Of a stretch of DNA of 56,177 bases, positions 1 to 56,177 are shown piece after piece. Below the pieces are notes generated by a model. It saw nothing but the letters and a program-made list of their open reading frames with translations. It had not been told where the DNA came from and did not search any database. Numbering within the stretch: the first letter of the stretch is position 1; the number at the start of each line of letters is the position of its first letter. The position numbers were made by a program, and so were the translations under genes. The DNA is from Fibrobacter sp. UWR4 (lineage in GTDB: Bacteria > Fibrobacterota > Fibrobacteria > Fibrobacterales > Fibrobacteraceae), in NCBI RefSeq assembly GCF_003149045.1, contig NZ_QGDU01000024.1:1-56177 (forward strand). Direction: 5' to 3'.

Positions 1-95
1 TGTAGATGTAAAGATAGCCTACGAATGGGAATCGGAATCGAGAGAATCATCTAGCAAGGCTGCCTAAATGCTTCCACACATGTTGATGATGCCTC
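1..95. repeat. Left copy of 95-base terminal inverted repeat
   Basis: Bases 1-95 are the exact reverse complement of bases 56083-56177. Identity stops sharply after GATGATGCCTC, and the inner flanks are unrelated. Read into the window, frame 2 gives a 20-residue tail ending at a TAA near base 68, which could be the end of a protein encoded by a repeated element such as an insertion sequence. I could not identify the element. The most likely meaning is that the assembly stopped at two copies of one repeat in opposite orientation. Confidence 0.9.
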
Positions 96-464
96 CATTT
101 TTCAATGTCCTCATTTTAACTCCCAGTTTATGTTAATCGTGACATTACAAAAAAGATGCCACGGGATGCAAATATACACAATTTTTTTGTGGATGGCTTC
201 CTCTTTTTTTCTTTGTATGTAAAATGTATTATTTATGTTGTATACAATTTTTGAGTTTATTATATATGGCAGTGGATGTTGATAGTGAGAATTAATGGGC
301 GGTATAATATCGAAAAATACGTCAAGACGTTGCGTAATGACGAAGTTTATATTTCTAATATTTTTGGTATACCTTATGCTGATACTACCATCGTCTTTAA
401 TAAAAATTGGACGATTGCTAAGAAGAGGGGCAAAAGAATAGCCTCTTTCGGTATAGACGATATT
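96..464. other. AT-rich stretch without a convincing gene
   Basis: This stretch is AT-rich. An open frame starting at 276 could encode about 109 residues, but it runs through a strong terminator hairpin (465-494) and into the next gene, has no clear ribosome-binding site, and resembles nothing I know. A second hairpin (AAGAGG at 423-428 with CCTCTT at 442-447) lies just before the terminator. A short RNA ending at 494, or the remains of a small gene, would fit. I see no tRNA. Confidence 0.4.
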
Positions 465-494
465 ACCTGCGGAAAGTTTTTTCCGCAGGTTTTT
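465..494 (+). terminator. Rho-independent terminator
   Basis: An 11-base perfect stem (ACCTGCGGAAA at 465-475 with TTTCCGCAGGT at 480-490) has a GTTT loop and is followed by a T run. It ends a transcript from the left, where no intact gene is visible, and insulates the lipoprotein gene at 511. Confidence 0.85.
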
Positions 495-510
495 ATCTAT
501 ATTCTCTTAC

Positions 511-1212
511 ATGTTAAAACCGATTCTCATTTCTTTCCTGATTGCGCTATCCCTCACTGGCTGTGGTCTTGTAGGCAATTCCCCTGCGGCGTCAAGAGGT
601 TTTGATCCGGAAGGAAATCGTGCTCGGTCGGATGCGTTCACGGCATCTCCCATCGGGACGCCTGCAGCAAAGGAAAGGAAGTCGGCGGCTGTTGAACCTG
701 CTGCAGGTCCGCTGTCCGATCCGAATGCTGCTGCAATACCGACGGAAGTTGGTCAGTCGGATGTTCAAACTCCCAAGCGTTTGGAAAACCCTGTATACGT
801 AGCGGTGGTGGAAACTATTTCTGATGGCGTGATCCAGGCGAATGAAAATCAGTTCCTTACGGATGTACTCCGCGAAGAAGCCGTGAAGGTTCTTGATCCT
901 AGTCTGAACTATACCATCATGACTCGGGAAAATATTCAGGCAATGCTTCCGCCGGATAAGAATATCGAAGATTGTGAAGGTTCCTGCCTGGTTGAGACGG
1001 GCCGAAACATTGCTGCTAATTATGTGGTGCAGGCCCGCGTAAATACGTTCGGAACGAGTCTAACGATTACCGTGGAACTGTACGATACAAGAACCGGGAA
1101 GCTCATGTCTAGCTTCAGTGCCAAGAAAACAGATATTGATTCTCTGGAAGTGGAAATCCGTGAAAAGGCGCCGCAAATGTTCCAGCAAGTATTGAAACTG
1201 GAATCCAATTGA
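511..1212 (+). CDS. Lipoprotein with CsgG/LpoB-like C-terminal domain
   Basis: A 233-residue protein with a lipoprotein signal: hydrophobic residues 4-16, then a lipobox ending L-T-G-C with Cys18. Residues 20-95 are a low-complexity Ala/Pro/Ser region, as expected for a linker from the membrane. From about residue 96 there is a folded domain with a VAVVETISD strand, a YTIMTRENI segment, a C-E-G-S-C pair, ETGRNIAANYVV, and LYDTRTGKLMSSF. This pattern recalls the envelope domain (CsgG/LpoB-like) that in myxobacteria and Fibrobacter often sits before FGE-like or TPR modules. Its job is unknown; an envelope assembly or sensing role is a guess. The gene follows the terminator at 465-494 closely, and the dyad at 1263-1287 lies after its stop. 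Confidence 0.75.
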   Translation: MLKPILISFLIALSLTGCGLVGNSPAASRGFDPEGNRARSDAFTASPIGTPAAKERKSAAVEPAAGPLSDPNAAAIPTEVGQSDVQTPKRLENPVYVAVVETISDGVIQANENQFLTDVLREEAVKVLDPSLNYTIMTRENIQAMLPPDKNIEDCEGSCLVETGRNIAANYVVQARVNTFGTSLTITVELYDTRTGKLMSSFSAKKTDIDSLEVEIREKAPQMFQQVLKLESN

Positions 1213-1262
1213 TTTCGCTAAATCTCCCTTTTTCGACTAAAAATCCCCGTTTTTTCCCTTCG

Positions 1263-1287
1263 TCCCATTGACAACTTGTCCATGGGA
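1263..1287 (+). promoter_or_regulatory. Xylan-locus dyad, site 1 (before GH141 gene)
   Basis: A 25-base near-perfect palindrome: left arm TCCCATTGACAA, centre C, right arm TTGTCCATGGGA, with one mismatch. The core TTGACA-ACT-TGTCCA (1268-1282) matches cores at 6714, 9056, 13221, 18456 and 22568. It lies 97 bases before the GH141 start. A T run follows, so it could also act as a terminator for the lipoprotein gene upstream. Confidence 0.65.
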
Positions 1288-1378
1288 TGTTTTTTTACGC
1301 CATTTCATTTTCTTGCTTGTAAAGATATCTTTAGGCTTATAAAGGATGCCTTTGGTGTGGGCAAAAAAGCGAGGAAAT

Positions 1379-4021
1379 ATGGTTTTGAAGAGTTTGGCTA
1401 GTAAGGCTGTGCTTTGTGCTGCCTTTGGTTTGGGCGCTGCACAGGCCGCAACCCAGGCAACATTCTATGTGGCTCCCGATGGTAGCGATGCTGCCAAGGG
1501 TACCAAGGATGCTCCCTTTAAGACTATTGGTGCGGCCCAGAAGGCTGTCCGCGCCATTAACGGTTCCATGACCGGCGACATCGAGGTGATTCTTCGCGAA
1601 GGCACCTACCAGGTAACCAATACCATTAACTTTGACGAACGTGACGGTGGCCAGAATGGTCATTACGTTCGCTACAAAGCTGCAGAAGGGGAACACCCGC
1701 TGATTACCGGCGGCATGCCCATTACGGGCTGGACCCTTCACGACGAGGCCAATAACATCTGGAAGGCCGAAGGTGTTGAGGGCCGTTTCCGTCAGCTTTA
1801 TGTGAACAACCAGAAGGCTGTTCGCGCTTGTTTCCCCAACGTGATTGCGGCAAACGACAAGGGCGTCGGCGGTTTTGACCATGATTTTGTGCGCCTTACC
1901 AAGGTGGACTCTACGGGTCGCGCTTTCGATGTGTCTGCGGATTACATCAAGAATATCAAGAACATCGAGGATGTTGAAATTCACTTGATGATCGCCTGGT
2001 CCGAAAATATCCTGCGTCTTGAAAAGGCCCAGGTGAACGGCGGCACCGCAAAGCTTATTCCCAAGGATCCTGAACGAACCAAGCTGTTCCATCGTGCTTA
2101 CCCCATGCTGGGCACCGCCTTCATGAGCAATCCGCCCAAGCAGCAGGCCTTCTATCTGGAAAATTCCTATGACCTCATTGATGCGGAAGGGGAATGGTAC
2201 CTGGACGAAAAGGAACATGTGCTTTACTATAAGGCCCGCAAGGGCGAAAACATGGGTACAGCCAATGTGGTGGCTCCCCGCGTGAACACGCTGTTTAACG
2301 TTCTTGGTAAGGATACCAAGACCAAGGTGGGCTATATGGCTTTCGAGGGCCTGTACTTCGCCCACTCCAATTACACTCGCCCCAGCGAAGAGGGCTTCCT
2401 GGATCTGCAGGCCGCCAACTTCAACGTGGATGTCTTGCCGGATCCGGGTCGCGGAAACTGGGAAAAGCTGAACAGTAACAAGTATTTGCTGTGGCGCCCC
2501 GATGCCGCCTTCCGTGTAGAAAATGCCCATCACTTTTTGGTGCAGGGTTGCGTCTTCTCCCAGATTGCGGCTACCGGCCTTGACTTTGTTAGCGGAACAA
2601 ACGACGACTTGATTCAGGGCAACGCCTTCTTTGAAGTGGGTGCCGCAGGCATTATGCTGGGCAAGTTCGCTCCCGACTCCCTCAGCGAAATTCATGAAGG
2701 TTACAACCCCTCTGACAAGGACGAGATCAGTACTCGCGATACCATCAAGAATAACCTGGTGACAAACGTGACCAACGAGCATCAGGGGGCAGTAGGTATT
2801 GGTGCAGGCTATCCCCGCTATGTGGTGATTGAACATAACGAAGTTTCCTACACCTACTACTCTGGAATTTCTGTTGGCTTTGGCTGGACCAAGAAAGAAA
2901 CTGCCATGACCAACAATCACATTAACTGGAATAACATCCACCACATCGCCCGCTTGCTGTGCGATTCCGGTCCGATCTACACCTTGTCCAACCAGGGCAC
3001 GGGCAGTGAAATCCAGCACAACTACATTCACGACAATGGGACTTCCAAGTGGGCTGACTACTGGAACGTGCCCATCTATCTGGACGAAGGCTCCAGCGGC
3101 TTTACCGTGAAGGAAAACGTGTTCAAGAATTCTCCCGCAGGTGTGGGCCAGAACCAGGCTGGACAAAATACTCTTCAGCAGACCAACGATTACTACAACG
3201 CCGATGTGGTAAACAATGCTGGCATCGAGAAGGATTTCCAGTACATTCGTAGTATCAAGGAAATTCCTGTGGCAGATTTCTCCAATATTGTCCCTCAGGC
3301 TCCTTTCAACGATGTGGTTCATAGCATTCCCGGTCGCCTGCAGTTTGAAGACTACGACGAAGGCGGTCAGGCAGTTTCTTACAGCGATAAGGATGCTGCA
3401 AACCAGGGCGGCGCCTACCGCGAAGACGGTGTGGACGTAGTTGGCCTTGACTGTGCTGATTCTGCCGCTACGGAAGATTGCAAGGGTTATGCCGTGGGCT
3501 ATACCGATGCCGGCGAATGGATGGAATACACCGTCAATGTGATTCTCGAAAGCGAATACGTCTTCCGTGCCAACGTGGCTAGCGGTTTGGATGTTGCAGG
3601 ATTCCAGCTGTTCCTGGATGGCAAGGCTGTAAGCGATACCATCTCTATCCCCAAGGGCGAAGACTGGGACACCTATACCGAAATCAATGGCAAGACCGAG
3701 AAATTGGCCAAGGGAGAACATGTTCTTCGCGTCATGATGACGGGCGCTTATGGCAATCTGGACTGGATTCAGTTTGCGCTCACCGAAGCGGAATTGGATA
3801 CTCCTGATCCCGACGGAATTCGTGGAAGTTACAACCTGAATCTGGATGTTTCCAATGTGGGCGCCTACAGGATCTACAACTCCCAAGGCCGCCTGATGGG
3901 CTATGTGAATGCCACATCCGCCCGCGAGGCCCGCGACATGGTTCGCAGCCGCGTTATGGACGCCGGTATTTACATGGTGAAGACGCCCAACGGTTCCGCC
4001 TTCAGAATGAACGTGAAGTAA
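1379..4021 (+). CDS. Secreted GH141-like beta-helix glycosidase with CBM6
   Basis: An 880-residue secreted enzyme. I chose the ATG at 1379 because GAGGAAAT lies just before it and a signal peptide (about residues 1-24, ending AAQA) follows directly; an upstream ATG at 1346 would spoil the signal. Residues 28-600 form a right-handed parallel beta-helix with the opening typical of GH141: YVAPDGSD, PFKTIGAAQKAV, ILREGTY, HPLITGG and FRQLYVNNQKAVRA. GH141 includes alpha-L-fucosidase and xylanase activities. Residues about 649-802 are a CBM6 (QFEDYDEGG, GYAVGYTDAGEWMEYTV, DWIQF). Residues about 817-880 are the tail domain shared by the other enzymes here. Its place at the head of a xylan cluster favours action on xylan or its fucosyl side chains. 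The family call is by pattern; the exact activity is open. Confidence 0.8.
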   Translation: MVLKSLASKAVLCAAFGLGAAQAATQATFYVAPDGSDAAKGTKDAPFKTIGAAQKAVRAINGSMTGDIEVILREGTYQVTNTINFDERDGGQNGHYVRYKAAEGEHPLITGGMPITGWTLHDEANNIWKAEGVEGRFRQLYVNNQKAVRACFPNVIAANDKGVGGFDHDFVRLTKVDSTGRAFDVSADYIKNIKNIEDVEIHLMIAWSENILRLEKAQVNGGTAKLIPKDPERTKLFHRAYPMLGTAFMSNPPKQQAFYLENSYDLIDAEGEWYLDEKEHVLYYKARKGENMGTANVVAPRVNTLFNVLGKDTKTKVGYMAFEGLYFAHSNYTRPSEEGFLDLQAANFNVDVLPDPGRGNWEKLNSNKYLLWRPDAAFRVENAHHFLVQGCVFSQIAATGLDFVSGTNDDLIQGNAFFEVGAAGIMLGKFAPDSLSEIHEGYNPSDKDEISTRDTIKNNLVTNVTNEHQGAVGIGAGYPRYVVIEHNEVSYTYYSGISVGFGWTKKETAMTNNHINWNNIHHIARLLCDSGPIYTLSNQGTGSEIQHNYIHDNGTSKWADYWNVPIYLDEGSSGFTVKENVFKNSPAGVGQNQAGQNTLQQTNDYYNADVVNNAGIEKDFQYIRSIKEIPVADFSNIVPQAPFNDVVHSIPGRLQFEDYDEGGQAVSYSDKDAANQGGAYREDGVDVVGLDCADSAATEDCKGYAVGYTDAGEWMEYTVNVILESEYVFRANVASGLDVAGFQLFLDGKAVSDTISIPKGEDWDTYTEINGKTEKLAKGEHVLRVMMTGAYGNLDWIQFALTEAELDTPDPDGIRGSYNLNLDVSNVGAYRIYNSQGRLMGYVNATSAREARDMVRSRVMDAGIYMVKTPNGSAFRMNVK

Positions 4022-4031
4022 TAATCCGGAA

Positions 4032-4061
4032 TGTCATGCTGACGAAGGTCAGCATCGGCTG
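4032..4061. repeat. REP-like intergenic palindrome, copy 1
   Basis: A short inverted repeat, TGCTGAC-gaag-GTCAGCA, inside the context TGTCATGC...GCATCGGCTG. The same outer sequence with a compensated stem (CTGAG/CTCAG) occurs at 13170-13199. Both follow stop codons of enzyme genes. Paired base changes that keep the stem suggest a dispersed structured repeat. Confidence 0.7.
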
Positions 4062-4085
4062 GACTTTCAAGAAAATGGCGAAATC

Positions 4086-4116
4086 ATCCCGAGGTTTTTA
4101 AAACTTCGGGATTTTT
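4086..4116 (+). terminator. Terminator after GH141 gene
   Basis: The stem ATCCCGAGGT with ACTTCGGGAT (one G-T wobble) is followed by TTTTT. It ends the GH141 transcript. Confidence 0.8.
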
Positions 4117-4253
4117 CTATATGCTACGAATTGTAGTATAAAAATTAAATTTTTTGATGTTTATCTAAATACTTGTTTATTTTTCTTTAAATTCGTTAAT
4201 TTTGTAGTATAAAATCTATTGCGAGCATTGAAAGCAAAACCTAAATTATAGGC

Positions 4254-5084
4254 ATGAAGGAAATTGTCGAATACCATAGCTATCGAAAGTATATGCAGGA
4301 TTTTTACGAGGAGCGCAAGCGCTGTTCCGCCTTTTCCTGGCGTGAATTTTCGAAGATTGCTGGATTTTCTTCGCCTAACTACATGAAGGTGGTTTGCGAG
4401 GGCAAGAGCCGCCTCAGCAAGGCGGGGGTGGAGAGTGTGTCCCGCGCCATGGGGCTGGAAGGTTTTCAGGTGGAATACTTTACCGCCATGGTGGATTTTG
4501 AGGATGCGAAGACGGAGGCGAAAAAGAAGGCTGCCTTTGAACGGATGCAGGACATCGCCAAGGAAAATCGGATGCGGGTCATCGATGCCGACGCCTACCA
4601 TTATTTTGAATCCTGGGTGAATCCGGTTTTGCGCGAGTTGGCTCCGCTTATGCCTGGGGCAAAACCTCTGGAAATTGCCCGCATGTGCTACCCTGTGGTC
4701 AGTGCCGCCGAGGTCCGTCATTCTCTGGATTTCATGGTGTCTGCGGGACTTCTCAAGAAAGAGGGGGAGGCGTACGTTCAGACGGAGAAGTCGGTAACGG
4801 GCTCTGCCGAGGCAATCCCGCTGGCGCTCCGTTCCATGCACCGCCAGATGTCAAAGCTTGCTACCGAAGCCATTGATGACCGCCCTGTGACGGAGCGCTT
4901 TATGGCAGGCGTCACCTTGGGTATTTCGCCGAAGACTTACGAACGCATCGCTCAAGAGATGGATGCTTTCCGCCAGAAACTGGTGGCCATTGCCGCCGAA
5001 GAAGAAAGCTACACTCAGGTGTACCGCGTGAATTTACAGATGTTCCCTTTGACGAAGGACGTTACAAAGGAGGAAGAAAAATGA
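4254..5084 (+). CDS. TIGR02147 family regulator (DUF4423 type), copy A
   Basis: A 276-residue cytoplasmic protein of the TIGR02147 paralogous family named for Fibrobacter succinogenes. The N-terminus EYHSYRKYMQDFYEERK, then SWREFSKIAGFSSPNYMKVVCEGK and LSKAGVESVSRAMGL (about residues 6-65), looks like a helix-turn-helix module. Residues about 100-270 form the DUF4423-like body, including VSAAEVRHSLDFMVSAGLLKKEG. Members are thought to act as transcriptional regulators; the targets are unknown. Its stop overlaps the start of the lipoprotein gene by 4 bases (ATGA), and the same layout recurs at 31175/32020. No strong ribosome-binding site precedes the start. The region before it (4117-4253) is very AT-rich, as expected for a promoter. 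Confidence 0.85.
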   Translation: MKEIVEYHSYRKYMQDFYEERKRCSAFSWREFSKIAGFSSPNYMKVVCEGKSRLSKAGVESVSRAMGLEGFQVEYFTAMVDFEDAKTEAKKKAAFERMQDIAKENRMRVIDADAYHYFESWVNPVLRELAPLMPGAKPLEIARMCYPVVSAAEVRHSLDFMVSAGLLKKEGEAYVQTEKSVTGSAEAIPLALRSMHRQMSKLATEAIDDRPVTERFMAGVTLGISPKTYERIAQEMDAFRQKLVAIAAEEESYTQVYRVNLQMFPLTKDVTKEEEK

Positions 5085-6646
5085 AAATGTTGAACTTTGC
5101 GAACTTCAAAAGGGGTGCGCAGTTTAGTAAAGTAGCGCTGTCTTGTGCTGCTGCATTGAGCGCCGCCGGGCTCATCGCCTGCTCTGATTCCAGTTCCACT
5201 GACCCGGAATTGAGTGGTTCCACCAATGAACCCAACGCGGTAGCGGGCGATTCTACGCTGACGGATGAACAGGTTGCTATTCTGGAAAAGAGCTTCGACA
5301 TATTCAAGGGCCAAAAACCGACTTACGTAGAAAATAGTTCTGGTGGCCCGGTGAATTCCGATGACGACATGTGGATAGAACCGGATCCCCAATATGTCTA
5401 TGTCACGGATAAAATTCTCGCTCCTTTTGGCGGTTGGGGTGGTGGCCGTAGCCAGTATCGATACAGGAGTGAAGATTATCTTCGCGAATGCTTTGTGGAA
5501 AGTGATTCCAGCGGGTCTGCCGTATTTTCCACTCGCGAATTCCAGAAGAATCCCCGTTATATGAATGGATTCCGTTATGATCATTTGACTAGCATTGAAT
5601 CTGCCCGCTATACGGTAGAAGAGGGCGATACGGTCGTCATCAAGTCGGTGGGTACAGACATGGTTGCTACCAGCGGATTCTGGGGCCTTGATTACAGCTG
5701 TGCGGAATTTTTGCAGAACTTCAAGGACGATTGCAAAAAACAAAATGGCCTGTTCAAGGATTTTGGTGACGGTTGCCGCAATGGCAAGCCTATCGTGTCC
5801 TGCGCCTTCTTCCTGCCGGAAGGTGCCACAACCCAGTCCTACATTGACAACTACGAACAGGAACTGATTGACTTCTGTAAGAAAGATTCCTTGTGGTATG
5901 CTCCCAAGGATGATCCCGACCATACGCCCGGCAGTTGCATGGGGCGCGGTGGTGTAGATGAAAATGGACAGTCCTATAGCTATACGGAATGTTTTTACCT
6001 GAATGGGGATCCTATGGACCTGAGCGGTCTGGAAGGGGGAAACAAGTCTGATCCGGTGGAGAACGCCATCTACAACGACTGGCGACTGAATGTGAAACGG
6101 ACTTATGACGCCTATAGGAAGCAGTTTGCGGTATGGGAGATTGTCACCGACACCATGATTTACCTGAAAAATTATCCCGAATTAAACTCCGGAGATGGCT
6201 TTGCTTATAATACCTTGCTGGAAGGGGATGCAAGTATAGGTTATAGAACGGAAGGAATGTATCCGCTGAACGATACGCTGGTAGGGAAGTTCTTCCCCGA
6301 GGTATTGAATAATCCCCGTATGGTAAAAAAGCTGACGGATGACGAAAACTCCGGAACCTACTTTATGGTTGTCCTGAAGGATGTGGGTGCCAAGGGACAT
6401 GTCCTGAGGTCCATCGGGCTGGACGAAATTCTTGTGACGGATGTGGTGAAGTCTGGTGACTGCCCCGCCGACGAGGCGGTCTATTATTCCGCATTCCTCG
6501 TGAAGGGCAATCCCGACTGGGATGTTTCGGGAAAGACGGTCCGACGCCAGGTTTTCGAAAGCCCGCTCTGGAACTGTAATGATCCCGAAAGTCTGGAACG
6601 TATAGAACCCTACGGCCAATGGATTGTGCCCGATATGGTCAACTGA
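5081..6646 (+). CDS. Lipoprotein paired with TIGR02147 regulator
   Basis: A 521-residue predicted lipoprotein. The start at 5081 is fixed by a strong AAAGGAGG site and an ATGA overlap with the regulator gene. Residues 1-34 are a lipoprotein signal ending L-I-A-C, followed by a Ser/Asp-rich stretch. The mature part has many aromatic and acidic residues and several Cys (about residues 205-330: DYSCAEFLQNF, DDCKKQNG, CRNG, SCAFFLPEG), suggesting disulfides outside the cytoplasm. I recognise no family. Translational coupling to a TIGR02147 protein suggests the two work together, perhaps as an envelope protein and its regulator. Confidence 0.75.
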   Translation: MKMLNFANFKRGAQFSKVALSCAAALSAAGLIACSDSSSTDPELSGSTNEPNAVAGDSTLTDEQVAILEKSFDIFKGQKPTYVENSSGGPVNSDDDMWIEPDPQYVYVTDKILAPFGGWGGGRSQYRYRSEDYLRECFVESDSSGSAVFSTREFQKNPRYMNGFRYDHLTSIESARYTVEEGDTVVIKSVGTDMVATSGFWGLDYSCAEFLQNFKDDCKKQNGLFKDFGDGCRNGKPIVSCAFFLPEGATTQSYIDNYEQELIDFCKKDSLWYAPKDDPDHTPGSCMGRGGVDENGQSYSYTECFYLNGDPMDLSGLEGGNKSDPVENAIYNDWRLNVKRTYDAYRKQFAVWEIVTDTMIYLKNYPELNSGDGFAYNTLLEGDASIGYRTEGMYPLNDTLVGKFFPEVLNNPRMVKKLTDDENSGTYFMVVLKDVGAKGHVLRSIGLDEILVTDVVKSGDCPADEAVYYSAFLVKGNPDWDVSGKTVRRQVFESPLWNCNDPESLERIEPYGQWIVPDMVN

Positions 6647-6706
6647 TTTTTATTTCCTATACTAGCGATTCGCTGTTTTAGCTTAATTTTAGCGATTTTA
6701 TCATTT

Positions 6707-6733
6707 ATCCCATTGACAACTTGTCAATGGGAT
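6707..6733 (+). promoter_or_regulatory. Xylan-locus dyad, site 2 (before GH43 gene)
   Basis: A 27-base perfect palindrome: arms ATCCCATTGACAA and TTGTCAATGGGAT around a central C. The core is TTGACA-ACT-TGTCAA (6714-6728). It lies about 77 bases before the GH43 start. A weak T-rich tail follows, so terminator activity for the upstream lipoprotein gene is possible too. Confidence 0.7.
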
Positions 6734-6809
6734 TTCTTTTTAGACTAGTGAAAAAGGCTCCTTTGAAACATATTTTTCATCTTGTAACTTGTAAAAGGGT
6801 TGGTTTTGT

Positions 6810-8954
6810 ATGAAAAAGAACTTCAAGAAGTGGATTGCCCCGGCTGCATTTGGTCTGTTTGGCTTTGGTTTGGTGCCCTCCGCCATGGCTGATAATCCAT
6901 TTATCCAAACTTATTATTCCCCGGACCCGGCTCCGGTTGTTTTTGGTGATACCCTTTGCTCCTATTCCGGTAATGACGAAGGCGGTTCCTTCTTTACCAT
7001 GCACGGTTGGCGTGTTTCCTGTACTACCGATATGGTGAACTGGACCGACATGAACACCCTGATCCTTGAAGCTGGCGACTTTAACGGTAGCGCTAAGAAG
7101 AATAGCGACTGGGCCGCCCAGGTTATCCGTCGTAAAAATGCGGAAGGTGTTTACAAGTATTACTACTACGTAACCGTGGAATCTACCCGCGGTGGCCGCG
7201 CCATTAACGTGGCTGTTTCCGATTACAAGGAAGGCCCCTTTAAGGACGCCTTGAATGGCAAGCATTTGGCTGGTCCCAACTGGGACTACATCGATCCCAC
7301 CGTATGGATTGACGATGACGGCCAGGCTTACCTCTACTGGGGTAACCCCAAGCTTTACTATTGCCCTCTCAAGGACAACATGATCGAATGTGACGGTAAG
7401 GAAAAGGTCACCGACATGGCTTCCTTTAACGGCAAGTATACCGAAGGTCCGTGGATTCACAAGCGCGGCAACAAGTATTACATGATTTACGCCGCCGGCG
7501 GCATTCCGGAATCCATTGACTACTCCTGGAGTGATTCTCCCACCGGACCGTGGGAATACAAGGGTGTGATTATGCCCAGTGCCGAACCGGGTTCTGCATT
7601 TACGGTTCATTCCGGTATTGTGGATTTCAAGGGCCGCAGCTTCTTCTTCTATCATAACCAGCGTCGCGTTCCCAGCGCAGGCGGCTATTCCCGTACTTCT
7701 GCTGTAGAAGAATTTACCTGGGGTGCCGATGGTACCATTCCCACCATCCGCATGACAGACGAAGGCGTTACCAAGCCTATCAAGAATCTGGATCCGTATA
7801 CCCGCGTAGAAGCCGAAACTAAGGCCTGGGTCGAAGGCATTACTGTGGATAAGGCTGGTGGCTACACCATTATCAAGAATGTGGATGCTGAAGGCAAGAC
7901 TGTATTCCTTACCAACATGAATGCTGGTTCCTGGACTAAGGTTCGTTCTGTGGATATGAGCGATGGTGCCGACAATATCGTGGTTTGCACTAAGGGCGGT
8001 TCCGGTAAGATTGAACTACATTCCGGTTCTGCAACAGGCCCGCTGATGTCTACCATCGACGTTCCTGCAAGTTCCGATTGGCAGGAAAATTCTTTCCCTG
8101 TAACAGGCGCTGATGGCGTTGCTGACCTGTATTTCGTATTTAAATCCGGTAACTTCAAGTTTGACTACTGGTATATGGAAAGCACCGCACAGGCTGTTCC
8201 CCAGGAACCGTTCAATGGCAAGGCTTTCGCAATTCCTGGCATTATTCAGGCTGAAGAATTCGATAAGCCGGGCAAGGGCCGCGGAAATCAGTCTTTCAGC
8301 GACAAGGATGCTGAAAATCATGGCGATGGCGACATGCGTAAGGACGACGCGCCTGCAGTTGATCTTTACAAGAAGTCTGGCGACCGCGTAGTTGTAGGTT
8401 ACATTCAGGAAGGTGAATGGCTGGAATACACCATAGATGTTGCAGAAAAGGGTGATTACACCATGTTTGCCGCAGTTGCATCTGATGGAGGCTCCAAATT
8501 CAAGCTTTCCCTGGATGGAGATGATATTACCTCTGACATTGAAGTTCCTGCTGCCAAGAAGGAAGAAGGTGCCGAACAGAATTTTGACGACTATAGCAAG
8601 GTTCAGGCTAACGTTACACTCCCTGCTGGTAAGCATATCCTTCGCTTTACCGCAACCGCTGACTGGTTTGACGTAGACTATTTCAACTTCGAGAGCGGTA
8701 AGGATGCCGAAGATAAAGCTCCCATCGGTTCTAACACTGAACCTGGTGAAGAACTTGCGATTGCCAAGGTTAAGGGCGTTTTCGATATGAACGCAACTTA
8801 CCATGTGTTTGATATGCAGGGCAAAAAGCTTGGAATTGTACGTAGCAACGGTATGCCGATTTCTGCGGCCATGATGCAGGCTGGTTTTGTCAAGGGTGTA
8901 TACATGGTCCGTGGGGTTACCAGCAAGAAGTCTCAGCTGGTGAACTTAAAATAA
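6810..8954 (+). CDS. Secreted GH43 enzyme with two CBM6-type modules
   Basis: A 714-residue exported enzyme with a signal peptide ending SAMA (about residue 27). The five-blade GH43 domain spans about residues 28-330. Its expected catalytic acids are visible: the base Asp in YYSPDPAP (about residue 38), the pKa-setting Asp in YIDPTVWIDDDG (about 162) and the acid Glu in YTEGPWIHK (about 211). Residues about 330-453 and 474-628 are two CBM6-like modules (EAETKAWVEG; QAEEFDKPGKG, GYIQEGEWLEYTI, WFDVDYFNF). Residues about 647-714 are the shared tail domain. GH43 enzymes of this build are usually alpha-L-arabinofuranosidases or beta-xylosidases acting on arabinoxylan, which fits the cluster. A terminator follows at 8981. 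Confidence 0.9.
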   Translation: MKKNFKKWIAPAAFGLFGFGLVPSAMADNPFIQTYYSPDPAPVVFGDTLCSYSGNDEGGSFFTMHGWRVSCTTDMVNWTDMNTLILEAGDFNGSAKKNSDWAAQVIRRKNAEGVYKYYYYVTVESTRGGRAINVAVSDYKEGPFKDALNGKHLAGPNWDYIDPTVWIDDDGQAYLYWGNPKLYYCPLKDNMIECDGKEKVTDMASFNGKYTEGPWIHKRGNKYYMIYAAGGIPESIDYSWSDSPTGPWEYKGVIMPSAEPGSAFTVHSGIVDFKGRSFFFYHNQRRVPSAGGYSRTSAVEEFTWGADGTIPTIRMTDEGVTKPIKNLDPYTRVEAETKAWVEGITVDKAGGYTIIKNVDAEGKTVFLTNMNAGSWTKVRSVDMSDGADNIVVCTKGGSGKIELHSGSATGPLMSTIDVPASSDWQENSFPVTGADGVADLYFVFKSGNFKFDYWYMESTAQAVPQEPFNGKAFAIPGIIQAEEFDKPGKGRGNQSFSDKDAENHGDGDMRKDDAPAVDLYKKSGDRVVVGYIQEGEWLEYTIDVAEKGDYTMFAAVASDGGSKFKLSLDGDDITSDIEVPAAKKEEGAEQNFDDYSKVQANVTLPAGKHILRFTATADWFDVDYFNFESGKDAEDKAPIGSNTEPGEELAIAKVKGVFDMNATYHVFDMQGKKLGIVRSNGMPISAAMMQAGFVKGVYMVRGVTSKKSQLVNLK

Positions 8955-8980
8955 AAGAATACTTTATCTTAAATGAGTGG

Positions 8981-9013
8981 AAAGCGTCCCTGCGAAAGTG
9001 GGGGCGCTTTTTT
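8981..9013 (+). terminator. Terminator after GH43 gene
   Basis: AAAGCGTCCC pairs with GGGGGCGCTTT (one wobble) and a TTTTTT tail follows. Confidence 0.85.
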
Positions 9014-9055
9014 GAGGATAGACTCTATCACTTGCTTATCCATGGTGGATATATT

Positions 9056-9070
9056 TGGATAAACTGTCCA
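9056..9070 (+). promoter_or_regulatory. Xylan-locus dyad, site 3 (before GH2 gene)
   Basis: TGGATA-AAC-TGTCCA, 80 bases before the GH2 start. There is no T tail here, which argues that the dyad is a protein-binding site and not a terminator. A partial inverted copy (TTATCCATGG) lies just upstream at 9036-9045. Confidence 0.65.
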
Positions 9071-9125
9071 TAAGACTTTATTAAAAAATGTGTTTTAGGG
9101 TGGATAAAAGGGGTATCTTTCTTAA

Positions 9126-13073
<3,948 letters not shown>

Positions 13074-13111
13074 TTTCGAACAGTAATCAAAAAATTCCAC
13101 ACCCAAATAAG

Positions 13112-13143
13112 AACACCTCGGGATTATCCCGCGGTGTTTTTTC
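13112..13143 (+). terminator. Terminator after GH2 gene
   Basis: AACACC-t-CGGGA pairs with TCCCG-c-GGTGTT, followed by TTTTTT. Confidence 0.85.
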
Positions 13144-13169
13144 ATGCCTAGCCATGTCTTGCCGCTTAA

Positions 13170-13199
13170 TGTCATGCTGAGGAAACTCAGCATCGGCTG
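13170..13199. repeat. REP-like intergenic palindrome, copy 2
   Basis: TGTCATGCTGAG-gaaa-CTCAGCATCGGCTG, the second copy of the element at 4032-4061. Two stem positions differ in a paired way between the copies. Confidence 0.7.
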
Positions 13200-13220
13200 T
13201 TTTGTTGTTCATTGATTGCT

Positions 13221-13235
13221 TTGATAAACTGTCCA
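13221..13235 (+). promoter_or_regulatory. Xylan-locus dyad, site 4 (before GH95 gene)
   Basis: TTGATA-AAC-TGTCCA, 87 bases before the GH95 start. It shares the 15-base spacing and TGTCCA right half with the other sites. The left half is the least symmetrical of the set. Confidence 0.6.
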
Positions 13236-13321
13236 CGAATGTTTTTTTCACGATGTTGTAATTCAAAACAGCCTTGGGTATTTTTACAACTATAAAGTTG
13301 GGTTAAAAAAAGAGGTTTTGT

Positions 13322-16321
13322 ATGATTCTCAAAAACATGATGTTCGGTTTGGGAATGAGCTTTGCCGCTCTTTCTGCTCCCATGTTTGTGGAGTCTGTTT
13401 CTGCAGCTCCCGAAACATCCCATGTACTTTGGTACAATAGTGATGCCGGCACCACGTTTACCAACGCATTGCCTATTGGTAACGGCTATATGGGCGGCAT
13501 GGTCTATGGCGGCGTCAGCAAGGACGTCATCAACCTGAACGAAGGTACCGTCTGGAATAGCGGCCCCGGCAGCAACAACAAGAGCGGTTCCGCGAGCAAG
13601 CTGGGCCAGATTCGTAATGCCCTGTTCTCTGGGGACTACAAGACTGCCGAAGATATGACCGGCAGCTTCTCCACCTACGATATTGCAAAGTTCCAGCCCG
13701 TTGGCGATTTGATTTTGAATTTCGGTCACACCGGTACAGATTACCGCCGTGAACTGGATCTTGAAACAGCAACAGCCAAGACCACCTATACTTCTGGCGG
13801 AGTCAAGTACACCCGCGAATATTTTGCCAGCTATCCGGACAATGTGATTGTGGTTCGCATTTCTGCAGACGCAAATGGCAAGGTCAATTTTGACGCCTCC
13901 TTCACGTGCCCCCACACCAACAAGAGTATAAAGAATGTGGGCTCCGATGGCCTCACTTTGGATGCGACCATCAATTCCATCAAGTTCCAGTCCCGCTTTG
14001 TAATCAAGGCCGATGGCGGTAAGGTTTCCGCTGGCAATGGTTCCGTCAAGGTGGAAGGGGCAAACTCCGCCTACATCATCTTGAATACAGGTACCAACTT
14101 TGTGTCCTTCAATAATGTTACGGCCAATCCGGGCGAACGCGCCGCTGCCGCAGTTGACGCAGCCAGCAAAAAAACTTATGACCAGCTGAAGTCTGCCCAC
14201 CTGAAGGACTATCAGGAACTGTATAACCGTGTTCGCCTGAACCTGGGATCCGCAGCCTCCAATGCTGGCGACATTACCTCCAGCCGCGTCAAGGCATTTA
14301 ACACTACTGACGACCCCTCCTTCGTGGAATTGTATTATCAGTTCGGTCGCTACCTCATGATTTCCTGCTCCCGTAAGGGCGGCCAGCCCGCCAACCTTCA
14401 GGGTATCTGGAATAATGAAATGAATCCTTCCTGGGGTTCCAAGTACACCACCAACATTAACTTGGAAATGAACTACTGGATGGTGGAATCCGCCAACCTC
14501 CAGGAATGCGGAGTTCCTCTGTTTGACAAGATCAAGGCTTTGGTAACTCAGGGTTCCAAGAGCGCCAAGGAAATTTGGGGCACCGACCGTGGCTGGGTTG
14601 TCCATCATAACACCGACCTCTGGAACCGTACAGGACCTGTGGATGGCTCCTGGGGTGTCTGGCCCTCTGGCGCAGGCTGGCTCAGCACCCACCTGTGGGA
14701 ACATTACCTTTACACCGGTGATAAGCAGTTCCTAAAGGATGCTTACGAAACCATGAAGGGCGCCGCTGAATTCTACCTCACCACTATGGTGGAAGAACCC
14801 AAGAGCGGCCACAAGTACCTGGTTACCGCTCCCAGTGATTCTCCGGAAAATACTCATGGAGGCTACAACGTCTGCTTTGGTCCCACCATGGATATCCAGA
14901 TTGCTCGTGATGCCTTCAATAATGCGATTGAAGCTTCCAAGATTCTGGGCGTAGACGAAGATCTTCGCGCTGATTTTGAATCTGCTGTAAAGCGCCTGCC
15001 GCCTAATCAGATTGGTAAGTATGGCCAGCTCATGGAATGGTTTGAAGACTGGGACGATCCTCGCAGCGATCACCGTCATGTGTCTCACCTCTATGGGCTT
15101 TTTCCCAGTGCACAGATTTCTGTAGACGGCACCAAGGATGAAGCGGAAGCCGCAAAGACCACTTTGACTCAGCGTGGTGATAATGCTACCGGTTGGTCTC
15201 TGGCCTGGAAGATTAACCTGTGGGCCCGTCTCCAGGATGGCGATCATGCTTACAAGCTGGTTCGTAACCTGCTGACTCCGGATCGTACCTACAATAACCT
15301 TTTTGATGCTCATCCGCCGTTCCAGATTGATGGTAACTTCGGTGCAGTCTCTGGCATTAACGAAATGTTCATCCAGAGCCAGGGCGGCAAGATCCGTGTT
15401 TTGCCTGCGCTTCCTTCCAAGTGGTCTAGCGGTAGCATTGCTGGCCTTAAGGCTCGCGGTGGCGTGACTGTGGATTCCCTTGCATGGAATAACGGCAAGC
15501 TGACTTATCTTGGCTTGAGCTCCACCAATAAGGATAACTTGACCATTGAATACAACGGCAACATCGCAAGCACCACTACCATGGCTGGCGGCAAGTACGA
15601 ATTCGATGGTAACTTGAAGCTGACCAATGAACCTTTCGAAGCTGTAGCTCTTCCCGCAAAGATTGAAGCGGAAGATTACGTGGCGATGGATGGCGTGGTC
15701 ATTGAACCGGATGAATCTGGCGAACCTAACATCGGCTGGATTGAAGACGGCGACTGGTCCGAATACTTCGTGAAGGCTCCTTCCGCTGGCCGCTACAACC
15801 TGAAGGTCCGCGTAGCTTCCGGCTCCGAGGAAAAGAGCACTATTACTGTTGCCAATGAAGCAGGAAAGACCCTTGGCACTATCACGGTGGATCCCGCAAA
15901 GACCAAGGGCTGGAATGACTGGTACGAAGAGGAAACTGAACTGGAACTTCCTGCAGGCGAGCAAACCCTGCGCTTCACTTTCAATGGAACAGGGTTCCTT
16001 ATGAATGTGGACAACTTCTCCCTGGATCCAGTTGCTTCCGACGGCATTTCCGTTGCCAGCCAAAGCGTCAACTCTCTGGAAGTTTCCCGCATGCCCATGT
16101 CCCGCGCAAGCATTGCCCTGATGGTCAAGGCCCCCGCCGGCGAAAGCTTTACGGTTCGGCTTCTGGATATGGATGGCCGCCAGGTGGCCATCTCCCGCGG
16201 CCTCGGCGGTACTATCTCTCTGGTGGAATTCGGCGCATCAAGTCTTCTTCCTCAGGGTAACTACATCGCCATCGTCAAGAGCGGTTCCTTCCAGAAAACG
16301 CTTCGTGTCTCAGCCTATTAA
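13322..16321 (+). CDS. Secreted GH95 alpha-L-fucosidase/galactosidase
   Basis: A 999-residue exported enzyme with a signal peptide of about 29 residues (ending VSA). The GH95 N-terminal domain is clear (LPIGNGYMGGMVYGG, NEGTVWNSGPG). The (alpha/alpha)6 barrel carries QGIWNNEMNPSWGSKYTTNI, the Asn pair of NINLEMNYW (about residues 378-387), the Glu of APSDSPEN (about 507) and the Asp of PFQIDGNFG (about 669), the positions used in catalysis in this family. Residues about 778-903 are a CBM6 (AEDYVAMDG, GWIEDGDWSEYFV, MNVDNFSLD). Residues 910-999 are a longer variant of the tail domain. GH95 enzymes release alpha-L-fucose or alpha-L-galactose, both known as xylan or xyloglucan side-chain ends; the preference cannot be read here. 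Confidence 0.92.
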   Translation: MILKNMMFGLGMSFAALSAPMFVESVSAAPETSHVLWYNSDAGTTFTNALPIGNGYMGGMVYGGVSKDVINLNEGTVWNSGPGSNNKSGSASKLGQIRNALFSGDYKTAEDMTGSFSTYDIAKFQPVGDLILNFGHTGTDYRRELDLETATAKTTYTSGGVKYTREYFASYPDNVIVVRISADANGKVNFDASFTCPHTNKSIKNVGSDGLTLDATINSIKFQSRFVIKADGGKVSAGNGSVKVEGANSAYIILNTGTNFVSFNNVTANPGERAAAAVDAASKKTYDQLKSAHLKDYQELYNRVRLNLGSAASNAGDITSSRVKAFNTTDDPSFVELYYQFGRYLMISCSRKGGQPANLQGIWNNEMNPSWGSKYTTNINLEMNYWMVESANLQECGVPLFDKIKALVTQGSKSAKEIWGTDRGWVVHHNTDLWNRTGPVDGSWGVWPSGAGWLSTHLWEHYLYTGDKQFLKDAYETMKGAAEFYLTTMVEEPKSGHKYLVTAPSDSPENTHGGYNVCFGPTMDIQIARDAFNNAIEASKILGVDEDLRADFESAVKRLPPNQIGKYGQLMEWFEDWDDPRSDHRHVSHLYGLFPSAQISVDGTKDEAEAAKTTLTQRGDNATGWSLAWKINLWARLQDGDHAYKLVRNLLTPDRTYNNLFDAHPPFQIDGNFGAVSGINEMFIQSQGGKIRVLPALPSKWSSGSIAGLKARGGVTVDSLAWNNGKLTYLGLSSTNKDNLTIEYNGNIASTTTMAGGKYEFDGNLKLTNEPFEAVALPAKIEAEDYVAMDGVVIEPDESGEPNIGWIEDGDWSEYFVKAPSAGRYNLKVRVASGSEEKSTITVANEAGKTLGTITVDPAKTKGWNDWYEEETELELPAGEQTLRFTFNGTGFLMNVDNFSLDPVASDGISVASQSVNSLEVSRMPMSRASIALMVKAPAGESFTVRLLDMDGRQVAISRGLGGTISLVEFGASSLLPQGNYIAIVKSGSFQKTLRVSAY

Positions 16322-16329
16322 TCTGTCGG

Positions 16330-16630
16330 ACGCTAGTACTAAACCTCAGAAAGGAGGATATTAGTACTAGCGTTTGCTGTATAGTAGAGGGACGACTAGT
16401 ACTAAAATGTATGTAATGTCAAATTCATACTATGATTTTGACTGTAATTGGACGAATTTTCCTTAAAAACTAGTACGAATTTTGGAAAAATAGCTGTTCG
16501 TACTAGTGACAAGACAAAATCGGTACTAAAAGCTAGTATCAAATTGAAAAAAGAGAGCGATTGGTACTAGTGTCGGGGATAGCCATGGCGTATTGCAGCT
16601 GGGGATAGCCATGGCGTTTTGTCACTAGTG
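16330..16630. repeat. Array of CTAGTAC-containing inverted repeats
   Basis: This is a gene-free gap. It holds at least eight ACTAGT/CTAGTAC-type motifs, arranged as nested dyads. ACGCTAGTACTAA (16330-16342) pairs with TTAGTACTAGCGT (16361-16373), a perfect 13-base stem. ACTAGTACGAA (16469-16479) pairs with TTCGTACTAGT (16497-16507), a perfect 11-base stem. Weaker pairs lie at 16522-16540, and ACTAGTG-type motifs at 16566 and 16622. No open frame looks coding. The function is unknown: a structured RNA, protein-binding array or mobile repeat are all possible. Confidence 0.7.
16575..16617. repeat. Direct repeat of 17 bases
   Basis: GGGGATAGCCATGGCGT occurs at 16575-16591 and again at 16601-16617, 26 bases apart, inside the CTAG-rich gap. 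The inner part GCCATGGC is itself a palindrome. Confidence 0.8.
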
Positions 16631-16652
16631 AACCTTAGTGTTATGCAAAAGA

Positions 16653-16681
16653 GTCCCCGCTTTTGGCGGAGACCTTTTTTT
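16653..16681. terminator. Bidirectional terminator between GH95 and esterase genes
   Basis: GTCCCCGC pairs with GCGGAGAC (one wobble), with a T run on the right for the plus strand and a shorter T-rich run in the other direction. It can serve both convergent genes. Confidence 0.75.
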
Positions 16682-16702
16682 GTTAGGAGAGAATGATAAT
16701 TC

Positions 16703-18217
16703 TTACGGCATGGTGAAGGACTTCAGGAAAGGCCAACCGACCTTGCCGTCGCCCTGTTCATGGCCGCCACCCTGCTTGGTGCAGAGAACGACCTTGGTGC
16801 CGTCCTTGCAGTTGGAGTATTCCTGGCAACCATTGGAATTGGTTGTGGGGCTGCCGGTACAACCGTTCTTTTCTGCCCAGAACTTGAAGTTGCCTTCGGC
16901 ACCCAGGAAGTTCAAACCGTCATTGAAACCACTGTCACCACCCTGGTAACGGCAAACGTTGTCGGCTGTGCCGCGGAACATGATGATGGAAATGGGACGT
17001 TCCGGATTGCAGGTGGCGCTGTTAGTTCTATTCAAGTCCATTGCGGCAGGTGCCACTGCCGCGTAGATGTCGGACATGTAGCAGGCTACGTGGTTGCTCA
17101 TGCCGCCGCCCATGGAAAATCCAGTTGCATAAACGCGCTTGGTGTCAATACAGACTTTTTCTTCCACCTGTTTAATCATTTCTCGGGAGAATTTCACGTC
17201 ATCGTCGTTGGAGCAGCAGGGACCCACATTCCAGCCGGCGCCCATCATGGACTTTCCGCCAGTACCATCGGGGTACAGAGAAATGACGCCTTCCTGGTCG
17301 GTCAAGTTCTTGTAGGTGGTGCCGCTGAGCTGTCCCTGGCCGGAACCTCCAATGGGGTGATAGTCAACAACCAGAGGTACAGCCTTGTCGCCCTTGTACT
17401 GGCTGGGGACGTGCATAATGAAAGTACGGCTCTTGCCGTCCACATTCACACTCATCCTGTGGTCTCCGGCCTGGTAAGTTTTCCCGATGCAGCTGATGGA
17501 TTCAGGAATCTTGCTGGAACTGGACTGGACGGGTGTTGCACTGGAGCTTGATGCCACCTGGGGCTTGCTGGAGCTGGAAACAGGCTTGGTGCTTGAGCTG
17601 GACTGGAAAGGAATAAACGGATTGGGGCTGGATTTCCTCATGGTGATTTTCACGTTGGTTTCCACATCCCTTGCCATGGTGTAGACGGTGTTGGCGTATC
17701 CGTCCTTGGAAAACTGCAGCGTTGCCATGGGGTCGCCCTCTTTTAAGAGAGCGTTCTTTGCGACGCCCTGCTTGGTAATCACGTAGTTTTCGCTTGCGTT
17801 TTGGACGGAAACTCGCAGAATCATCATTTTCTGGTTGCCAAGTTTCTGTAAGTCAATAGTGGCGTTCGGGGAGCTGAAGTTGTCCTGGAAGGTGATTTTG
17901 CCAAGGGCATCCATCAGAGTAGCCCTGATTTCCTTGCCGCTCTGGTTAACAATGTTCAGTAAGTTTCCCTGCTTTTGGACGGAAAGCCCGGATTTGGGGG
18001 CGATGCCGAAAATGGCGTCGGTTTCGTTAGAGATGGAAAAAACGCCATTTGCGTCCGATTCTGCTGCCAAACCTGCATAATTGAATGAATTAATGGCTAC
18101 TCCGGGAATTCCAAGACCGTCTTCCGAGACGACCTGCCCGGATAGGCTCCAGCCAAATGCCATTGAGGAAAACATGGCGATTCCGCCAGCCATTCCCATG
18201 ATGCGGGATAATTTCAT
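16703..18217 (-). CDS. Secreted CE1-type esterase (acetyl-xylan or feruloyl)
   Basis: A 504-residue exported esterase. The ATG at 18217 is chosen because an AAAGGAG site precedes it and a signal peptide (about residues 1-22) follows; the frame is open further upstream. Residues 24-185 include a carboxypeptidase-regulatory-like beta domain (GQVVSEDGLGIPGVAI) and a segment resembling the tail domain. A Ser-rich linker spans about 195-240. The esterase domain (about 245-504) is of CE1/PHB-depolymerase type: GFSMGGG (nucleophile Ser about 366), the Asp in RGTADNVC (about 416) and the His in GGGHEQG (about 484). The paired Cys and the xylan context fit a feruloyl or acetyl-xylan esterase. It has no CBM6 and faces the xylanase genes. 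Confidence 0.85.
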   Translation of the reverse strand: MKLSRIMGMAGGIAMFSSMAFGWSLSGQVVSEDGLGIPGVAINSFNYAGLAAESDANGVFSISNETDAIFGIAPKSGLSVQKQGNLLNIVNQSGKEIRATLMDALGKITFQDNFSSPNATIDLQKLGNQKMMILRVSVQNASENYVITKQGVAKNALLKEGDPMATLQFSKDGYANTVYTMARDVETNVKITMRKSSPNPFIPFQSSSSTKPVSSSSKPQVASSSSATPVQSSSSKIPESISCIGKTYQAGDHRMSVNVDGKSRTFIMHVPSQYKGDKAVPLVVDYHPIGGSGQGQLSGTTYKNLTDQEGVISLYPDGTGGKSMMGAGWNVGPCCSNDDDVKFSREMIKQVEEKVCIDTKRVYATGFSMGGGMSNHVACYMSDIYAAVAPAAMDLNRTNSATCNPERPISIIMFRGTADNVCRYQGGDSGFNDGLNFLGAEGNFKFWAEKNGCTGSPTTNSNGCQEYSNCKDGTKVVLCTKQGGGHEQGDGKVGWPFLKSFTMP

Positions 18218-18284
18218 AGCAAACACTCCTTTTGTTGCGGTTGATCCAAACCCGTTCAATACCAAACACACAATGCAAAAAGTA

Positions 18285-18299
18285 ATTCCAAGTTGGAAT
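18285..18299. promoter_or_regulatory. Palindrome upstream of esterase gene
   Basis: A perfect 15-base palindrome, ATTCCAA-G-TTGGAAT, 68 bases before the esterase start (minus strand). A related palindrome, TTGGAATATTCCAA, lies before the peptidase-like gene at 33214-33227. It is a candidate operator of a second type. The rest of the 18218-18570 gap is AT-rich and holds the xylan dyad at 18456 but no gene. Confidence 0.5.
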
Positions 18300-18455
18300 A
18301 TCTGGACGTACAGAAAATGAAGTTACCGTTAGCAAAATGCTAACAAGATTTTCTTTACAAGTTTGCGTGTTGTAAAAATATCCAAAAACGTGCTGTTTTA
18401 AAAATGGCGAATTTTAACGAAAAACGGCATATTTCACATCGTGTTGTACTTCTTA

Positions 18456-18470
18456 TGGACATTTTGTCCA
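18456..18470 (+). promoter_or_regulatory. Xylan-locus dyad, site 5 (before first GH10)
   Basis: A perfect palindrome, TGGACA-TTT-TGTCCA, extended by one more base pair to ATGGACA...TGTCCAT. It lies 101 bases before the first xylanase start. This is the most symmetrical core of the set and was the guide for finding the others. It also lies about 240 bases before the divergent esterase gene. Confidence 0.75.
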
Positions 18471-18570
18471 TGGAACTTGCATTTGAACTTGAGATATTCC
18501 GACTTGGGCGAAATAGATTTGAAAATGGTTGGAAAAACAATCCAATAAAACATAAAAAAGGATGTGGATT

Positions 18571-20475
18571 ATGAAAAAGTCTCTCGCAGCACTCGCTCTT
18601 GCTACTGCATGTGCAGTGCCGTCTTTCGCTGGCCCGGGTCTCGCCGATGGTGCAGCCAAGTTCGTGGGTAACATTACTACTCGCGGCCAGGTACGTTCTG
18701 ACTTCGGTCAGTACTGGAACCAGATTACCGCAGAAAACGAATGTAAGTGGGCTTCTATTGAAGGCTCTCGCGGCAATTATAATTTTAACGGCTGTAAGGC
18801 TGCCTATAACTGGGCAAAGCAGAACGGCGGTCACTTCAAGTTCCACGCTCTGGTTTGGGGTTCCCAGTATCCGAACTGGTTGAATGGCATGAGTGTTAAC
18901 GATACCAAGACTGCTATTACCCAGTGGTTCGACGCTGTTAAGAAGAATTTCCCCGATCTGGAAATGATCGACGTGGTGAACGAAGCTATCCGTACCGGTC
19001 AGGGCCAGTACCACTCTGGCTACGGCAAGAACAACAACATCATTGGCGCACTTGGTGGCGATAACAATGGTGACTATAACTTCGTGACTACCGCTTTCAA
19101 GATGGCCCGTGAACGTTGGCCGGATGCAATCTTGATCTATAACGACTATAACACTGTCCAGTGGCAGAAGAACGAAGGTATTCAGCTGGTCCAGACCATT
19201 CTTAAGAATGGCGCTCCGGTGGACGCCTACGGTCAGCAGGCTCACGACATGATGAGCCAGGGCGGTGGCGCTGGCGGTACCGGTGGCGGTGGCGTCTGCT
19301 TGAACATCAACACTCTTAAGAGCACCATCAAGGAAATTCACGACAAGGTCGGTATTCCTCTGTTCATCACTGAATACGACATCGCTACCGATGACGATAA
19401 CATTCAGAAGCAGTGCTACCAGGAACAGATTTCCTTCTTCATGGAAGCTCCGTACATCGCAGGTATCACCATTTGGGGCTACCTCTATGGTGCAACCTGG
19501 ACCACTAACGGTAACTCCGGTATCATTAAGGAAAGTGGCGGAAGAGTCACTGACCGTGCAGCTATGACCTGGCTGAAGTCCTACCTGAAGAGCAACAAGG
19601 GCGAAAATACTACTGGCCTCGCCGGTGGCACCGTTGTTGATCCGGAACCGCAGACTCCGTTCAAGGGCCAGCCCATTGCTGTCCCTGGCAAGATCGAAGC
19701 TGAAGACTTTGACGTTCCGGGTAAGGGCCGCAACGAAGATGGCTCTACCAATGCTTCCTATAGTGTAGCAACCTCCGGTCAGGGCAACTCCGACTACCGT
19801 AAGGGCGAAGGCGTCAATCTGTACAAGAGCGGTTCTGGTGTTGTCATCGGTTATAACAACGCTGGTAACTGGTACGAATATACCATCGACGTTGCTGAAA
19901 CTGGTACCTACACCGTTTATGCTGCAGTTGCTTCCGCTAACAACACTTCCAGCTTTAAGATGTCTGTTGGTGGCAAGGCTATCTCCGAAGAAATCGCAGT
20001 TCCCCAGGCAGCTTCCGGTGAAGAAAACTACAACGACTACAACAAGGTTGCATTTGACGTGAACCTCACCAAGGGCAAGCAGATCCTCCGTCTGGAAATC
20101 ACTGGCGACTGGTGCGATATCGACTACTTCAATATCGTGAAGAAGGGCGATGCTGACCCGAATCCGATTCCCAAGTCTTCTGCATCCGCTGATCCCGCTC
20201 CGACTTCTAGCGCTGCTGGTGATCCGGCTCCTGCATCCTCCTCTTCTATCGAAGGTGGTGACGCTATCGCTCAGAACCTGAACATGGATGTCGACAAGTT
20301 CGCAGAATACGACGTGTTCACTGCTCAGGGTATGTTCATGGGCCGCATGGGCGCCTACAACTTCAACGAAGCTATCAGCACCGTCAAGAACGGCAATCGC
20401 AAGTTCGCAAAGGGCTCCTACTTCGTCCGTAACCGTAGCACTGGCATGATGAAGAGCTTCCGCATCGTGAAGTAA
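18571..20475 (+). CDS. GH10 endo-xylanase with CBM6 (first copy)
   Basis: A 634-residue secreted endo-1,4-beta-xylanase. The ATG at 18571 follows AAAAAGGATG and opens a short signal peptide (about residues 1-22). The GH10 barrel covers about residues 25-350, with KFHALVWGSQYPNW, acid/base Glu in DVVNEAI (about 137), NDYN, and nucleophile Glu in ITEYDIA (about 267). A Gly-rich insert lies at about 230-242 (GGGAGGTGGGG). Residues 372-522 are a CBM6 (KIEAEDFDVPGKG, GYNNAGNWYEYTI, WCDIDYFNI). A Ser/Pro/Ala linker and the shared tail domain (567-634) follow. The next gene encodes a close paralogue in the same order, as in the known tandem GH10 genes of F. succinogenes. Confidence 0.95.
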   Translation: MKKSLAALALATACAVPSFAGPGLADGAAKFVGNITTRGQVRSDFGQYWNQITAENECKWASIEGSRGNYNFNGCKAAYNWAKQNGGHFKFHALVWGSQYPNWLNGMSVNDTKTAITQWFDAVKKNFPDLEMIDVVNEAIRTGQGQYHSGYGKNNNIIGALGGDNNGDYNFVTTAFKMARERWPDAILIYNDYNTVQWQKNEGIQLVQTILKNGAPVDAYGQQAHDMMSQGGGAGGTGGGGVCLNINTLKSTIKEIHDKVGIPLFITEYDIATDDDNIQKQCYQEQISFFMEAPYIAGITIWGYLYGATWTTNGNSGIIKESGGRVTDRAAMTWLKSYLKSNKGENTTGLAGGTVVDPEPQTPFKGQPIAVPGKIEAEDFDVPGKGRNEDGSTNASYSVATSGQGNSDYRKGEGVNLYKSGSGVVIGYNNAGNWYEYTIDVAETGTYTVYAAVASANNTSSFKMSVGGKAISEEIAVPQAASGEENYNDYNKVAFDVNLTKGKQILRLEITGDWCDIDYFNIVKKGDADPNPIPKSSASADPAPTSSAAGDPAPASSSSIEGGDAIAQNLNMDVDKFAEYDVFTAQGMFMGRMGAYNFNEAISTVKNGNRKFAKGSYFVRNRSTGMMKSFRIVK

Positions 20476-20509
20476 TCCGATCTAGCCAAAAACTCTCTCG
20501 AATATGAGG

Positions 20510-20545
20510 AATAACCCCCGGATTAGTCCGGGGGTTATTCCGTTT
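20510..20545 (+). terminator. Hairpin terminator after first GH10
   Basis: A 13-base perfect stem (AATAACCCCCGGA with TCCGGGGGTTATT) has a TTAG loop. The T tail is weak (CCGTTTT), so some read-through into the second xylanase gene is possible. This matters because no xylan dyad precedes that gene. Confidence 0.75.
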
Positions 20546-20638
20546 TGGATGGCCCAATAGCCGTTTTTTTTCAAAAAAAAGCTTTTCCGAGAGTACTTTA
20601 CGGAAGTGGTATGGGATTACCATAAAAAGGACGTGTGT

Positions 20639-22486
20639 ATGAAGAAGTTTGTAACGCTTGCTGCTGCAGGACTTGCTGCGGCCTCTGTTTCTTATGCGGC
20701 TTTTGCCGATGGCGGCGCCAAGTTTGTGGGCAATATTACCACTAAAGGCGAGATTCGTTCTGATTTCAGCCAGTACTGGAACCAGATAACCCCCGAAAAC
20801 GGCTGTAAGTGGGGATCTATCCATTCTCTCGATAACAACGGAAAAAGCCAGTTTGCCTGGGATAATTACGATAAGTGCTATAGTGCATATACCTGGGCTA
20901 AGGAAAAGCCCGGTCAGCGCCACTTCAAGTTCCATGCCCTGGTATGGGGCTCCCAGTACCCGCGGTTTCTCTGCAAGGGCGAAAACCCGGGGATTACAGT
21001 AGAAAAGACCAAGCAGTACATAACGGAATGGTTTGATGCGGTTGCAGCCAAGTTCCCGGATCTTGAATACATCGATGTGGTAAATGAAGCTATCTATTCA
21101 GGCGGAAACTACCATTCTGGCTACCTTGCTCCTGCCCAGGGAGCAGAAGGTGTAAGTACCGATGATGTAAAGTGCGGTGGATCCTATATTATTGACGCTC
21201 TTGGCGGTGACCGAGTTGTCAATGGCAAGCATCAGTACGACTTTATTACCACGGCTTTCAAGATGGCTCGTGAACGTTGGCCGAAAGCGGTCCTCATCTA
21301 CAACGACTACAATACCCTTTCCTGGCAGATGAACGAAGGTATTGAGCTGGTCCAGACGATTATCAAGAATGGCGCCCCGGTGGATGCCTATGGCCAGCAG
21401 GCTCACGACTGTGGTGGCATGAGCAAGTCTGACTTTGAGACCAAGATGACGAAAATCCATAACGAAACGGGACTTCCTCTGTTCATTACGGAATATGACA
21501 TTGGCAATGCGGACGATCAGGCCCAGAAAAATGACTTTGCCAACCAGATTCCTTTCATGTGGGAAACGCCCTGGATCGCGGGTATCACCATCTGGGGCTA
21601 TATCAACGGCTCTACCTGGCGCCAGAATACGGGTATTATGACCGAAGCCGGGCAGGATCGTGCGGCCATGACCTGGCTTAAGCAGTATTTTGCCCAGAAT
21701 CTTTCCAAGGGTCAGAATACGGCGGACTTTACACCGCTAGAACCTGTCCCGCAGGAACCGTTCGGTGGTGTCGCGTGGGAAATCCCTGGCAAGATCGAAG
21801 CCGAAAACTTTGACGTTCCGGGTATCGGCCTGGAAAATAAGTCCTACAGCGTTGCGAATGCGGGTAACGGTGATTCCGACTACCGTAAGGAAGAAAGCGT
21901 CAACCTTTACAAGAATGCGACCGGTGTGGTCATTGGCTACAACGATGAAGGCAACTGGTACGAATATACTGTTGATGTGAAGGAAACTGGCACTTACACC
22001 ATGTATGCTGCTGTAGCCTCTGCGAACAGTACCTCTAGCTTCAAACTTTCTATCGATGGCAAGGACGTGACGGAAGCTATTTCCGTTCCGAAGGCCTCCT
22101 CGGGTGAAGAAAACTACAGTGATTACAACAAGGTCAACGCTGATGTGAACCTCGCAGCTGGCAAGCACATCCTCCGCTTGACCGTCACTGGCGCCTGGTT
22201 CGATATAGACTACATGACCTTCGTTCCCAAGGGCGAAAAAGATCCGGAACCCATCGAAAAGGACAGTCCCCTTGCAATCGGCATGAATGTCGGTATGGGA
22301 GCCCAGGGTATGGTGGACTACGACGTGTATGATATGCATGGCAATTTTATGGGCCGTATGAGCGCCTATAGCTTTGGTCAGGCTGTTGAAAGCGTTAAGG
22401 GGGATCGCCGTGTCAAGAATCAGGGTGTGTTCTTCCTGCGCAATCGTACTACCGGCAAGATGCAGGCTGTACGTAATGTGAAGTAA
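20639..22486 (+). CDS. GH10 endo-xylanase with CBM6 (second copy)
   Basis: A 615-residue paralogue of the preceding xylanase. The ATG at 20639 follows AAAAAGGACG, matching the spacing of the first copy. The signal peptide ends near residue 22. The GH10 domain (about 25-365) has NEAI (Glu about 150) and ITEYDI (Glu about 284). Compared with the first copy it has extra loops (LDNNGKSQFAWDNY; QGAEGVSTDDVKCGG) and lacks the Gly-rich insert. The CBM6 (about 382-530: KIEAENFDVPGIG, GYNDEGNWYEYTV, WFDIDYMTF) and tail domain (542-615) are kept, while the Ser-rich linker is replaced by a short acidic one. There is no upstream dyad; expression may depend on read-through from the first copy or on its own promoter. 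Confidence 0.95.
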   Translation: MKKFVTLAAAGLAAASVSYAAFADGGAKFVGNITTKGEIRSDFSQYWNQITPENGCKWGSIHSLDNNGKSQFAWDNYDKCYSAYTWAKEKPGQRHFKFHALVWGSQYPRFLCKGENPGITVEKTKQYITEWFDAVAAKFPDLEYIDVVNEAIYSGGNYHSGYLAPAQGAEGVSTDDVKCGGSYIIDALGGDRVVNGKHQYDFITTAFKMARERWPKAVLIYNDYNTLSWQMNEGIELVQTIIKNGAPVDAYGQQAHDCGGMSKSDFETKMTKIHNETGLPLFITEYDIGNADDQAQKNDFANQIPFMWETPWIAGITIWGYINGSTWRQNTGIMTEAGQDRAAMTWLKQYFAQNLSKGQNTADFTPLEPVPQEPFGGVAWEIPGKIEAENFDVPGIGLENKSYSVANAGNGDSDYRKEESVNLYKNATGVVIGYNDEGNWYEYTVDVKETGTYTMYAAVASANSTSSFKLSIDGKDVTEAISVPKASSGEENYSDYNKVNADVNLAAGKHILRLTVTGAWFDIDYMTFVPKGEKDPEPIEKDSPLAIGMNVGMGAQGMVDYDVYDMHGNFMGRMSAYSFGQAVESVKGDRRVKNQGVFFLRNRTTGKMQAVRNVK

Positions 22487-22519
22487 TTCCTCTGTAACGC
22501 ATTCTCTCTCGAAATAAAT

Positions 22520-22554
22520 AGCCCTCGGATGGTTGGTCCGAGGGCTTTTCTTTT
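22520..22554 (+). terminator. Terminator after second GH10
   Basis: AGCCCTCGGA pairs with TCCGAGGGCT, followed by TTTTCTTTT. Confidence 0.88.
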
Positions 22555-22567
22555 GGTTGGGGCGGTA

Positions 22568-22582
22568 TGGATATTTTGTCCA
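22568..22582 (+). promoter_or_regulatory. Xylan-locus dyad, site 6, without a gene
   Basis: TGGATA-TTT-TGTCCA, extended to ATGGATA...TGTCCAT. No xylanolytic gene follows. About 90 bases downstream is a complete terminator (22671-22706). The stretch 22583-22670 has no convincing reading frame; a possible 65-residue frame starting at 22567 crosses the terminator and resembles nothing. Either a gene was lost between promoter and terminator, or a short RNA is made. The rest of the gap up to 22957 is AT-rich and probably holds the rplM promoter. Confidence 0.65.
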
Positions 22583-22670
22583 TAGAAACTTTGTTTATGC
22601 CAGGTAACAATAATCCAATCGGAAATATCTTTAAGGATGTAATAGAAATCCTAATCCAAAACACCAAACA

Positions 22671-22706
22671 AAGGGCCCCGTGGCGTACGCTGCGGGTCCC
22701 TTTTTT
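22671..22706 (+). terminator. Terminator of the geneless unit
   Basis: AAGGGCCCCG pairs with CGGGTCCCTT (one mismatch) around an inner palindrome GCGTACGC, followed by TTTTTT. Confidence 0.85.
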
Positions 22707-22917
22707 ATGTCATGCAGCCCCAGGTCGTGCAGAAATTGTTTGCGTTGACCGCTTAGTGTTTTGACGCTTTAATTTGATAAAAAAGCTATTATAATTGTTA
22801 TGATTATATGAATTGACGGAATCAAAAACCCGTAAACTACGGACTTTTTATAAAAAACGAACTTTTTTACCCTTGCTTCCCTTGTATTTTTCTTCTAAAT
22901 TTAGCCCAGCAATTTCA

Positions 22918-22934
22918 CGGGGCAAGTCGCCCCG
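22918..22934 (+). promoter_or_regulatory. Leader hairpin before rplM
   Basis: CGGGGC-AAGTC-GCCCCG lies 24 bases before the rplM start. Leaders of L13/S9 operons in several bacteria bind a ribosomal protein to control translation. This stem is a candidate for such a site; its identity is inference. Confidence 0.45.
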
Positions 22935-22957
22935 GAATAACTTATCAAAGGATTTAC

Positions 22958-23386
22958 ATGAAGACTATTACGGTAAACCCGAGCAAGGTCGAACGCAAGT
23001 GGAAGCTTGTGGACGCCGCTAACAAGCCGATGGGTCGCGTTGCAACTGAAGTTGCTCGTATCCTCATGGGCAAGAACAAGGCCATCTTCTCCCCGAATGT
23101 CGACACTGGTGACTTCGTGGTTGTGATCAATGCAGAAAAGGTTGCAGTTACTGGCAACAAGATGCTGAAGAAGGAATACTTCCACCACACCGGTATGATC
23201 TCTGGTGAACGCTGGATCAACTTCGCAGACCTTCTTGCTAAGCACCCGACCGCACCGCTTGAAGCTGCTATCTGGGGCATGCTCCCGCACAGCGCTCTCG
23301 GTCACAAGATGATCAAGAAACTCAAAATCTATGCCGGTGCAGAACATCCGCACGCAGCACAGAATCCCGAAGTCGTAGACTTGTAA
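22958..23386 (+). CDS. rplM: 50S ribosomal protein L13
   Basis: A 142-residue L13 of normal length, an early-assembly protein of the large subunit. Typical segments are WKLVDAANKPMGRVATEVARIL, NPSKVERKW, GDFVVVINAEKVAVTGNK, HTGMISGERW and IWGMLPHSALGHKMIKKLKIYAGAEHPHAAQNPE. The ATG at 22958 follows CAAAGGATTTAC. rpsI follows 21 bases after the stop, the conserved L13-S9 pair. Codon use is strongly biased towards GAA, AAG and CTC, as in highly expressed genes. Confidence 0.98.
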   Translation: MKTITVNPSKVERKWKLVDAANKPMGRVATEVARILMGKNKAIFSPNVDTGDFVVVINAEKVAVTGNKMLKKEYFHHTGMISGERWINFADLLAKHPTAPLEAAIWGMLPHSALGHKMIKKLKIYAGAEHPHAAQNPEVVDL

Positions 23387-23407
23387 TTTAGAACGGAGGA
23401 TACCTCT

Positions 23408-23812
23408 ATCGCTACCGCAAAGAATAAGAAGATCTACCGTGGCACTGGCCGCCGCAAGAACGCTATTGCTGCTGTGATCCTGAAGCCGGGTTCCGGCAAG
23501 CGCACTATCAATGGTCGTGATTTTAAGGATTACTTCCACTCTGAAGTGCAGAACATGATCGCCAACCTTCCGTTCGCCATCCTCGGCAACGCAGAAGAAT
23601 GGGACGTCGAAGTTACCGCTCGTGGCGGTGGCATCGCCGGCCAGATGGGCGCTGTCCGTCTTGGCATTGCACGCGCACTCGTTGCTAACGACGCTGAAGT
23701 TAAGCCGGCTCTGAAGAAGGAAGGCTTGATGACTCGTGACGCACGTGCCGTTGAACGTAAGAAGTTCGGCCGCAAGAAGGCTCGTAAGAACTTCCAGTTC
23801 TCCAAGCGCTAA
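23408..23812 (+). CDS. rpsI: 30S ribosomal protein S9 (apparent AUC start)
   Basis: A 134-residue S9 with YRGTGRRKNAIAAVILKPGSG, GRDFKDYF, GGGIAGQMGAVRLGIARAL and the basic end RKKFGRKKARKNFQFSKR, whose tail reaches the decoding site. No ATG, GTG or TTG lies in frame between the upstream in-frame stop (23384-23386) and GTG 23474, and starting there would delete the conserved YRGTGRRKNAIA segment. GGAGG (23395-23399) sits 8 bases before ATC at 23408, which reads ATC-GCT-ACC-GCA-AAG. The likely start is therefore AUC, or an ATG changed by a one-base error. AUC/AUU starts are known from infC, where they allow control. A terminator follows. Confidence 0.93.
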   Translation: MATAKNKKIYRGTGRRKNAIAAVILKPGSGKRTINGRDFKDYFHSEVQNMIANLPFAILGNAEEWDVEVTARGGGIAGQMGAVRLGIARALVANDAEVKPALKKEGLMTRDARAVERKKFGRKKARKNFQFSKR

Positions 23813-23834
23813 TCGATCATTCGATTTTCAAAGG

Positions 23835-23867
23835 AAAGTCCTCGCGTCTGCGGGGGCTTTTCTTTTT
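23835..23867 (+). terminator. Terminator after rpsI
   Basis: AAAGTCCTCGC pairs with GCGGGGGCTTT (wobble and one mismatch) with a GTCT loop and a TTTTCTTTTTT tail. Confidence 0.85.
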
Positions 23868-23882
23868 TCTATCATTGGATAT

Positions 23883-24623
23883 ATGGCGTTAAATACCGAA
23901 ATCTTCAATCGCACCATCCGTCTTGTGGGTAACGAGACGATGGATGCCATCACCCAGAAGCGGGTGATTATCTTTGGTGTGGGCGGTGTCGGTAGCTGGT
24001 GTGCCGAAAGCCTGATCCGTTCCGGAATCCATCACTTGACGATGGTGGATTCAGACGACGTAAATGTCACCAATGTAAATCGCCAACTGATGGCTACCAC
24101 CAGGACGGTGGGGCAGGTAAAAGTCAATGTGCTTCGTGACCGTCTGCTGGAAATCAACCCCGACGCACAAATCGAGGCTCGGGCGGAACTCTACAGCGAA
24201 GCGACCGGCGAGAGTTTCCATCTGGAAGATTACGACTACATCATCGACGCCATTGATAGCCTGGATTGCAAGATGCATCTGTTGATGAACGCTTCCCGCA
24301 CGAAGGCCAAGGTGTTTTCCTCCATGGGGGCTGCCCTCAAGATGGATCCCACCAAGATCCATGTGGCGGAATTCTGGGATGTCAAAGGCTGCCCGCTGGC
24401 CCGTGCCCTTCGGGACAAGTTCAAGAAGTGGCAATTGAAACCCGCCAAGAAAATCAAGTGTGTCTATAGCGAGGAACTGCTGAAAAACCTCGGTGGCATT
24501 CCCGAAAACGACGGCGCCCCGGCGGAGTTCCATAAGGTGGCCTACAACGGCACCATGGCTCACGCTGTTGCCATTTTCGGTTTTACCATCGCAGGACTTG
24601 TTATGCAGGATATTTGCCGTTAG
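23883..24623 (+). CDS. tcdA: tRNA threonylcarbamoyladenosine dehydratase-like E1 protein
   Basis: A 246-residue ThiF/E1-like ATP-binding enzyme. TcdA cyclises threonylcarbamoyl-adenosine at tRNA position 37 using ATP. Visible features are FNRTIRLVG at the start, the nucleotide-binding loop IFGVGGVGSWCAESLIRSG (about residues 24-42), DSDDVNVTNVNRQ (about 50-62) with the adenylate-binding Asp/Asn/Arg, and DYDYIIDAIDSLDCK. Length matches the short E. coli TcdA type, without a rhodanese domain. The start at 23883 was chosen because the preceding frame runs back through the rpsI terminator. The gene lies alone between the two ribosomal operons. Confidence 0.88.
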   Translation: MALNTEIFNRTIRLVGNETMDAITQKRVIIFGVGGVGSWCAESLIRSGIHHLTMVDSDDVNVTNVNRQLMATTRTVGQVKVNVLRDRLLEINPDAQIEARAELYSEATGESFHLEDYDYIIDAIDSLDCKMHLLMNASRTKAKVFSSMGAALKMDPTKIHVAEFWDVKGCPLARALRDKFKKWQLKPAKKIKCVYSEELLKNLGGIPENDGAPAEFHKVAYNGTMAHAVAIFGFTIAGLVMQDICR

Positions 24624-24750
24624 GGGTAAAATTTCCGCGAAAAATACCCCTAATTTCCCTTCGTTAGGTGCATTGGACCCTTTCAAAGATTCTTCTTTTT
24701 TCTAAATTTGTGCCAGCTCGGACAATTACGCCCGGGTGTAAATCAAATCA

Positions 24751-24810
24751 CCGGTCTGTGAGAGTCGCTTCGGTGGCACGAGAGTGCTTGGCGCCTTAGT
24801 CCCAGACCGG
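24751..24810 (+). promoter_or_regulatory. Structured rpsB leader
   Basis: CCGGTCTG (24751-24758) pairs with CAGACCGG (24803-24810), enclosing about 44 bases that can form inner helices around GTCGCTTCGGTGGC and GTGCTTGGCGCC. The element ends 30 bases before the rpsB start. S2-operon leaders in many phyla are autoregulated by S2; this multi-helix junction is a good candidate for that role in Fibrobacter. The region 24624-24750 before it is the likely promoter. Confidence 0.6.
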
Positions 24811-24840
24811 GTAGAAACAACCGAAAAAAGGAATATCATT

Positions 24841-25575
24841 ATGGCAAATCTGCCTTCCGTTGAAGACCTGCTTGCTGCAGGTTCCCACTTTGGTCACCAG
24901 ACTCAGCGTTGGAATCCGAAGATGAAGCCCTACATCTTGGCTGAAAAGAACGGCATCTACGTTCTTAACCTGTCCAAGACTCGCGACCTCCTCGAAGTTG
25001 CTGCCGCTGCTGCAAAGAAGATCTCCGAATCCGGTAAGACCGTTCTTTTCGTTGGTACCAAGCCGACCGCTCGTCAGTGCGTTCTCGATGCAGCTGCATC
25101 CTGCAACCAGTTCTCCGTTACCAACCGTTGGTTGGGCGGTATGCTGACTAACTTCCAGACCGTTCGTAAGTCCATCAAGAAGATTGACAAGATCGACGCT
25201 ATGGAACAGGACGGCACTTTCCAGGTCCTCGGTAAGAAGGAAGTCCTGGACAAGACTCGCGAACGCACCAAGCTCCTCGAAGTGTTCGGTGGCATCCGCG
25301 AAATGGTGAACCTTCCGGGCCTCCTGGTCGTGACCGACCTCGCTCACGAAAAGATCGCCGTTGCTGAAGCACGTCGTCTTCACATTCCTATCATCGGCAT
25401 TTGCGATACTAACGTTGATCCGACCCTCGTTGACTACCCGATTCCGGCTAACGACGACGCAGTGAAGTCCCTGAAGCTCATCGTGGACTACATTGCTTCC
25501 AACGTTGCTCCTCGCTCTGTCGAAAAGAAGTCCAAGGAAGAAATCAAGAAGTTTGATAACGGTGAGGACAAGTAA
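24841..25575 (+). CDS. rpsB: 30S ribosomal protein S2
   Basis: A 244-residue S2 of usual length. Recognisable parts are LPSVEDLLAAGSHFGHQTQR, WNPKMKPYI, GIYVLNLSKT, VLFVGTKP, NRWLGGMLTNFQTV, GIREMVNLPGLLVVTDL and IGICDTNVDPTLVDYPIPAN. S2 joins the small subunit late and helps hold S1. The ATG at 24841 follows AAAAAAGGAATATCATT. tsf follows 2 bases after the stop, the conserved rpsB-tsf order. Confidence 0.98.
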   Translation: MANLPSVEDLLAAGSHFGHQTQRWNPKMKPYILAEKNGIYVLNLSKTRDLLEVAAAAAKKISESGKTVLFVGTKPTARQCVLDAAASCNQFSVTNRWLGGMLTNFQTVRKSIKKIDKIDAMEQDGTFQVLGKKEVLDKTRERTKLLEVFGGIREMVNLPGLLVVTDLAHEKIAVAEARRLHIPIIGICDTNVDPTLVDYPIPANDDAVKSLKLIVDYIASNVAPRSVEKKSKEEIKKFDNGEDK

Positions 25576-25577
25576 TC

Positions 25578-26462
25578 ATGGCTGCTATTACCGCTTCTCT
25601 CGTAAATGAACTCCGTCAGAAGACTGGCGTAGGCATGATGCAGTGCAAGAAGGCTCTCACCGAAACTGACGGTGATCTGGACAAGGCAGTTGAACTTCTC
25701 CGTAAGCAGGGTGCTGCTGTTGCTGCAAAGCGCGCAGACAAGGCTGCCAAGGAAGGTCGTATCTACTTGGTCGAAACCGCTGATAAGGCTGCTGCTTTCG
25801 AACTGTCCTGCGAAACCGAACCGGTTTCCAACAACGATGACTTCGTTGCTCTCGCAGCTCTCGCTGTGAAGGCTGTGGAAACTCAGGCTATCGCTTCTGT
25901 TGAAGACCTGAAGGCTGCTACCGTTGATGGCAAGAAGATTAACGACGTTCTCCAGGACGTTCTCGTTAAGATTCAGGAAAACATCGACTTCCGTAAGTAT
26001 GCTGAACTCAAGAAGTCTGCAAACTCCGTGTTCGGTGTTTACAGCCACATGAAGGGCAAGATCGGCGTTATCACCGAACTGGCTTACGAAGGCTCTGCCG
26101 ACGAAGCTGCTCTCAAGGCTGCTGCTAAGGACATCGCAATGCAGGCTGCTGCATTCGCTCCGGTTGCTCTGAACGACGCTGCTGTTCCTGCCGAAACTAT
26201 CGAAAAGGAACGCGAAATCGCTAAGGCTCAGATCGAAGCTTCTGGTAAGGCTACCAAGCCCGAATTCGTTGAACGTCAGATCGAAGGCCGCGTGGCTAAG
26301 GTTCTGAAGGAAATCGTTCTCGAAGACCAGGAATTCTTCATGTCTGAAAAGAACCCGAAGAAGCTCGCTGTCAAGGACTACCTCCAGGAAGTCGTTGCAA
26401 AGCAGCTTGGCCTTTCTTCCCTGAAGGTCGTAAACTTCATCCGCTTCGAACGCGGTAACTAA
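25578..26462 (+). CDS. tsf: Elongation factor Ts
   Basis: A 294-residue EF-Ts, the nucleotide-exchange factor for EF-Tu. The N-terminal UBA-like part has LVNELRQKTGVGMMQCKKAL, with the near-universal T-G-V/A-G-M-M-x-C-K-K-A-L. The core has EGRIYLV, ELSCETEPVSNNDDFVALA (the TDFV-type EF-Tu contact) and KIGVITEL. The C-terminal part has EDQEFFMSEKNPKKLAVKDYL. Codon bias is strong. Two AGTAGACAGTAG repeats and a terminator follow. Confidence 0.98.
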   Translation: MAAITASLVNELRQKTGVGMMQCKKALTETDGDLDKAVELLRKQGAAVAAKRADKAAKEGRIYLVETADKAAAFELSCETEPVSNNDDFVALAALAVKAVETQAIASVEDLKAATVDGKKINDVLQDVLVKIQENIDFRKYAELKKSANSVFGVYSHMKGKIGVITELAYEGSADEAALKAAAKDIAMQAAAFAPVALNDAAVPAETIEKEREIAKAQIEASGKATKPEFVERQIEGRVAKVLKEIVLEDQEFFMSEKNPKKLAVKDYLQEVVAKQLGLSSLKVVNFIRFERGN

Positions 26463-26464
26463 CG

Positions 26465-26497
26465 AGTAGACAGTAGGAAGTTGGCAGTAGACAGTAG
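26465..26497. repeat. Dispersed AGTAGACAGTAG repeat, copies 1-2
   Basis: AGTAGACAGTAG occurs at 26465-26476 and 26486-26497, separated by GAAGTTGGC. The same 12-mer, again followed by TTGG and a TAGACAGT motif, lies after tatA at 46840-46863. The intervening AGTAGGAAGT is the complement of the repeat unit found before tatC. Confidence 0.8.
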
Positions 26498-26576
26498 TGT
26501 CTGATGCTGCTTCCGACTTTCATCACGAGTTGGTAAAAGAGATTTTTGCACTTGGTTGCAAGTCACTTTTAGAAAG

Positions 26577-26603
26577 GACCGTTCCCCCGGGAGCGGTCTT
26601 TTT
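26577..26603 (+). terminator. Terminator after tsf
   Basis: GACCG-T-TCCC pairs with GGGA-GCGGTC, followed by TTTTTC. It separates rpsB-tsf from pyrH. Confidence 0.85.
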
Positions 26604-26665
26604 CATTTCTCAACCACTAACCACTAATCACTTTACTATATTGCTCCTAAATACGGAGTTTTATT

Positions 26666-27373
26666 ATGGCTAAGTTTAATAGAGTTTTGCTCAAGCTGAG
26701 CGGAGAAGCTTTGGCCGGAGCCAAGGGCCACGGAATCGACAACGACATCCTGAACGAAATGGCGTCTGAAATTGCCGACGTTGTTCGCAAGGGTGTAGGT
26801 GTTGCTCTGGTCATTGGCGGTGGCAACATGATTCGTGGCGTAAGCGCCAGCGCAGGTGGCATGAACCGCGCTCAGGGCGATGCCATGGGCATGCTTGGTA
26901 CTGTGATGAATGGTCTCGCCATGCAGGATGCCCTGGACAAGCAGGGAATCAATTCTGTGGTCATGAGCGCCATCCGCATGGAACCCATCTGCGAATTTTT
27001 CAACCGCCGTCGCGCCATTGAACTTCTTGCAAATGGTTCTGTGGTTATTTTCTCCGCAGGTACCGGCAATCCGTTCTTCACCACCGACAGCTGTGCAGCA
27101 CTTCGCGCCATTGAAAGTGAATGCGACGTGATCATGAAGGTGACCAAGGTGGACGGCATCTATTCTGCTGACCCCATGAAGGATCCTACAGCAACCCGCT
27201 TTGACGACATTACCTATCAGGAAGTGATCGCCCGCGGACTTAAGGTGATGGACACCGCTGCCGTCGCTCTGTGCATGGAACACAATATGCCCATTTTTGT
27301 GTTCAAAATGGAAAAGGGCTGCTTGACTCAGGCCGCCGTTGAAGGTAATTTAGGAACACTGGTGCACTGCTAA
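26666..27373 (+). CDS. pyrH: UMP kinase
   Basis: A 235-residue bacterial hexameric UMP kinase, converting UMP to UDP with ATP in the cytoplasm. Signature parts are RVLLKLSGEALAG (residues 6-18), VVIGGGN-type ALVIGGGNMIRG (about 49-60), GDAMGMLGTVMNGLAMQDAL, ICEFFNRRRAI, VVIFSAGTGNPFFTTDSCAA and KVTKVDGIYSADPMKDPTATRFD. Length is normal. It begins the pyrH-frr-uppS-cdsA group. Confidence 0.97.
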   Translation: MAKFNRVLLKLSGEALAGAKGHGIDNDILNEMASEIADVVRKGVGVALVIGGGNMIRGVSASAGGMNRAQGDAMGMLGTVMNGLAMQDALDKQGINSVVMSAIRMEPICEFFNRRRAIELLANGSVVIFSAGTGNPFFTTDSCAALRAIESECDVIMKVTKVDGIYSADPMKDPTATRFDDITYQEVIARGLKVMDTAAVALCMEHNMPIFVFKMEKGCLTQAAVEGNLGTLVHC

Positions 27374-27407
27374 TCGCGCACCGCAAACTTTATATTAAGG
27401 TCTTATT

Positions 27408-27941
27408 ATGGCAGATTATTCTGAAAAGATGGCTAAGGCTATTGAAGCTACTGAACGCGAATTCTCCAAGATCCGTGCTGGCCAGGCTTCTCCCGCTATT
27501 CTCAACGACATTCGTATCGACTACTACGGTACTCCGACTCCCATTTCCCAGGTTGCAAAGGTTTCCGTTCCGGAACCTCGTATGCTCCTGGTCGCTCCGT
27601 GGGAAAAGGCTCTCGTTGACCTGATCGAAAAGGCTATCTACGCAGCAAACATCGGTCTTACCCCCATGAAGGACGGTAACTCCATCCGCGTCAGCCTCCC
27701 GATTCTCACTACCGAACGTCGTCAGGAACTGGCTAAGATCGCTCGCAAGCATGCAGAAGACGGCCGCGTTGCCATCCGCAACATCCGCCGCGATGCAAAC
27801 GATGCCATCAAGAAGGATAAGGAAATGCCTGAAGACGAAGCCAAGAAGCAGCAGGACGAAATCCAGAAGGCTACTGACAAGGCTATCGCTCAGATTGACG
27901 CTCTTCTCGCAGCAAAGGAAGCCGACATCCTTAAGGTTTAA
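27408..27941 (+). CDS. frr: Ribosome recycling factor
   Basis: A 177-residue RRF, slightly shorter than the usual 185. It splits post-termination ribosomes together with EF-G. Features are KMAKAIEATEREFSKIRAGQASPAIL, the hinge and domain II region YYGTPTPISQVAKVSVPEPRM, ANIGLTPMKDGNSIRVSLP, and the long helix RQELAKIARKHAEDGRVAIRNIRRDAND. It lies 34 bases after pyrH. Confidence 0.97.
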   Translation: MADYSEKMAKAIEATEREFSKIRAGQASPAILNDIRIDYYGTPTPISQVAKVSVPEPRMLLVAPWEKALVDLIEKAIYAANIGLTPMKDGNSIRVSLPILTTERRQELAKIARKHAEDGRVAIRNIRRDANDAIKKDKEMPEDEAKKQQDEIQKATDKAIAQIDALLAAKEADILKV

Positions 27942-27980
27942 TCCTTAGTTTGTTGGAAATAGGGATTCTAAGGGTAAAGC

Positions 27981-28691
27981 GTGGCAAATCAGCTTCGACA
28001 TGTAGCCATCATTATGGACGGCAATGGCCGTTGGGCCAAAAGCCGCGGTATGGAACGTTTCTTCGGTCACCGTAAGGGGACTGAGTCTACCATCGATGCC
28101 GTTGAAATGGGCGTAAACCTCAAACTCGAGCACATGACACTTTACGTGTTCAGTTCCGAAAACTGGGGACGCCCTTCCAAGGAAGTGGATTATTTGATGA
28201 ACCTTCTCATCGAGATGGTGGTGAAGGAAATTCCCGACCTGATGGAAAAGAATGTGAAGTTGACGGTGATCGGTAATATGGACCGCATTCCCGAAAAGCC
28301 CCGCGCAAGCCTGCAGTCCGCTATTGATGTGACTGCCAATAATACTGGCATGCAGTTGAACCTGGCAATCTCCTATGGTGGCCGACAGGAAATCGTAGGT
28401 GCTGTCAAGTCCATTGCCGCCCAGGTTGCCGCAGGCACCCTCAAGGTTGAGGACATCGACGAATCCCTCTTTGCAAAAAATCTTTACCTGAAGGGAGCTC
28501 CCGATCCGGATCTCATTATCCGTACCGGCGGCGAATTCAGACTTTCTAACTATTTGCTTTGGCAGGCCGCCTACAGTGAGTTCTATGTAACGGACACTCT
28601 GTGGCCGGACTTTACCAAGGAAGAATTCATGAAGGCGGTGGAGTTCTTTAATACTCGCGAACGCCGGTTTGGGAAGGTTCTTCATGAGTAA
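27981..28691 (+). CDS. uppS: Undecaprenyl diphosphate synthase (isoprenyl transferase)
   Basis: A 236-residue cis-prenyltransferase that makes the C55 carrier for cell-wall synthesis. It shows HVAIIMDGNGRWAKSRGMERFFGHRKG (with the Mg-binding Asp), LTLYVFSSENWGRP-like MTLYVFSSENWGRPSKEV, NLAISYGGRQEIV and PDLIIRTGGEFRLSNYLLWQAAYSEFY. The start is GTG at 27981. It overlaps cdsA by 8 bases. Confidence 0.97.
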   Translation: MANQLRHVAIIMDGNGRWAKSRGMERFFGHRKGTESTIDAVEMGVNLKLEHMTLYVFSSENWGRPSKEVDYLMNLLIEMVVKEIPDLMEKNVKLTVIGNMDRIPEKPRASLQSAIDVTANNTGMQLNLAISYGGRQEIVGAVKSIAAQVAAGTLKVEDIDESLFAKNLYLKGAPDPDLIIRTGGEFRLSNYLLWQAAYSEFYVTDTLWPDFTKEEFMKAVEFFNTRERRFGKVLHE

Positions 28692-29565
28692 TTTAGCACA
28701 GCGACTGATTACTGCGTTTATTGCCATTCCGTTAGTGTTTGGCCTTTTATGGTTTAACGATATTTCCCGTATTGCACTGATGTGCTTCCTGGGTGGCGTT
28801 GGCGCCTGGGAATGGGCTGGTATGGCTCGCAAGATGTACCAGGGCCCGGATATGCGAGCATATTCCTTTGTCGCATCCTTTGCGTTGACTCTTGCATGGG
28901 CTCTCTCCAAGGGCGGCTTCTTTGGACTGCCCGCTGTGCCTTGCGTTGTGGGCATGACCTGCGTTGTCATTTTTGCAGGCTACATCGGAATGGCTTACTC
29001 CAAGGTGAATATCGAAGTGCTGTTCCCCTGGCTGGTGATGCATATTGCGGCTCCGCTGTATGTGGGCCTCTGGGGAGGCATGAACGTCCTTATGATGGGT
29101 AACGGCCAGGGCCTTGAGCACTGCTATCCCTTTATCCTGGTGATGACCTCCATGTGGCTCTGTGACACCGTGGCTTACTTCTTCGGAAAGTTCGTTGCAG
29201 GCAAGGGCCCCTTCGGCCGTCATCTTTTTGCACCCAGCATTAGCCCCAAGAAGACTTGGGAAGGTTCCGTTGCTGGAACGGTCGCTACTGTGGCCTGGGT
29301 GGCTTATTGGGGCTCCTGCACTTCCGCTCTGTCCGCATTCAATGTGAACATTGACCTTGTGAAGGGCCTTGTCCTGGGCTTGCTCATTGCGATTTCCGGC
29401 CAGGCTGGCGACCTTTTGATGAGTGCTCTCAAACGTTGGAGCGGCACCAAGGATTCCGGCAACCTGTTCGTGGGCCACGGCGGCGTTCTGGACCGCTGCG
29501 ACTCCTTCTACCTCACGGCACCCATGCTCTATATTCTGCTGGACATGATGGAAAAGGTTGCATAA
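28684..29565 (+). CDS. cdsA: Phosphatidate cytidylyltransferase
   Basis: A 293-residue membrane enzyme making CDP-diacylglycerol, the precursor of phospholipids. The ATG at 28684 is inside the end of uppS (8-base overlap). There are about seven to eight hydrophobic segments. The C-terminal signature is visible: SPKKTWEGSVAG, SGQAGDLLMSALKRWSGTKDSGN and GHGGVLDRCDS. The order uppS-cdsA is conserved in many bacteria. A terminator follows. Confidence 0.96.
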   Translation: MSNLAQRLITAFIAIPLVFGLLWFNDISRIALMCFLGGVGAWEWAGMARKMYQGPDMRAYSFVASFALTLAWALSKGGFFGLPAVPCVVGMTCVVIFAGYIGMAYSKVNIEVLFPWLVMHIAAPLYVGLWGGMNVLMMGNGQGLEHCYPFILVMTSMWLCDTVAYFFGKFVAGKGPFGRHLFAPSISPKKTWEGSVAGTVATVAWVAYWGSCTSALSAFNVNIDLVKGLVLGLLIAISGQAGDLLMSALKRWSGTKDSGNLFVGHGGVLDRCDSFYLTAPMLYILLDMMEKVA

Positions 29566-29586
29566 ACAAAAAGCAAACTGTGTTGA

Positions 29587-29614
29587 AAAGGCCCGGTAAA
29601 AACCGGGTCTTTTC
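29587..29614 (+). terminator. Terminator after cdsA
   Basis: AAAGGCCCGGT pairs with ACCGGGTCTTT (one mismatch) with an AAA-type loop and a TTTT tail. It ends the pyrH-cdsA operon. Confidence 0.85.
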
Positions 29615-29627
29615 GTATATTTACGAT

Positions 29628-29726
29628 ATGAGTAAATACGAACCGCTTTGGAAATTTGTGAAGGACGCCGCAGCTAATAATGCTGCGACCTTCAAGCTGA
29701 CTTACGAAGAAATCGAGAAGGTTTAA
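29628..29726 (+). pseudogene. Truncated small protein, N-terminal part only
   Basis: A 32-residue frame, MSKYEPLWKFVKDAAANNAA then TFKLTYEEIEKV, ends at TAA. The pattern (KYxPLWxxV...FKLTYEEIE) matches the first half of a widespread family of about 65-residue small proteins that normally continue with a segment like PIDHSFL. That half is missing here, and an AT-richer gene of unknown type begins one base after the stop. This looks like a truncation at an insertion or deletion junction. The family is recalled by pattern; I do not know its function. Confidence 0.55.
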
Positions 29727-29727
29727 G

Positions 29728-30120
29728 ATGGGACTTGTCACGCCATTAGGGAAGTTGCATGTAACCATTGATGGTCGATATGCCATAATTGTTCCTTTTG
29801 CTCCTAATGGAGATTGTCACACAATCGCTTGCCAAATTGAAAACTATTCAGCTTCGTTAAATGATGGTATTGAATCTGGTGAATATTTAGAACTAAAAAG
29901 TTTTTATAAAGAAAATGTCAAACTATCTATAGGGATGATAGGGGACAGCGGCTTATCAACTTTTGATTATGAAAATGAATATCTAGATGATGGAGTTGCG
30001 TATTTAATTTTGCCTAAAACAAAAACGGAGAAATTTGTTTTTGGTGTTGCGTGGTTAAATAATTGTACCGAAGAAAATGAAGTGCAAACATGGTTCGGTG
30101 CTGATCCGATGGGTATGTGA
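29728..30120 (+). CDS. Hypothetical protein, AT-rich
   Basis: A 130-residue protein I do not recognise, beginning MGLVTPLGKLHVTIDGRYA and ending WFGADPMGM. It has no signal peptide or membrane segment and is rich in Glu, Asn and Tyr. Codon use (AAT, TTA, AGA-poor, many A/T third positions) differs clearly from cdsA and the dehydrogenase on either side, which suggests recent acquisition. Its stop overlaps the next start (TGATG). The adjoining truncated gene marks the left boundary of the foreign segment. Confidence 0.6.
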   Translation: MGLVTPLGKLHVTIDGRYAIIVPFAPNGDCHTIACQIENYSASLNDGIESGEYLELKSFYKENVKLSIGMIGDSGLSTFDYENEYLDDGVAYLILPKTKTEKFVFGVAWLNNCTEENEVQTWFGADPMGM

Positions 30121-31154
30121 TGAAAGCCTACGTTTATAAAGAACACAAGAAGTTTGAATTGGTAGAAAAGCCGAAGCCTGAATTGCAGGGCCCGAGGGAT
30201 GCCATTGTCCGTGTGACCATGGGGAGCATCTGCACTAGCGATCTTCACATTAAGCATGGTTCTGTGCCGCGGGCGGTGCCGGGAATTACCGTGGGCCACG
30301 AAATGGTGGGCGTTGTGGAATCCGTCGGTGCTGATGTGAAGAAAGTGAAGGTGGGCGACCGCGTGACGGTGAATGTGGAAACTTTTTGCGGTGAATGCTT
30401 TTTCTGCAAGAAGGGTTTCGTGAACAACTGCACCGACAAGAACGGCGGATGGGCTTTGGGCTGCCGCATTGATGGTGGCCAGACGGAATTTGTGCGGGTG
30501 CCTTTTGCAGATCAGGGCCTGAACAGGATTCCTGATTCTGTTAGCGACGAGCAGGCGCTTTTTGTAGGCGATGTGCTGGCTACAGGTTTCTGGGCCGCCC
30601 GCATTTCTGAAATCAAGACCGAGGATACGGTGCTGATTATTGGCGCTGGCCCCACGGGCATTTGCACGCTGCTTTGCGTGATGCTGAAGAATCCACAAAA
30701 GATTATCGTCTGCGAAAAAGACGAAACCCGCCGTGAATTTGTCCGCAGGCATTATCCTCAGGTGATTGTGACTACGCCGGAGGAATGCAGTGCTGTGGTG
30801 CAGCGGGAAAGCGCCCACGGAGGCGCCGACGTTGTCATCGAGGTTGCTGGTACCGAAGAGACTTTCCGCATGGCTTGGGAAAACGCAAGGCCGAGCGCCA
30901 TCGTGACGGTGGTGGCCCTTTACGACAAGCCCATGACTTTGCCATTGCCCGATATGTACGGCAAGAATCTCACGTTCAAGACCGGTGGCGTTGACGGTTG
31001 CGACTGCGCCGAAATTCTATCTCTCATCGAACAGGGGAAGATTGACACTACGCCTTTGGTTACCCACAAGTTTCCTCTAAAAAATATCGGGGAAGCCTAC
31101 CGGATTTTTGAAAACAGGCTTGACAATGTGATAAAAGTTGCTATAGTAGAATAG
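30120..31154 (+). CDS. Zinc-dependent alcohol dehydrogenase family protein
   Basis: A 344-residue medium-chain dehydrogenase. Features are CTSDLHIKHG with catalytic zinc ligand Cys, GHEMVGVVESVG (about residues 59-70, zinc ligands His-Glu), the structural zinc loop CGECFFCKKGFVNNC, and the Rossmann loop GAGPTGI (about 178-184). It probably oxidises or reduces an alcohol or polyol with NAD(P); a sorbitol/threonine dehydrogenase-like substrate is possible but not shown. The ATG at 30120 overlaps the previous stop by one base; a GTG three bases earlier is also in frame. A TIGR02147 gene begins 20 bases downstream, without a terminator between. Confidence 0.88.
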   Translation: MKAYVYKEHKKFELVEKPKPELQGPRDAIVRVTMGSICTSDLHIKHGSVPRAVPGITVGHEMVGVVESVGADVKKVKVGDRVTVNVETFCGECFFCKKGFVNNCTDKNGGWALGCRIDGGQTEFVRVPFADQGLNRIPDSVSDEQALFVGDVLATGFWAARISEIKTEDTVLIIGAGPTGICTLLCVMLKNPQKIIVCEKDETRREFVRRHYPQVIVTTPEECSAVVQRESAHGGADVVIEVAGTEETFRMAWENARPSAIVTVVALYDKPMTLPLPDMYGKNLTFKTGGVDGCDCAEILSLIEQGKIDTTPLVTHKFPLKNIGEAYRIFENRLDNVIKVAIVE

Positions 31155-31174
31155 TTTGGTACGGGATTGGTGTT

Positions 31175-32023
31175 ATGGGTATAAGTAAAATAGTTGAGAG
31201 TCTTTTTTCTTACGATGACTATCGTAAGTTTCTTCAGGATTATTTTGAAGAACAGAAAAGCCAGAGCACGGCATTTTCACACCGTTTTTTTGCGGCAAAG
31301 GCTGGGTTTAAAACCTCCTCCTACTGCCTGAATGTGATTCGTGGCCGGTTTAAGTTGACCCAGAAATCTGCAGAAAAGATCTCGAAGGCTCTAGGCCTTG
31401 GCGCTCTTCAGCAGGCATATTTCTTGTCACTTGTTGAGTTTAACCAGTCGGAAAAAATAGACAAGCGGGACGCCGCCTGGGAGCAGATTTCTCAAATCAA
31501 GAGGCAGGCAGAATTTACCCATTTGACAAATCGGGAACAGACTTATTTTTCAAAATGGTATCATCCTATTATCCGTGAGCTTGTGGTGACATCCAATTGG
31601 AATGAAGACTACAGGGCTCTTGCGAAAATGGTGGTTCCTGCCATAACGGTTGCCGAAGCAAAGGATGCAGTAAAAAACTTGATGGAGCTTGGCCTTATCA
31701 AGAAAACGGGGCTACGCTATGAGGAAACCTCCTTGATGGTGGATGCCACTGATGTTTCTCCCATTGCCTTGAAGCAAATTCGCCGAGACTATATCCAGCA
31801 CGCTTTGCGCGCTGTGGAGTGCATTCCTCGAGATGAGCAATATGCCGCCTTTACAACCCTTGCCATGAGCGAAAGTTCTTTTAATTATGTTGTTGAAGTC
31901 ATGAGGGAAGCCCGAAGAAAAATCATGGCGAAAATTTCCAACGACGCAGATGTGGAGCGGGTTTACGAGATGATGTTTATGACTTTTCCTATGAGCACAA
32001 AAATTCCAAAGGACGAAAAATGA
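31175..32023 (+). CDS. TIGR02147 family regulator, copy B
   Basis: A 282-residue TIGR02147 family protein. The N-terminus LFSYDDYRKFLQDYFEEQK, AFSHRFFAAKAGFKTSSYCLN and IRGRFKLTQKSAEKISKALGL is the putative DNA-binding module, followed by the DUF4423-like body (EQTYFSKWYHPIIRELV; TVAEAKDAVKNLMELGLIKK; RDYIQHALRAVE). It is close in sequence to the broken copy at 51379. Its stop overlaps the following lipoprotein gene by 4 bases (ATGA), exactly as in copy A at 4254. Confidence 0.87.
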   Translation: MGISKIVESLFSYDDYRKFLQDYFEEQKSQSTAFSHRFFAAKAGFKTSSYCLNVIRGRFKLTQKSAEKISKALGLGALQQAYFLSLVEFNQSEKIDKRDAAWEQISQIKRQAEFTHLTNREQTYFSKWYHPIIRELVVTSNWNEDYRALAKMVVPAITVAEAKDAVKNLMELGLIKKTGLRYEETSLMVDATDVSPIALKQIRRDYIQHALRAVECIPRDEQYAAFTTLAMSESSFNYVVEVMREARRKIMAKISNDADVERVYEMMFMTFPMSTKIPKDEK

Positions 32024-33210
32024 AAAAGTTGTATTCCATTCAAATCCTTGCGGTGATTTTATCTTGGCTAGTTACCTTATGTGCTTGTAGCGAAAAGAAG
32101 GACGTTGCAGGCGGTATTACCGATATTGACCATTCCGTGGCGGGAAGGGTTTTGGATGTGGCGGGTTCTCCCGTGGCTCATGCCAGAGTTGTTGCCTACA
32201 TTGATAATTCCACTGCGGTAGAAGATTCTGTGGAAACGGTTTCGGATGCAAAGGGAAATTACGAACTGGTTTTCAATCGCGATGTTTCCGGTGATACGGT
32301 AATGCTTTATGCGGAGCTGGATTCTCTTGTTGCTCTTGAAAATGTTGAGTCGTCTCAGAACTTTGATTTGCAGGTTTCTGCCAAGAAGAAATTGGTGGGC
32401 AGTGTGTCTGGTGCAAATTCTGGCTTTGTTAGAATCAAGGGTACTTCATTGAAGGCGAAAATTGCAGATGATGGAAGTTTTGAATTTGACCTTGCCCCTG
32501 CAGGAAAAAGGATTCTGTTGCAGTATGTTCGCGACGATCTTGCTGTTGCAACTTTTGCTGTATCTACAGCAGGCACCTCTGATTCTATTGCCCTGCCGGA
32601 ATTTATCGAGACCTATCTTTCCATGGATGGAAAAGAAAGGGTCTTTGAAAATGATTCCACTCTTGCGGAAAGCGTAGATTATGTGGACGGAATTTTTGGA
32701 AAGGCCATTGCCTTGAAGCCTGGCCAGTTCATTGACCTTGGCGAACTTGACCCAACCAATGGTGACTTCACAATTTCTCTTTGGACCAAGTGGAAGGGTA
32801 CCAATGGTAATCATCAGATTCTTGCGGCGCAGCGCAGTTATTGGAGTGACAGCACATCAAAATTCCAGTGGCATTTTGATAATGTGGATGGAAAGTTTGC
32901 AGTGATGAAAAGTGCCCCGAAGGTTCCTGTGGAAATAACCTTTGGTGATTCCTCTGTTGTGCCTGTGGATGAATGGAGTTTTTTGGTGCTGGTCTCGAAG
33001 GATAATCAGGTTTCCATGTATGTCAATGGCAAGCAGGTTGGAGAAACAAGTTCCTTCACGTCGAATCTCTTGGAAAAAGCTGTACCGTTCCGTATCGGTG
33101 GAAACGAAATTCCCACGGAAACCTGGAATGGCCTTCTTGATGAGGTTCGGGTGGAAAACGTGGCCCGGGATCTTGAATGGATTATTAACACATTTCAAAC
33201 ACACTTTTAA
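32020..33210 (+). CDS. Lipoprotein with LamG-like domain
   Basis: A 396-residue lipoprotein. Residues 1-23 are a signal with lipobox L-C-A-C. Residues about 40-110 form a carboxypeptidase-regulatory-like beta sandwich (AGRVLDVAGSPVAHARVVAY). Residues about 220-390 are a concanavalin/LamG-like domain (GKAIALKPGQFIDLG, DFTISLWTKWKG, HQILAAQR, WSFLVLVSKDNQVSMYVNGK, WNGLLDEVRVENVAR), of a type that binds glycans or other ligands. Translation is coupled to the TIGR02147 gene. A surface-exposed sugar-binding lipoprotein is a reasonable guess. Confidence 0.82.
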   Translation: MKKLYSIQILAVILSWLVTLCACSEKKDVAGGITDIDHSVAGRVLDVAGSPVAHARVVAYIDNSTAVEDSVETVSDAKGNYELVFNRDVSGDTVMLYAELDSLVALENVESSQNFDLQVSAKKKLVGSVSGANSGFVRIKGTSLKAKIADDGSFEFDLAPAGKRILLQYVRDDLAVATFAVSTAGTSDSIALPEFIETYLSMDGKERVFENDSTLAESVDYVDGIFGKAIALKPGQFIDLGELDPTNGDFTISLWTKWKGTNGNHQILAAQRSYWSDSTSKFQWHFDNVDGKFAVMKSAPKVPVEITFGDSSVVPVDEWSFLVLVSKDNQVSMYVNGKQVGETSSFTSNLLEKAVPFRIGGNEIPTETWNGLLDEVRVENVARDLEWIINTFQTHF

Positions 33211-33213
33211 AAC

Positions 33214-33267
33214 TTGGAATATTCCAAAATCTTGTAGGATCCAAATTAGTGAAATACATTTTGGATC
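33214..33267 (+). promoter_or_regulatory. Two dyads before the peptidase-like gene
   Basis: TTGGAATATTCCAA (33214-33227) is a perfect 14-base palindrome related to the one at 18285-18299. Just after it, GATCCAAA (33238-33245) pairs with TTTGGATC (33260-33267). The first may be an operator; the second could form a leader hairpin. The start codon follows at 33316. Confidence 0.5.
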
Positions 33268-33315
33268 GGGAGTGAAGTGGCATTTGCCGCTTTCCTGAAA
33301 TTGGGATTTTGGATT

Positions 33316-35742
33316 ATGAAAAAAACAGTACTTGGCGCTGTACTTGTTGCAAGCGCATTTTCCTTCGCCGCCAATGGCGATGCCTATACATGGCCTACTT
33401 ACCGTTCTGACCTGGATTACGATACAAAATCAAATCTAGGCGAAATTAAGCCTCCTACACAATTCAACAACAATTGCTCTGGTGTTACTGGCAAGAAGGC
33501 CGGCAAGTGGTGGGCTTTTTACTGGGGCAAGGATCGTGATTCAAGAATTACGGATGTGACTATCGACAGTATCTTGAAAAAATACGACACGGATTTTACT
33601 TATCTCTACGACACCTTGGGTTGGGCTCCCGATGCACAGGCACAGAAGGGGCAGTACAGCGCTATTTATTATTACGGCTCTGGCACTTGCGCGGGTGGCG
33701 CCAAGACAGATACCACTGGCGGATGGCAGACATTTGTGGCTGGCTACACCGCGGTGGCGGCGTCCTTCTATCCTCTTTACAGCTTCAATACCAGTTGCCC
33801 TTACCGTGATCGTGTTTCACAGATGGACGCCATGATCCACGAGGGCATTCATTCCATGACCAACGGCTATCCTGGTGCAAAACAGGCCCACTGGTTTCAA
33901 GAGGCGGGTAATACCTGGATTCAGCAGGATATGTTCTCCCATCGCGAGGGCATTTATAACGGAATGGGTTTCTTGAACGCAGCCACAGTGATTGCGCCTT
34001 TTATGCCTATTGAATGCTACTCCGGCTGGCTTGTGGATGGAACATTTGGCGGCCCGGGGGCACAGGGCGTTACTGGAAAGAATCAGCGTTATCTTTTAGG
34101 CGGCTCCCAGTACAGCAATATTTTCCCCACCTTCATGGGAACATGGCTAGGTACCGGTTCTGTGCGATGGATTTACGGCAATGCCTACGGCAAGACAACT
34201 TATTTGCTGGAAACCTACGCCTTGGAAAAGGGCTTGGGCCCTGACGCTACCCGTAGGCTTATTACTGAATTCCGCGCAAGGATGGCCTTGCTGGATATGA
34301 AGAAATGGTCCGGTGAAATCAAGAACCTCTTGAATAACAACTTTGGCGGAACAAGCTACGAAGAACAATATTACTGGGATAACGGCCAGTACAGAAATAC
34401 CTGGAAAATGACTCCCTACCAGACGATGACTGCAAGCGGCGAGTTCCTTGTTCCCGATGAAGCGACTACCCCGGGATGGTCTGGTTCCAATGTTATTCCG
34501 CTGAAAGTTTCTTCCGGTGCAAAACAGGTGAAGGTGTCCTTCTACAATGTGGGCGGCAATTCCAACAACACCAACATGAATTATCTGCTTTGCTATCGCG
34601 CTGCTGATGGTACGCCAGTTTACAGCGAGCCCATTACTGGTGAAGGTGCGGTAACTCTCCGTCTAGACAAGGCTCCTTCTACGACAAACGGTACCCAGAT
34701 GGTTTTTGCGGTAGTTGTAAATACCGATTACCAGTATACAGGCAACGAAGATATTCGCAAGAATCATTACAACTACAAGATTAAACTTGAGGAAGGTTTG
34801 AGTGGCGCAGGCGATGCCAACACCAAGTACTACAATAATTTTGTACTTGACTACAAGTGGCCTGAAATCGGTGAATCCGTTAGACCGGGTGTTTCCAGTT
34901 CCTCTGCTGTGCAGAACAGCAGTTCCAGCAAGGTTCAGAGTAGCTCAAGCGTAAAGCCCGCAAGTAGCTCCAGCATTGTATCAAGCAGCTCCGTAATTTC
35001 AAGTAGCAGTTCTTCCAATGTGGTAGTAGATACTGTGAAGTTTGATGTTTCCGCAACAGTGCAGATTAGTGAAAACTATGGAGTGACCAGTGTAGGTTTC
35101 GACGTCGATAAACTCGCCAAGTCTCTGGGTGTTTCTGTTGCAAATCTCGGTAAAGCTACTTTCTTTGCCGTGGATAGAGATGGCTCGCTCAATACAAATT
35201 CTACAGCCAACGCACCCGGCCATTGGTTCGGAAAGCAGGGGCAGGTGGTAGAGTGGGGCGAGAATGCCTATGTATTTGCAGAGTGGAACTTGAATGCCGG
35301 TAAAATCTCGTTAGGACACTATCCCAACAGGGTTTCTGCAGGAGAACGCTATAGTTTTGCGCAGGGCTTCAAGAATGAAAACAAGGTTGTCATCTATAAG
35401 ATCACGGTGCAAATTGCAAATGATTCCGACCCAGAAGAACCTTCTGAAAATACCGCGGCAATCGCCTTTAAGAATCAAGGTCCTGCAAAATACATGTCCT
35501 TAAAGAACCGCCACGGAATTCTTGAAATAAGGTACGCCATCAAACAGCATGACAATGTGAAAATTAGCTTGTATTCTGGTTTCGGTAACTTGCTGTACCA
35601 AAATATTTCTGGTAGCAAGGCTCCTGGCGAATATCGAGAATATCTGGACTTGAACAATGCAGGCTTGCCCCAGGGAACCTACATCGTGAAGGTATCTACA
35701 GGGAGCTACCGAGAAGTTCGTAGCATTACAGTTGTAAAATAA
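33316..35742 (+). CDS. Secreted zinc-peptidase-like protein with DUF4859
   Basis: An 808-residue exported protein. The ATG at 33316 opens a signal peptide of about 19 residues; the frame upstream is leader sequence. Residues about 20-380 include DAMIHEGIHSMTNGYPG, a H-E-x-x-H zinc site, followed by HWFQEAGNTWIQQDM, where a Glu can complete a gluzincin-type site. A beta-rich region follows (390-520), then a Ser-rich linker (about 530-575), a DUF4859 domain (about 580-705: FDVSATVQISENYGVTSVGF ... GHWFGKQGQVVEWGE) and a C-terminal tail (about 725-808, ending GTYIVKV...VVK) similar to secretion tails. Peptidase activity is inferred from the motif only. No CBM6 is present. Confidence 0.78.
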   Translation: MKKTVLGAVLVASAFSFAANGDAYTWPTYRSDLDYDTKSNLGEIKPPTQFNNNCSGVTGKKAGKWWAFYWGKDRDSRITDVTIDSILKKYDTDFTYLYDTLGWAPDAQAQKGQYSAIYYYGSGTCAGGAKTDTTGGWQTFVAGYTAVAASFYPLYSFNTSCPYRDRVSQMDAMIHEGIHSMTNGYPGAKQAHWFQEAGNTWIQQDMFSHREGIYNGMGFLNAATVIAPFMPIECYSGWLVDGTFGGPGAQGVTGKNQRYLLGGSQYSNIFPTFMGTWLGTGSVRWIYGNAYGKTTYLLETYALEKGLGPDATRRLITEFRARMALLDMKKWSGEIKNLLNNNFGGTSYEEQYYWDNGQYRNTWKMTPYQTMTASGEFLVPDEATTPGWSGSNVIPLKVSSGAKQVKVSFYNVGGNSNNTNMNYLLCYRAADGTPVYSEPITGEGAVTLRLDKAPSTTNGTQMVFAVVVNTDYQYTGNEDIRKNHYNYKIKLEEGLSGAGDANTKYYNNFVLDYKWPEIGESVRPGVSSSSAVQNSSSSKVQSSSSVKPASSSSIVSSSSVISSSSSSNVVVDTVKFDVSATVQISENYGVTSVGFDVDKLAKSLGVSVANLGKATFFAVDRDGSLNTNSTANAPGHWFGKQGQVVEWGENAYVFAEWNLNAGKISLGHYPNRVSAGERYSFAQGFKNENKVVIYKITVQIANDSDPEEPSENTAAIAFKNQGPAKYMSLKNRHGILEIRYAIKQHDNVKISLYSGFGNLLYQNISGSKAPGEYREYLDLNNAGLPQGTYIVKVSTGSYREVRSITVVK

Positions 35743-35763
35743 GGTCCAATACGAGTAAAACTT

Positions 35764-35797
35764 GCTGGCTCAATCTTGAAGCCAGCCTTTTTTTTTC
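35764..35797 (+). terminator. Terminator after peptidase-like gene
   Basis: GCTGGCT pairs with AGCCAGC, with a run of about ten T. Confidence 0.85.
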
Positions 35798-35805
35798 AAA
35801 ACCTC

Positions 35806-35864
35806 TTGACAAATCGAATTCCCTTTTTTATATATGAATGTATGAATAGCTGTTCATATATTCA
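35806..35864 (+). promoter_or_regulatory. ArsR-type promoter and operator
   Basis: TTGACA (35806-35811), a 17-base spacer and TATATA (35829-35834) form a sigma70-like promoter. A 14-2-14 dyad overlaps its -10 and start: TGAATGTATGAATA (35835-35848), GC, TGTTCATATATTCA (35851-35864), with two mismatches. The TGAA-rich arms around TGTTCA match the imperfect palindromes bound by ArsR/SmtB repressors. The repressor gene starts 15 bases later, so autorepression relieved by metal is the expected mode. Confidence 0.85.
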
Positions 35865-35878
35865 AAAGGATTGGTGAC

Positions 35879-36286
35879 ATGGCAAAGAAAGAATCCATAA
35901 AGATTGCGGCATGCGACTGTAACGATAATTGCGACCATCATGAATGCCATTGCAGTCATTGCTATGATATGGAGCTGGCGGCAATGAACGTGCCCCTAGA
36001 TACGCTTTTTGAACTTTCAGAATTCTTCAAGTTCTTTGGCGATACCACTCGAATCCGTATTCTCCAGATTCTTCTTGGCGGTGAAATTTCCGTGAATGAC
36101 ATTGCCGGCAAGCTGAACCTGGAACAGTCCGTGGTAAGTCACCAGTTGAGAATTCTCCGTACGGCGAACTTGATTAAGCCCCGCCGCGATGGCCGCAAGA
36201 TGTTCTACTCCCTGGACGATGAACACATCGGATCCATCTTCAAAATTGGTCTATCTCATATTCTCCATAAAAAGGAAGGAAAGTAA
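35879..36286 (+). CDS. ArsR/SmtB family metal-responsive repressor
   Basis: A 135-residue repressor. Residues 11-30 are rich in Cys and His (CDCNDNCDHHECHCSHC), a probable metal-sensing extension longer than in ArsR itself. The winged helix follows: FKFFGDTTRIRILQILLGGE, VNDIAGKLNLEQSVVSHQLR (recognition helix, about 90-105) and LIKPRRDGRKMFYSL. It probably senses Zn, Cu, Cd or a similar thiophilic metal; the exact ligand cannot be told. It is the first gene of a two-gene operon with the efflux permease (gap 11 bases) and has its own operator overlapping the promoter. Confidence 0.92.
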   Translation: MAKKESIKIAACDCNDNCDHHECHCSHCYDMELAAMNVPLDTLFELSEFFKFFGDTTRIRILQILLGGEISVNDIAGKLNLEQSVVSHQLRILRTANLIKPRRDGRKMFYSLDDEHIGSIFKIGLSHILHKKEGK

Positions 36287-36297
36287 AGGAGAAAATT

Positions 36298-37710
36298 ATG
36301 ATGGAAATCGTATCGACTTTTGTTTCTGAATTTATAACTCTCTTTGCGGAAATGGCCCCGTTCCTGCTGCTCGGTTTTTTGCTGGCGGGAATCATTCACG
36401 TATGGCTTCCGCAGGCCCTTTATATCCCGAAAATTTCCAAGCCTACTTTTAAGTCTAGCTTGTGGGCGGCACTCTTTGGCGTTCCGCTTCCTATTTGCAG
36501 CTGTGGCGTGATTCCTACCGCTGTGGCTCTCCGCAGGGAAGGTGCCAGCAAGGGCGCAAGCGTGTCCTTCTTGATTTCTACTCCGGCGACGGGGGTGGAT
36601 TCCATTTTGGCAACCTACTCTTTGTTGGGTTTGCCTTTCGCAATTTTGCGCCCCATTGCGGCCTTTGTTACGGCATTGTTTGGCGGCGTGGTGACGAACT
36701 TTGCAACGAAGGGTGAGAACGAAATTGCTGCAGACGCCAAGGCCGTTTGCGTTGATGAACACTGCAGCTGCGGTGGCCACGACCACGATCACGACCATTG
36801 CGAATGTGGCGACCACGACCACAATCACGACGATCACTGCGGTTGTAAGGATGACCATTGCGGTTGCGGAAAAATTAAGTGCGGCTGTGGCGATGACGAT
36901 TGCGAAGATCGCGAAATTCCGGGGACCATCGGCGGCAAGATTCTGGAAACCTTCCGTTACGGCTTAGTGGACATGGTTGCCAATGTCAGCAAGTGGCTCA
37001 TGATTGGTCTTGTGCTGGGCGCATTGATCGCAGCATTCATTCCCAACGATTTCTTCTTGGCTCTCCGCGAATATCCCTTCCTCTGCATGATTGCCGTTTT
37101 GCTGTTGGCCATGCCCATGTACACTTGCGCTACGGGCTCCATTCCTCTGGCATTGGCATTGGTGGCAAAGGGAATTACTCCGGGCGCAGCACTTGTTTTG
37201 CTGATGGCTGGTCCTGCAACTAGTATCGCATCTATGATGGTTGTGGGTAAGGCTTTCGGTAAGCGCACCTTGGCCGCATACCTGATTACCATCGCTGGCG
37301 GCGCATTGTTCTTCGGCTGGGTGGTGGACACCTTCATGATGGACACCTTCCTCTCCGCAATGATTCCTGGCGGCATGTCGGAACACTGTGCCGGCGCAGA
37401 AGCCCTGGGCGTATTTGATTACGTGATGGCAGGCGTTCTCGCTTTGCTCATGATCTACACCAAGCTACCGAAGAAGAGCAAGATCCAAAAGGATTCTGAA
37501 ACTTCTAGGGTAAAGGAATACACCGTGAAGGGTATGAGCTGCAACCACTGCAAAATGTGTGTGGAAAAGGCTGCCGCCGCTCTCCCCGGAGTTATTCACG
37601 CCGAAGCCGATGTGGGCAAAAATCTCCTCACCATCGAAGGCTCGGTGGACGAGGCGGAATTGAAGAAGGCCATTGAAGAAGCCGGCTTCGATTTCCTCGG
37701 CGCAAAGTGA
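36298..37710 (+). CDS. SO_0444-like Cu/Zn efflux permease with HMA domain
   Basis: A 470-residue inner-membrane permease of the DUF318/ArsP superfamily. Two hydrophobic halves (about residues 10-140 and 215-385) carry the paired signatures VPLPICSCGVIPTAV and PMYTCATGSIPLALAL. Between them is a Cys/His-rich loop (about 150-202: EHCSCGGHDHDHDHCECG and further HDH repeats), likely a metal-binding buffer. The C-terminus (about 405-470) is a heavy-metal-associated domain with GMSCNHCKMCVEKA. This build matches the SO_0444 family Cu/Zn exporters. It follows the ArsR gene with an AAAGGAG site. ATG codons at 36298 and 36301 are both possible starts. Confidence 0.88.
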   Translation: MMEIVSTFVSEFITLFAEMAPFLLLGFLLAGIIHVWLPQALYIPKISKPTFKSSLWAALFGVPLPICSCGVIPTAVALRREGASKGASVSFLISTPATGVDSILATYSLLGLPFAILRPIAAFVTALFGGVVTNFATKGENEIAADAKAVCVDEHCSCGGHDHDHDHCECGDHDHNHDDHCGCKDDHCGCGKIKCGCGDDDCEDREIPGTIGGKILETFRYGLVDMVANVSKWLMIGLVLGALIAAFIPNDFFLALREYPFLCMIAVLLLAMPMYTCATGSIPLALALVAKGITPGAALVLLMAGPATSIASMMVVGKAFGKRTLAAYLITIAGGALFFGWVVDTFMMDTFLSAMIPGGMSEHCAGAEALGVFDYVMAGVLALLMIYTKLPKKSKIQKDSETSRVKEYTVKGMSCNHCKMCVEKAAAALPGVIHAEADVGKNLLTIEGSVDEAELKKAIEEAGFDFLGAK

Positions 37711-37740
37711 CGCTTACATATAAATTCAAAGAAAGGCTGG

Positions 37741-38346
37741 TCAAAAAATTTGGCTGGCTTTTTTATATGTGTACTTATCGGCGGGGTAAATCTTGATCAA
37801 AGTTTTACCCTGATATATGATGTAGAAGCTTGCTCCAATGGGTGTATTGAGATATTCGTCTTTACGGACTTTTTCTGAATTTCCGCTGCTAAAGTAGAAA
37901 CAGTATTTGTCGCCCCATCTGCTTAATGTTGTGTTCTTTTCTTGCAGTTGTTCGGTTTGAACGGTTGGCGAATAGTTAAGCCTATCTGGAAGAGTTAAAG
38001 ACTCTGGCAATATGATTAATGCTATGCCTGCTAGAGGCAAACCTATCGCACCCAATAACAAGAATTTGTCGTTTCCTTTAAAGGAGCTTCGTTGAGTTTT
38101 AAGAAGTGCGATGCCATAATGGAGTAAACCTGCTCCGAAAAAGATGATGAAACCTAAGGCTATAAATTCAATGGTTTCGTAAAATTCAGTTTGAACCAAA
38201 CTACTTAAAAAGTTGTCGTCGATGAGAATCCCCTTGGGATCATTGGCAACCTTTTTTGTATTCATCACGATTGCAACGACCGCGGAAATAAGTTCAAGGA
38301 TAGCCCAGATGATGAATACTGATTTTTTATAAATGAGTTTGTTCAC
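37741..38346 (-). CDS. Hypothetical membrane protein
   Basis: A 201-residue protein with three hydrophobic segments (about residues 9-28, 58-82 and 94-112), then a soluble part ending YPADKYTYKKASQIF. I recognise no family. The start is a GTG at 38346 with no clear ribosome-binding site. Codon use is AT-rich compared with the neighbours, so transfer is possible. It is convergent with the efflux permease and divergent from the DUF3737 gene. Confidence 0.65.
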   Translation of the reverse strand: MNKLIYKKSVFIIWAILELISAVVAIVMNTKKVANDPKGILIDDNFLSSLVQTEFYETIEFIALGFIIFFGAGLLHYGIALLKTQRSSFKGNDKFLLLGAIGLPLAGIALIILPESLTLPDRLNYSPTVQTEQLQEKNTTLSRWGDKYCFYFSSGNSEKVRKDEYLNTPIGASFYIIYQGKTLIKIYPADKYTYKKASQIF

Positions 38347-38386
38347 GGAAATAAAAATAGTGAAATAACATTCTATATTTAATTAT

Positions 38387-39232
38387 ATGAATCGAAATGT
38401 GGTAGAAAATAAGCAGTTCGACGAAGAACGCTCCCTATACAACTTGAAGAATTCCGACGTGGTGTCCTGCGTTTTCGCAGGCCCCGCCGATGGTGAGTCT
38501 GTACTGAAGGAAGCCCGCGACATCAATGTCATTGACTGCAAGTTTTCTCTGCGCTATCCCATGTGGCACGTCAAGAAATTCACCTTGGAAAAATCCTCCA
38601 TGGATGAACTCACCCGCGCTGCCCTTTGGTATGCCGACGGCGGTGTCATCAAGGACAGTGTTCTTGGCGGCATCAAGGCTGTCCGTGAATGCAACCGCAT
38701 TTCTCTGGAAAACTGCAAAATTGTTTCCCAGGAATTCGGCTGGAAGAGTCAGGATATTTCCCTTGAAAATTCTGAAATCGAAGCGGAATATCTTTTCCTG
38801 GATTGCACGAACATCTCCCTGAAAAATGTGCAGATGAAAGGCAAGTATTCTTTCCAGTACATCGAAAATCTAACTATCGAAGATTCTGTGCTGGATACAA
38901 AGGATGCCTTCTGGCACAGCAAAAATATTACGGTGAAAAATTCCGTAGTGAAGGGCGAATATCTCGCCTGGTTTTCTGAAAACTTGACTCTTGAAAACTG
39001 CAAGATTTCCGGAACCCAGCCCCTGTGCTATTGCAAGGGCCTGAAGCTCATCAACTGCACCATGGAAGGCGCGGATCTAGCCTTCGAATACTCCGATGTC
39101 GAAGCAGACGTGAAGGGCGATGTCATTTCCATCAAGAATCCGAAATCCGGAACCATCGTGGTGGACTCCGTCGGCGAAATCATCTGGGACGACCCGGTGA
39201 TGCCCTGCAACGGCGTCGTCAAAACCAGATAA
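38387..39232 (+). CDS. DUF3737 family right-handed helix protein
   Basis: A 281-residue cytoplasmic protein of the DUF3737 type. It is built from short repeats alternating polar and hydrophobic residues (ISLENCKIVSQEFGWKSQDI, NISLKNVQMKGKYSFQYIEN, LTIEDSVLDTKDAFWHSKN, LTLENCKISGTQPLCYCKG), as in a parallel beta-helix. Typical features are FDEERSLYNLKNSDVVSC near the start and FAGPADGESVLKEA. The function of the family is unknown. It has no signal peptide and stands alone. Confidence 0.85.
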   Translation: MNRNVVENKQFDEERSLYNLKNSDVVSCVFAGPADGESVLKEARDINVIDCKFSLRYPMWHVKKFTLEKSSMDELTRAALWYADGGVIKDSVLGGIKAVRECNRISLENCKIVSQEFGWKSQDISLENSEIEAEYLFLDCTNISLKNVQMKGKYSFQYIENLTIEDSVLDTKDAFWHSKNITVKNSVVKGEYLAWFSENLTLENCKISGTQPLCYCKGLKLINCTMEGADLAFEYSDVEADVKGDVISIKNPKSGTIVVDSVGEIIWDDPVMPCNGVVKTR

Positions 39233-39238
39233 ATTTTC

Positions 39239-39859
39239 TTATCTCACGAAGTTCATGGGCTGCCAGGGTTCCTTGGCTTCCACTTCGGCGGTGCCTGTGG
39301 CGAATTTCTTCAGCATGAATGCCATGTTGTTTGCGAGGGTGCGCATGGTCTGCATGCCTTCCACGTCCTGTGCGGATTCGGCTTCGTTGCGGCCGTAGGC
39401 GATGTTCCAGTACTGGGAAGTGACGATAGGCATGTTCAGCATCTGGAAGGGCATTTGCAAAGTCTGGAAGGCGGCGGTTGCGCCACCACGACGGCAGCAG
39501 CAAACAGCGGCGGCGGGCTTGCCCTGCATCAGGCTTCCGGCGGAATAAGCCATGCGCTGGATCAGGGAAAGTACGGAACCGTTGGGCTGTCCCCAGTAAA
39601 CCGGAGAGCCTACAATCAGGGCGTCGCTAGTTTCCATCTTGGCGATGATTTCGTTGCAGATGTCTTCGTCAAAGGCGCAGCGGTTGTTGCCCTTGTTCTT
39701 GCAAACGTTGCAGGCGATGCATCCGCGGATGCCTTTGTTTCCAATCCACACGATTTCACTTTCGATACCGTTCTTGTTCAGCTGTTCCGCTGCCTGATTC
39801 AGAGCGGTAAAAGTGTTGCCGTTTTTACGGGGGCTACCGTTAATTAAAAGAACTTTCAT
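39239..39859 (-). CDS. NADPH-dependent FMN reductase-like flavoprotein
   Basis: A 206-residue flavodoxin-fold protein. The FMN phosphate loop is LINGSPRKNGNTFTAL (residues 5-20). A Cys cluster CIACNVCKNKGNNRC (about 48-62) resembles that of iron-sulfur flavoproteins, although the spacing may not bind a cluster. GSPVYWGQPNGSVLSLIQR (about 85-103) contacts the flavin. It probably reduces small molecules or acts in electron transfer. It is convergent with the DUF3737 gene, only 6 bases apart. Confidence 0.85.
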   Translation of the reverse strand: MKVLLINGSPRKNGNTFTALNQAAEQLNKNGIESEIVWIGNKGIRGCIACNVCKNKGNNRCAFDEDICNEIIAKMETSDALIVGSPVYWGQPNGSVLSLIQRMAYSAGSLMQGKPAAAVCCCRRGGATAAFQTLQMPFQMLNMPIVTSQYWNIAYGRNEAESAQDVEGMQTMRTLANNMAFMLKKFATGTAEVEAKEPWQPMNFVR

Positions 39860-39891
39860 GATTACTCCAATTGACTAAAAATATAATCAAA

Positions 39892-40170
39892 TCAATCCGG
39901 CTTTTGCCCTACGTGGGCGAGCCATTTGCATTCCGTGATTTCCATTTCTGTGAATGTGGCGTCAAAGGAGGAATCCTCTGGGCTGCAGGCGTAAATGCCG
40001 AACTGGATTTCGTCGGTGGCGCGGGCCATGTGGCAAATTCTCATTACATCGGCGGGAATTGCTGTGGTTGCCCAATCGGAATAGCCCATGTTGGTGACGA
40101 CGCTTCCTAAATGCTGGAAGGATTCGTTCTCGAATTCAATGGAAGCTTTCAGCCAGTTTTCACTATCCAA
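39892..40170 (-). pseudogene. DUF1349 protein, C-terminal half only
   Basis: About 92 residues match the second half of DUF1349 (concanavalin-like) proteins: SENWLKASIEFENE, FQHLGSVVTNMGYSDWATT, DEIQFGIYACSPEDSSFDAT. Full-length members are about 180-200 residues and start before this part. Homology seems to continue a few residues upstream (LLKYLD) and then stops near 40190, where a fragment of an unrelated gene begins on the other strand. The 5' half and promoter are gone. Confidence 0.7.
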
Positions 40171-40189
40171 GTACTTAAGCAGAATTTGA

Positions 40190-40428
40190 TTCCCGCGGCG
40201 ATTACGCCCCAGGATGCAGCCGTTGTCTATGCATCAGAAGCGGATGTCTTGAACAAGGCCCTTTTCGGGTTTACTGCTGCACAGTGGCGTGAGGCGAATC
40301 CGATGTTAGACGGAAATGTTCGTGACCACGCTTCCATCAACCAGCTGATTTGTCTTTCCAATATGGAGTCGCTAAACTCCGTGCTGATTAACGAAGGCCT
40401 GCTGCAATCCGAACGCCTGCTGAAATAG
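40190..40428 (+). pseudogene. KilA-N domain protein, C-terminal part only
   Basis: The frame gives TPQDAAVVYASEADVLNKAL, FGFTAAQWREANPMLDGNVR, DHASINQLICLSNMESLNS and GLLQSERLLK, the C-terminal region of KilA-N domain proteins common in gut bacteria. The N-terminal DNA-binding domain is missing. The fragment lies head to head with the DUF1349 fragment, so one deletion that joined two genes inside their coding parts explains both. Confidence 0.7.
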
Positions 40429-40579
40429 AAGTGTTCGCGCAGTCATTTCAATTGCGAATACAGCATGTTGGCAACTGAACCTGGTTCAATATTCTGCGCA
40501 AATGGCAGCTCCATAAACAATGCTTATGTCCGTTTACCTCGAAAATCATATATATTACAATCAGGTTTTAGAGGTGTTT

Positions 40580-42331
40580 ATGGACAAGAAGTTCTTAATT
40601 ATGCCGGCGCTGGCTTTGTGCGCAGCGCAGGCATTCGGTTCAACATATTATGTTGCTGTTGACGGGAATGACGCTGCCGCAGGTTCAAAGGAAAAGCCTT
40701 TTGCATCTTTAAAGAAGGCCAATACGGTGGTGGCTGCCGGTGATACGGTGTGGATCCGCGGCGGTGTCTATGATATGCGCGATACCTCCTATTGTGAACG
40801 CGCCAGAATGTCTGCAGGTGTTTTGTTGACTACCAGCGGCGAAAGTGACGACAAGCGAATCCATTATTTTGCCTACCCTGGGGAACGTCCGATTTTTGAC
40901 GGCACAAATCTTCCCATCGGTCAGGCCCTGGATAAAACCACTTCGTCTACGGATCTGGAATACACGGCGGGCATCTTGATTTATGCAAGCTATTTGCACT
41001 TGAAGGGGATCGAGGTCCGCAATGTTCCCATGAAGCATAATTCCAATTCGGGTGTATATGTTACCCGATGCAAGCATGTGATTTTGGAGCAGATGGAAAG
41101 TCATCACAATGCGGGTCCGGGCTTCTTTGTGAATGAAGGCGGAAGGGGCCTTAACGGCGGTGGTCATCTGTTCTTGAACTGCGACGCCCACGATAATTAT
41201 GACCCCACTGGCCGTCAGGGCGATGGTGAAAATGCCGACGGTTTTGGCGTGCATTACCAGTATGACGGCGACACCACGAAATTTTTCGGTTGTCGTTCCT
41301 GGTGGAACAGCGATGATGCCTACGACTTAATCAATCAGGAATTCCCTGTTGTCATAGAAAACAGCTACGCCATGGGAAGCGGCTATAGCGACTACGGTAC
41401 AAAGATGCCGAAAAATGGAAATGGTTCCGGATTCAAGTTGGGCGAAAGTACATTTGGCGGTGGACATCATATCATTCGAAACAGCGTCGCCTGGAAGAAT
41501 GAGACTTTCGGTTTTTATGCCAACTATACAGGTGCGGGAACTCAATGGATCAGCAATACGTCATTCCAGAATGGTCAACGGGCCTTCAACATGGCATCCA
41601 CCACATTTGATGCTGAAGGAAGGCGCACAGCCGATGTAGCCGTATTGACAGGCGACAATGCCCATGTGCTGAAAAACAACATTGCGTTCCCTAATCTGAA
41701 TTCCCAGGTTGGTGTGTGCTGGGTGAAAATCGATGACAGCGATGCTGGGCATGATGAAAATTGTGCCGCTGGCGAAAACAACACTTGGAACCTGAAGTTG
41801 GATTTGACGGAAGACGACTTTATGAGTATTGACGACCCCAGCATGACGGTGACGGGCGAAGACCTTTCCAAGATTCCTGGGATTTTGGGACCGCGAAATC
41901 CTGATGGAAGCGTTCCTAATGTGGACTTTTTGAAGTTGAAGGATGGTAGCCGCGCCATCGACAAGGGCGAAGATGTGGGGGCGGTATTTGCCGGCGCTGC
42001 ACCGGATCTTGGGGCTTATGAATTCGGGCTTCCGTCTAGTAGTTCTGTGATTTCGAGTAGTTCTGTCGCGGATCCCGGTTCTTCTAGTTCTGCGGCTGAA
42101 TCAAGCAGTTCCATTGGCAACACAACTTCTATCGTTGCGAATTTCGTCGGGTCTGCCGCACACGTTGGCACGGCTGTGGTGTTTGACTTGCAGGGACGTT
42201 ACCTGGGGGCTTTGCAGGCAGAACAGCTTCGTGGTGGAAACGTAGTCGATGCTGTGCGCACTCAGTTCCGTACGCCTGGCGCATACCTGGTTCGCATCGG
42301 TCACGAAATCCAGAAAGTGAATGTGAAGTAA
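40580..42331 (+). CDS. Secreted PL9-like pectate lyase
   Basis: A 583-residue exported beta-helix protein. The start at 40580 gives a signal peptide of about 20 residues after GAGGTGTTT. The helix (about 20-470) has STYYVAVDGNDAAAGSKEKP, DTVWIRGGVYDM, YPGERPIFDGT, and the PL9-type calcium and catalytic region: CDAHDNYDP, GDGENADGFGVHYQ, RSWWNSDDAYDLI, GNGSGFKLG (candidate catalytic Lys). A Ser-rich linker (about 480-515) and the shared tail domain (about 520-583, ending VNVK) follow. It would cleave polygalacturonate by beta-elimination. It is convergent with the MerR gene. Confidence 0.83.
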   Translation: MDKKFLIMPALALCAAQAFGSTYYVAVDGNDAAAGSKEKPFASLKKANTVVAAGDTVWIRGGVYDMRDTSYCERARMSAGVLLTTSGESDDKRIHYFAYPGERPIFDGTNLPIGQALDKTTSSTDLEYTAGILIYASYLHLKGIEVRNVPMKHNSNSGVYVTRCKHVILEQMESHHNAGPGFFVNEGGRGLNGGGHLFLNCDAHDNYDPTGRQGDGENADGFGVHYQYDGDTTKFFGCRSWWNSDDAYDLINQEFPVVIENSYAMGSGYSDYGTKMPKNGNGSGFKLGESTFGGGHHIIRNSVAWKNETFGFYANYTGAGTQWISNTSFQNGQRAFNMASTTFDAEGRRTADVAVLTGDNAHVLKNNIAFPNLNSQVGVCWVKIDDSDAGHDENCAAGENNTWNLKLDLTEDDFMSIDDPSMTVTGEDLSKIPGILGPRNPDGSVPNVDFLKLKDGSRAIDKGEDVGAVFAGAAPDLGAYEFGLPSSSSVISSSSVADPGSSSSAAESSSSIGNTTSIVANFVGSAAHVGTAVVFDLQGRYLGALQAEQLRGGNVVDAVRTQFRTPGAYLVRIGHEIQKVNVK

Positions 42332-42349
42332 TCGGGACTAAACCGGAAC

Positions 42350-42814
42350 TTAGCCAACCTGGTCCATGATCTTGTCGAAGTCGGTGGGTTTTTCGAAAAG
42401 CATCTTCTTCAGCTTTTGCATTTTGGGAAGGTTGGTGGCAGTATCCAAGCTGCCGCACTTGAGTGCTTCTTCGTAAAGGGCGGTTTTGTAGGTGATTTTA
42501 TCCAGCACTATCTGCAAGTTGGCCATTTCTTCTTCGATGGCGGCCTTGCGCTTGCGGAACATTTCTACGCGTTCGGCCAAGGTGGAATCGCCCATTTGGA
42601 ACCACTTGATGTACTGTGCGATTTCCTTGATTTGCAAGCCCGAGGACTTGAGGCATTCAATCATGGTGAGCCAGCCCAAATCGGATTCAGTGTAAACGCG
42701 GAGACCAGAGCTGCTCTTGGTGACGAAGGGGAGGAGCCCTTCCTTTTCGTAGTAGCGCAGGGTGTGGGCGCTAAGTCCTGTTTTCTTTACAACTTCTCCG
42801 ATAGAAAATCCCAT
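42350..42814 (-). CDS. MerR family transcriptional regulator
   Basis: A 154-residue MerR-type activator. The ATG at 42814 is chosen by the standard MerR start: FSIGEVVKKTGLSAHTLRYY, EKEGLLPF, SGLRVYTESDLGWLTMIECL. A long dimer helix follows (about 75-120: MGDSTLAERVEMFRKRKAAI), and the C-terminus has one Cys (KCGS, about 127). This is the AdhR/NmlR-like group, often answering aldehydes or electrophiles; the ligand is unknown. It is divergent from larE. The 42815-42946 gap carries a MerR-type promoter, and three more sites of the same sequence lie nearby, so it probably controls the whole lar-DUF362-flavodoxin region. Confidence 0.92.
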   Translation of the reverse strand: MGFSIGEVVKKTGLSAHTLRYYEKEGLLPFVTKSSSGLRVYTESDLGWLTMIECLKSSGLQIKEIAQYIKWFQMGDSTLAERVEMFRKRKAAIEEEMANLQIVLDKITYKTALYEEALKCGSLDTATNLPKMQKLKKMLFEKPTDFDKIMDQVG

Positions 42815-42870
42815 GATGGTCCTGCCTTGTTTTTTTTGAAAAATAAAAAATAAATTTTCTACGGCAAGTC

Positions 42871-42901
42871 TTGACTTTGAGTCAACTCTAGATCTTATAT
42901 T
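42871..42901 (+). promoter_or_regulatory. MerR-type promoter a (larE)
   Basis: TTGACT (42871-42876), a 19-base spacer and TATATT (42896-42901). The spacer contains the dyad TTGAGTCAACTCTA. A 19-base spacer is the hallmark of promoters that MerR proteins open by DNA distortion. It drives larE, and overlaps the region from which the divergent MerR gene must be transcribed. Confidence 0.85.
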
Positions 42902-42946
42902 TAAGAGGCGTTTTTTAAAGGTTTTGAAAATTCCAGGTTTTTGAAA

Positions 42947-43798
42947 ATGGATGAACTGCATCAGAAATTCGAGTTGTTGAAATGCCAGTTGAGAGGTCTC
43001 GGCAAGGTTGCCGTGGCTTATTCTGCCGGCGTGGATTCTACGTTTCTGTTGAAGGTGGCTCATGATGTACTGGGAGTGAATGCGGTTGCCATTACGATAA
43101 AGTCCAGGGTGGTTCCTGGCCGCGAAATTCAGGAGGCTCTGGATTTTTGCAAGGCAGAAGGCATTCTCCATTTGGTCCTGGATTTTAACGAGATGGATGT
43201 GGACGGCTTTCGGGAGAATCCTCCTGACCGTTGCTATGTGTGCAAGCGTTCGATTTTTAAGGCCATCATCGGGGCGGCCGCGGAGCATGGGATTCCTGCA
43301 GTTTGTGAAGGCTCCAATGTGGATGACCTTGGAGATTACCGCCCGGGATTGAAGGCGATTGCGGAACTGAACGTGAAGAGCCCGCTCCGTGAGGCGGGCC
43401 TCACCAAGGCAGGCATCCGCACGTTGTCCCGGGAACTTGGGCTCCCGACGGCGAGCAAGCCCTCATTTGCCTGCCTTGCCAGCCGCATTCCTTACGGAGA
43501 ACAAATTACGGAAGAAAAATTGCGGCTGGTGGAGCGGGCCGAGCAGTATCTGCAGGATTTGGGTTTTGTTCAATATCGAGTTCGTTGCCGTCTTGTTCCG
43601 CAAAAATCGCCTGCTGCAGAAACCTATATGGCTAGCATAGAAATCCTGCCGGAGCAATTTCCCCTTTTCAGGGAAAAACAGGGGGAAATTACAGAAAAAC
43701 TCGTTCGTCTGGGTTTTTCGGACGTTGCACTGGACGAAAAGGGCTACCGTACCGGTAGTTTAAACGAAAAAATTTTTCAAAAAAATATCTTGCTTTAG
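42947..43798 (+). CDS. larE: LarE, sacrificial sulfur transferase for NPN cofactor
   Basis: A 283-residue ATP-dependent sulfur insertase that thiolates the pyridinium carboxylates during nickel-pincer nucleotide synthesis. It has the PP-loop SAGVDST (residues 26-32), PPDRCYVCK (93-100), CEGSNVDD (120-127) and SKPSFACLASRIPYGEQIT, with Cys176 at the place of the sacrificial cysteine of Lactiplantibacillus plantarum LarE (also Cys176). I chose ATG 42947; a TTG 6 bases upstream is in frame. The stop codon overlaps the next MerR-type promoter. The partner genes larB and larC lie at 47869 and 48612. Confidence 0.93.
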   Translation: MDELHQKFELLKCQLRGLGKVAVAYSAGVDSTFLLKVAHDVLGVNAVAITIKSRVVPGREIQEALDFCKAEGILHLVLDFNEMDVDGFRENPPDRCYVCKRSIFKAIIGAAAEHGIPAVCEGSNVDDLGDYRPGLKAIAELNVKSPLREAGLTKAGIRTLSRELGLPTASKPSFACLASRIPYGEQITEEKLRLVERAEQYLQDLGFVQYRVRCRLVPQKSPAAETYMASIEILPEQFPLFREKQGEITEKLVRLGFSDVALDEKGYRTGSLNEKIFQKNILL

Positions 43799-43820
43799 AG
43801 TTAACTCTAAGTATTATATT
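43790..43820 (+). promoter_or_regulatory. MerR-type promoter b (DUF362-tat-lar operon)
   Basis: TTGCTT (43790-43795), a 19-base spacer and TATATT (43815-43820). The spacer holds a perfect 14-base palindrome, TAGAGTTAACTCTA. The -35 box lies inside the last codons of larE. It precedes the operon starting at 43876. Confidence 0.85.
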
Positions 43821-43875
43821 TCCAATATAAAGTTGCGTTAAATACGCATTAGGTTATTTAATAAAAGGAGTACTT

Positions 43876-44271
43876 ATGTGCTGTTTTGTCGCCCCCATGG
43901 CCGAAGCCATCGTTACCACCGTCACCACCATCGTTTTGGAACAGACCGACAAGTCTGCCAAGCAGGGTGCTGATCTTCAGGTTGCCACCAAGAAGCAGGC
44001 CATCTGCAAGAACCTGAAGGTCCTTTCCAAGATGCTTTGGGGCGGTTCTGTACTGTTGGCTTTTGAACATGTCTGGCACGGCGAACTGCAGGCCTTCTAT
44101 CCGTTTTTGACTGCGGCTTCCAGCCCCGAAGCCATGAGCCAGATGTGGCATGAAGTCGCTACCGTGGGTACATCCATGGCGGGCCTTGTTACAGTGGCCT
44201 GGGCCGCTCTTATGGCAGTCCGCAGCAAGTTCCACAAGGCTGTTCCTGCAGAAGTCGAGGCTCGCAAGTAA
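43876..44271 (+). CDS. Small membrane protein, first gene of DUF362 operon
   Basis: A 131-residue protein starting MCCFVAPMAEAIVTTVTTIV, with AAAAGGAG before the ATG. There are likely two or three hydrophobic segments (about residues 6-20, 50-65, 95-115). Conserved-looking His residues lie in FEHVWHGE and QMWHEV. I recognise no family. Its stop overlaps the next start by one base (TAATG), showing tight coupling. Together with the next gene it may form the membrane part of the system, for example an anchor or electron-transfer subunit for the Tat-exported DUF362 proteins. Confidence 0.72.
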   Translation: MCCFVAPMAEAIVTTVTTIVLEQTDKSAKQGADLQVATKKQAICKNLKVLSKMLWGGSVLLAFEHVWHGELQAFYPFLTAASSPEAMSQMWHEVATVGTSMAGLVTVAWAALMAVRSKFHKAVPAEVEARK

Positions 44272-44570
44272 TGGCTTTGCTCATAACCATTTTTGCAGCG
44301 ATTTTCTGCACCGTGCTCTGGTACCGCGATGTTGAGAACAAGATGCGTCTTTCTCCCTTGTGCTACATGTACTGGGGCGCATCCCTCATGTGGTTCGTAG
44401 ATGCCATTTTTGAATATGCAGAACTTCGCGCTGAATTTTTCACCCCGGCTGCAGGCGACATGCTGAATGACGCTTTCCTGGGTTTCTCCGCTGTGGCATT
44501 TGGCCTGGTGATTTGGCTTGCCATGCTCCTCATTAAAGACCCCAAGGGTCGTTTCCATAAGGTGGCTTAA
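44271..44570 (+). CDS. Small membrane protein, second gene of DUF362 operon
   Basis: A 99-residue protein with three predicted membrane helices (about residues 2-18, 26-47 and 68-87; CYMYWGASLMWFVDAIFEYA). It has no known family. The next gene starts directly after its stop, with no gap. Confidence 0.72.
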   Translation: MALLITIFAAIFCTVLWYRDVENKMRLSPLCYMYWGASLMWFVDAIFEYAELRAEFFTPAAGDMLNDAFLGFSAVAFGLVIWLAMLLIKDPKGRFHKVA

Positions 44571-45578
44571 ATGGATCGTCGTGATTTTATAAAGACTGTA
44601 GGCTCTGCCGCTTTGATTAGCGCCATGGCTACTCCCGTTTTTGGTAAGCCCAAGAACCAGGAAGTGAAGGAAGCCGGCAAGGATGTTTCCAACGTTTACT
44701 TCACCAAGGATCTTTCTGCCGAAGGCCTCATCAAGTTGTACAACAAGGTGAACCAGAATATTTCCGGCAAGGTGGCCATCAAGGTTCACACCGGTGAAAA
44801 GAACGGCCCCAACATTTTGCCCCGCGAATGGGTCAAAGCTGTGCAGCAGTTGATTCCCAATTCCAACATTGTGGAAACCAACACATACTACCATCCCAGC
44901 GACCGCGACACCACCGAAAAGCATCGCGAGACTTTGAAGGTAAACGGCTGGACTTTCTGCCCCGTGGACATCATGGACGAAGAAGGTACGGTGATGCTCC
45001 CTGTTCCTGGCGGCAAACACTTCAAGGAAATGAGCATGGGCGGCCATATCGTGAATTACGATTCCATGGTGGTGCTGACCCACTTCAAGGGCCATACCAT
45101 GGGTGGTTTCGGCGGTTCCCTCAAGAACATCGCCATCGGCTGTGCCGACGCCAATGTGGGCAAGAAGATGATTCACGAAAAGATGGAAGATCCGGATTTC
45201 AACGCAAAGCCGGAACTTTACCCCAAGTGGAGTAACAGCGGCAAGCGCTTCATGGAAGCCATGGCCGAATCCGGCAAGGCAACCGTCAATCACTTTAAGG
45301 GCAAGATGTGCTTTATCAATGTACTGCGCCGTATGTCCGTGGACTGCGACTGTGCTGGCGTTGGCGCTGCTGAACCCACTTGCCGCGACATCGGTATCCT
45401 TGCTTCCACCGATATTCTCGCTGTGGACCAGGCCAGCGTAGACATGGTTTACAAGCTGCCCATTGGCGAACTGAAGGATATCAAGGAACGCATTGAAAGC
45501 CGCGAAGGACTTCATCAGCTCCCTGCCATGGAAGCTCTGAAGATGGGCAACCGCAAGTATCGTATCATTGAACTTTAA
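44571..45578 (+). CDS. Tat-exported DUF362 protein, copy 1
   Basis: A 335-residue DUF362 protein with a twin-arginine signal (MDRRDFIKTVGSAALISAMA, cleavage near residue 25). The body starts VYFTKDLSAEGLIKLYNKV and continues KVAIKVHTGEKNGPNILP and VETNTYY. The core motif at 171-191 reads HFKGHTMGGFGGSLK then NIAIGC. His175, Lys185 and His202 are spaced 10 and 17; LarA uses His174, Lys184 and His200 for catalysis, NPN attachment and nickel binding. A second conserved block is RRMSVDCDCAG...PTCRDIGILASTDILAVDQA, with Cys that may bind metal. Cofactor genes larB, larC and larE share its regulation. Export of a folded, cofactor-loaded protein is what Tat does; NPN binding is my inference. Confidence 0.88.
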   Translation: MDRRDFIKTVGSAALISAMATPVFGKPKNQEVKEAGKDVSNVYFTKDLSAEGLIKLYNKVNQNISGKVAIKVHTGEKNGPNILPREWVKAVQQLIPNSNIVETNTYYHPSDRDTTEKHRETLKVNGWTFCPVDIMDEEGTVMLPVPGGKHFKEMSMGGHIVNYDSMVVLTHFKGHTMGGFGGSLKNIAIGCADANVGKKMIHEKMEDPDFNAKPELYPKWSNSGKRFMEAMAESGKATVNHFKGKMCFINVLRRMSVDCDCAGVGAAEPTCRDIGILASTDILAVDQASVDMVYKLPIGELKDIKERIESREGLHQLPAMEALKMGNRKYRIIEL

Positions 45579-45591
45579 TAAAAAGGCCGTT

Positions 45592-46575
45592 ATGGATCGT
45601 CGTGATTTTCTGAAGGCTTCTGCAGGTGCCGTTGCTGTGGCTGGTCTTACAAGTGCTGCAAACGCCGCTGCTCCCGCAAAAAACTCCAAGGAGGACAAGG
45701 TGTCTACCGTCTATTTTACCAAGGATCTCAGCGCCGCTGGCGTTCTGAAACTTTACGAAAAGGTGAAGCAGAATATTTCTGGTAAGGTGGCCATCAAGCT
45801 CCACACTGGCGAACCCAACGGTCCCAACATTATTCCCCGCGAATGGGATGAAGCCTTGCAGAAGGCTATTCCCAACAGTACCATCGTAGAGACCAACACC
45901 CTGTATCAAGGCGGCCGCTATACTACCGCCGATCACCGCAAGGCCCTGGAAGTCAATGGCTTCACCAAGTTCACCGTGGTGGACATTATGGACGAAGATG
46001 GCGAAACTCCCATTCCTGTGAAGGACGGTTACTGGCTCAAGGAATTGCATGTAGGCAAGCACATGCTGAACTACGATTCCATGGTGGTGTTCACCCACTT
46101 CAAGGGTCATGCCATGGGCGGCTTCGGCGGCTCCATGAAGAACATCGCCATCGGTTGCGCCGGCGGCCAGATTGGTAAGCGCGAAGTCCACTTGAATACA
46201 TCCGATGTAAATTCTTCTGCCGATTGGATTATGGGCGCCAAGTTCATGGAACTGATGGGCGACTCCGCTAAGGCTACCTGCGATCATTTCAAGGGCAAGA
46301 TGTGCTTCATCAACGTGCTGCGCCGTATGTCCGTGGACTGCGACTGTGCAGGCACCAGTGCTGCAGAACCTACCTGCCGCGATATCGGTATCCTTGCTTC
46401 TACCGACATTTTGGCTGTGGACCAGGCTAGCATTGACATGGTTTACAAGCTTCCTCCCAAGGAACTTGCCGACCTGAAGGAACGTATCGAATCCCGCGAA
46501 GGTTTGCATCAGCTTGACGCCATGGAACACCATAAGATGGGTTCCCGCAAGTACAAACTGGTGGAAGTTTTGTAA
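45592..46575 (+). CDS. Tat-exported DUF362 protein, copy 2
   Basis: A 327-residue paralogue of the preceding protein. The ATG at 45592 follows AAAAAGGCCGTT; an in-frame TTG upstream would break the Tat signal. Signal: MDRRDFLKASAGAVAVAGLT. The same motifs are kept: KVAIKLHTGEPNGPNIIP, HFKGHAMGGFGGSMK then NIAIGC, and RRMSVDCDCAGTSAAEPTC. Here the candidate cofactor residues are His173, Lys183 and His200, almost the LarA numbering, with His115 (TTADHRK) in a place that may match LarA His108. Two copies in tandem may form a heterodimer or act on different substrates. It is followed by tatA. Confidence 0.88.
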   Translation: MDRRDFLKASAGAVAVAGLTSAANAAAPAKNSKEDKVSTVYFTKDLSAAGVLKLYEKVKQNISGKVAIKLHTGEPNGPNIIPREWDEALQKAIPNSTIVETNTLYQGGRYTTADHRKALEVNGFTKFTVVDIMDEDGETPIPVKDGYWLKELHVGKHMLNYDSMVVFTHFKGHAMGGFGGSMKNIAIGCAGGQIGKREVHLNTSDVNSSADWIMGAKFMELMGDSAKATCDHFKGKMCFINVLRRMSVDCDCAGTSAAEPTCRDIGILASTDILAVDQASIDMVYKLPPKELADLKERIESREGLHQLDAMEHHKMGSRKYKLVEVL

Positions 46576-46619
46576 TTTTCCATTGAACGGAAATTTCTAT
46601 AACAAGTGCCGAGGTTAGC

Positions 46620-46832
46620 ATGTCTCTTGGAATTCCTGAAATCATTCTGATTGTTGTCGTTGTTCTGCTCCTGTTCGGTGGCAAGCGCATTCCTGAACTG
46701 GCCCGCTCTCTTGGCCGTGCCCAGCACGAATACAAGAAGGCAAAGGACGCCCTGAAGGAAGAAGCTGAAGACCTGCAGAAGACCGTTGAAAAGGTCGGCG
46801 AAGCAGAAGCGAAGAAGGAACAGCAGGATTAG
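46620..46832 (+). CDS. tatA: Twin-arginine translocase subunit TatA/TatE
   Basis: A 70-residue protein with one membrane helix ([20 protein letters not shown]), the F-G-x-x-x-I/L-P-E-L hinge ([16 protein letters not shown]) and a charged amphipathic tail. TatA oligomers form the path for folded Tat substrates. It follows the two Tat-dependent DUF362 genes directly and precedes tatC. No tatB is visible, consistent with a minimal TatAC system. Confidence 0.95.
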
Positions 46833-46839
46833 ACTGTTT

Positions 46840-46863
46840 AGTAGACAGTAGTTGGTAGACAGT
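46840..46863. repeat. Dispersed AGTAGACAGTAG repeat, copy 3
   Basis: AGTAGACAGTAG (46840-46851) is followed by TTGGTAGACAGT (46852-46863), the same order as in the tsf-pyrH gap at 26465-26497. Both copies follow a stop codon. It lies inside the operon, between tatA and tatC. Confidence 0.8.
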
Positions 46864-46900
46864 TTTTTTTATAATCGCACGCTGGTGCGTGCCAGATAAA

Positions 46901-46928
46901 ACTTCCTACTTCCTACTTCCTACTTCCT
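46901..46928. repeat. Heptamer tandem repeat directly before tatC
   Basis: Four exact copies of ACTTCCT, then ACT and the tatC ATG at 46932. The unit is the complement of AGTAGGAAGT seen in the dispersed repeat. It replaces the place where a ribosome-binding site should be. A change in copy number would alter the spacing before the start codon. Confidence 0.85.
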
Positions 46929-46931
46929 ACT

Positions 46932-47840
46932 ATGATTAGTAAAGATTCTCAGGAACAGACGCTGGTTTCTCACCTGGAAGCCTTGCGTACGGCGTTGATT
47001 CACTGTTTTGTGGCGCTAGGCATCGGGATTATCCCGATGTTTTTGTTGTCGTCCTATATTCTTGACTGGTTCAGCGCAGAGCTTGTTGCCCAGAGCGGCG
47101 CAACCCTTCATTACTTCTCTCCCATGGAAGTGTTCCTGCTGCAGCTAAAAATCGCGGCACTTATGGATTGCGTCATCTGTTCTCCGTACATTGCCTGGAA
47201 CTTGTGGAAGTTTGTACTACCGGGCCTTTACGATAACGAACGGAAGTTTGTCCGTTCCATTGTGTGGATGACCAGTGGGCTTTTTATTTCGGGCGTGGTG
47301 TTCTGCCTAGGAATTTGCTTCCCGCTGGTGGTGCGCTTCGGTATGAGTTTTGAAAGCGAAACTCTACAGCCAATTTTCGGTGTGGAAAACATCGTTACGC
47401 TGGCTTTGTGGCTTTCCCTAGCTTTTGGATGCATGTTCCTGTTCCCGCTGGTGACTTACGCTCTGATTCGCTCTGGCGTTGTTTATTACGAAACAGTCTG
47501 TCACGCACGCCCTTATGTGGTGGTGGGAATCCTTGTGTTGGCGGCTTTGCTGACTCCGCCGGATATTATTAGCCAGCTGATTCTGGGCGCTCCTACCTAT
47601 CTACTTTTTGAAGCGGGTTTGTTTGCTGCTCGAAAACATAAAGGCGAACAGTTCAAGGAATGTAATGAAGAAAATTCGCCTGTTCATGTGGAGGCCGAAT
47701 CAGGCTCTCTTTCGCAAAAAAAATCGCAAAATTCGCATGACGCAACATTTGGTGAATCCGAGGATGTCGACTTTGCTGCCCCAGCCTCTCCTTATCAGGT
47801 AGGAACAGAGCGAAACGCAGACAAGTGGAAGCCTAATTGA
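46932..47840 (+). CDS. tatC: Twin-arginine translocase subunit TatC
   Basis: A 302-residue TatC, the receptor for twin-arginine signals. The N-terminal motif is SHLEALRTALIHC (with the key Glu and Arg), followed by six membrane helices. Other typical parts are FSPMEVFLLQLKIAAL, NLWKFVLPGLYDNERKFVR (F-x-x-P-x-L), FGMSFE and VGILVLAALLTPPDIISQLIL. The C-terminal 60 residues are a polar extension rich in Glu and Ser, longer than in E. coli TatC. There is no Shine-Dalgarno sequence; the heptamer repeat abuts the start. larB follows 28 bases later. Confidence 0.95.
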   Translation: MISKDSQEQTLVSHLEALRTALIHCFVALGIGIIPMFLLSSYILDWFSAELVAQSGATLHYFSPMEVFLLQLKIAALMDCVICSPYIAWNLWKFVLPGLYDNERKFVRSIVWMTSGLFISGVVFCLGICFPLVVRFGMSFESETLQPIFGVENIVTLALWLSLAFGCMFLFPLVTYALIRSGVVYYETVCHARPYVVVGILVLAALLTPPDIISQLILGAPTYLLFEAGLFAARKHKGEQFKECNEENSPVHVEAESGSLSQKKSQNSHDATFGESEDVDFAAPASPYQVGTERNADKWKPN

Positions 47841-47868
47841 TATTTAAAAACTGCCTAAGATTTTGATT

Positions 47869-48576
47869 ATGAAGAATACTCTTGCAAATGATCGTTACGA
47901 AGACATTGGTTTTGCAAAGTTGGACGTGAGCCGTGAAAAGCGTACTGGTACTGCCGAGGCGATTTACTGCGCGGGAAAAACCAAGGAGCAACTTCTGAAA
48001 ATTCTCCAGACTTTCGAGGAGAATGGCTGTTCCGTACTTGGAACCAAGTGCAGTGCCGAGCAGTATGAGTTTGTAAGAGCGAAAATGCCGAAGGCCTGTT
48101 ACAACGAAATTGCCAAAATCATCTCTGTAAAAGCAGGCAAGGCCGCTCCCAACGCTTCAAAGAAATCAGGCAAGAATCGTGGAACCATCGCGGTTTGCTG
48201 TGCCGGTACTGCCGACTTGCCCGTTGCCGAAGAGGCCGCCTTGACAGCGGAATTTTTCGGGGCCAAGGTCATGCGCCATTATGATGTGGGCATCGCCGGG
48301 CTCCATCGGCTGCTTTCTAAGATTGAGGAAATCCGCAAGGCGGATGTGGTTATCGCTGTGGCTGGTATGGAAGGGGCGCTGGCTGGTGTCATTGCTGGAC
48401 TCGTCAAGGCTCCCGTGATTGCTGTACCGACGTCTGTTGGATACGGCGCTTCTTTTCAGGGCGTGGCTCCGCTTTTGACCATGTTGAATACCTGTGCCGA
48501 AGGCGTTTCCGTGGTGAACATTGACAATGGTTTTGGTGCGGCAGTGAGTGCCGTTAGAATGCTGAACATCAAATAA
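47869..48576 (+). CDS. larB: LarB, pyridinium carboxylase/hydrolase for NPN cofactor
   Basis: A 235-residue LarB. It carboxylates C5 of the pyridinium ring of nicotinic acid adenine dinucleotide and hydrolyses the phosphoanhydride, the first step of NPN synthesis. The C-terminal part resembles AIR carboxylase (PurE): IAVCCAGTADLPVAEEAALT, VMRHYDVGIAGLHRLL, VVIAVAGMEGALAGVIAGLV and VIAVPTSVGYGASFQG. The N-terminal part has FAKLDVSREKRTGTAEAIYC. The ATG at 47869 is chosen over an in-frame TTG at 47863. Confidence 0.95.
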   Translation: MKNTLANDRYEDIGFAKLDVSREKRTGTAEAIYCAGKTKEQLLKILQTFEENGCSVLGTKCSAEQYEFVRAKMPKACYNEIAKIISVKAGKAAPNASKKSGKNRGTIAVCCAGTADLPVAEEAALTAEFFGAKVMRHYDVGIAGLHRLLSKIEEIRKADVVIAVAGMEGALAGVIAGLVKAPVIAVPTSVGYGASFQGVAPLLTMLNTCAEGVSVVNIDNGFGAAVSAVRMLNIK

Positions 48577-48611
48577 CTTTAGTGCGGCGTAGCTCGCGGA
48601 ATTTTGATTTT

Positions 48612-49871
48612 ATGAAATATCTTTATCTGGATGGATCTTGCGGAATTAGTGGCGACATGACTGTTGCCGCCTTGTTGGACCTGGGTGCTTCCCGTGAAAA
48701 GCTGGATGCCGCCATCAACAGCATGCATCTTGAGGAAATGCACTGCCATTTCGGTCGTGGTAATTCTTACAGTATTGCCGGGGCAACCTTTGATGTTCAC
48801 GTTCATACCCATCATGGTGAAGAAAGCGCAGATCATGTTCACGCCCATGAAGGATGCTACGTAGAACATCACCATGAACATCATCATTCCCATGAGCACC
48901 GCCACCTGAAGGAATGCTACGGTATCTTGGAACATGTGGCTAGCCATGGTACCCTTTCCCAGAACGCCCTTGCCCTAGCCAAGAAAATTTTTTTGATGAT
49001 TGCCCAGGCCGAGGCGAAGGCTCACGGCGTTGCAGTAGAAGATGTCCATTTTCACGAAGTAGGTGCCATTGACTCCATCGTGGATATCATGGCGGTGGCT
49101 ATTTTGGTAGAAGACCTGCAGGAAACTCAAGGCGTTTCTCAAGTGGTGGTGACGGGCCTTAACGAAGGTTCCGGATTTGTGCAGACCCAGCATGGAATGC
49201 TCCCGATTCCTGTTCCTGCGGTGGCAAGCATTGCAGAATCCGCAGGCATCGCGCTCCACATAACAGATACCAAAGGCGAGATGGTAACTCCCACAGGAAT
49301 CGGCGTGGTAGCCGCTATCCGTACCTGCGAAAAACTTCCTGTGAGTTACAAGATTTTGAAATCCGGCATCGGACTTGGCAAACGCGATTTCGGTCGAGCC
49401 AATTTCCTGCGTGCCCAAATCATCGAAAGTGTTGAAGATGAAAATCGCGGGGGTGATGAAGTCTTCATGGTGGAATGCAATATCGATGACCAGAGTCCCG
49501 AAGAACTGGGTCTTGCCATGGACAAGATTTTCGAAGCTGGAGCCAAGGACGTTTACTTTGTTCCGTGCTACATGAAGAAGAACCGCCCGGCCGTCGTTCT
49601 TCACGCTCTTGCGGATAGCGAAAAGCTTCCCCAGGTGGAAACCGCCATTTTGCGTCACACGAATACGGTGGGCATCCGTCGTTATCCCGTCACCCGCACC
49701 TGTATGGGACGGACTTTTGCCGACGTAGAAACTCCCTATGGAACAGTGAAAGTCAAGAAGTGCAAACTGGGCGACATCGAAAAGTGTAAACCCGAATTCG
49801 AAAGCGTGAAGGAAGTTGCCGAAAAGGCTGGCGTTACCTTCCGCGAAGTTTCAGAAGCTGCAAAAAGGTAA
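48612..49871 (+). CDS. larC: LarC, nickel insertase for NPN cofactor
   Basis: A 419-residue LarC that inserts nickel into the dithiolated pincer using CTP. It begins YLYLDGSCGISGDM, followed at about residues 55-100 by a very His-rich stretch (HVHTHHGEE; HHHEHHHSHEHRH), a likely nickel store. Later parts are VHFHEVGAIDSIVDIMAVAI, TPTGIGVVAAI, and the C-terminal catalytic region ECNIDDQSPEELGLAMDKIF, DVYFVPCYMKKNRPAVVL and ILRHTNTVGIRRYPVTRTCM. The gene is one continuous frame, unlike L. plantarum, where larC needs a programmed frameshift. It ends the operon. Confidence 0.95.
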   Translation: MKYLYLDGSCGISGDMTVAALLDLGASREKLDAAINSMHLEEMHCHFGRGNSYSIAGATFDVHVHTHHGEESADHVHAHEGCYVEHHHEHHHSHEHRHLKECYGILEHVASHGTLSQNALALAKKIFLMIAQAEAKAHGVAVEDVHFHEVGAIDSIVDIMAVAILVEDLQETQGVSQVVVTGLNEGSGFVQTQHGMLPIPVPAVASIAESAGIALHITDTKGEMVTPTGIGVVAAIRTCEKLPVSYKILKSGIGLGKRDFGRANFLRAQIIESVEDENRGGDEVFMVECNIDDQSPEELGLAMDKIFEAGAKDVYFVPCYMKKNRPAVVLHALADSEKLPQVETAILRHTNTVGIRRYPVTRTCMGRTFADVETPYGTVKVKKCKLGDIEKCKPEFESVKEVAEKAGVTFREVSEAAKR

Positions 49872-49984
49872 AATCAGGCGGCTGGTTGAGACTTTCTCTA
49901 CGTTTTGTTCTCACCATCGAAAAAAAAAGGTGCATTGCCTTCCGAAATAGGGTAATTTAACCTTGTGTTTATGGAGATGGTGAT

Positions 49985-51358
49985 ATGAGAAAAATTTTTC
50001 AAGGTGTTGGTTCATCGAATTTCGGTGCAATTTTTGTAGCAGTTGCCTTTGGCGCTGCGACCTCTGCTTTTGCAATTACGGCAAATCCTAATGTGAGCAT
50101 GGGTAAGAACCTTTATGTGGGCGGTGCTGTAAATTCCAACTGGAAGCCGGAAGTTTATACCGACGGCCATCTGGATTTTAATCAGGTGGCTTCTGCATCT
50201 GATTTCGCATTGAATGTGGGGGAGGGTCCCACCAAACTTTTCGTGACTTGGGAAACCCGCGGTGACGAAGCCTGGATTGGCGACCAGTATGTGCATGCGG
50301 CTTCTTGCCAGCACAACCCTAAGGCTGATGCGTCTCTGCAAAATTTCAAGATCATGACTTCTGCCAATTCCACCAACGGTGTGGACGGCGATTGGGAAGT
50401 TGCTGCGGAAGTCGGCGAGAGCGGCGCCATGTCCCGCGGTATGGCCATCGACTTTGCCGGGAAATCCTGGTTCAGGATAGTCGCTGAATCTCCTGTGAAA
50501 AATCTTGAAGAAGTGGGCGCATACGATATTAGCAATGGCGGAAACGACACTTGGTTCTTTATGGGCACGAGCATCAGTCAGATGGGCATGAAATCCATTG
50601 AAGTTGACTCCAATTTTGCACAGTTGATTCACGCTCGCTATCCGGATTACTACCCGGCAATGCTTCGCGGTGGTATCGGCTGCGTGAATACCGACGGCAT
50701 TATCGACGGTCTTTCCTCTTATACTGAATATGTGAGCAACGTGAAGTACTGGGCCATTGAAATGGGAACCAACGATGCCTGGGGTGATGAGACTGGATGG
50801 AACGTTGAACACTTTGCAAGCAACATGCAGGATATTATCGATGTGGCAAAGAGAAGTGGTGTTACTCCGATTATTGCCCGCATGATTGCTACCAATCCTG
50901 AAGTTGCCAAGTGGCAGGTTTACCAAGGTTACCTAGATGCCATTGATGAATTGACTACAAAGAATAATTTGCCCAAGGGTCCGGATTTCTTTGATTACTT
51001 CTCCAAGCATCCGGAAGAACTTTCTTCTACTGATGGTGTTCATCCTAACGAAAAGGGCGCTGCCAGTATGCATCGTTTGTGGGCCGAGGCTGTAGCCCCT
51101 CTTTATGAAGGTGAAAATGCAGGCGAAGGCTCCGAAGGTCTTGATGCTCGCAAATTCAAGAACGCCCATTTTGCTGTACCCCAGGTTCGCGTGGCGGACA
51201 AGGCGATCACCGTTTCCAATGTGAATAGTTCCGCAGACATTACGGTGATGGACGCCATGGGCCATGCGGTTACAAATCGCAATTTGCCCAATGGAAATTA
51301 CTTTGTTGTCATTCGCGCCGCAGGAGTTTCCTACACGACGAAAGTTACGGTGAAGTAA
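49985..51358 (+). CDS. Secreted SGNH/GDSL-type esterase
   Basis: A 457-residue exported hydrolase with a signal peptide ending SAFA (about residue 30). An N-terminal beta-rich domain (about 31-175) is followed by the SGNH domain: block I FMGTSISQMG (nucleophile Ser about 191), block III-like MGTNDAWGD (about 256-264), and block V SSTDGVHPNEKG with Asp-x-x-His (about 343-350). The C-terminal tail domain (about 395-457) ends GNYFVVIRAAG...KVTVK. Such enzymes in Fibrobacter are usually acetyl-ester hydrolases of hemicellulose. The nearest neighbour downstream is a broken TIGR02147 gene. Confidence 0.85.
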   Translation: MRKIFQGVGSSNFGAIFVAVAFGAATSAFAITANPNVSMGKNLYVGGAVNSNWKPEVYTDGHLDFNQVASASDFALNVGEGPTKLFVTWETRGDEAWIGDQYVHAASCQHNPKADASLQNFKIMTSANSTNGVDGDWEVAAEVGESGAMSRGMAIDFAGKSWFRIVAESPVKNLEEVGAYDISNGGNDTWFFMGTSISQMGMKSIEVDSNFAQLIHARYPDYYPAMLRGGIGCVNTDGIIDGLSSYTEYVSNVKYWAIEMGTNDAWGDETGWNVEHFASNMQDIIDVAKRSGVTPIIARMIATNPEVAKWQVYQGYLDAIDELTTKNNLPKGPDFFDYFSKHPEELSSTDGVHPNEKGAASMHRLWAEAVAPLYEGENAGEGSEGLDARKFKNAHFAVPQVRVADKAITVSNVNSSADITVMDAMGHAVTNRNLPNGNYFVVIRAAGVSYTTKVTVK

Positions 51359-51378
51359 ATTTTCTGCTGGATGGACCT

Positions 51379-51856
51379 ATGGCCGCAAGTAAAGTGATTG
51401 AACGTCTCTTTGAATACGATGATTATCGTAAGTTTCTGCAGGATTATTTTGAAGAGCAGAAAAATCAAAGTGCTGTATTTTCTCACCGTTTTTTTGCGGC
51501 GAAGGCCGGTTTCAAGACATCCTCCTATTGTCTGAATGTGATTCGTGGTCGTTTGAATGCCTCAAGGATTCCGGCCTCCAGATTAAGGAAATCCGCCAGT
51601 ACATCGAATGGTTCCGTCAGAGAGATTCTACCCTTCAACAGCGTCTTGAACTTTTCCAGAACCGCCGTAAGGCCCTGGAAGCAGAAATGGCCCGCATGCA
51701 GACCGTGATGAACAAGATCACCTTCAAGGAAACCTTGTACACCACAGCCCTCAAGTTGGGAAGTCTCGCCGCTGCCGACAACGACAAGACCATCATGCGC
51801 CTGAAAAAAAGCTCTTTGACTCTCCGGATGATTTTGACAAGAAAGTCGCCGGCTAA
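51379..51856 (+). pseudogene. Chimera of TIGR02147 N-terminus and MerR C-terminus
   Basis: From 51379 the frame reads VIERLFEYDDYRKFLQDYFE, AVFSHRFFAAKAGFKTSSYC and LNVIRGR, nearly identical to copy B at 31175. Near 51552 the homology switches, in another frame, to a MerR C-terminal part (ECLKDSGLQIKEIRQYIEWF, MARMQTVMNKITFKETLY) close to the regulator at 42350. The MerR DNA-binding domain is missing. A second lesion, a run of seven A at 51804-51810 where eight would keep the frame, shifts the end; with the extra A it would read KLFDSPDDFDKKVAG and stop at 51854-51856. Both source genes are therefore broken here by a deletion fusion. Confidence 0.85.
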
Positions 51857-51905
51857 TCATTTCACCGACAAATAGCAGACGAATCAAGTTTTCACAAACA
51901 AAAAA

Positions 51906-51932
51906 TCCTGGGCAACGCCCGGGACTTTTTTT
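51906..51932. terminator. Bidirectional terminator
   Basis: TCC-t-GGGC pairs with GCCC-g-GGA around AAC, with A/T runs on both sides. It serves the minus-strand fusion gene and the broken plus-strand chimera. Confidence 0.85.
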
Positions 51933-53349
51933 AAAGGCCGTTACTTTTCAGCCAGCGATCTATACGAGAATTCAGGTCTCTTCCGCCGCTGTAGTAGAAT
52001 TCAAAGGGGAACCCTACATAGCTTTTCTGCAGTTTCTTGTTTAAGTCAGAAACGCTGTCGCCGTAGCGGGTGCCCCCATGGCTGGAAAAGCCGGCAACGG
52101 TCTTGCCCTTGAAATCATAGCTTTCCAGGAAGGTGAATACGGGCATGGGAATGGTGGCCCACCAGGTAGGATACCCCAGCAAGACAACGCTGTACTTGGA
52201 CATGTCTTTGATTTTTGTCCTGAGAGGAGGGCGAGCGTCGCTATTCAAGTCCTTTTGGGTAACTTCGTAAATGCCACCGCGGTAAGGCTTTGCCATTTCG
52301 ATTTCCACAAGGTCAACATTTCCGTCGCCGTACTTCTTTTTCATCTGCTTTGAAACGTATTCCGCTGCACTTTGGGTGTTGCCGGAATAGCTGAAGTAGG
52401 CTATGAGAATTTTCAGATTTTTTGGAATGCTGATGGCATTGATTTCGGGATTGAATTTCGTTTCAATGATTGCGGCGGAATTTGCATCTCCAGACTTTGC
52501 ATTGCGTGCAATTCTAAAGCCGAGATTACGATCATTATCCAGCGGATTGGTGGCAGAACGGTAGGCGCTTCTCAGGTGCTTTCCAAAATCGTTGTAGGCA
52601 CCGCCACGATTCACACGGTAAATTCCAACGCGCGGTCCTGCAGGGTTCAGCTTTTCCGTTTCATTATATTCACCGTAGTAGTCAAAGACCCATTCGCTGA
52701 CATTGCCGTGCATATTGTACAATCCAAAAGCGTTTGGCTTGTAGGAATCAACGGCAACGGGTTCATCAATAACGGAGCCGGGCACCACATTCTTGTTGGT
52801 GTGATGCATATAGTTTTCTTCAATTAGGTACGGATAGCTTCCGTAATAGTTGGCGTCTTCAACGCGGTTCCAGTTTCCGGTGCTGAAAACTGTTGTAGTT
52901 CCTGCACGATTGGCGTATTCCCATTCCGCCTCGGTAAGCAAACGGTAGCCGTTGGCACCACGATTCCAGGTGACAGTTATGTCGCGGGCCCTGCCAGATT
53001 CGCCACGACTGACCCTATAGGCTTCCTGCAAACCTTCCGCTCGACTTTTGGCGTTGCAAAATTCAATGGCGTCGTAGTAGGTGACGTTCTGAACAGGGAG
53101 ATTCCCGCCTTTAAAGGTACTGGGATTTTTGCCGGTGATTTTTTCGTAATCCTTTTGCTGAACTTCGTAGGCGTCCACATAAAAATCGCCGAGAGTTACG
53201 GAATGCTGTTTTTCGTCCAGTTGACGCTGGCGTTCCGTAGTGGGGCTTCCCATGGTAAACATTCCGCCCTTTACAAGCATCATCTTACTTTCTGCAAATG
53301 CAGAAACGACAAGACTGAATATGCCGATTGCAATAACGCATTTTTTCAT
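51931..53349 (-). CDS. Exported FGE-like domain fused to flavodoxin
   Basis: A 472-residue protein with a signal peptide (about residues 1-19). Residues 22-290 are a formylglycine-generating-enzyme-like domain (MMLVKGGMFTMGSPTTE, VTYYDAIEFCNAKS, GYRLLTEAEWEYANRAGTTT, GLYNMHGNVSEWVFDYYG, VNRGGAYNDFGKHLRSAYRS, LGFRIA). The usual active-site Cys near R-C-A-x-R is Ser here (RSAYR), so enzyme activity is unlikely. Residues about 310-472 are a flavodoxin (ILIAYFSYSGNTQSAAEYVS, GYPTWWATIPMPVFTFLE, FSSHGGTRYGDSV). An exported flavodoxin is unusual. It lies 37 bases after the membrane gene at 53387, so both should share promoter d. Confidence 0.85.
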   Translation of the reverse strand: MKKCVIAIGIFSLVVSAFAESKMMLVKGGMFTMGSPTTERQRQLDEKQHSVTLGDFYVDAYEVQQKDYEKITGKNPSTFKGGNLPVQNVTYYDAIEFCNAKSRAEGLQEAYRVSRGESGRARDITVTWNRGANGYRLLTEAEWEYANRAGTTTVFSTGNWNRVEDANYYGSYPYLIEENYMHHTNKNVVPGSVIDEPVAVDSYKPNAFGLYNMHGNVSEWVFDYYGEYNETEKLNPAGPRVGIYRVNRGGAYNDFGKHLRSAYRSATNPLDNDRNLGFRIARNAKSGDANSAAIIETKFNPEINAISIPKNLKILIAYFSYSGNTQSAAEYVSKQMKKKYGDGNVDLVEIEMAKPYRGGIYEVTQKDLNSDARPPLRTKIKDMSKYSVVLLGYPTWWATIPMPVFTFLESYDFKGKTVAGFSSHGGTRYGDSVSDLNKKLQKSYVGFPFEFYYSGGRDLNSRIDRWLKSNGL

Positions 53350-53386
53350 AAAACGACCTTTGCGAATTTTAAGGCTCGTGGATTAA

Positions 53387-54034
53387 TCAAGATTTTTTAA
53401 GAAGTTTCATTCCCAAATGGGTCATGATACACATGCCTGCTGAAATCCCAAGCAACTGTAAAACTGCAGCGGAGACGCTTTCTGCGGCCAGCTTCCAACC
53501 GCCGGTAACGAACATGTATACATAAAGTTGGGACTGTACAAATCCGTAAACGCCGGCAGAAATCAACAGTCCGTAGGCGATAGACAACAATGACATTTTC
53601 CAGATACGGCTGCGACAGAAATTTTCCAACTTATCCAGTTTCGTGTCAAGATGGAATCCTAAATGAAATAGCATCACCATAAAGCCCCAACAGCAACTAG
53701 CCAAGTGAACTTCGCGAGCAGTCTGCGTCGCCTTCATAGGGGACCATTCAAAAACAAGCCCCGTCATGAAAATGGAGCTGACAGCCATGGTAATCATCAG
53801 GGCGAAAAGGATCCAGTCCATAACGTTCATGGCGATACGTCGGGCATTCCATTTTCCCTTGGCCATAGATCTATAAAACCAGAAGTTCATCCCATGATGA
53901 ACCACAAATAAAACGAAGAGAGCTATGCCCACATACCCATGGCTGGTAAGGTCATGGATGGCTCCATAACTCATGAGGTACAGAAAGCAGCTGTACATCA
54001 ATACGTCAATGATGATTTTTGCAGTTCGTTTCAT
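53387..54034 (-). CDS. DUF4405-like membrane protein, possible cytochrome b
   Basis: A 215-residue protein with about five membrane helices. His residues lie in places suitable for haem: LFVVHHGMNFWFYRS (about residues 42-56), REVHLASCCWGFMVMLFHLG (about 107-126, two His), and THLGMK near the end. This resembles DUF4405 proteins, related to b-type cytochromes. It could pass electrons from the membrane to the exported flavodoxins. The start codon lies 55 bases after the -10 box of MerR-type promoter d. Confidence 0.75.
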   Translation of the reverse strand: MKRTAKIIIDVLMYSCFLYLMSYGAIHDLTSHGYVGIALFVLFVVHHGMNFWFYRSMAKGKWNARRIAMNVMDWILFALMITMAVSSIFMTGLVFEWSPMKATQTAREVHLASCCWGFMVMLFHLGFHLDTKLDKLENFCRSRIWKMSLLSIAYGLLISAGVYGFVQSQLYVYMFVTGGWKLAAESVSAAVLQLLGISAGMCIMTHLGMKLLKKS

Positions 54035-54088
54035 TTAGGTGCAAATATTCCCTGCCGATGGATTTGGTCATCAAAAGAATTTCCCATA

Positions 54089-54119
54089 AATATAAGACCT
54101 GGAGCTAGCTCTAGGTCAA
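54089..54119 (-). promoter_or_regulatory. MerR-type promoter d (DUF4405-flavodoxin operon)
   Basis: On the minus strand: TTGACC (54119-54114), a 19-base spacer and TATATT (54094-54089). The spacer contains TAGAGCTAGCTCCA, and the wider dyad ACCTAGAGC/GCTCCAGGT is almost symmetrical. It drives the gene starting at 54034. Confidence 0.82.
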
Positions 54120-54178
54120 GGGTTGCATCGCATTTTTTAGAAAATTATTTTTAAAGTGCCGCGACGCGCAATCTGTAC

Positions 54179-54721
54179 TTATTTAATGTAATAGACGTAG
54201 TTTTCCTTGCGGGCGAGTGCCTTGGGCTCGGGAGTCTGGCGGTAGCCTAATGCCACGTGGCCGATGCCTTCGTAGTTGCCCTTGATGCCCAGCTTTTCAA
54301 GAAGGGCCTTGCCAAATTCGCTGTCGAACTCCTGACGGGCACGGTGGATCCAGACGCTGCCCAGGCCGATACTGGCTGCGGCATTCATCAGGTTTCCCAT
54401 AACAAGACTGCCATCGTTGATGTAGGTGCCAGAAGCATTATTGGCATCGCGATCGGCGATGACAATCAGGATGACGGGCGCGCCATAGAAGGGATCGAAA
54501 CCTTCTTCCCAGCCGCCAATCTTGCGGTTTTCTTCGGCAATCTGGTCGCGGACTTCCTTGTTGGTAACGGCAATGATGATGGAAGACTGCTGGTTCTTTC
54601 CGGAAGGGGCGAATGTGCCTGCGCGAAGCACGGCTTCCAATTCCTCGTCGGTAATCATGTCGGGCTTGAACTTGCGGCAGCTGCGGCGAGTTTCCAGAGT
54701 CATCAGGGTTTCGTTCATCAT
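54179..54721 (-). CDS. Nitroreductase family protein
   Basis: A 180-residue FMN-dependent nitroreductase-like protein. I place the start at 54721, or the adjacent ATG at 54718, after ATAGGTAAAGCA; a longer frame is possible but lacks a site. Motifs: LETRRSCRKFKPDMITDEEL (FMN phosphate Arg residues), AGTFAPSGKNQQSS, NDGSLVMGNLMNAAASIGLG and GIGHVALGYRQTPEP. It probably reduces nitro, quinone or related compounds with NAD(P)H. It lies between two MerR-type promoters and reads away from the flavodoxin gene; its own promoter may overlap site c on the other strand. Confidence 0.88.
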   Translation of the reverse strand: MMNETLMTLETRRSCRKFKPDMITDEELEAVLRAGTFAPSGKNQQSSIIIAVTNKEVRDQIAEENRKIGGWEEGFDPFYGAPVILIVIADRDANNASGTYINDGSLVMGNLMNAAASIGLGSVWIHRARQEFDSEFGKALLEKLGIKGNYEGIGHVALGYRQTPEPKALARKENYVYYIK

Positions 54722-54837
54722 TGCTTTACCTATGGCGAAAAAGTTTTGACGAGGGCCATTCGGCACCACGTTCATTATAAAAATAGCATTTTCAAATAAC
54801 CGACTTTAAAAAAATTGAAATTTATTCAAATAAGGTC

Positions 54838-54868
54838 TTGACCTAGAGTCAACTCTAGGTGATATATT
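54838..54868 (+). promoter_or_regulatory. MerR-type promoter c (exported flavodoxin)
   Basis: TTGACC (54838-54843), a 19-base spacer and TATATT (54863-54868). The spacer carries CCTAGAGTC/AACTCTAGG, an 18-base dyad with one mismatch. The flavodoxin start codon follows at 54890, giving a leader of about 15 bases. Confidence 0.85.
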
Positions 54869-54889
54869 ATAGCACAAAAAGAGGTTTCA

Positions 54890-55450
54890 ATGAAAAAGAT
54901 CATCCTCATCTTTTTAACAATCCTTATGGGGGCTGCCATGGCTGCTGAATCCAAGAAACTAGTCGTCTACTATTCTCGCGCTGACGAAAACTACAGTGTG
55001 GGCTACATCAAAAAAGGCAATACAGAAATCATTGCCGAAATCATCGCGGCAAAGACTGGCGCAACGCTTCTGAAAGTGGAACCCGCCAAGGAATACCCGA
55101 AGGTTTACGATGAGTGTATTGCGGTTGCAAAAAAGGAATTGGCAAACGACGCCCGTCCCGAAATTAAACCGGTTAGTGTCAATCCGGAAGAATACGACGA
55201 AATCTATGTCGGATATCCCGTGTGGTGGGGCGAAATGCCTATGCCCATGGTAACCTTCTTCGAAAAGTACAATCTGAAGGGTAAAACTATTCATCCTTTT
55301 GTCACTCACGAAGGTAGCGGTCTCAGCGGTGTAGCCCGACTTAAGAAATTGACCGGCGCCAATGTTACTATGGGTCTCGCCATTTATGGTCACGTTGCCC
55401 AGAACGAAAAGTCCAAGGCCGAAAAAGACGTGGAAAAGTGGATTAAGTAA
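54890..55450 (+). CDS. Exported flavodoxin
   Basis: A 186-residue flavodoxin with an N-terminal signal peptide (KKIILIFLTILMGAAMAAES, cleavage near residue 19). The FMN loop region is LVVYYSRADENYSVGYIKKG followed by NTEIIAEIIAAKTG; GYPVWWGEMPMPMVTFFE (about residues 105-122) and THEGSGLSGVARL (about 143-155) complete the fold. Cytoplasmic versions are common (flavodoxin_4 type); the signal makes this one periplasmic or lipid-free exported. It matches the flavodoxin half of the fusion at 51931 (GYPTWWATIPMPVF). The promoter is of the MerR type. Confidence 0.88.
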   Translation: MKKIILIFLTILMGAAMAAESKKLVVYYSRADENYSVGYIKKGNTEIIAEIIAAKTGATLLKVEPAKEYPKVYDECIAVAKKELANDARPEIKPVSVNPEEYDEIYVGYPVWWGEMPMPMVTFFEKYNLKGKTIHPFVTHEGSGLSGVARLKKLTGANVTMGLAIYGHVAQNEKSKAEKDVEKWIK

Positions 55451-55476
55451 AGGTGCGATATTTGGGCATTCGCAGA

Positions 55477-55914
55477 CTAGAACTGCACCAATGCGCCTCC
55501 CCTTTCTCCCCCAAGAACCATGCTGGTAGCCACATAGCCGGCGAATAGTCCGCAGCCGGCAACCACAAAGGGGTTGTCACGATTGTAACTGGCGATACTC
55601 GTGGCGAGGGCGGCATTGGTCATGGAATGTCCCGAAGGCCAGCCGTAAAAAACACCTCGTCTGAAAAAGCCCCACTTGAAATCCCGAGAAAGAGACCCAC
55701 TATTATTTTCTGCATCAGGATGGGCTCGACCAGAAACAGCCTTCAGGATATTGTTATAAAGAAATGCCACTGCTGTCGCCTGGGCTGCCACCGCACCAGT
55801 ATTGTTCAGGGACTTGTTGTTGCTGATGAAATACATGTAGCCGGGCACAAGAATTGGAAAGAAGGTTCCCATCATCATGCCGGGCGTAAAGGCGATGCCA
55901 AATGCGGTTTCGTT
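55477..55914 (-). pseudogene. PAP2 family phosphatase fragment
   Basis: The frame from 55914 reads NETAFGIAFTPGMMMGTFFP and onward with an in-frame stop just before it (55915-55917), so the N-terminus is lost. PAP2 motifs 1 and 2 are present: KAVSGRAHPD and GWPSGHSM. At motif 3 the frame reads SMVLGGERGGALVQF and stops; a two-base shift there would give G-A-H-W, the expected catalytic His region, but the following part is not PAP2-like. The gene is degenerate at both ends. Confidence 0.75.
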
Positions 55915-56082
55915 CTAGCGAGCGGCAAACCGAGCCACCTTTAAAACCACATCATTGGTGGAGAGCAGATAGGTTGCCCCGCCTCCTGTCAAGTGAAAAA
56001 AATGGTCTTGATTGGTTAGGCTTTTTTTGTGGGATTTTGGCTAATTGACGATGATTGCATAATGGTAATTATCTAAATTTTT

Positions 56083-56177
56083 GAGGCATCATCAACATGT
56101 GTGGAAGCATTTAGGCAGCCTTGCTAGATGATTCTCTCGATTCCGATTCCCATTCGTAGGCTATCTTTACATCTACA
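56083..56177. repeat. Right copy of 95-base terminal inverted repeat
   Basis: The exact reverse complement of bases 1-95, beginning GAGGCATCATC and running to the end of the window. The 55918-56082 stretch before it is AT-rich and has no gene I can support. Confidence 0.9.

Follow-up and report, generated by a model that had tools for sequence, protein, structure and literature searches.

Exported flavodoxins and a DUF4405 membrane protein as a putative extracytoplasmic electron-transfer module in Fibrobacter sp. UWR4

The 56,177-nucleotide stretch of Fibrobacter sp. UWR4 DNA analyzed here (contig NZ_QGDU01000024.1; hereafter the window) probably encodes a MerR-regulated extracytoplasmic electron-transfer module, in which a DUF4405 membrane protein would pass electrons to exported flavodoxins and these to extracytoplasmic redox enzymes, with DUF362 proteins as the leading candidates. 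The probability assigned to this reading is about 55%. Its electron-chain part is fairly likely, and DUF362 proteins may be among its clients. The new elements are the recurrence of a formylglycine-generating enzyme (FGE)-like domain–flavodoxin fusion together with DUF4405, the linkage to DUF362, the shared promoters, and the LarA-like fold of a DUF362 protein that has larBCE in its operon. A search of papers readable without subscription found none on FGE-like–flavodoxin fusions or exported DUF362 proteins.

Flavodoxins, FGE-like domain and DUF4405 protein

The genes and promoters of this part of the window are as follows.

51931..53349, minus strand: exported fusion of an FGE-like domain and Flavodoxin_4, 472 aa (ORF call, Pfam)
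53387..54034, minus strand: DUF4405 six-helix cytochrome b-like membrane protein, 215 aa, in the same operon as the fusion (Pfam, alignment)
54089..54119, minus strand: MerR-type promoter/operator, TTGACC-N19-TATATT with a central dyad, for DUF4405 and the fusion
54179..54775, minus strand: nitroreductase-family protein between the two transcription units, module membership uncertain (Pfam)
54838..54868, plus strand: MerR-type promoter/operator for the free flavodoxin
54890..55450, plus strand: exported free Flavodoxin_4, 186 aa, PRK06934-like (ORF call, Pfam)

The free flavodoxin matches Flavodoxin_4 with 70.9 bits (Pfam) and has KKGNTE as its FMN phosphate loop. The fusion consists of a signal peptide (residues 1–19), the FGE-like domain (21–282) and a flavodoxin (313–472) with the loop SYSGNT. 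In Pfam profile searches, FGE-sulfatase (PF03781) scored 137 bits over residues 21–282 and Flavodoxin_4 (PF12682) scored 75 bits over residues 313–445. The FGE-like domain also matches FGE structures in the PDB, and the flavodoxin part matches 4ici and 3klb. The AlphaFold model of the fusion was poor (pLDDT 52.7) and was left unused.

As the first-pass annotation had proposed, both flavodoxins have signal peptides. A simple hydropathy/AXA script, which is a heuristic, called them as Sec-type: MKKCVIAIGIFSLVVSAFA, cleaved before ES, and MKKIILIFLTILMGAAMA, cleaved before AES. The signals are conserved in homologues, being of the same type in Fibrobacter (in a few cases only after start-codon correction) and of the Sec, Tat or lipoprotein kind depending on the phylum. 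Because conservation of the export signals extends over the module, the reading of these proteins as ordinary cytosolic flavodoxins was rejected, and an extracytoplasmic location is supported by the predicted signals. The supposed rarity of such proteins did not hold up: exported Flavodoxin_4 proteins are found in many Bacteroidota, Bacillota, Synergistota, Spirochaetota, and Coriobacteria, and are hence common and not new. Published extracytosolic flavodoxins hold their flavin covalently. The ApbE flavinylation motif D(G/A)x(S/T)G(A/S)(S/T) is absent in both window flavodoxins and in 27 of 27 Fibrobacter homologues, other forms of the motif being possible, and the genome has one ApbE gene. 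The missing motif counts against the electron-transfer reading. The nitroreductase-family protein encoded between the two transcription units has no visible export signal.

The stretch of the fusion homologous to both FGE active-site cysteines is RVNRGGAYNDFGKHLRSAYR, which contains no Cys. Among 46 homologues scanned, none of those readable has Cys at the FGE sites of the signature RV.RGG..(N/I)DF(G/A)K..R, and the (N/I)DF(G/A)K part is kept in every fusion where it could be read. Judged by its sequence, the domain is no formylglycine-generating enzyme. The Cys-free fusion proposed earlier is thus real, but the importance attached to the loss of Cys was overstated, since FGE-fold proteins without the catalytic Cys are common (e.g., PvdO and GldK/PorK). 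The domain resembles PvdO, GldK/PorK, and TvpA in being an extracytoplasmic FGE-like fold without the FGE cysteines, and differs from them in its fused flavodoxin and its own RGG..NDF(G/A)K signature.

The DUF4405 gene lies 37 bp upstream of the fusion gene on the same strand. Its product matches PF14358 with 30.0 bits (cut-off, 26.7) and has six hydrophobic segments and four His residues, of which H32, H110, and H124 are present in all 50 aligned sequences and H46 in 49 of the 50. The family has been shown to bind heme b for one Oscillospiraceae member, and its genes cluster with those of Flavodoxin_4 (PMC11334425); DUF4405 as a heme-b cytochrome family tied to Flavodoxin_4 is therefore known already. 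These features bear out the earlier description of a heme-b-like membrane protein with suitably placed His ahead of the fusion in the operon, and support a predicted heme-b nature for the window protein. Compared with the DUF4405/(flavinylated) Flavodoxin_4 systems of Bacillota and Proteobacteria (PMC11334425, mSystems 2024), the window has the same cytochrome family with four central His, adjacent genes, and the same flavodoxin family outside the cytoplasm. The differences are the lack of the ApbE motif, the FGE-like domain fused to the flavodoxin, the occasional presence of all three parts on one chain, and the linkage to DUF362/lar genes.

Shared promoters and the DUF362/lar operon

At lower coordinates in the window is a second group of features, with promoters of the same architecture.

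42350..42814, minus strand: MerR-family regulator P0001, probably acting on the four dyad promoters
42871..42901, plus strand: MerR-type promoter/operator upstream of larE
42941..43798, plus strand: LarE, nickel-pincer cofactor sulfur transferase
43790..43820, plus strand: MerR-type promoter/operator upstream of the DUF362 operon
43876..44271, plus strand: small membrane protein, 131 aa, kept beside DUF362 in spirochaetes
44271..44570, plus strand: small membrane protein, 99 aa, kept beside DUF362 in spirochaete L233
44571..45578, plus strand: exported DUF362 protein a, N-terminal DRRDFIKT, Tat-like (Pfam, alignment)
45568..46575, plus strand: exported DUF362 protein b, Tat signal, LarA-like fold (Pfam, alignment, model)
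46932..47840, plus strand: TatC, Tat translocase subunit (Pfam)
47863..48576, plus strand: LarB, nickel-pincer cofactor biosynthesis
48582..49871, plus strand: LarC (C1+C2), nickel-pincer cofactor biosynthesis

Four such promoters, nearly identical to one another, occur in the window and none in 100 shuffles, so chance co-location of the dyads was rejected. Genome-wide, perfect matches to the 22-base dyad pattern are confined to the promoters of DUF4405/fusion and the free flavodoxin. By these predicted operators, the free flavodoxin, DUF4405/FGE-flavodoxin, larE, and the DUF362 operon constitute one regulon, and the MerR protein may bind the dyads. The operator is shared in this way in a single Fibrobacter clade; members of the F. 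succinogenes clade carry it at larB only.

The DUF362 model (pLDDT 81.5) matches LarA-family structures with Z of 13–15, and the next unrelated fold has a Z of 4.8. For the LarA-like fold, the Foldseek E was 2.6e-06 and the VIA Z 15.3 (rmsd 3.0, 204 aligned). The likeness comes from fold comparison only, as the DUF362 profile, run against the sequences of PDB chains, hit nothing relevant, and Lar_N scored 16.3 bits in one of the two paralogues, under the cut-off of 23.3. DUF362 and Lar_N (DUF2088) belong to one Pfam clan, CL0471 (PMC11770544). The residues H123, H177, H181, K191, and H208 are invariant in the DUF362 alignment, and among them may be the nickel-pincer-binding Lys and the catalytic His. 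The modeled DUF362 fold thus resembles the LarA N-domain and is encoded in an operon with larE, larB, and larC. Unlike the LarA superfamily, the DUF362 proteins are shorter, exported, and below the Lar_N cut-off, and have an invariant DCDC motif; their nickel-pincer cofactor is putative. A home-made, unvalidated motif, given no weight here, found no canonical LarA beside larC in eight other genomes.

Recurrence and linkage to DUF362 in other lineages

The FGE-flavodoxin fusion and DUF4405 recur across four phyla, in Fibrobacterota, Spirochaetota, Clostridia, and Coriobacteriales, with Sec, Tat or lipoprotein signals on the fusion. The full-length fusion was found in about 17 of 296 Spirochaetota genomes, in 12/295 genomes of the order of a Clostridia MAG, and in 7/199 of the order of a Coriobacteriaceae MAG. 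Of 35 fusion loci, 30 have DUF4405 on the same chain or close by. In at least eight Clostridia, DUF4405, FGE-like domain, and flavodoxin form a single polypeptide, with an extra helix that would place the FGE-flavodoxin part outside.

The neighborhood with DUF362/lar genes suggested by the first-pass annotation is conserved beyond the shared operator. Among 38 non-Fibrobacter fusion genomes, 11 have an exported DUF362 gene within 10 kb of the FGE-flavodoxin gene (0.42 expected), and larB/larC/larE/DUF362 adjoin the module in spirochaete L233 and Fibrobacter L102. However, ten of the 38 genomes have the module and no DUF362 of the linked type, and in many Fibrobacter the module is far from DUF362 or DUF362 is absent; therefore, DUF362 is not the sole client. 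LarC was not found in the spirochaete MAG L109, which has DUF362 and may be incomplete. The earlier proposal of a periplasmic chain serving exported DUF362 is partly supported: the location, the heme-b protein, and the DUF362/lar link find support, whereas electron delivery to DUF362 is putative, many loci having no DUF362 gene nearby. Neither of the refuting outcomes named with that proposal, homologues devoid of signal peptides and a neighborhood that is not conserved, was encountered.

Proposed mechanism and alternatives

In the proposed mechanism, the six-helix DUF4405 protein would carry two bis-histidine b hemes, one near each membrane face, and would draw on the quinol pool or a cytosolic donor for electrons, which it would move across the membrane to the FMN of the flavodoxin joined to the FGE-like domain. 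Heme and FMN binding by the window proteins are predicted, and the outward direction of flow is putative. The free exported flavodoxin would be a mobile or parallel carrier, and the FGE-like domain most likely a docking or substrate-binding scaffold that keeps the flavodoxin by the cytochrome or the client. The module would serve extracytoplasmic redox enzymes, the leading candidates here being the Tat-type, LarA-fold DUF362 proteins from the co-regulated operon with larE, larB, larC, and tatC, which may be loaded with the nickel-pincer cofactor in the cytoplasm and then exported folded. MsrPQ is a periplasmic methionine sulfoxide reductase in which a heme-b membrane protein feeds an exported, Tat-translocated enzyme. 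The arrangement proposed here would be similar, except that the cytochrome is DUF4405 rather than MsrQ, flavodoxins are intermediates, and there is no molybdoenzyme. A more specific version is rather speculative: the exported DUF362 proteins may be nickel-pincer-nucleotide oxidoreductases rather than racemases; they would take up their cofactor in the cytoplasm and leave by Tat, and outside the cytoplasm a dedicated heme-b–FMN chain, kept in Fibrobacterota, Spirochaetota, Clostridia, and Coriobacteria alike, would give electrons to them or withdraw electrons from them.

Alternatively, the flavodoxin/DUF4405 module may be functionally separate from the lar/DUF362 operon, both being parts of one stress (MerR/LysR) regulon, with the flavodoxins serving other exported or cytosolic partners (aldo/keto reductases, carboxymuconolactone-decarboxylase (CMD)/cupin proteins, nitroreductases) in reactive-carbonyl or quinone defense. 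The module is accompanied by aldo/keto reductases in 17 loci, by cupin or CMD/cupin proteins in 12, and by LysR regulators in 11, each no less often than by DUF362; lipoprotein aldo/keto reductase and CMD/cupin genes lie in the cluster of Fibrobacter relatives, and many loci lack DUF362. This separation is nevertheless less likely than the main reading: in three phyla other than Fibrobacterota, DUF362 is linked to the module far more often than chance predicts, and the linked copies there all bear export signals, whereas those of L121 and L129, which have only free flavodoxins nearby, appear to be cytosolic.

The FGE-like domain may also still be enzymatic, like PvdO-like FGE-fold enzymes, with the fused flavodoxin as the donor of a self-contained exported enzyme. 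Enzymes do exist among FGE-fold relatives without the catalytic Cys, and the signature is conserved in all readable fusions; yet the FGE Cys residues are absent, and many members of the fold (GldK/PorK, TvpA) have structural or binding roles, which makes this unlikely. Electrons flowing inward are more improbable still: an exported nickel-pincer (DUF362) dehydrogenase would oxidize an external hydroxy compound, and flavodoxins and DUF4405 would feed the quinone pool. A cytochrome with a heme by each face can work in both directions, and PMC12611868 and PMC11770544 describe nickel-pincer chemistry as hydride transfer from 2-hydroxy acids. Against this, no quinone-reductase-like partner was identified, and flavodoxins are mostly low-potential electron donors.

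Under the preferred reading of outward electron transfer, these findings define a recurrent extracytoplasmic electron-transfer module that joins a cytochrome, an FGE-like domain, and a flavodoxin, in some cases as a single chain, and that occurs in several phyla of gut bacteria. They also give a common context to three families of unassigned function: DUF4405, FGE-like proteins of the NDFGK type, and DUF362. The repeated link to exported proteins folded like nickel-pincer enzymes (e.g., lactate racemase) suggests unexplored extracytoplasmic chemistry, and makes nickel-pincer chemistry outside the cytoplasm, with net redox change, a testable idea.

Genes of the exported flavodoxin module

The first-pass annotation had described two exported flavodoxins, one of them fused to an FGE-like domain, and ORF calling and a domain search of the window bore out its ORFs, domains and strands:

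51931-53349, minus strand: FGE-flavodoxin fusion, 472 aa, in which a predicted Sec-type signal is followed by an FGE-like domain and, at the C-terminal end, by Flavodoxin_4
53387-54034, minus strand: DUF4405 protein, 215 aa, 37 bp upstream of the fusion gene
54890-55450, plus strand: free exported Flavodoxin_4 protein, 186 aa, with a predicted export signal

No Cys was found in RGGAYNDFGKHLR of the fusion, the region where FGE has both its cysteines. The predicted structure of the fusion is a poor model, and any role assigned to its FGE-like domain would be a guess. A nitroreductase gene (54179-54775) sits between the two transcription units; near its position, some close relatives have a further exported-type flavodoxin. 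The segment at 51379-51880 is a remnant: it begins with a TIGR02147-like start and continues as the C-terminal half of a merR of the same family as the intact MerR gene at 42350-42814. In close relatives, an intact merR adjoins the fusion gene at this place.

Export signals, predicted by a simple hydropathy heuristic, are also present on homologues from other Fibrobacter, a few being of the lipoprotein type. Most Fibrobacter and spirochaete proteins have a predicted Sec signal, those of Coriobacteria a Tat signal and those of Clostridia a lipoprotein signal. This variety of export routes speaks for selection on the location outside the cytoplasm as such. Exported Flavodoxin_4 proteins are common: a genome scan (80 loci) found signal-bearing copies in Bacteroidota, Spirochaetota, Synergistota and many Clostridia, often accompanied by cytosolic copies. 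The earlier argument from rarity was therefore wrong. Published extracytosolic flavodoxins are covalently flavinylated, whereas no flavinylation motif was found in the flavodoxins here.

Conservation of the fusion and DUF4405

Within the genus Fibrobacter, the fusion and DUF4405 genes are neighbours, in either order. The pair also occurs in MAGs of a spirochaete (L109; consecutive genes for DUF4405, FGE-flavodoxin and exported DUF362), a Coriobacteriaceae member (L118) and a Clostridia member (L167), the last having DUF4405, FGE-like and flavodoxin parts on a single 773-aa ORF, with which Pfam agrees. Matches covering both fusion domains were found in 7 of 199 genomes of the Coriobacteriaceae MAG's group, 12 of 295 of the Clostridia MAG's group and about 17 of 296 Spirochaetota genomes. 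DUF4405 is fused (7) or close by (23) at 30 of the 35 loci around fusion-type genes. Among the other five, three (L222, L223 and L229) are near contig ends, L237 has a weak partial DUF4405 match and L232 has no DUF4405 match around its fusion-type gene; the shortness of MAG contigs limits such neighbourhood readings.

Spirochaete loci L242-L245 have an unfused version of the module, with an FGE-like protein and an exported flavodoxin encoded by separate adjacent genes beside DUF4405. At Fibrobacter L076/L019 (G003:C5), the two parts are in different frames, by gene fission or frameshift. The spirochaete module at L109 also includes an ECF transporter S component (2800-3411), which might provide the exported flavodoxins with flavin.

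Linkage to DUF362 and lar genes

The two exported DUF362 paralogues of the window (44571-46575) share an invariant DCDC motif and a modelled fold resembling LarA, the nickel-pincer lactate racemase (Z 15.3; pLDDT 81.5), this match being far above those to other folds. Their operon holds tatC, larB and larC, with larE ahead. The modelled fold and the operon content fit a pincer-cofactor enzyme exported in folded form, and both paralogues are candidate exported nickel-pincer enzymes.

Of the 38 genomes outside Fibrobacter that carry the module, 28 have DUF362 of this type. In 11 of the 38 it is no more than 10 kb away from the fusion, versus 0.42 expected from DUF362 copy number and genome size (Poisson tail 1e-12, a guide only, as the genomes are related). 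All DUF362 proteins in the stretches around non-Fibrobacter fusion genes have predicted export signals. Within 11 kb, spirochaete locus L233 contains larE, larB, larC, two small membrane proteins (homologous to those encoded at window 43876-44271 and 44271-44570), DUF362, a free flavodoxin, FGE-flavodoxin and DUF4405. Similarly, one stretch of Fibrobacter locus L102 holds flavodoxin, FGE-flavodoxin, DUF4405, larE, larC, larB, tatC and DUF362. DUF362 of this type is absent from ten of the 38 genomes, and is therefore not the sole partner; the module also often has genes for aldo/keto reductases and for cupin or CMD/cupin proteins as neighbours. An ArsP_1-type permease adjoins exported DUF362 at four loci: L219 (5957-6871), L220, L226 and L233.

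Four window promoters, lying ahead of the flavodoxin gene, the DUF4405/fusion pair, larE and the DUF362 operon, match the pattern TTGACYTAGAGNNARCTCTARRTNNTATATT with at most two mismatches and have a 19-bp spacer, typical of MerR-family targets. Shuffled sequence gave no match to this pattern, the consensus of which was derived from the same four sites, and the control is a test of similarity, not of function. Genome-wide, the 22-base dyad has two perfect matches, both within the flavodoxin module; the best other site is upstream of an MBL-fold hydrolase gene on contig C14. That gene (L085 355-1476, genome G000) is preceded by a dyad with two mismatches to the pattern, and its homologues adjoin the module in other Fibrobacter. 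The window MerR gene adjoins larE. Close relatives carry MerR-type sites ahead of merR and of their counterparts to these genes, but among members of the F. succinogenes clade larB alone has one.

Proposed electron path

The first-pass annotation had also proposed that a haem-b-like membrane protein and the flavodoxins could form a periplasmic electron chain serving DUF362. The idea of an electron chain is well founded: DUF4405 proteins have been shown to be haem-b cytochromes, the genes of which cluster with apbE and Flavodoxin_4 (PMC11334425). The observations comprise gene content, heuristically predicted signals, conserved His residues, the fusion, genomic linkage and a common operator. 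Judging from hydrophobic segments and positive-inside topology, H32/H110 of DUF4405 would be close to the outer face and H46/H124 close to the inner face. DUF4405 may move electrons outward to FMN in both the fused and the free flavodoxin, and these proteins would hand them on to exported clients. Taken as a whole, the reading of these genes as an outward electron module, with DUF362 as its leading but not sole client, is somewhat favored (probability about 0.55).
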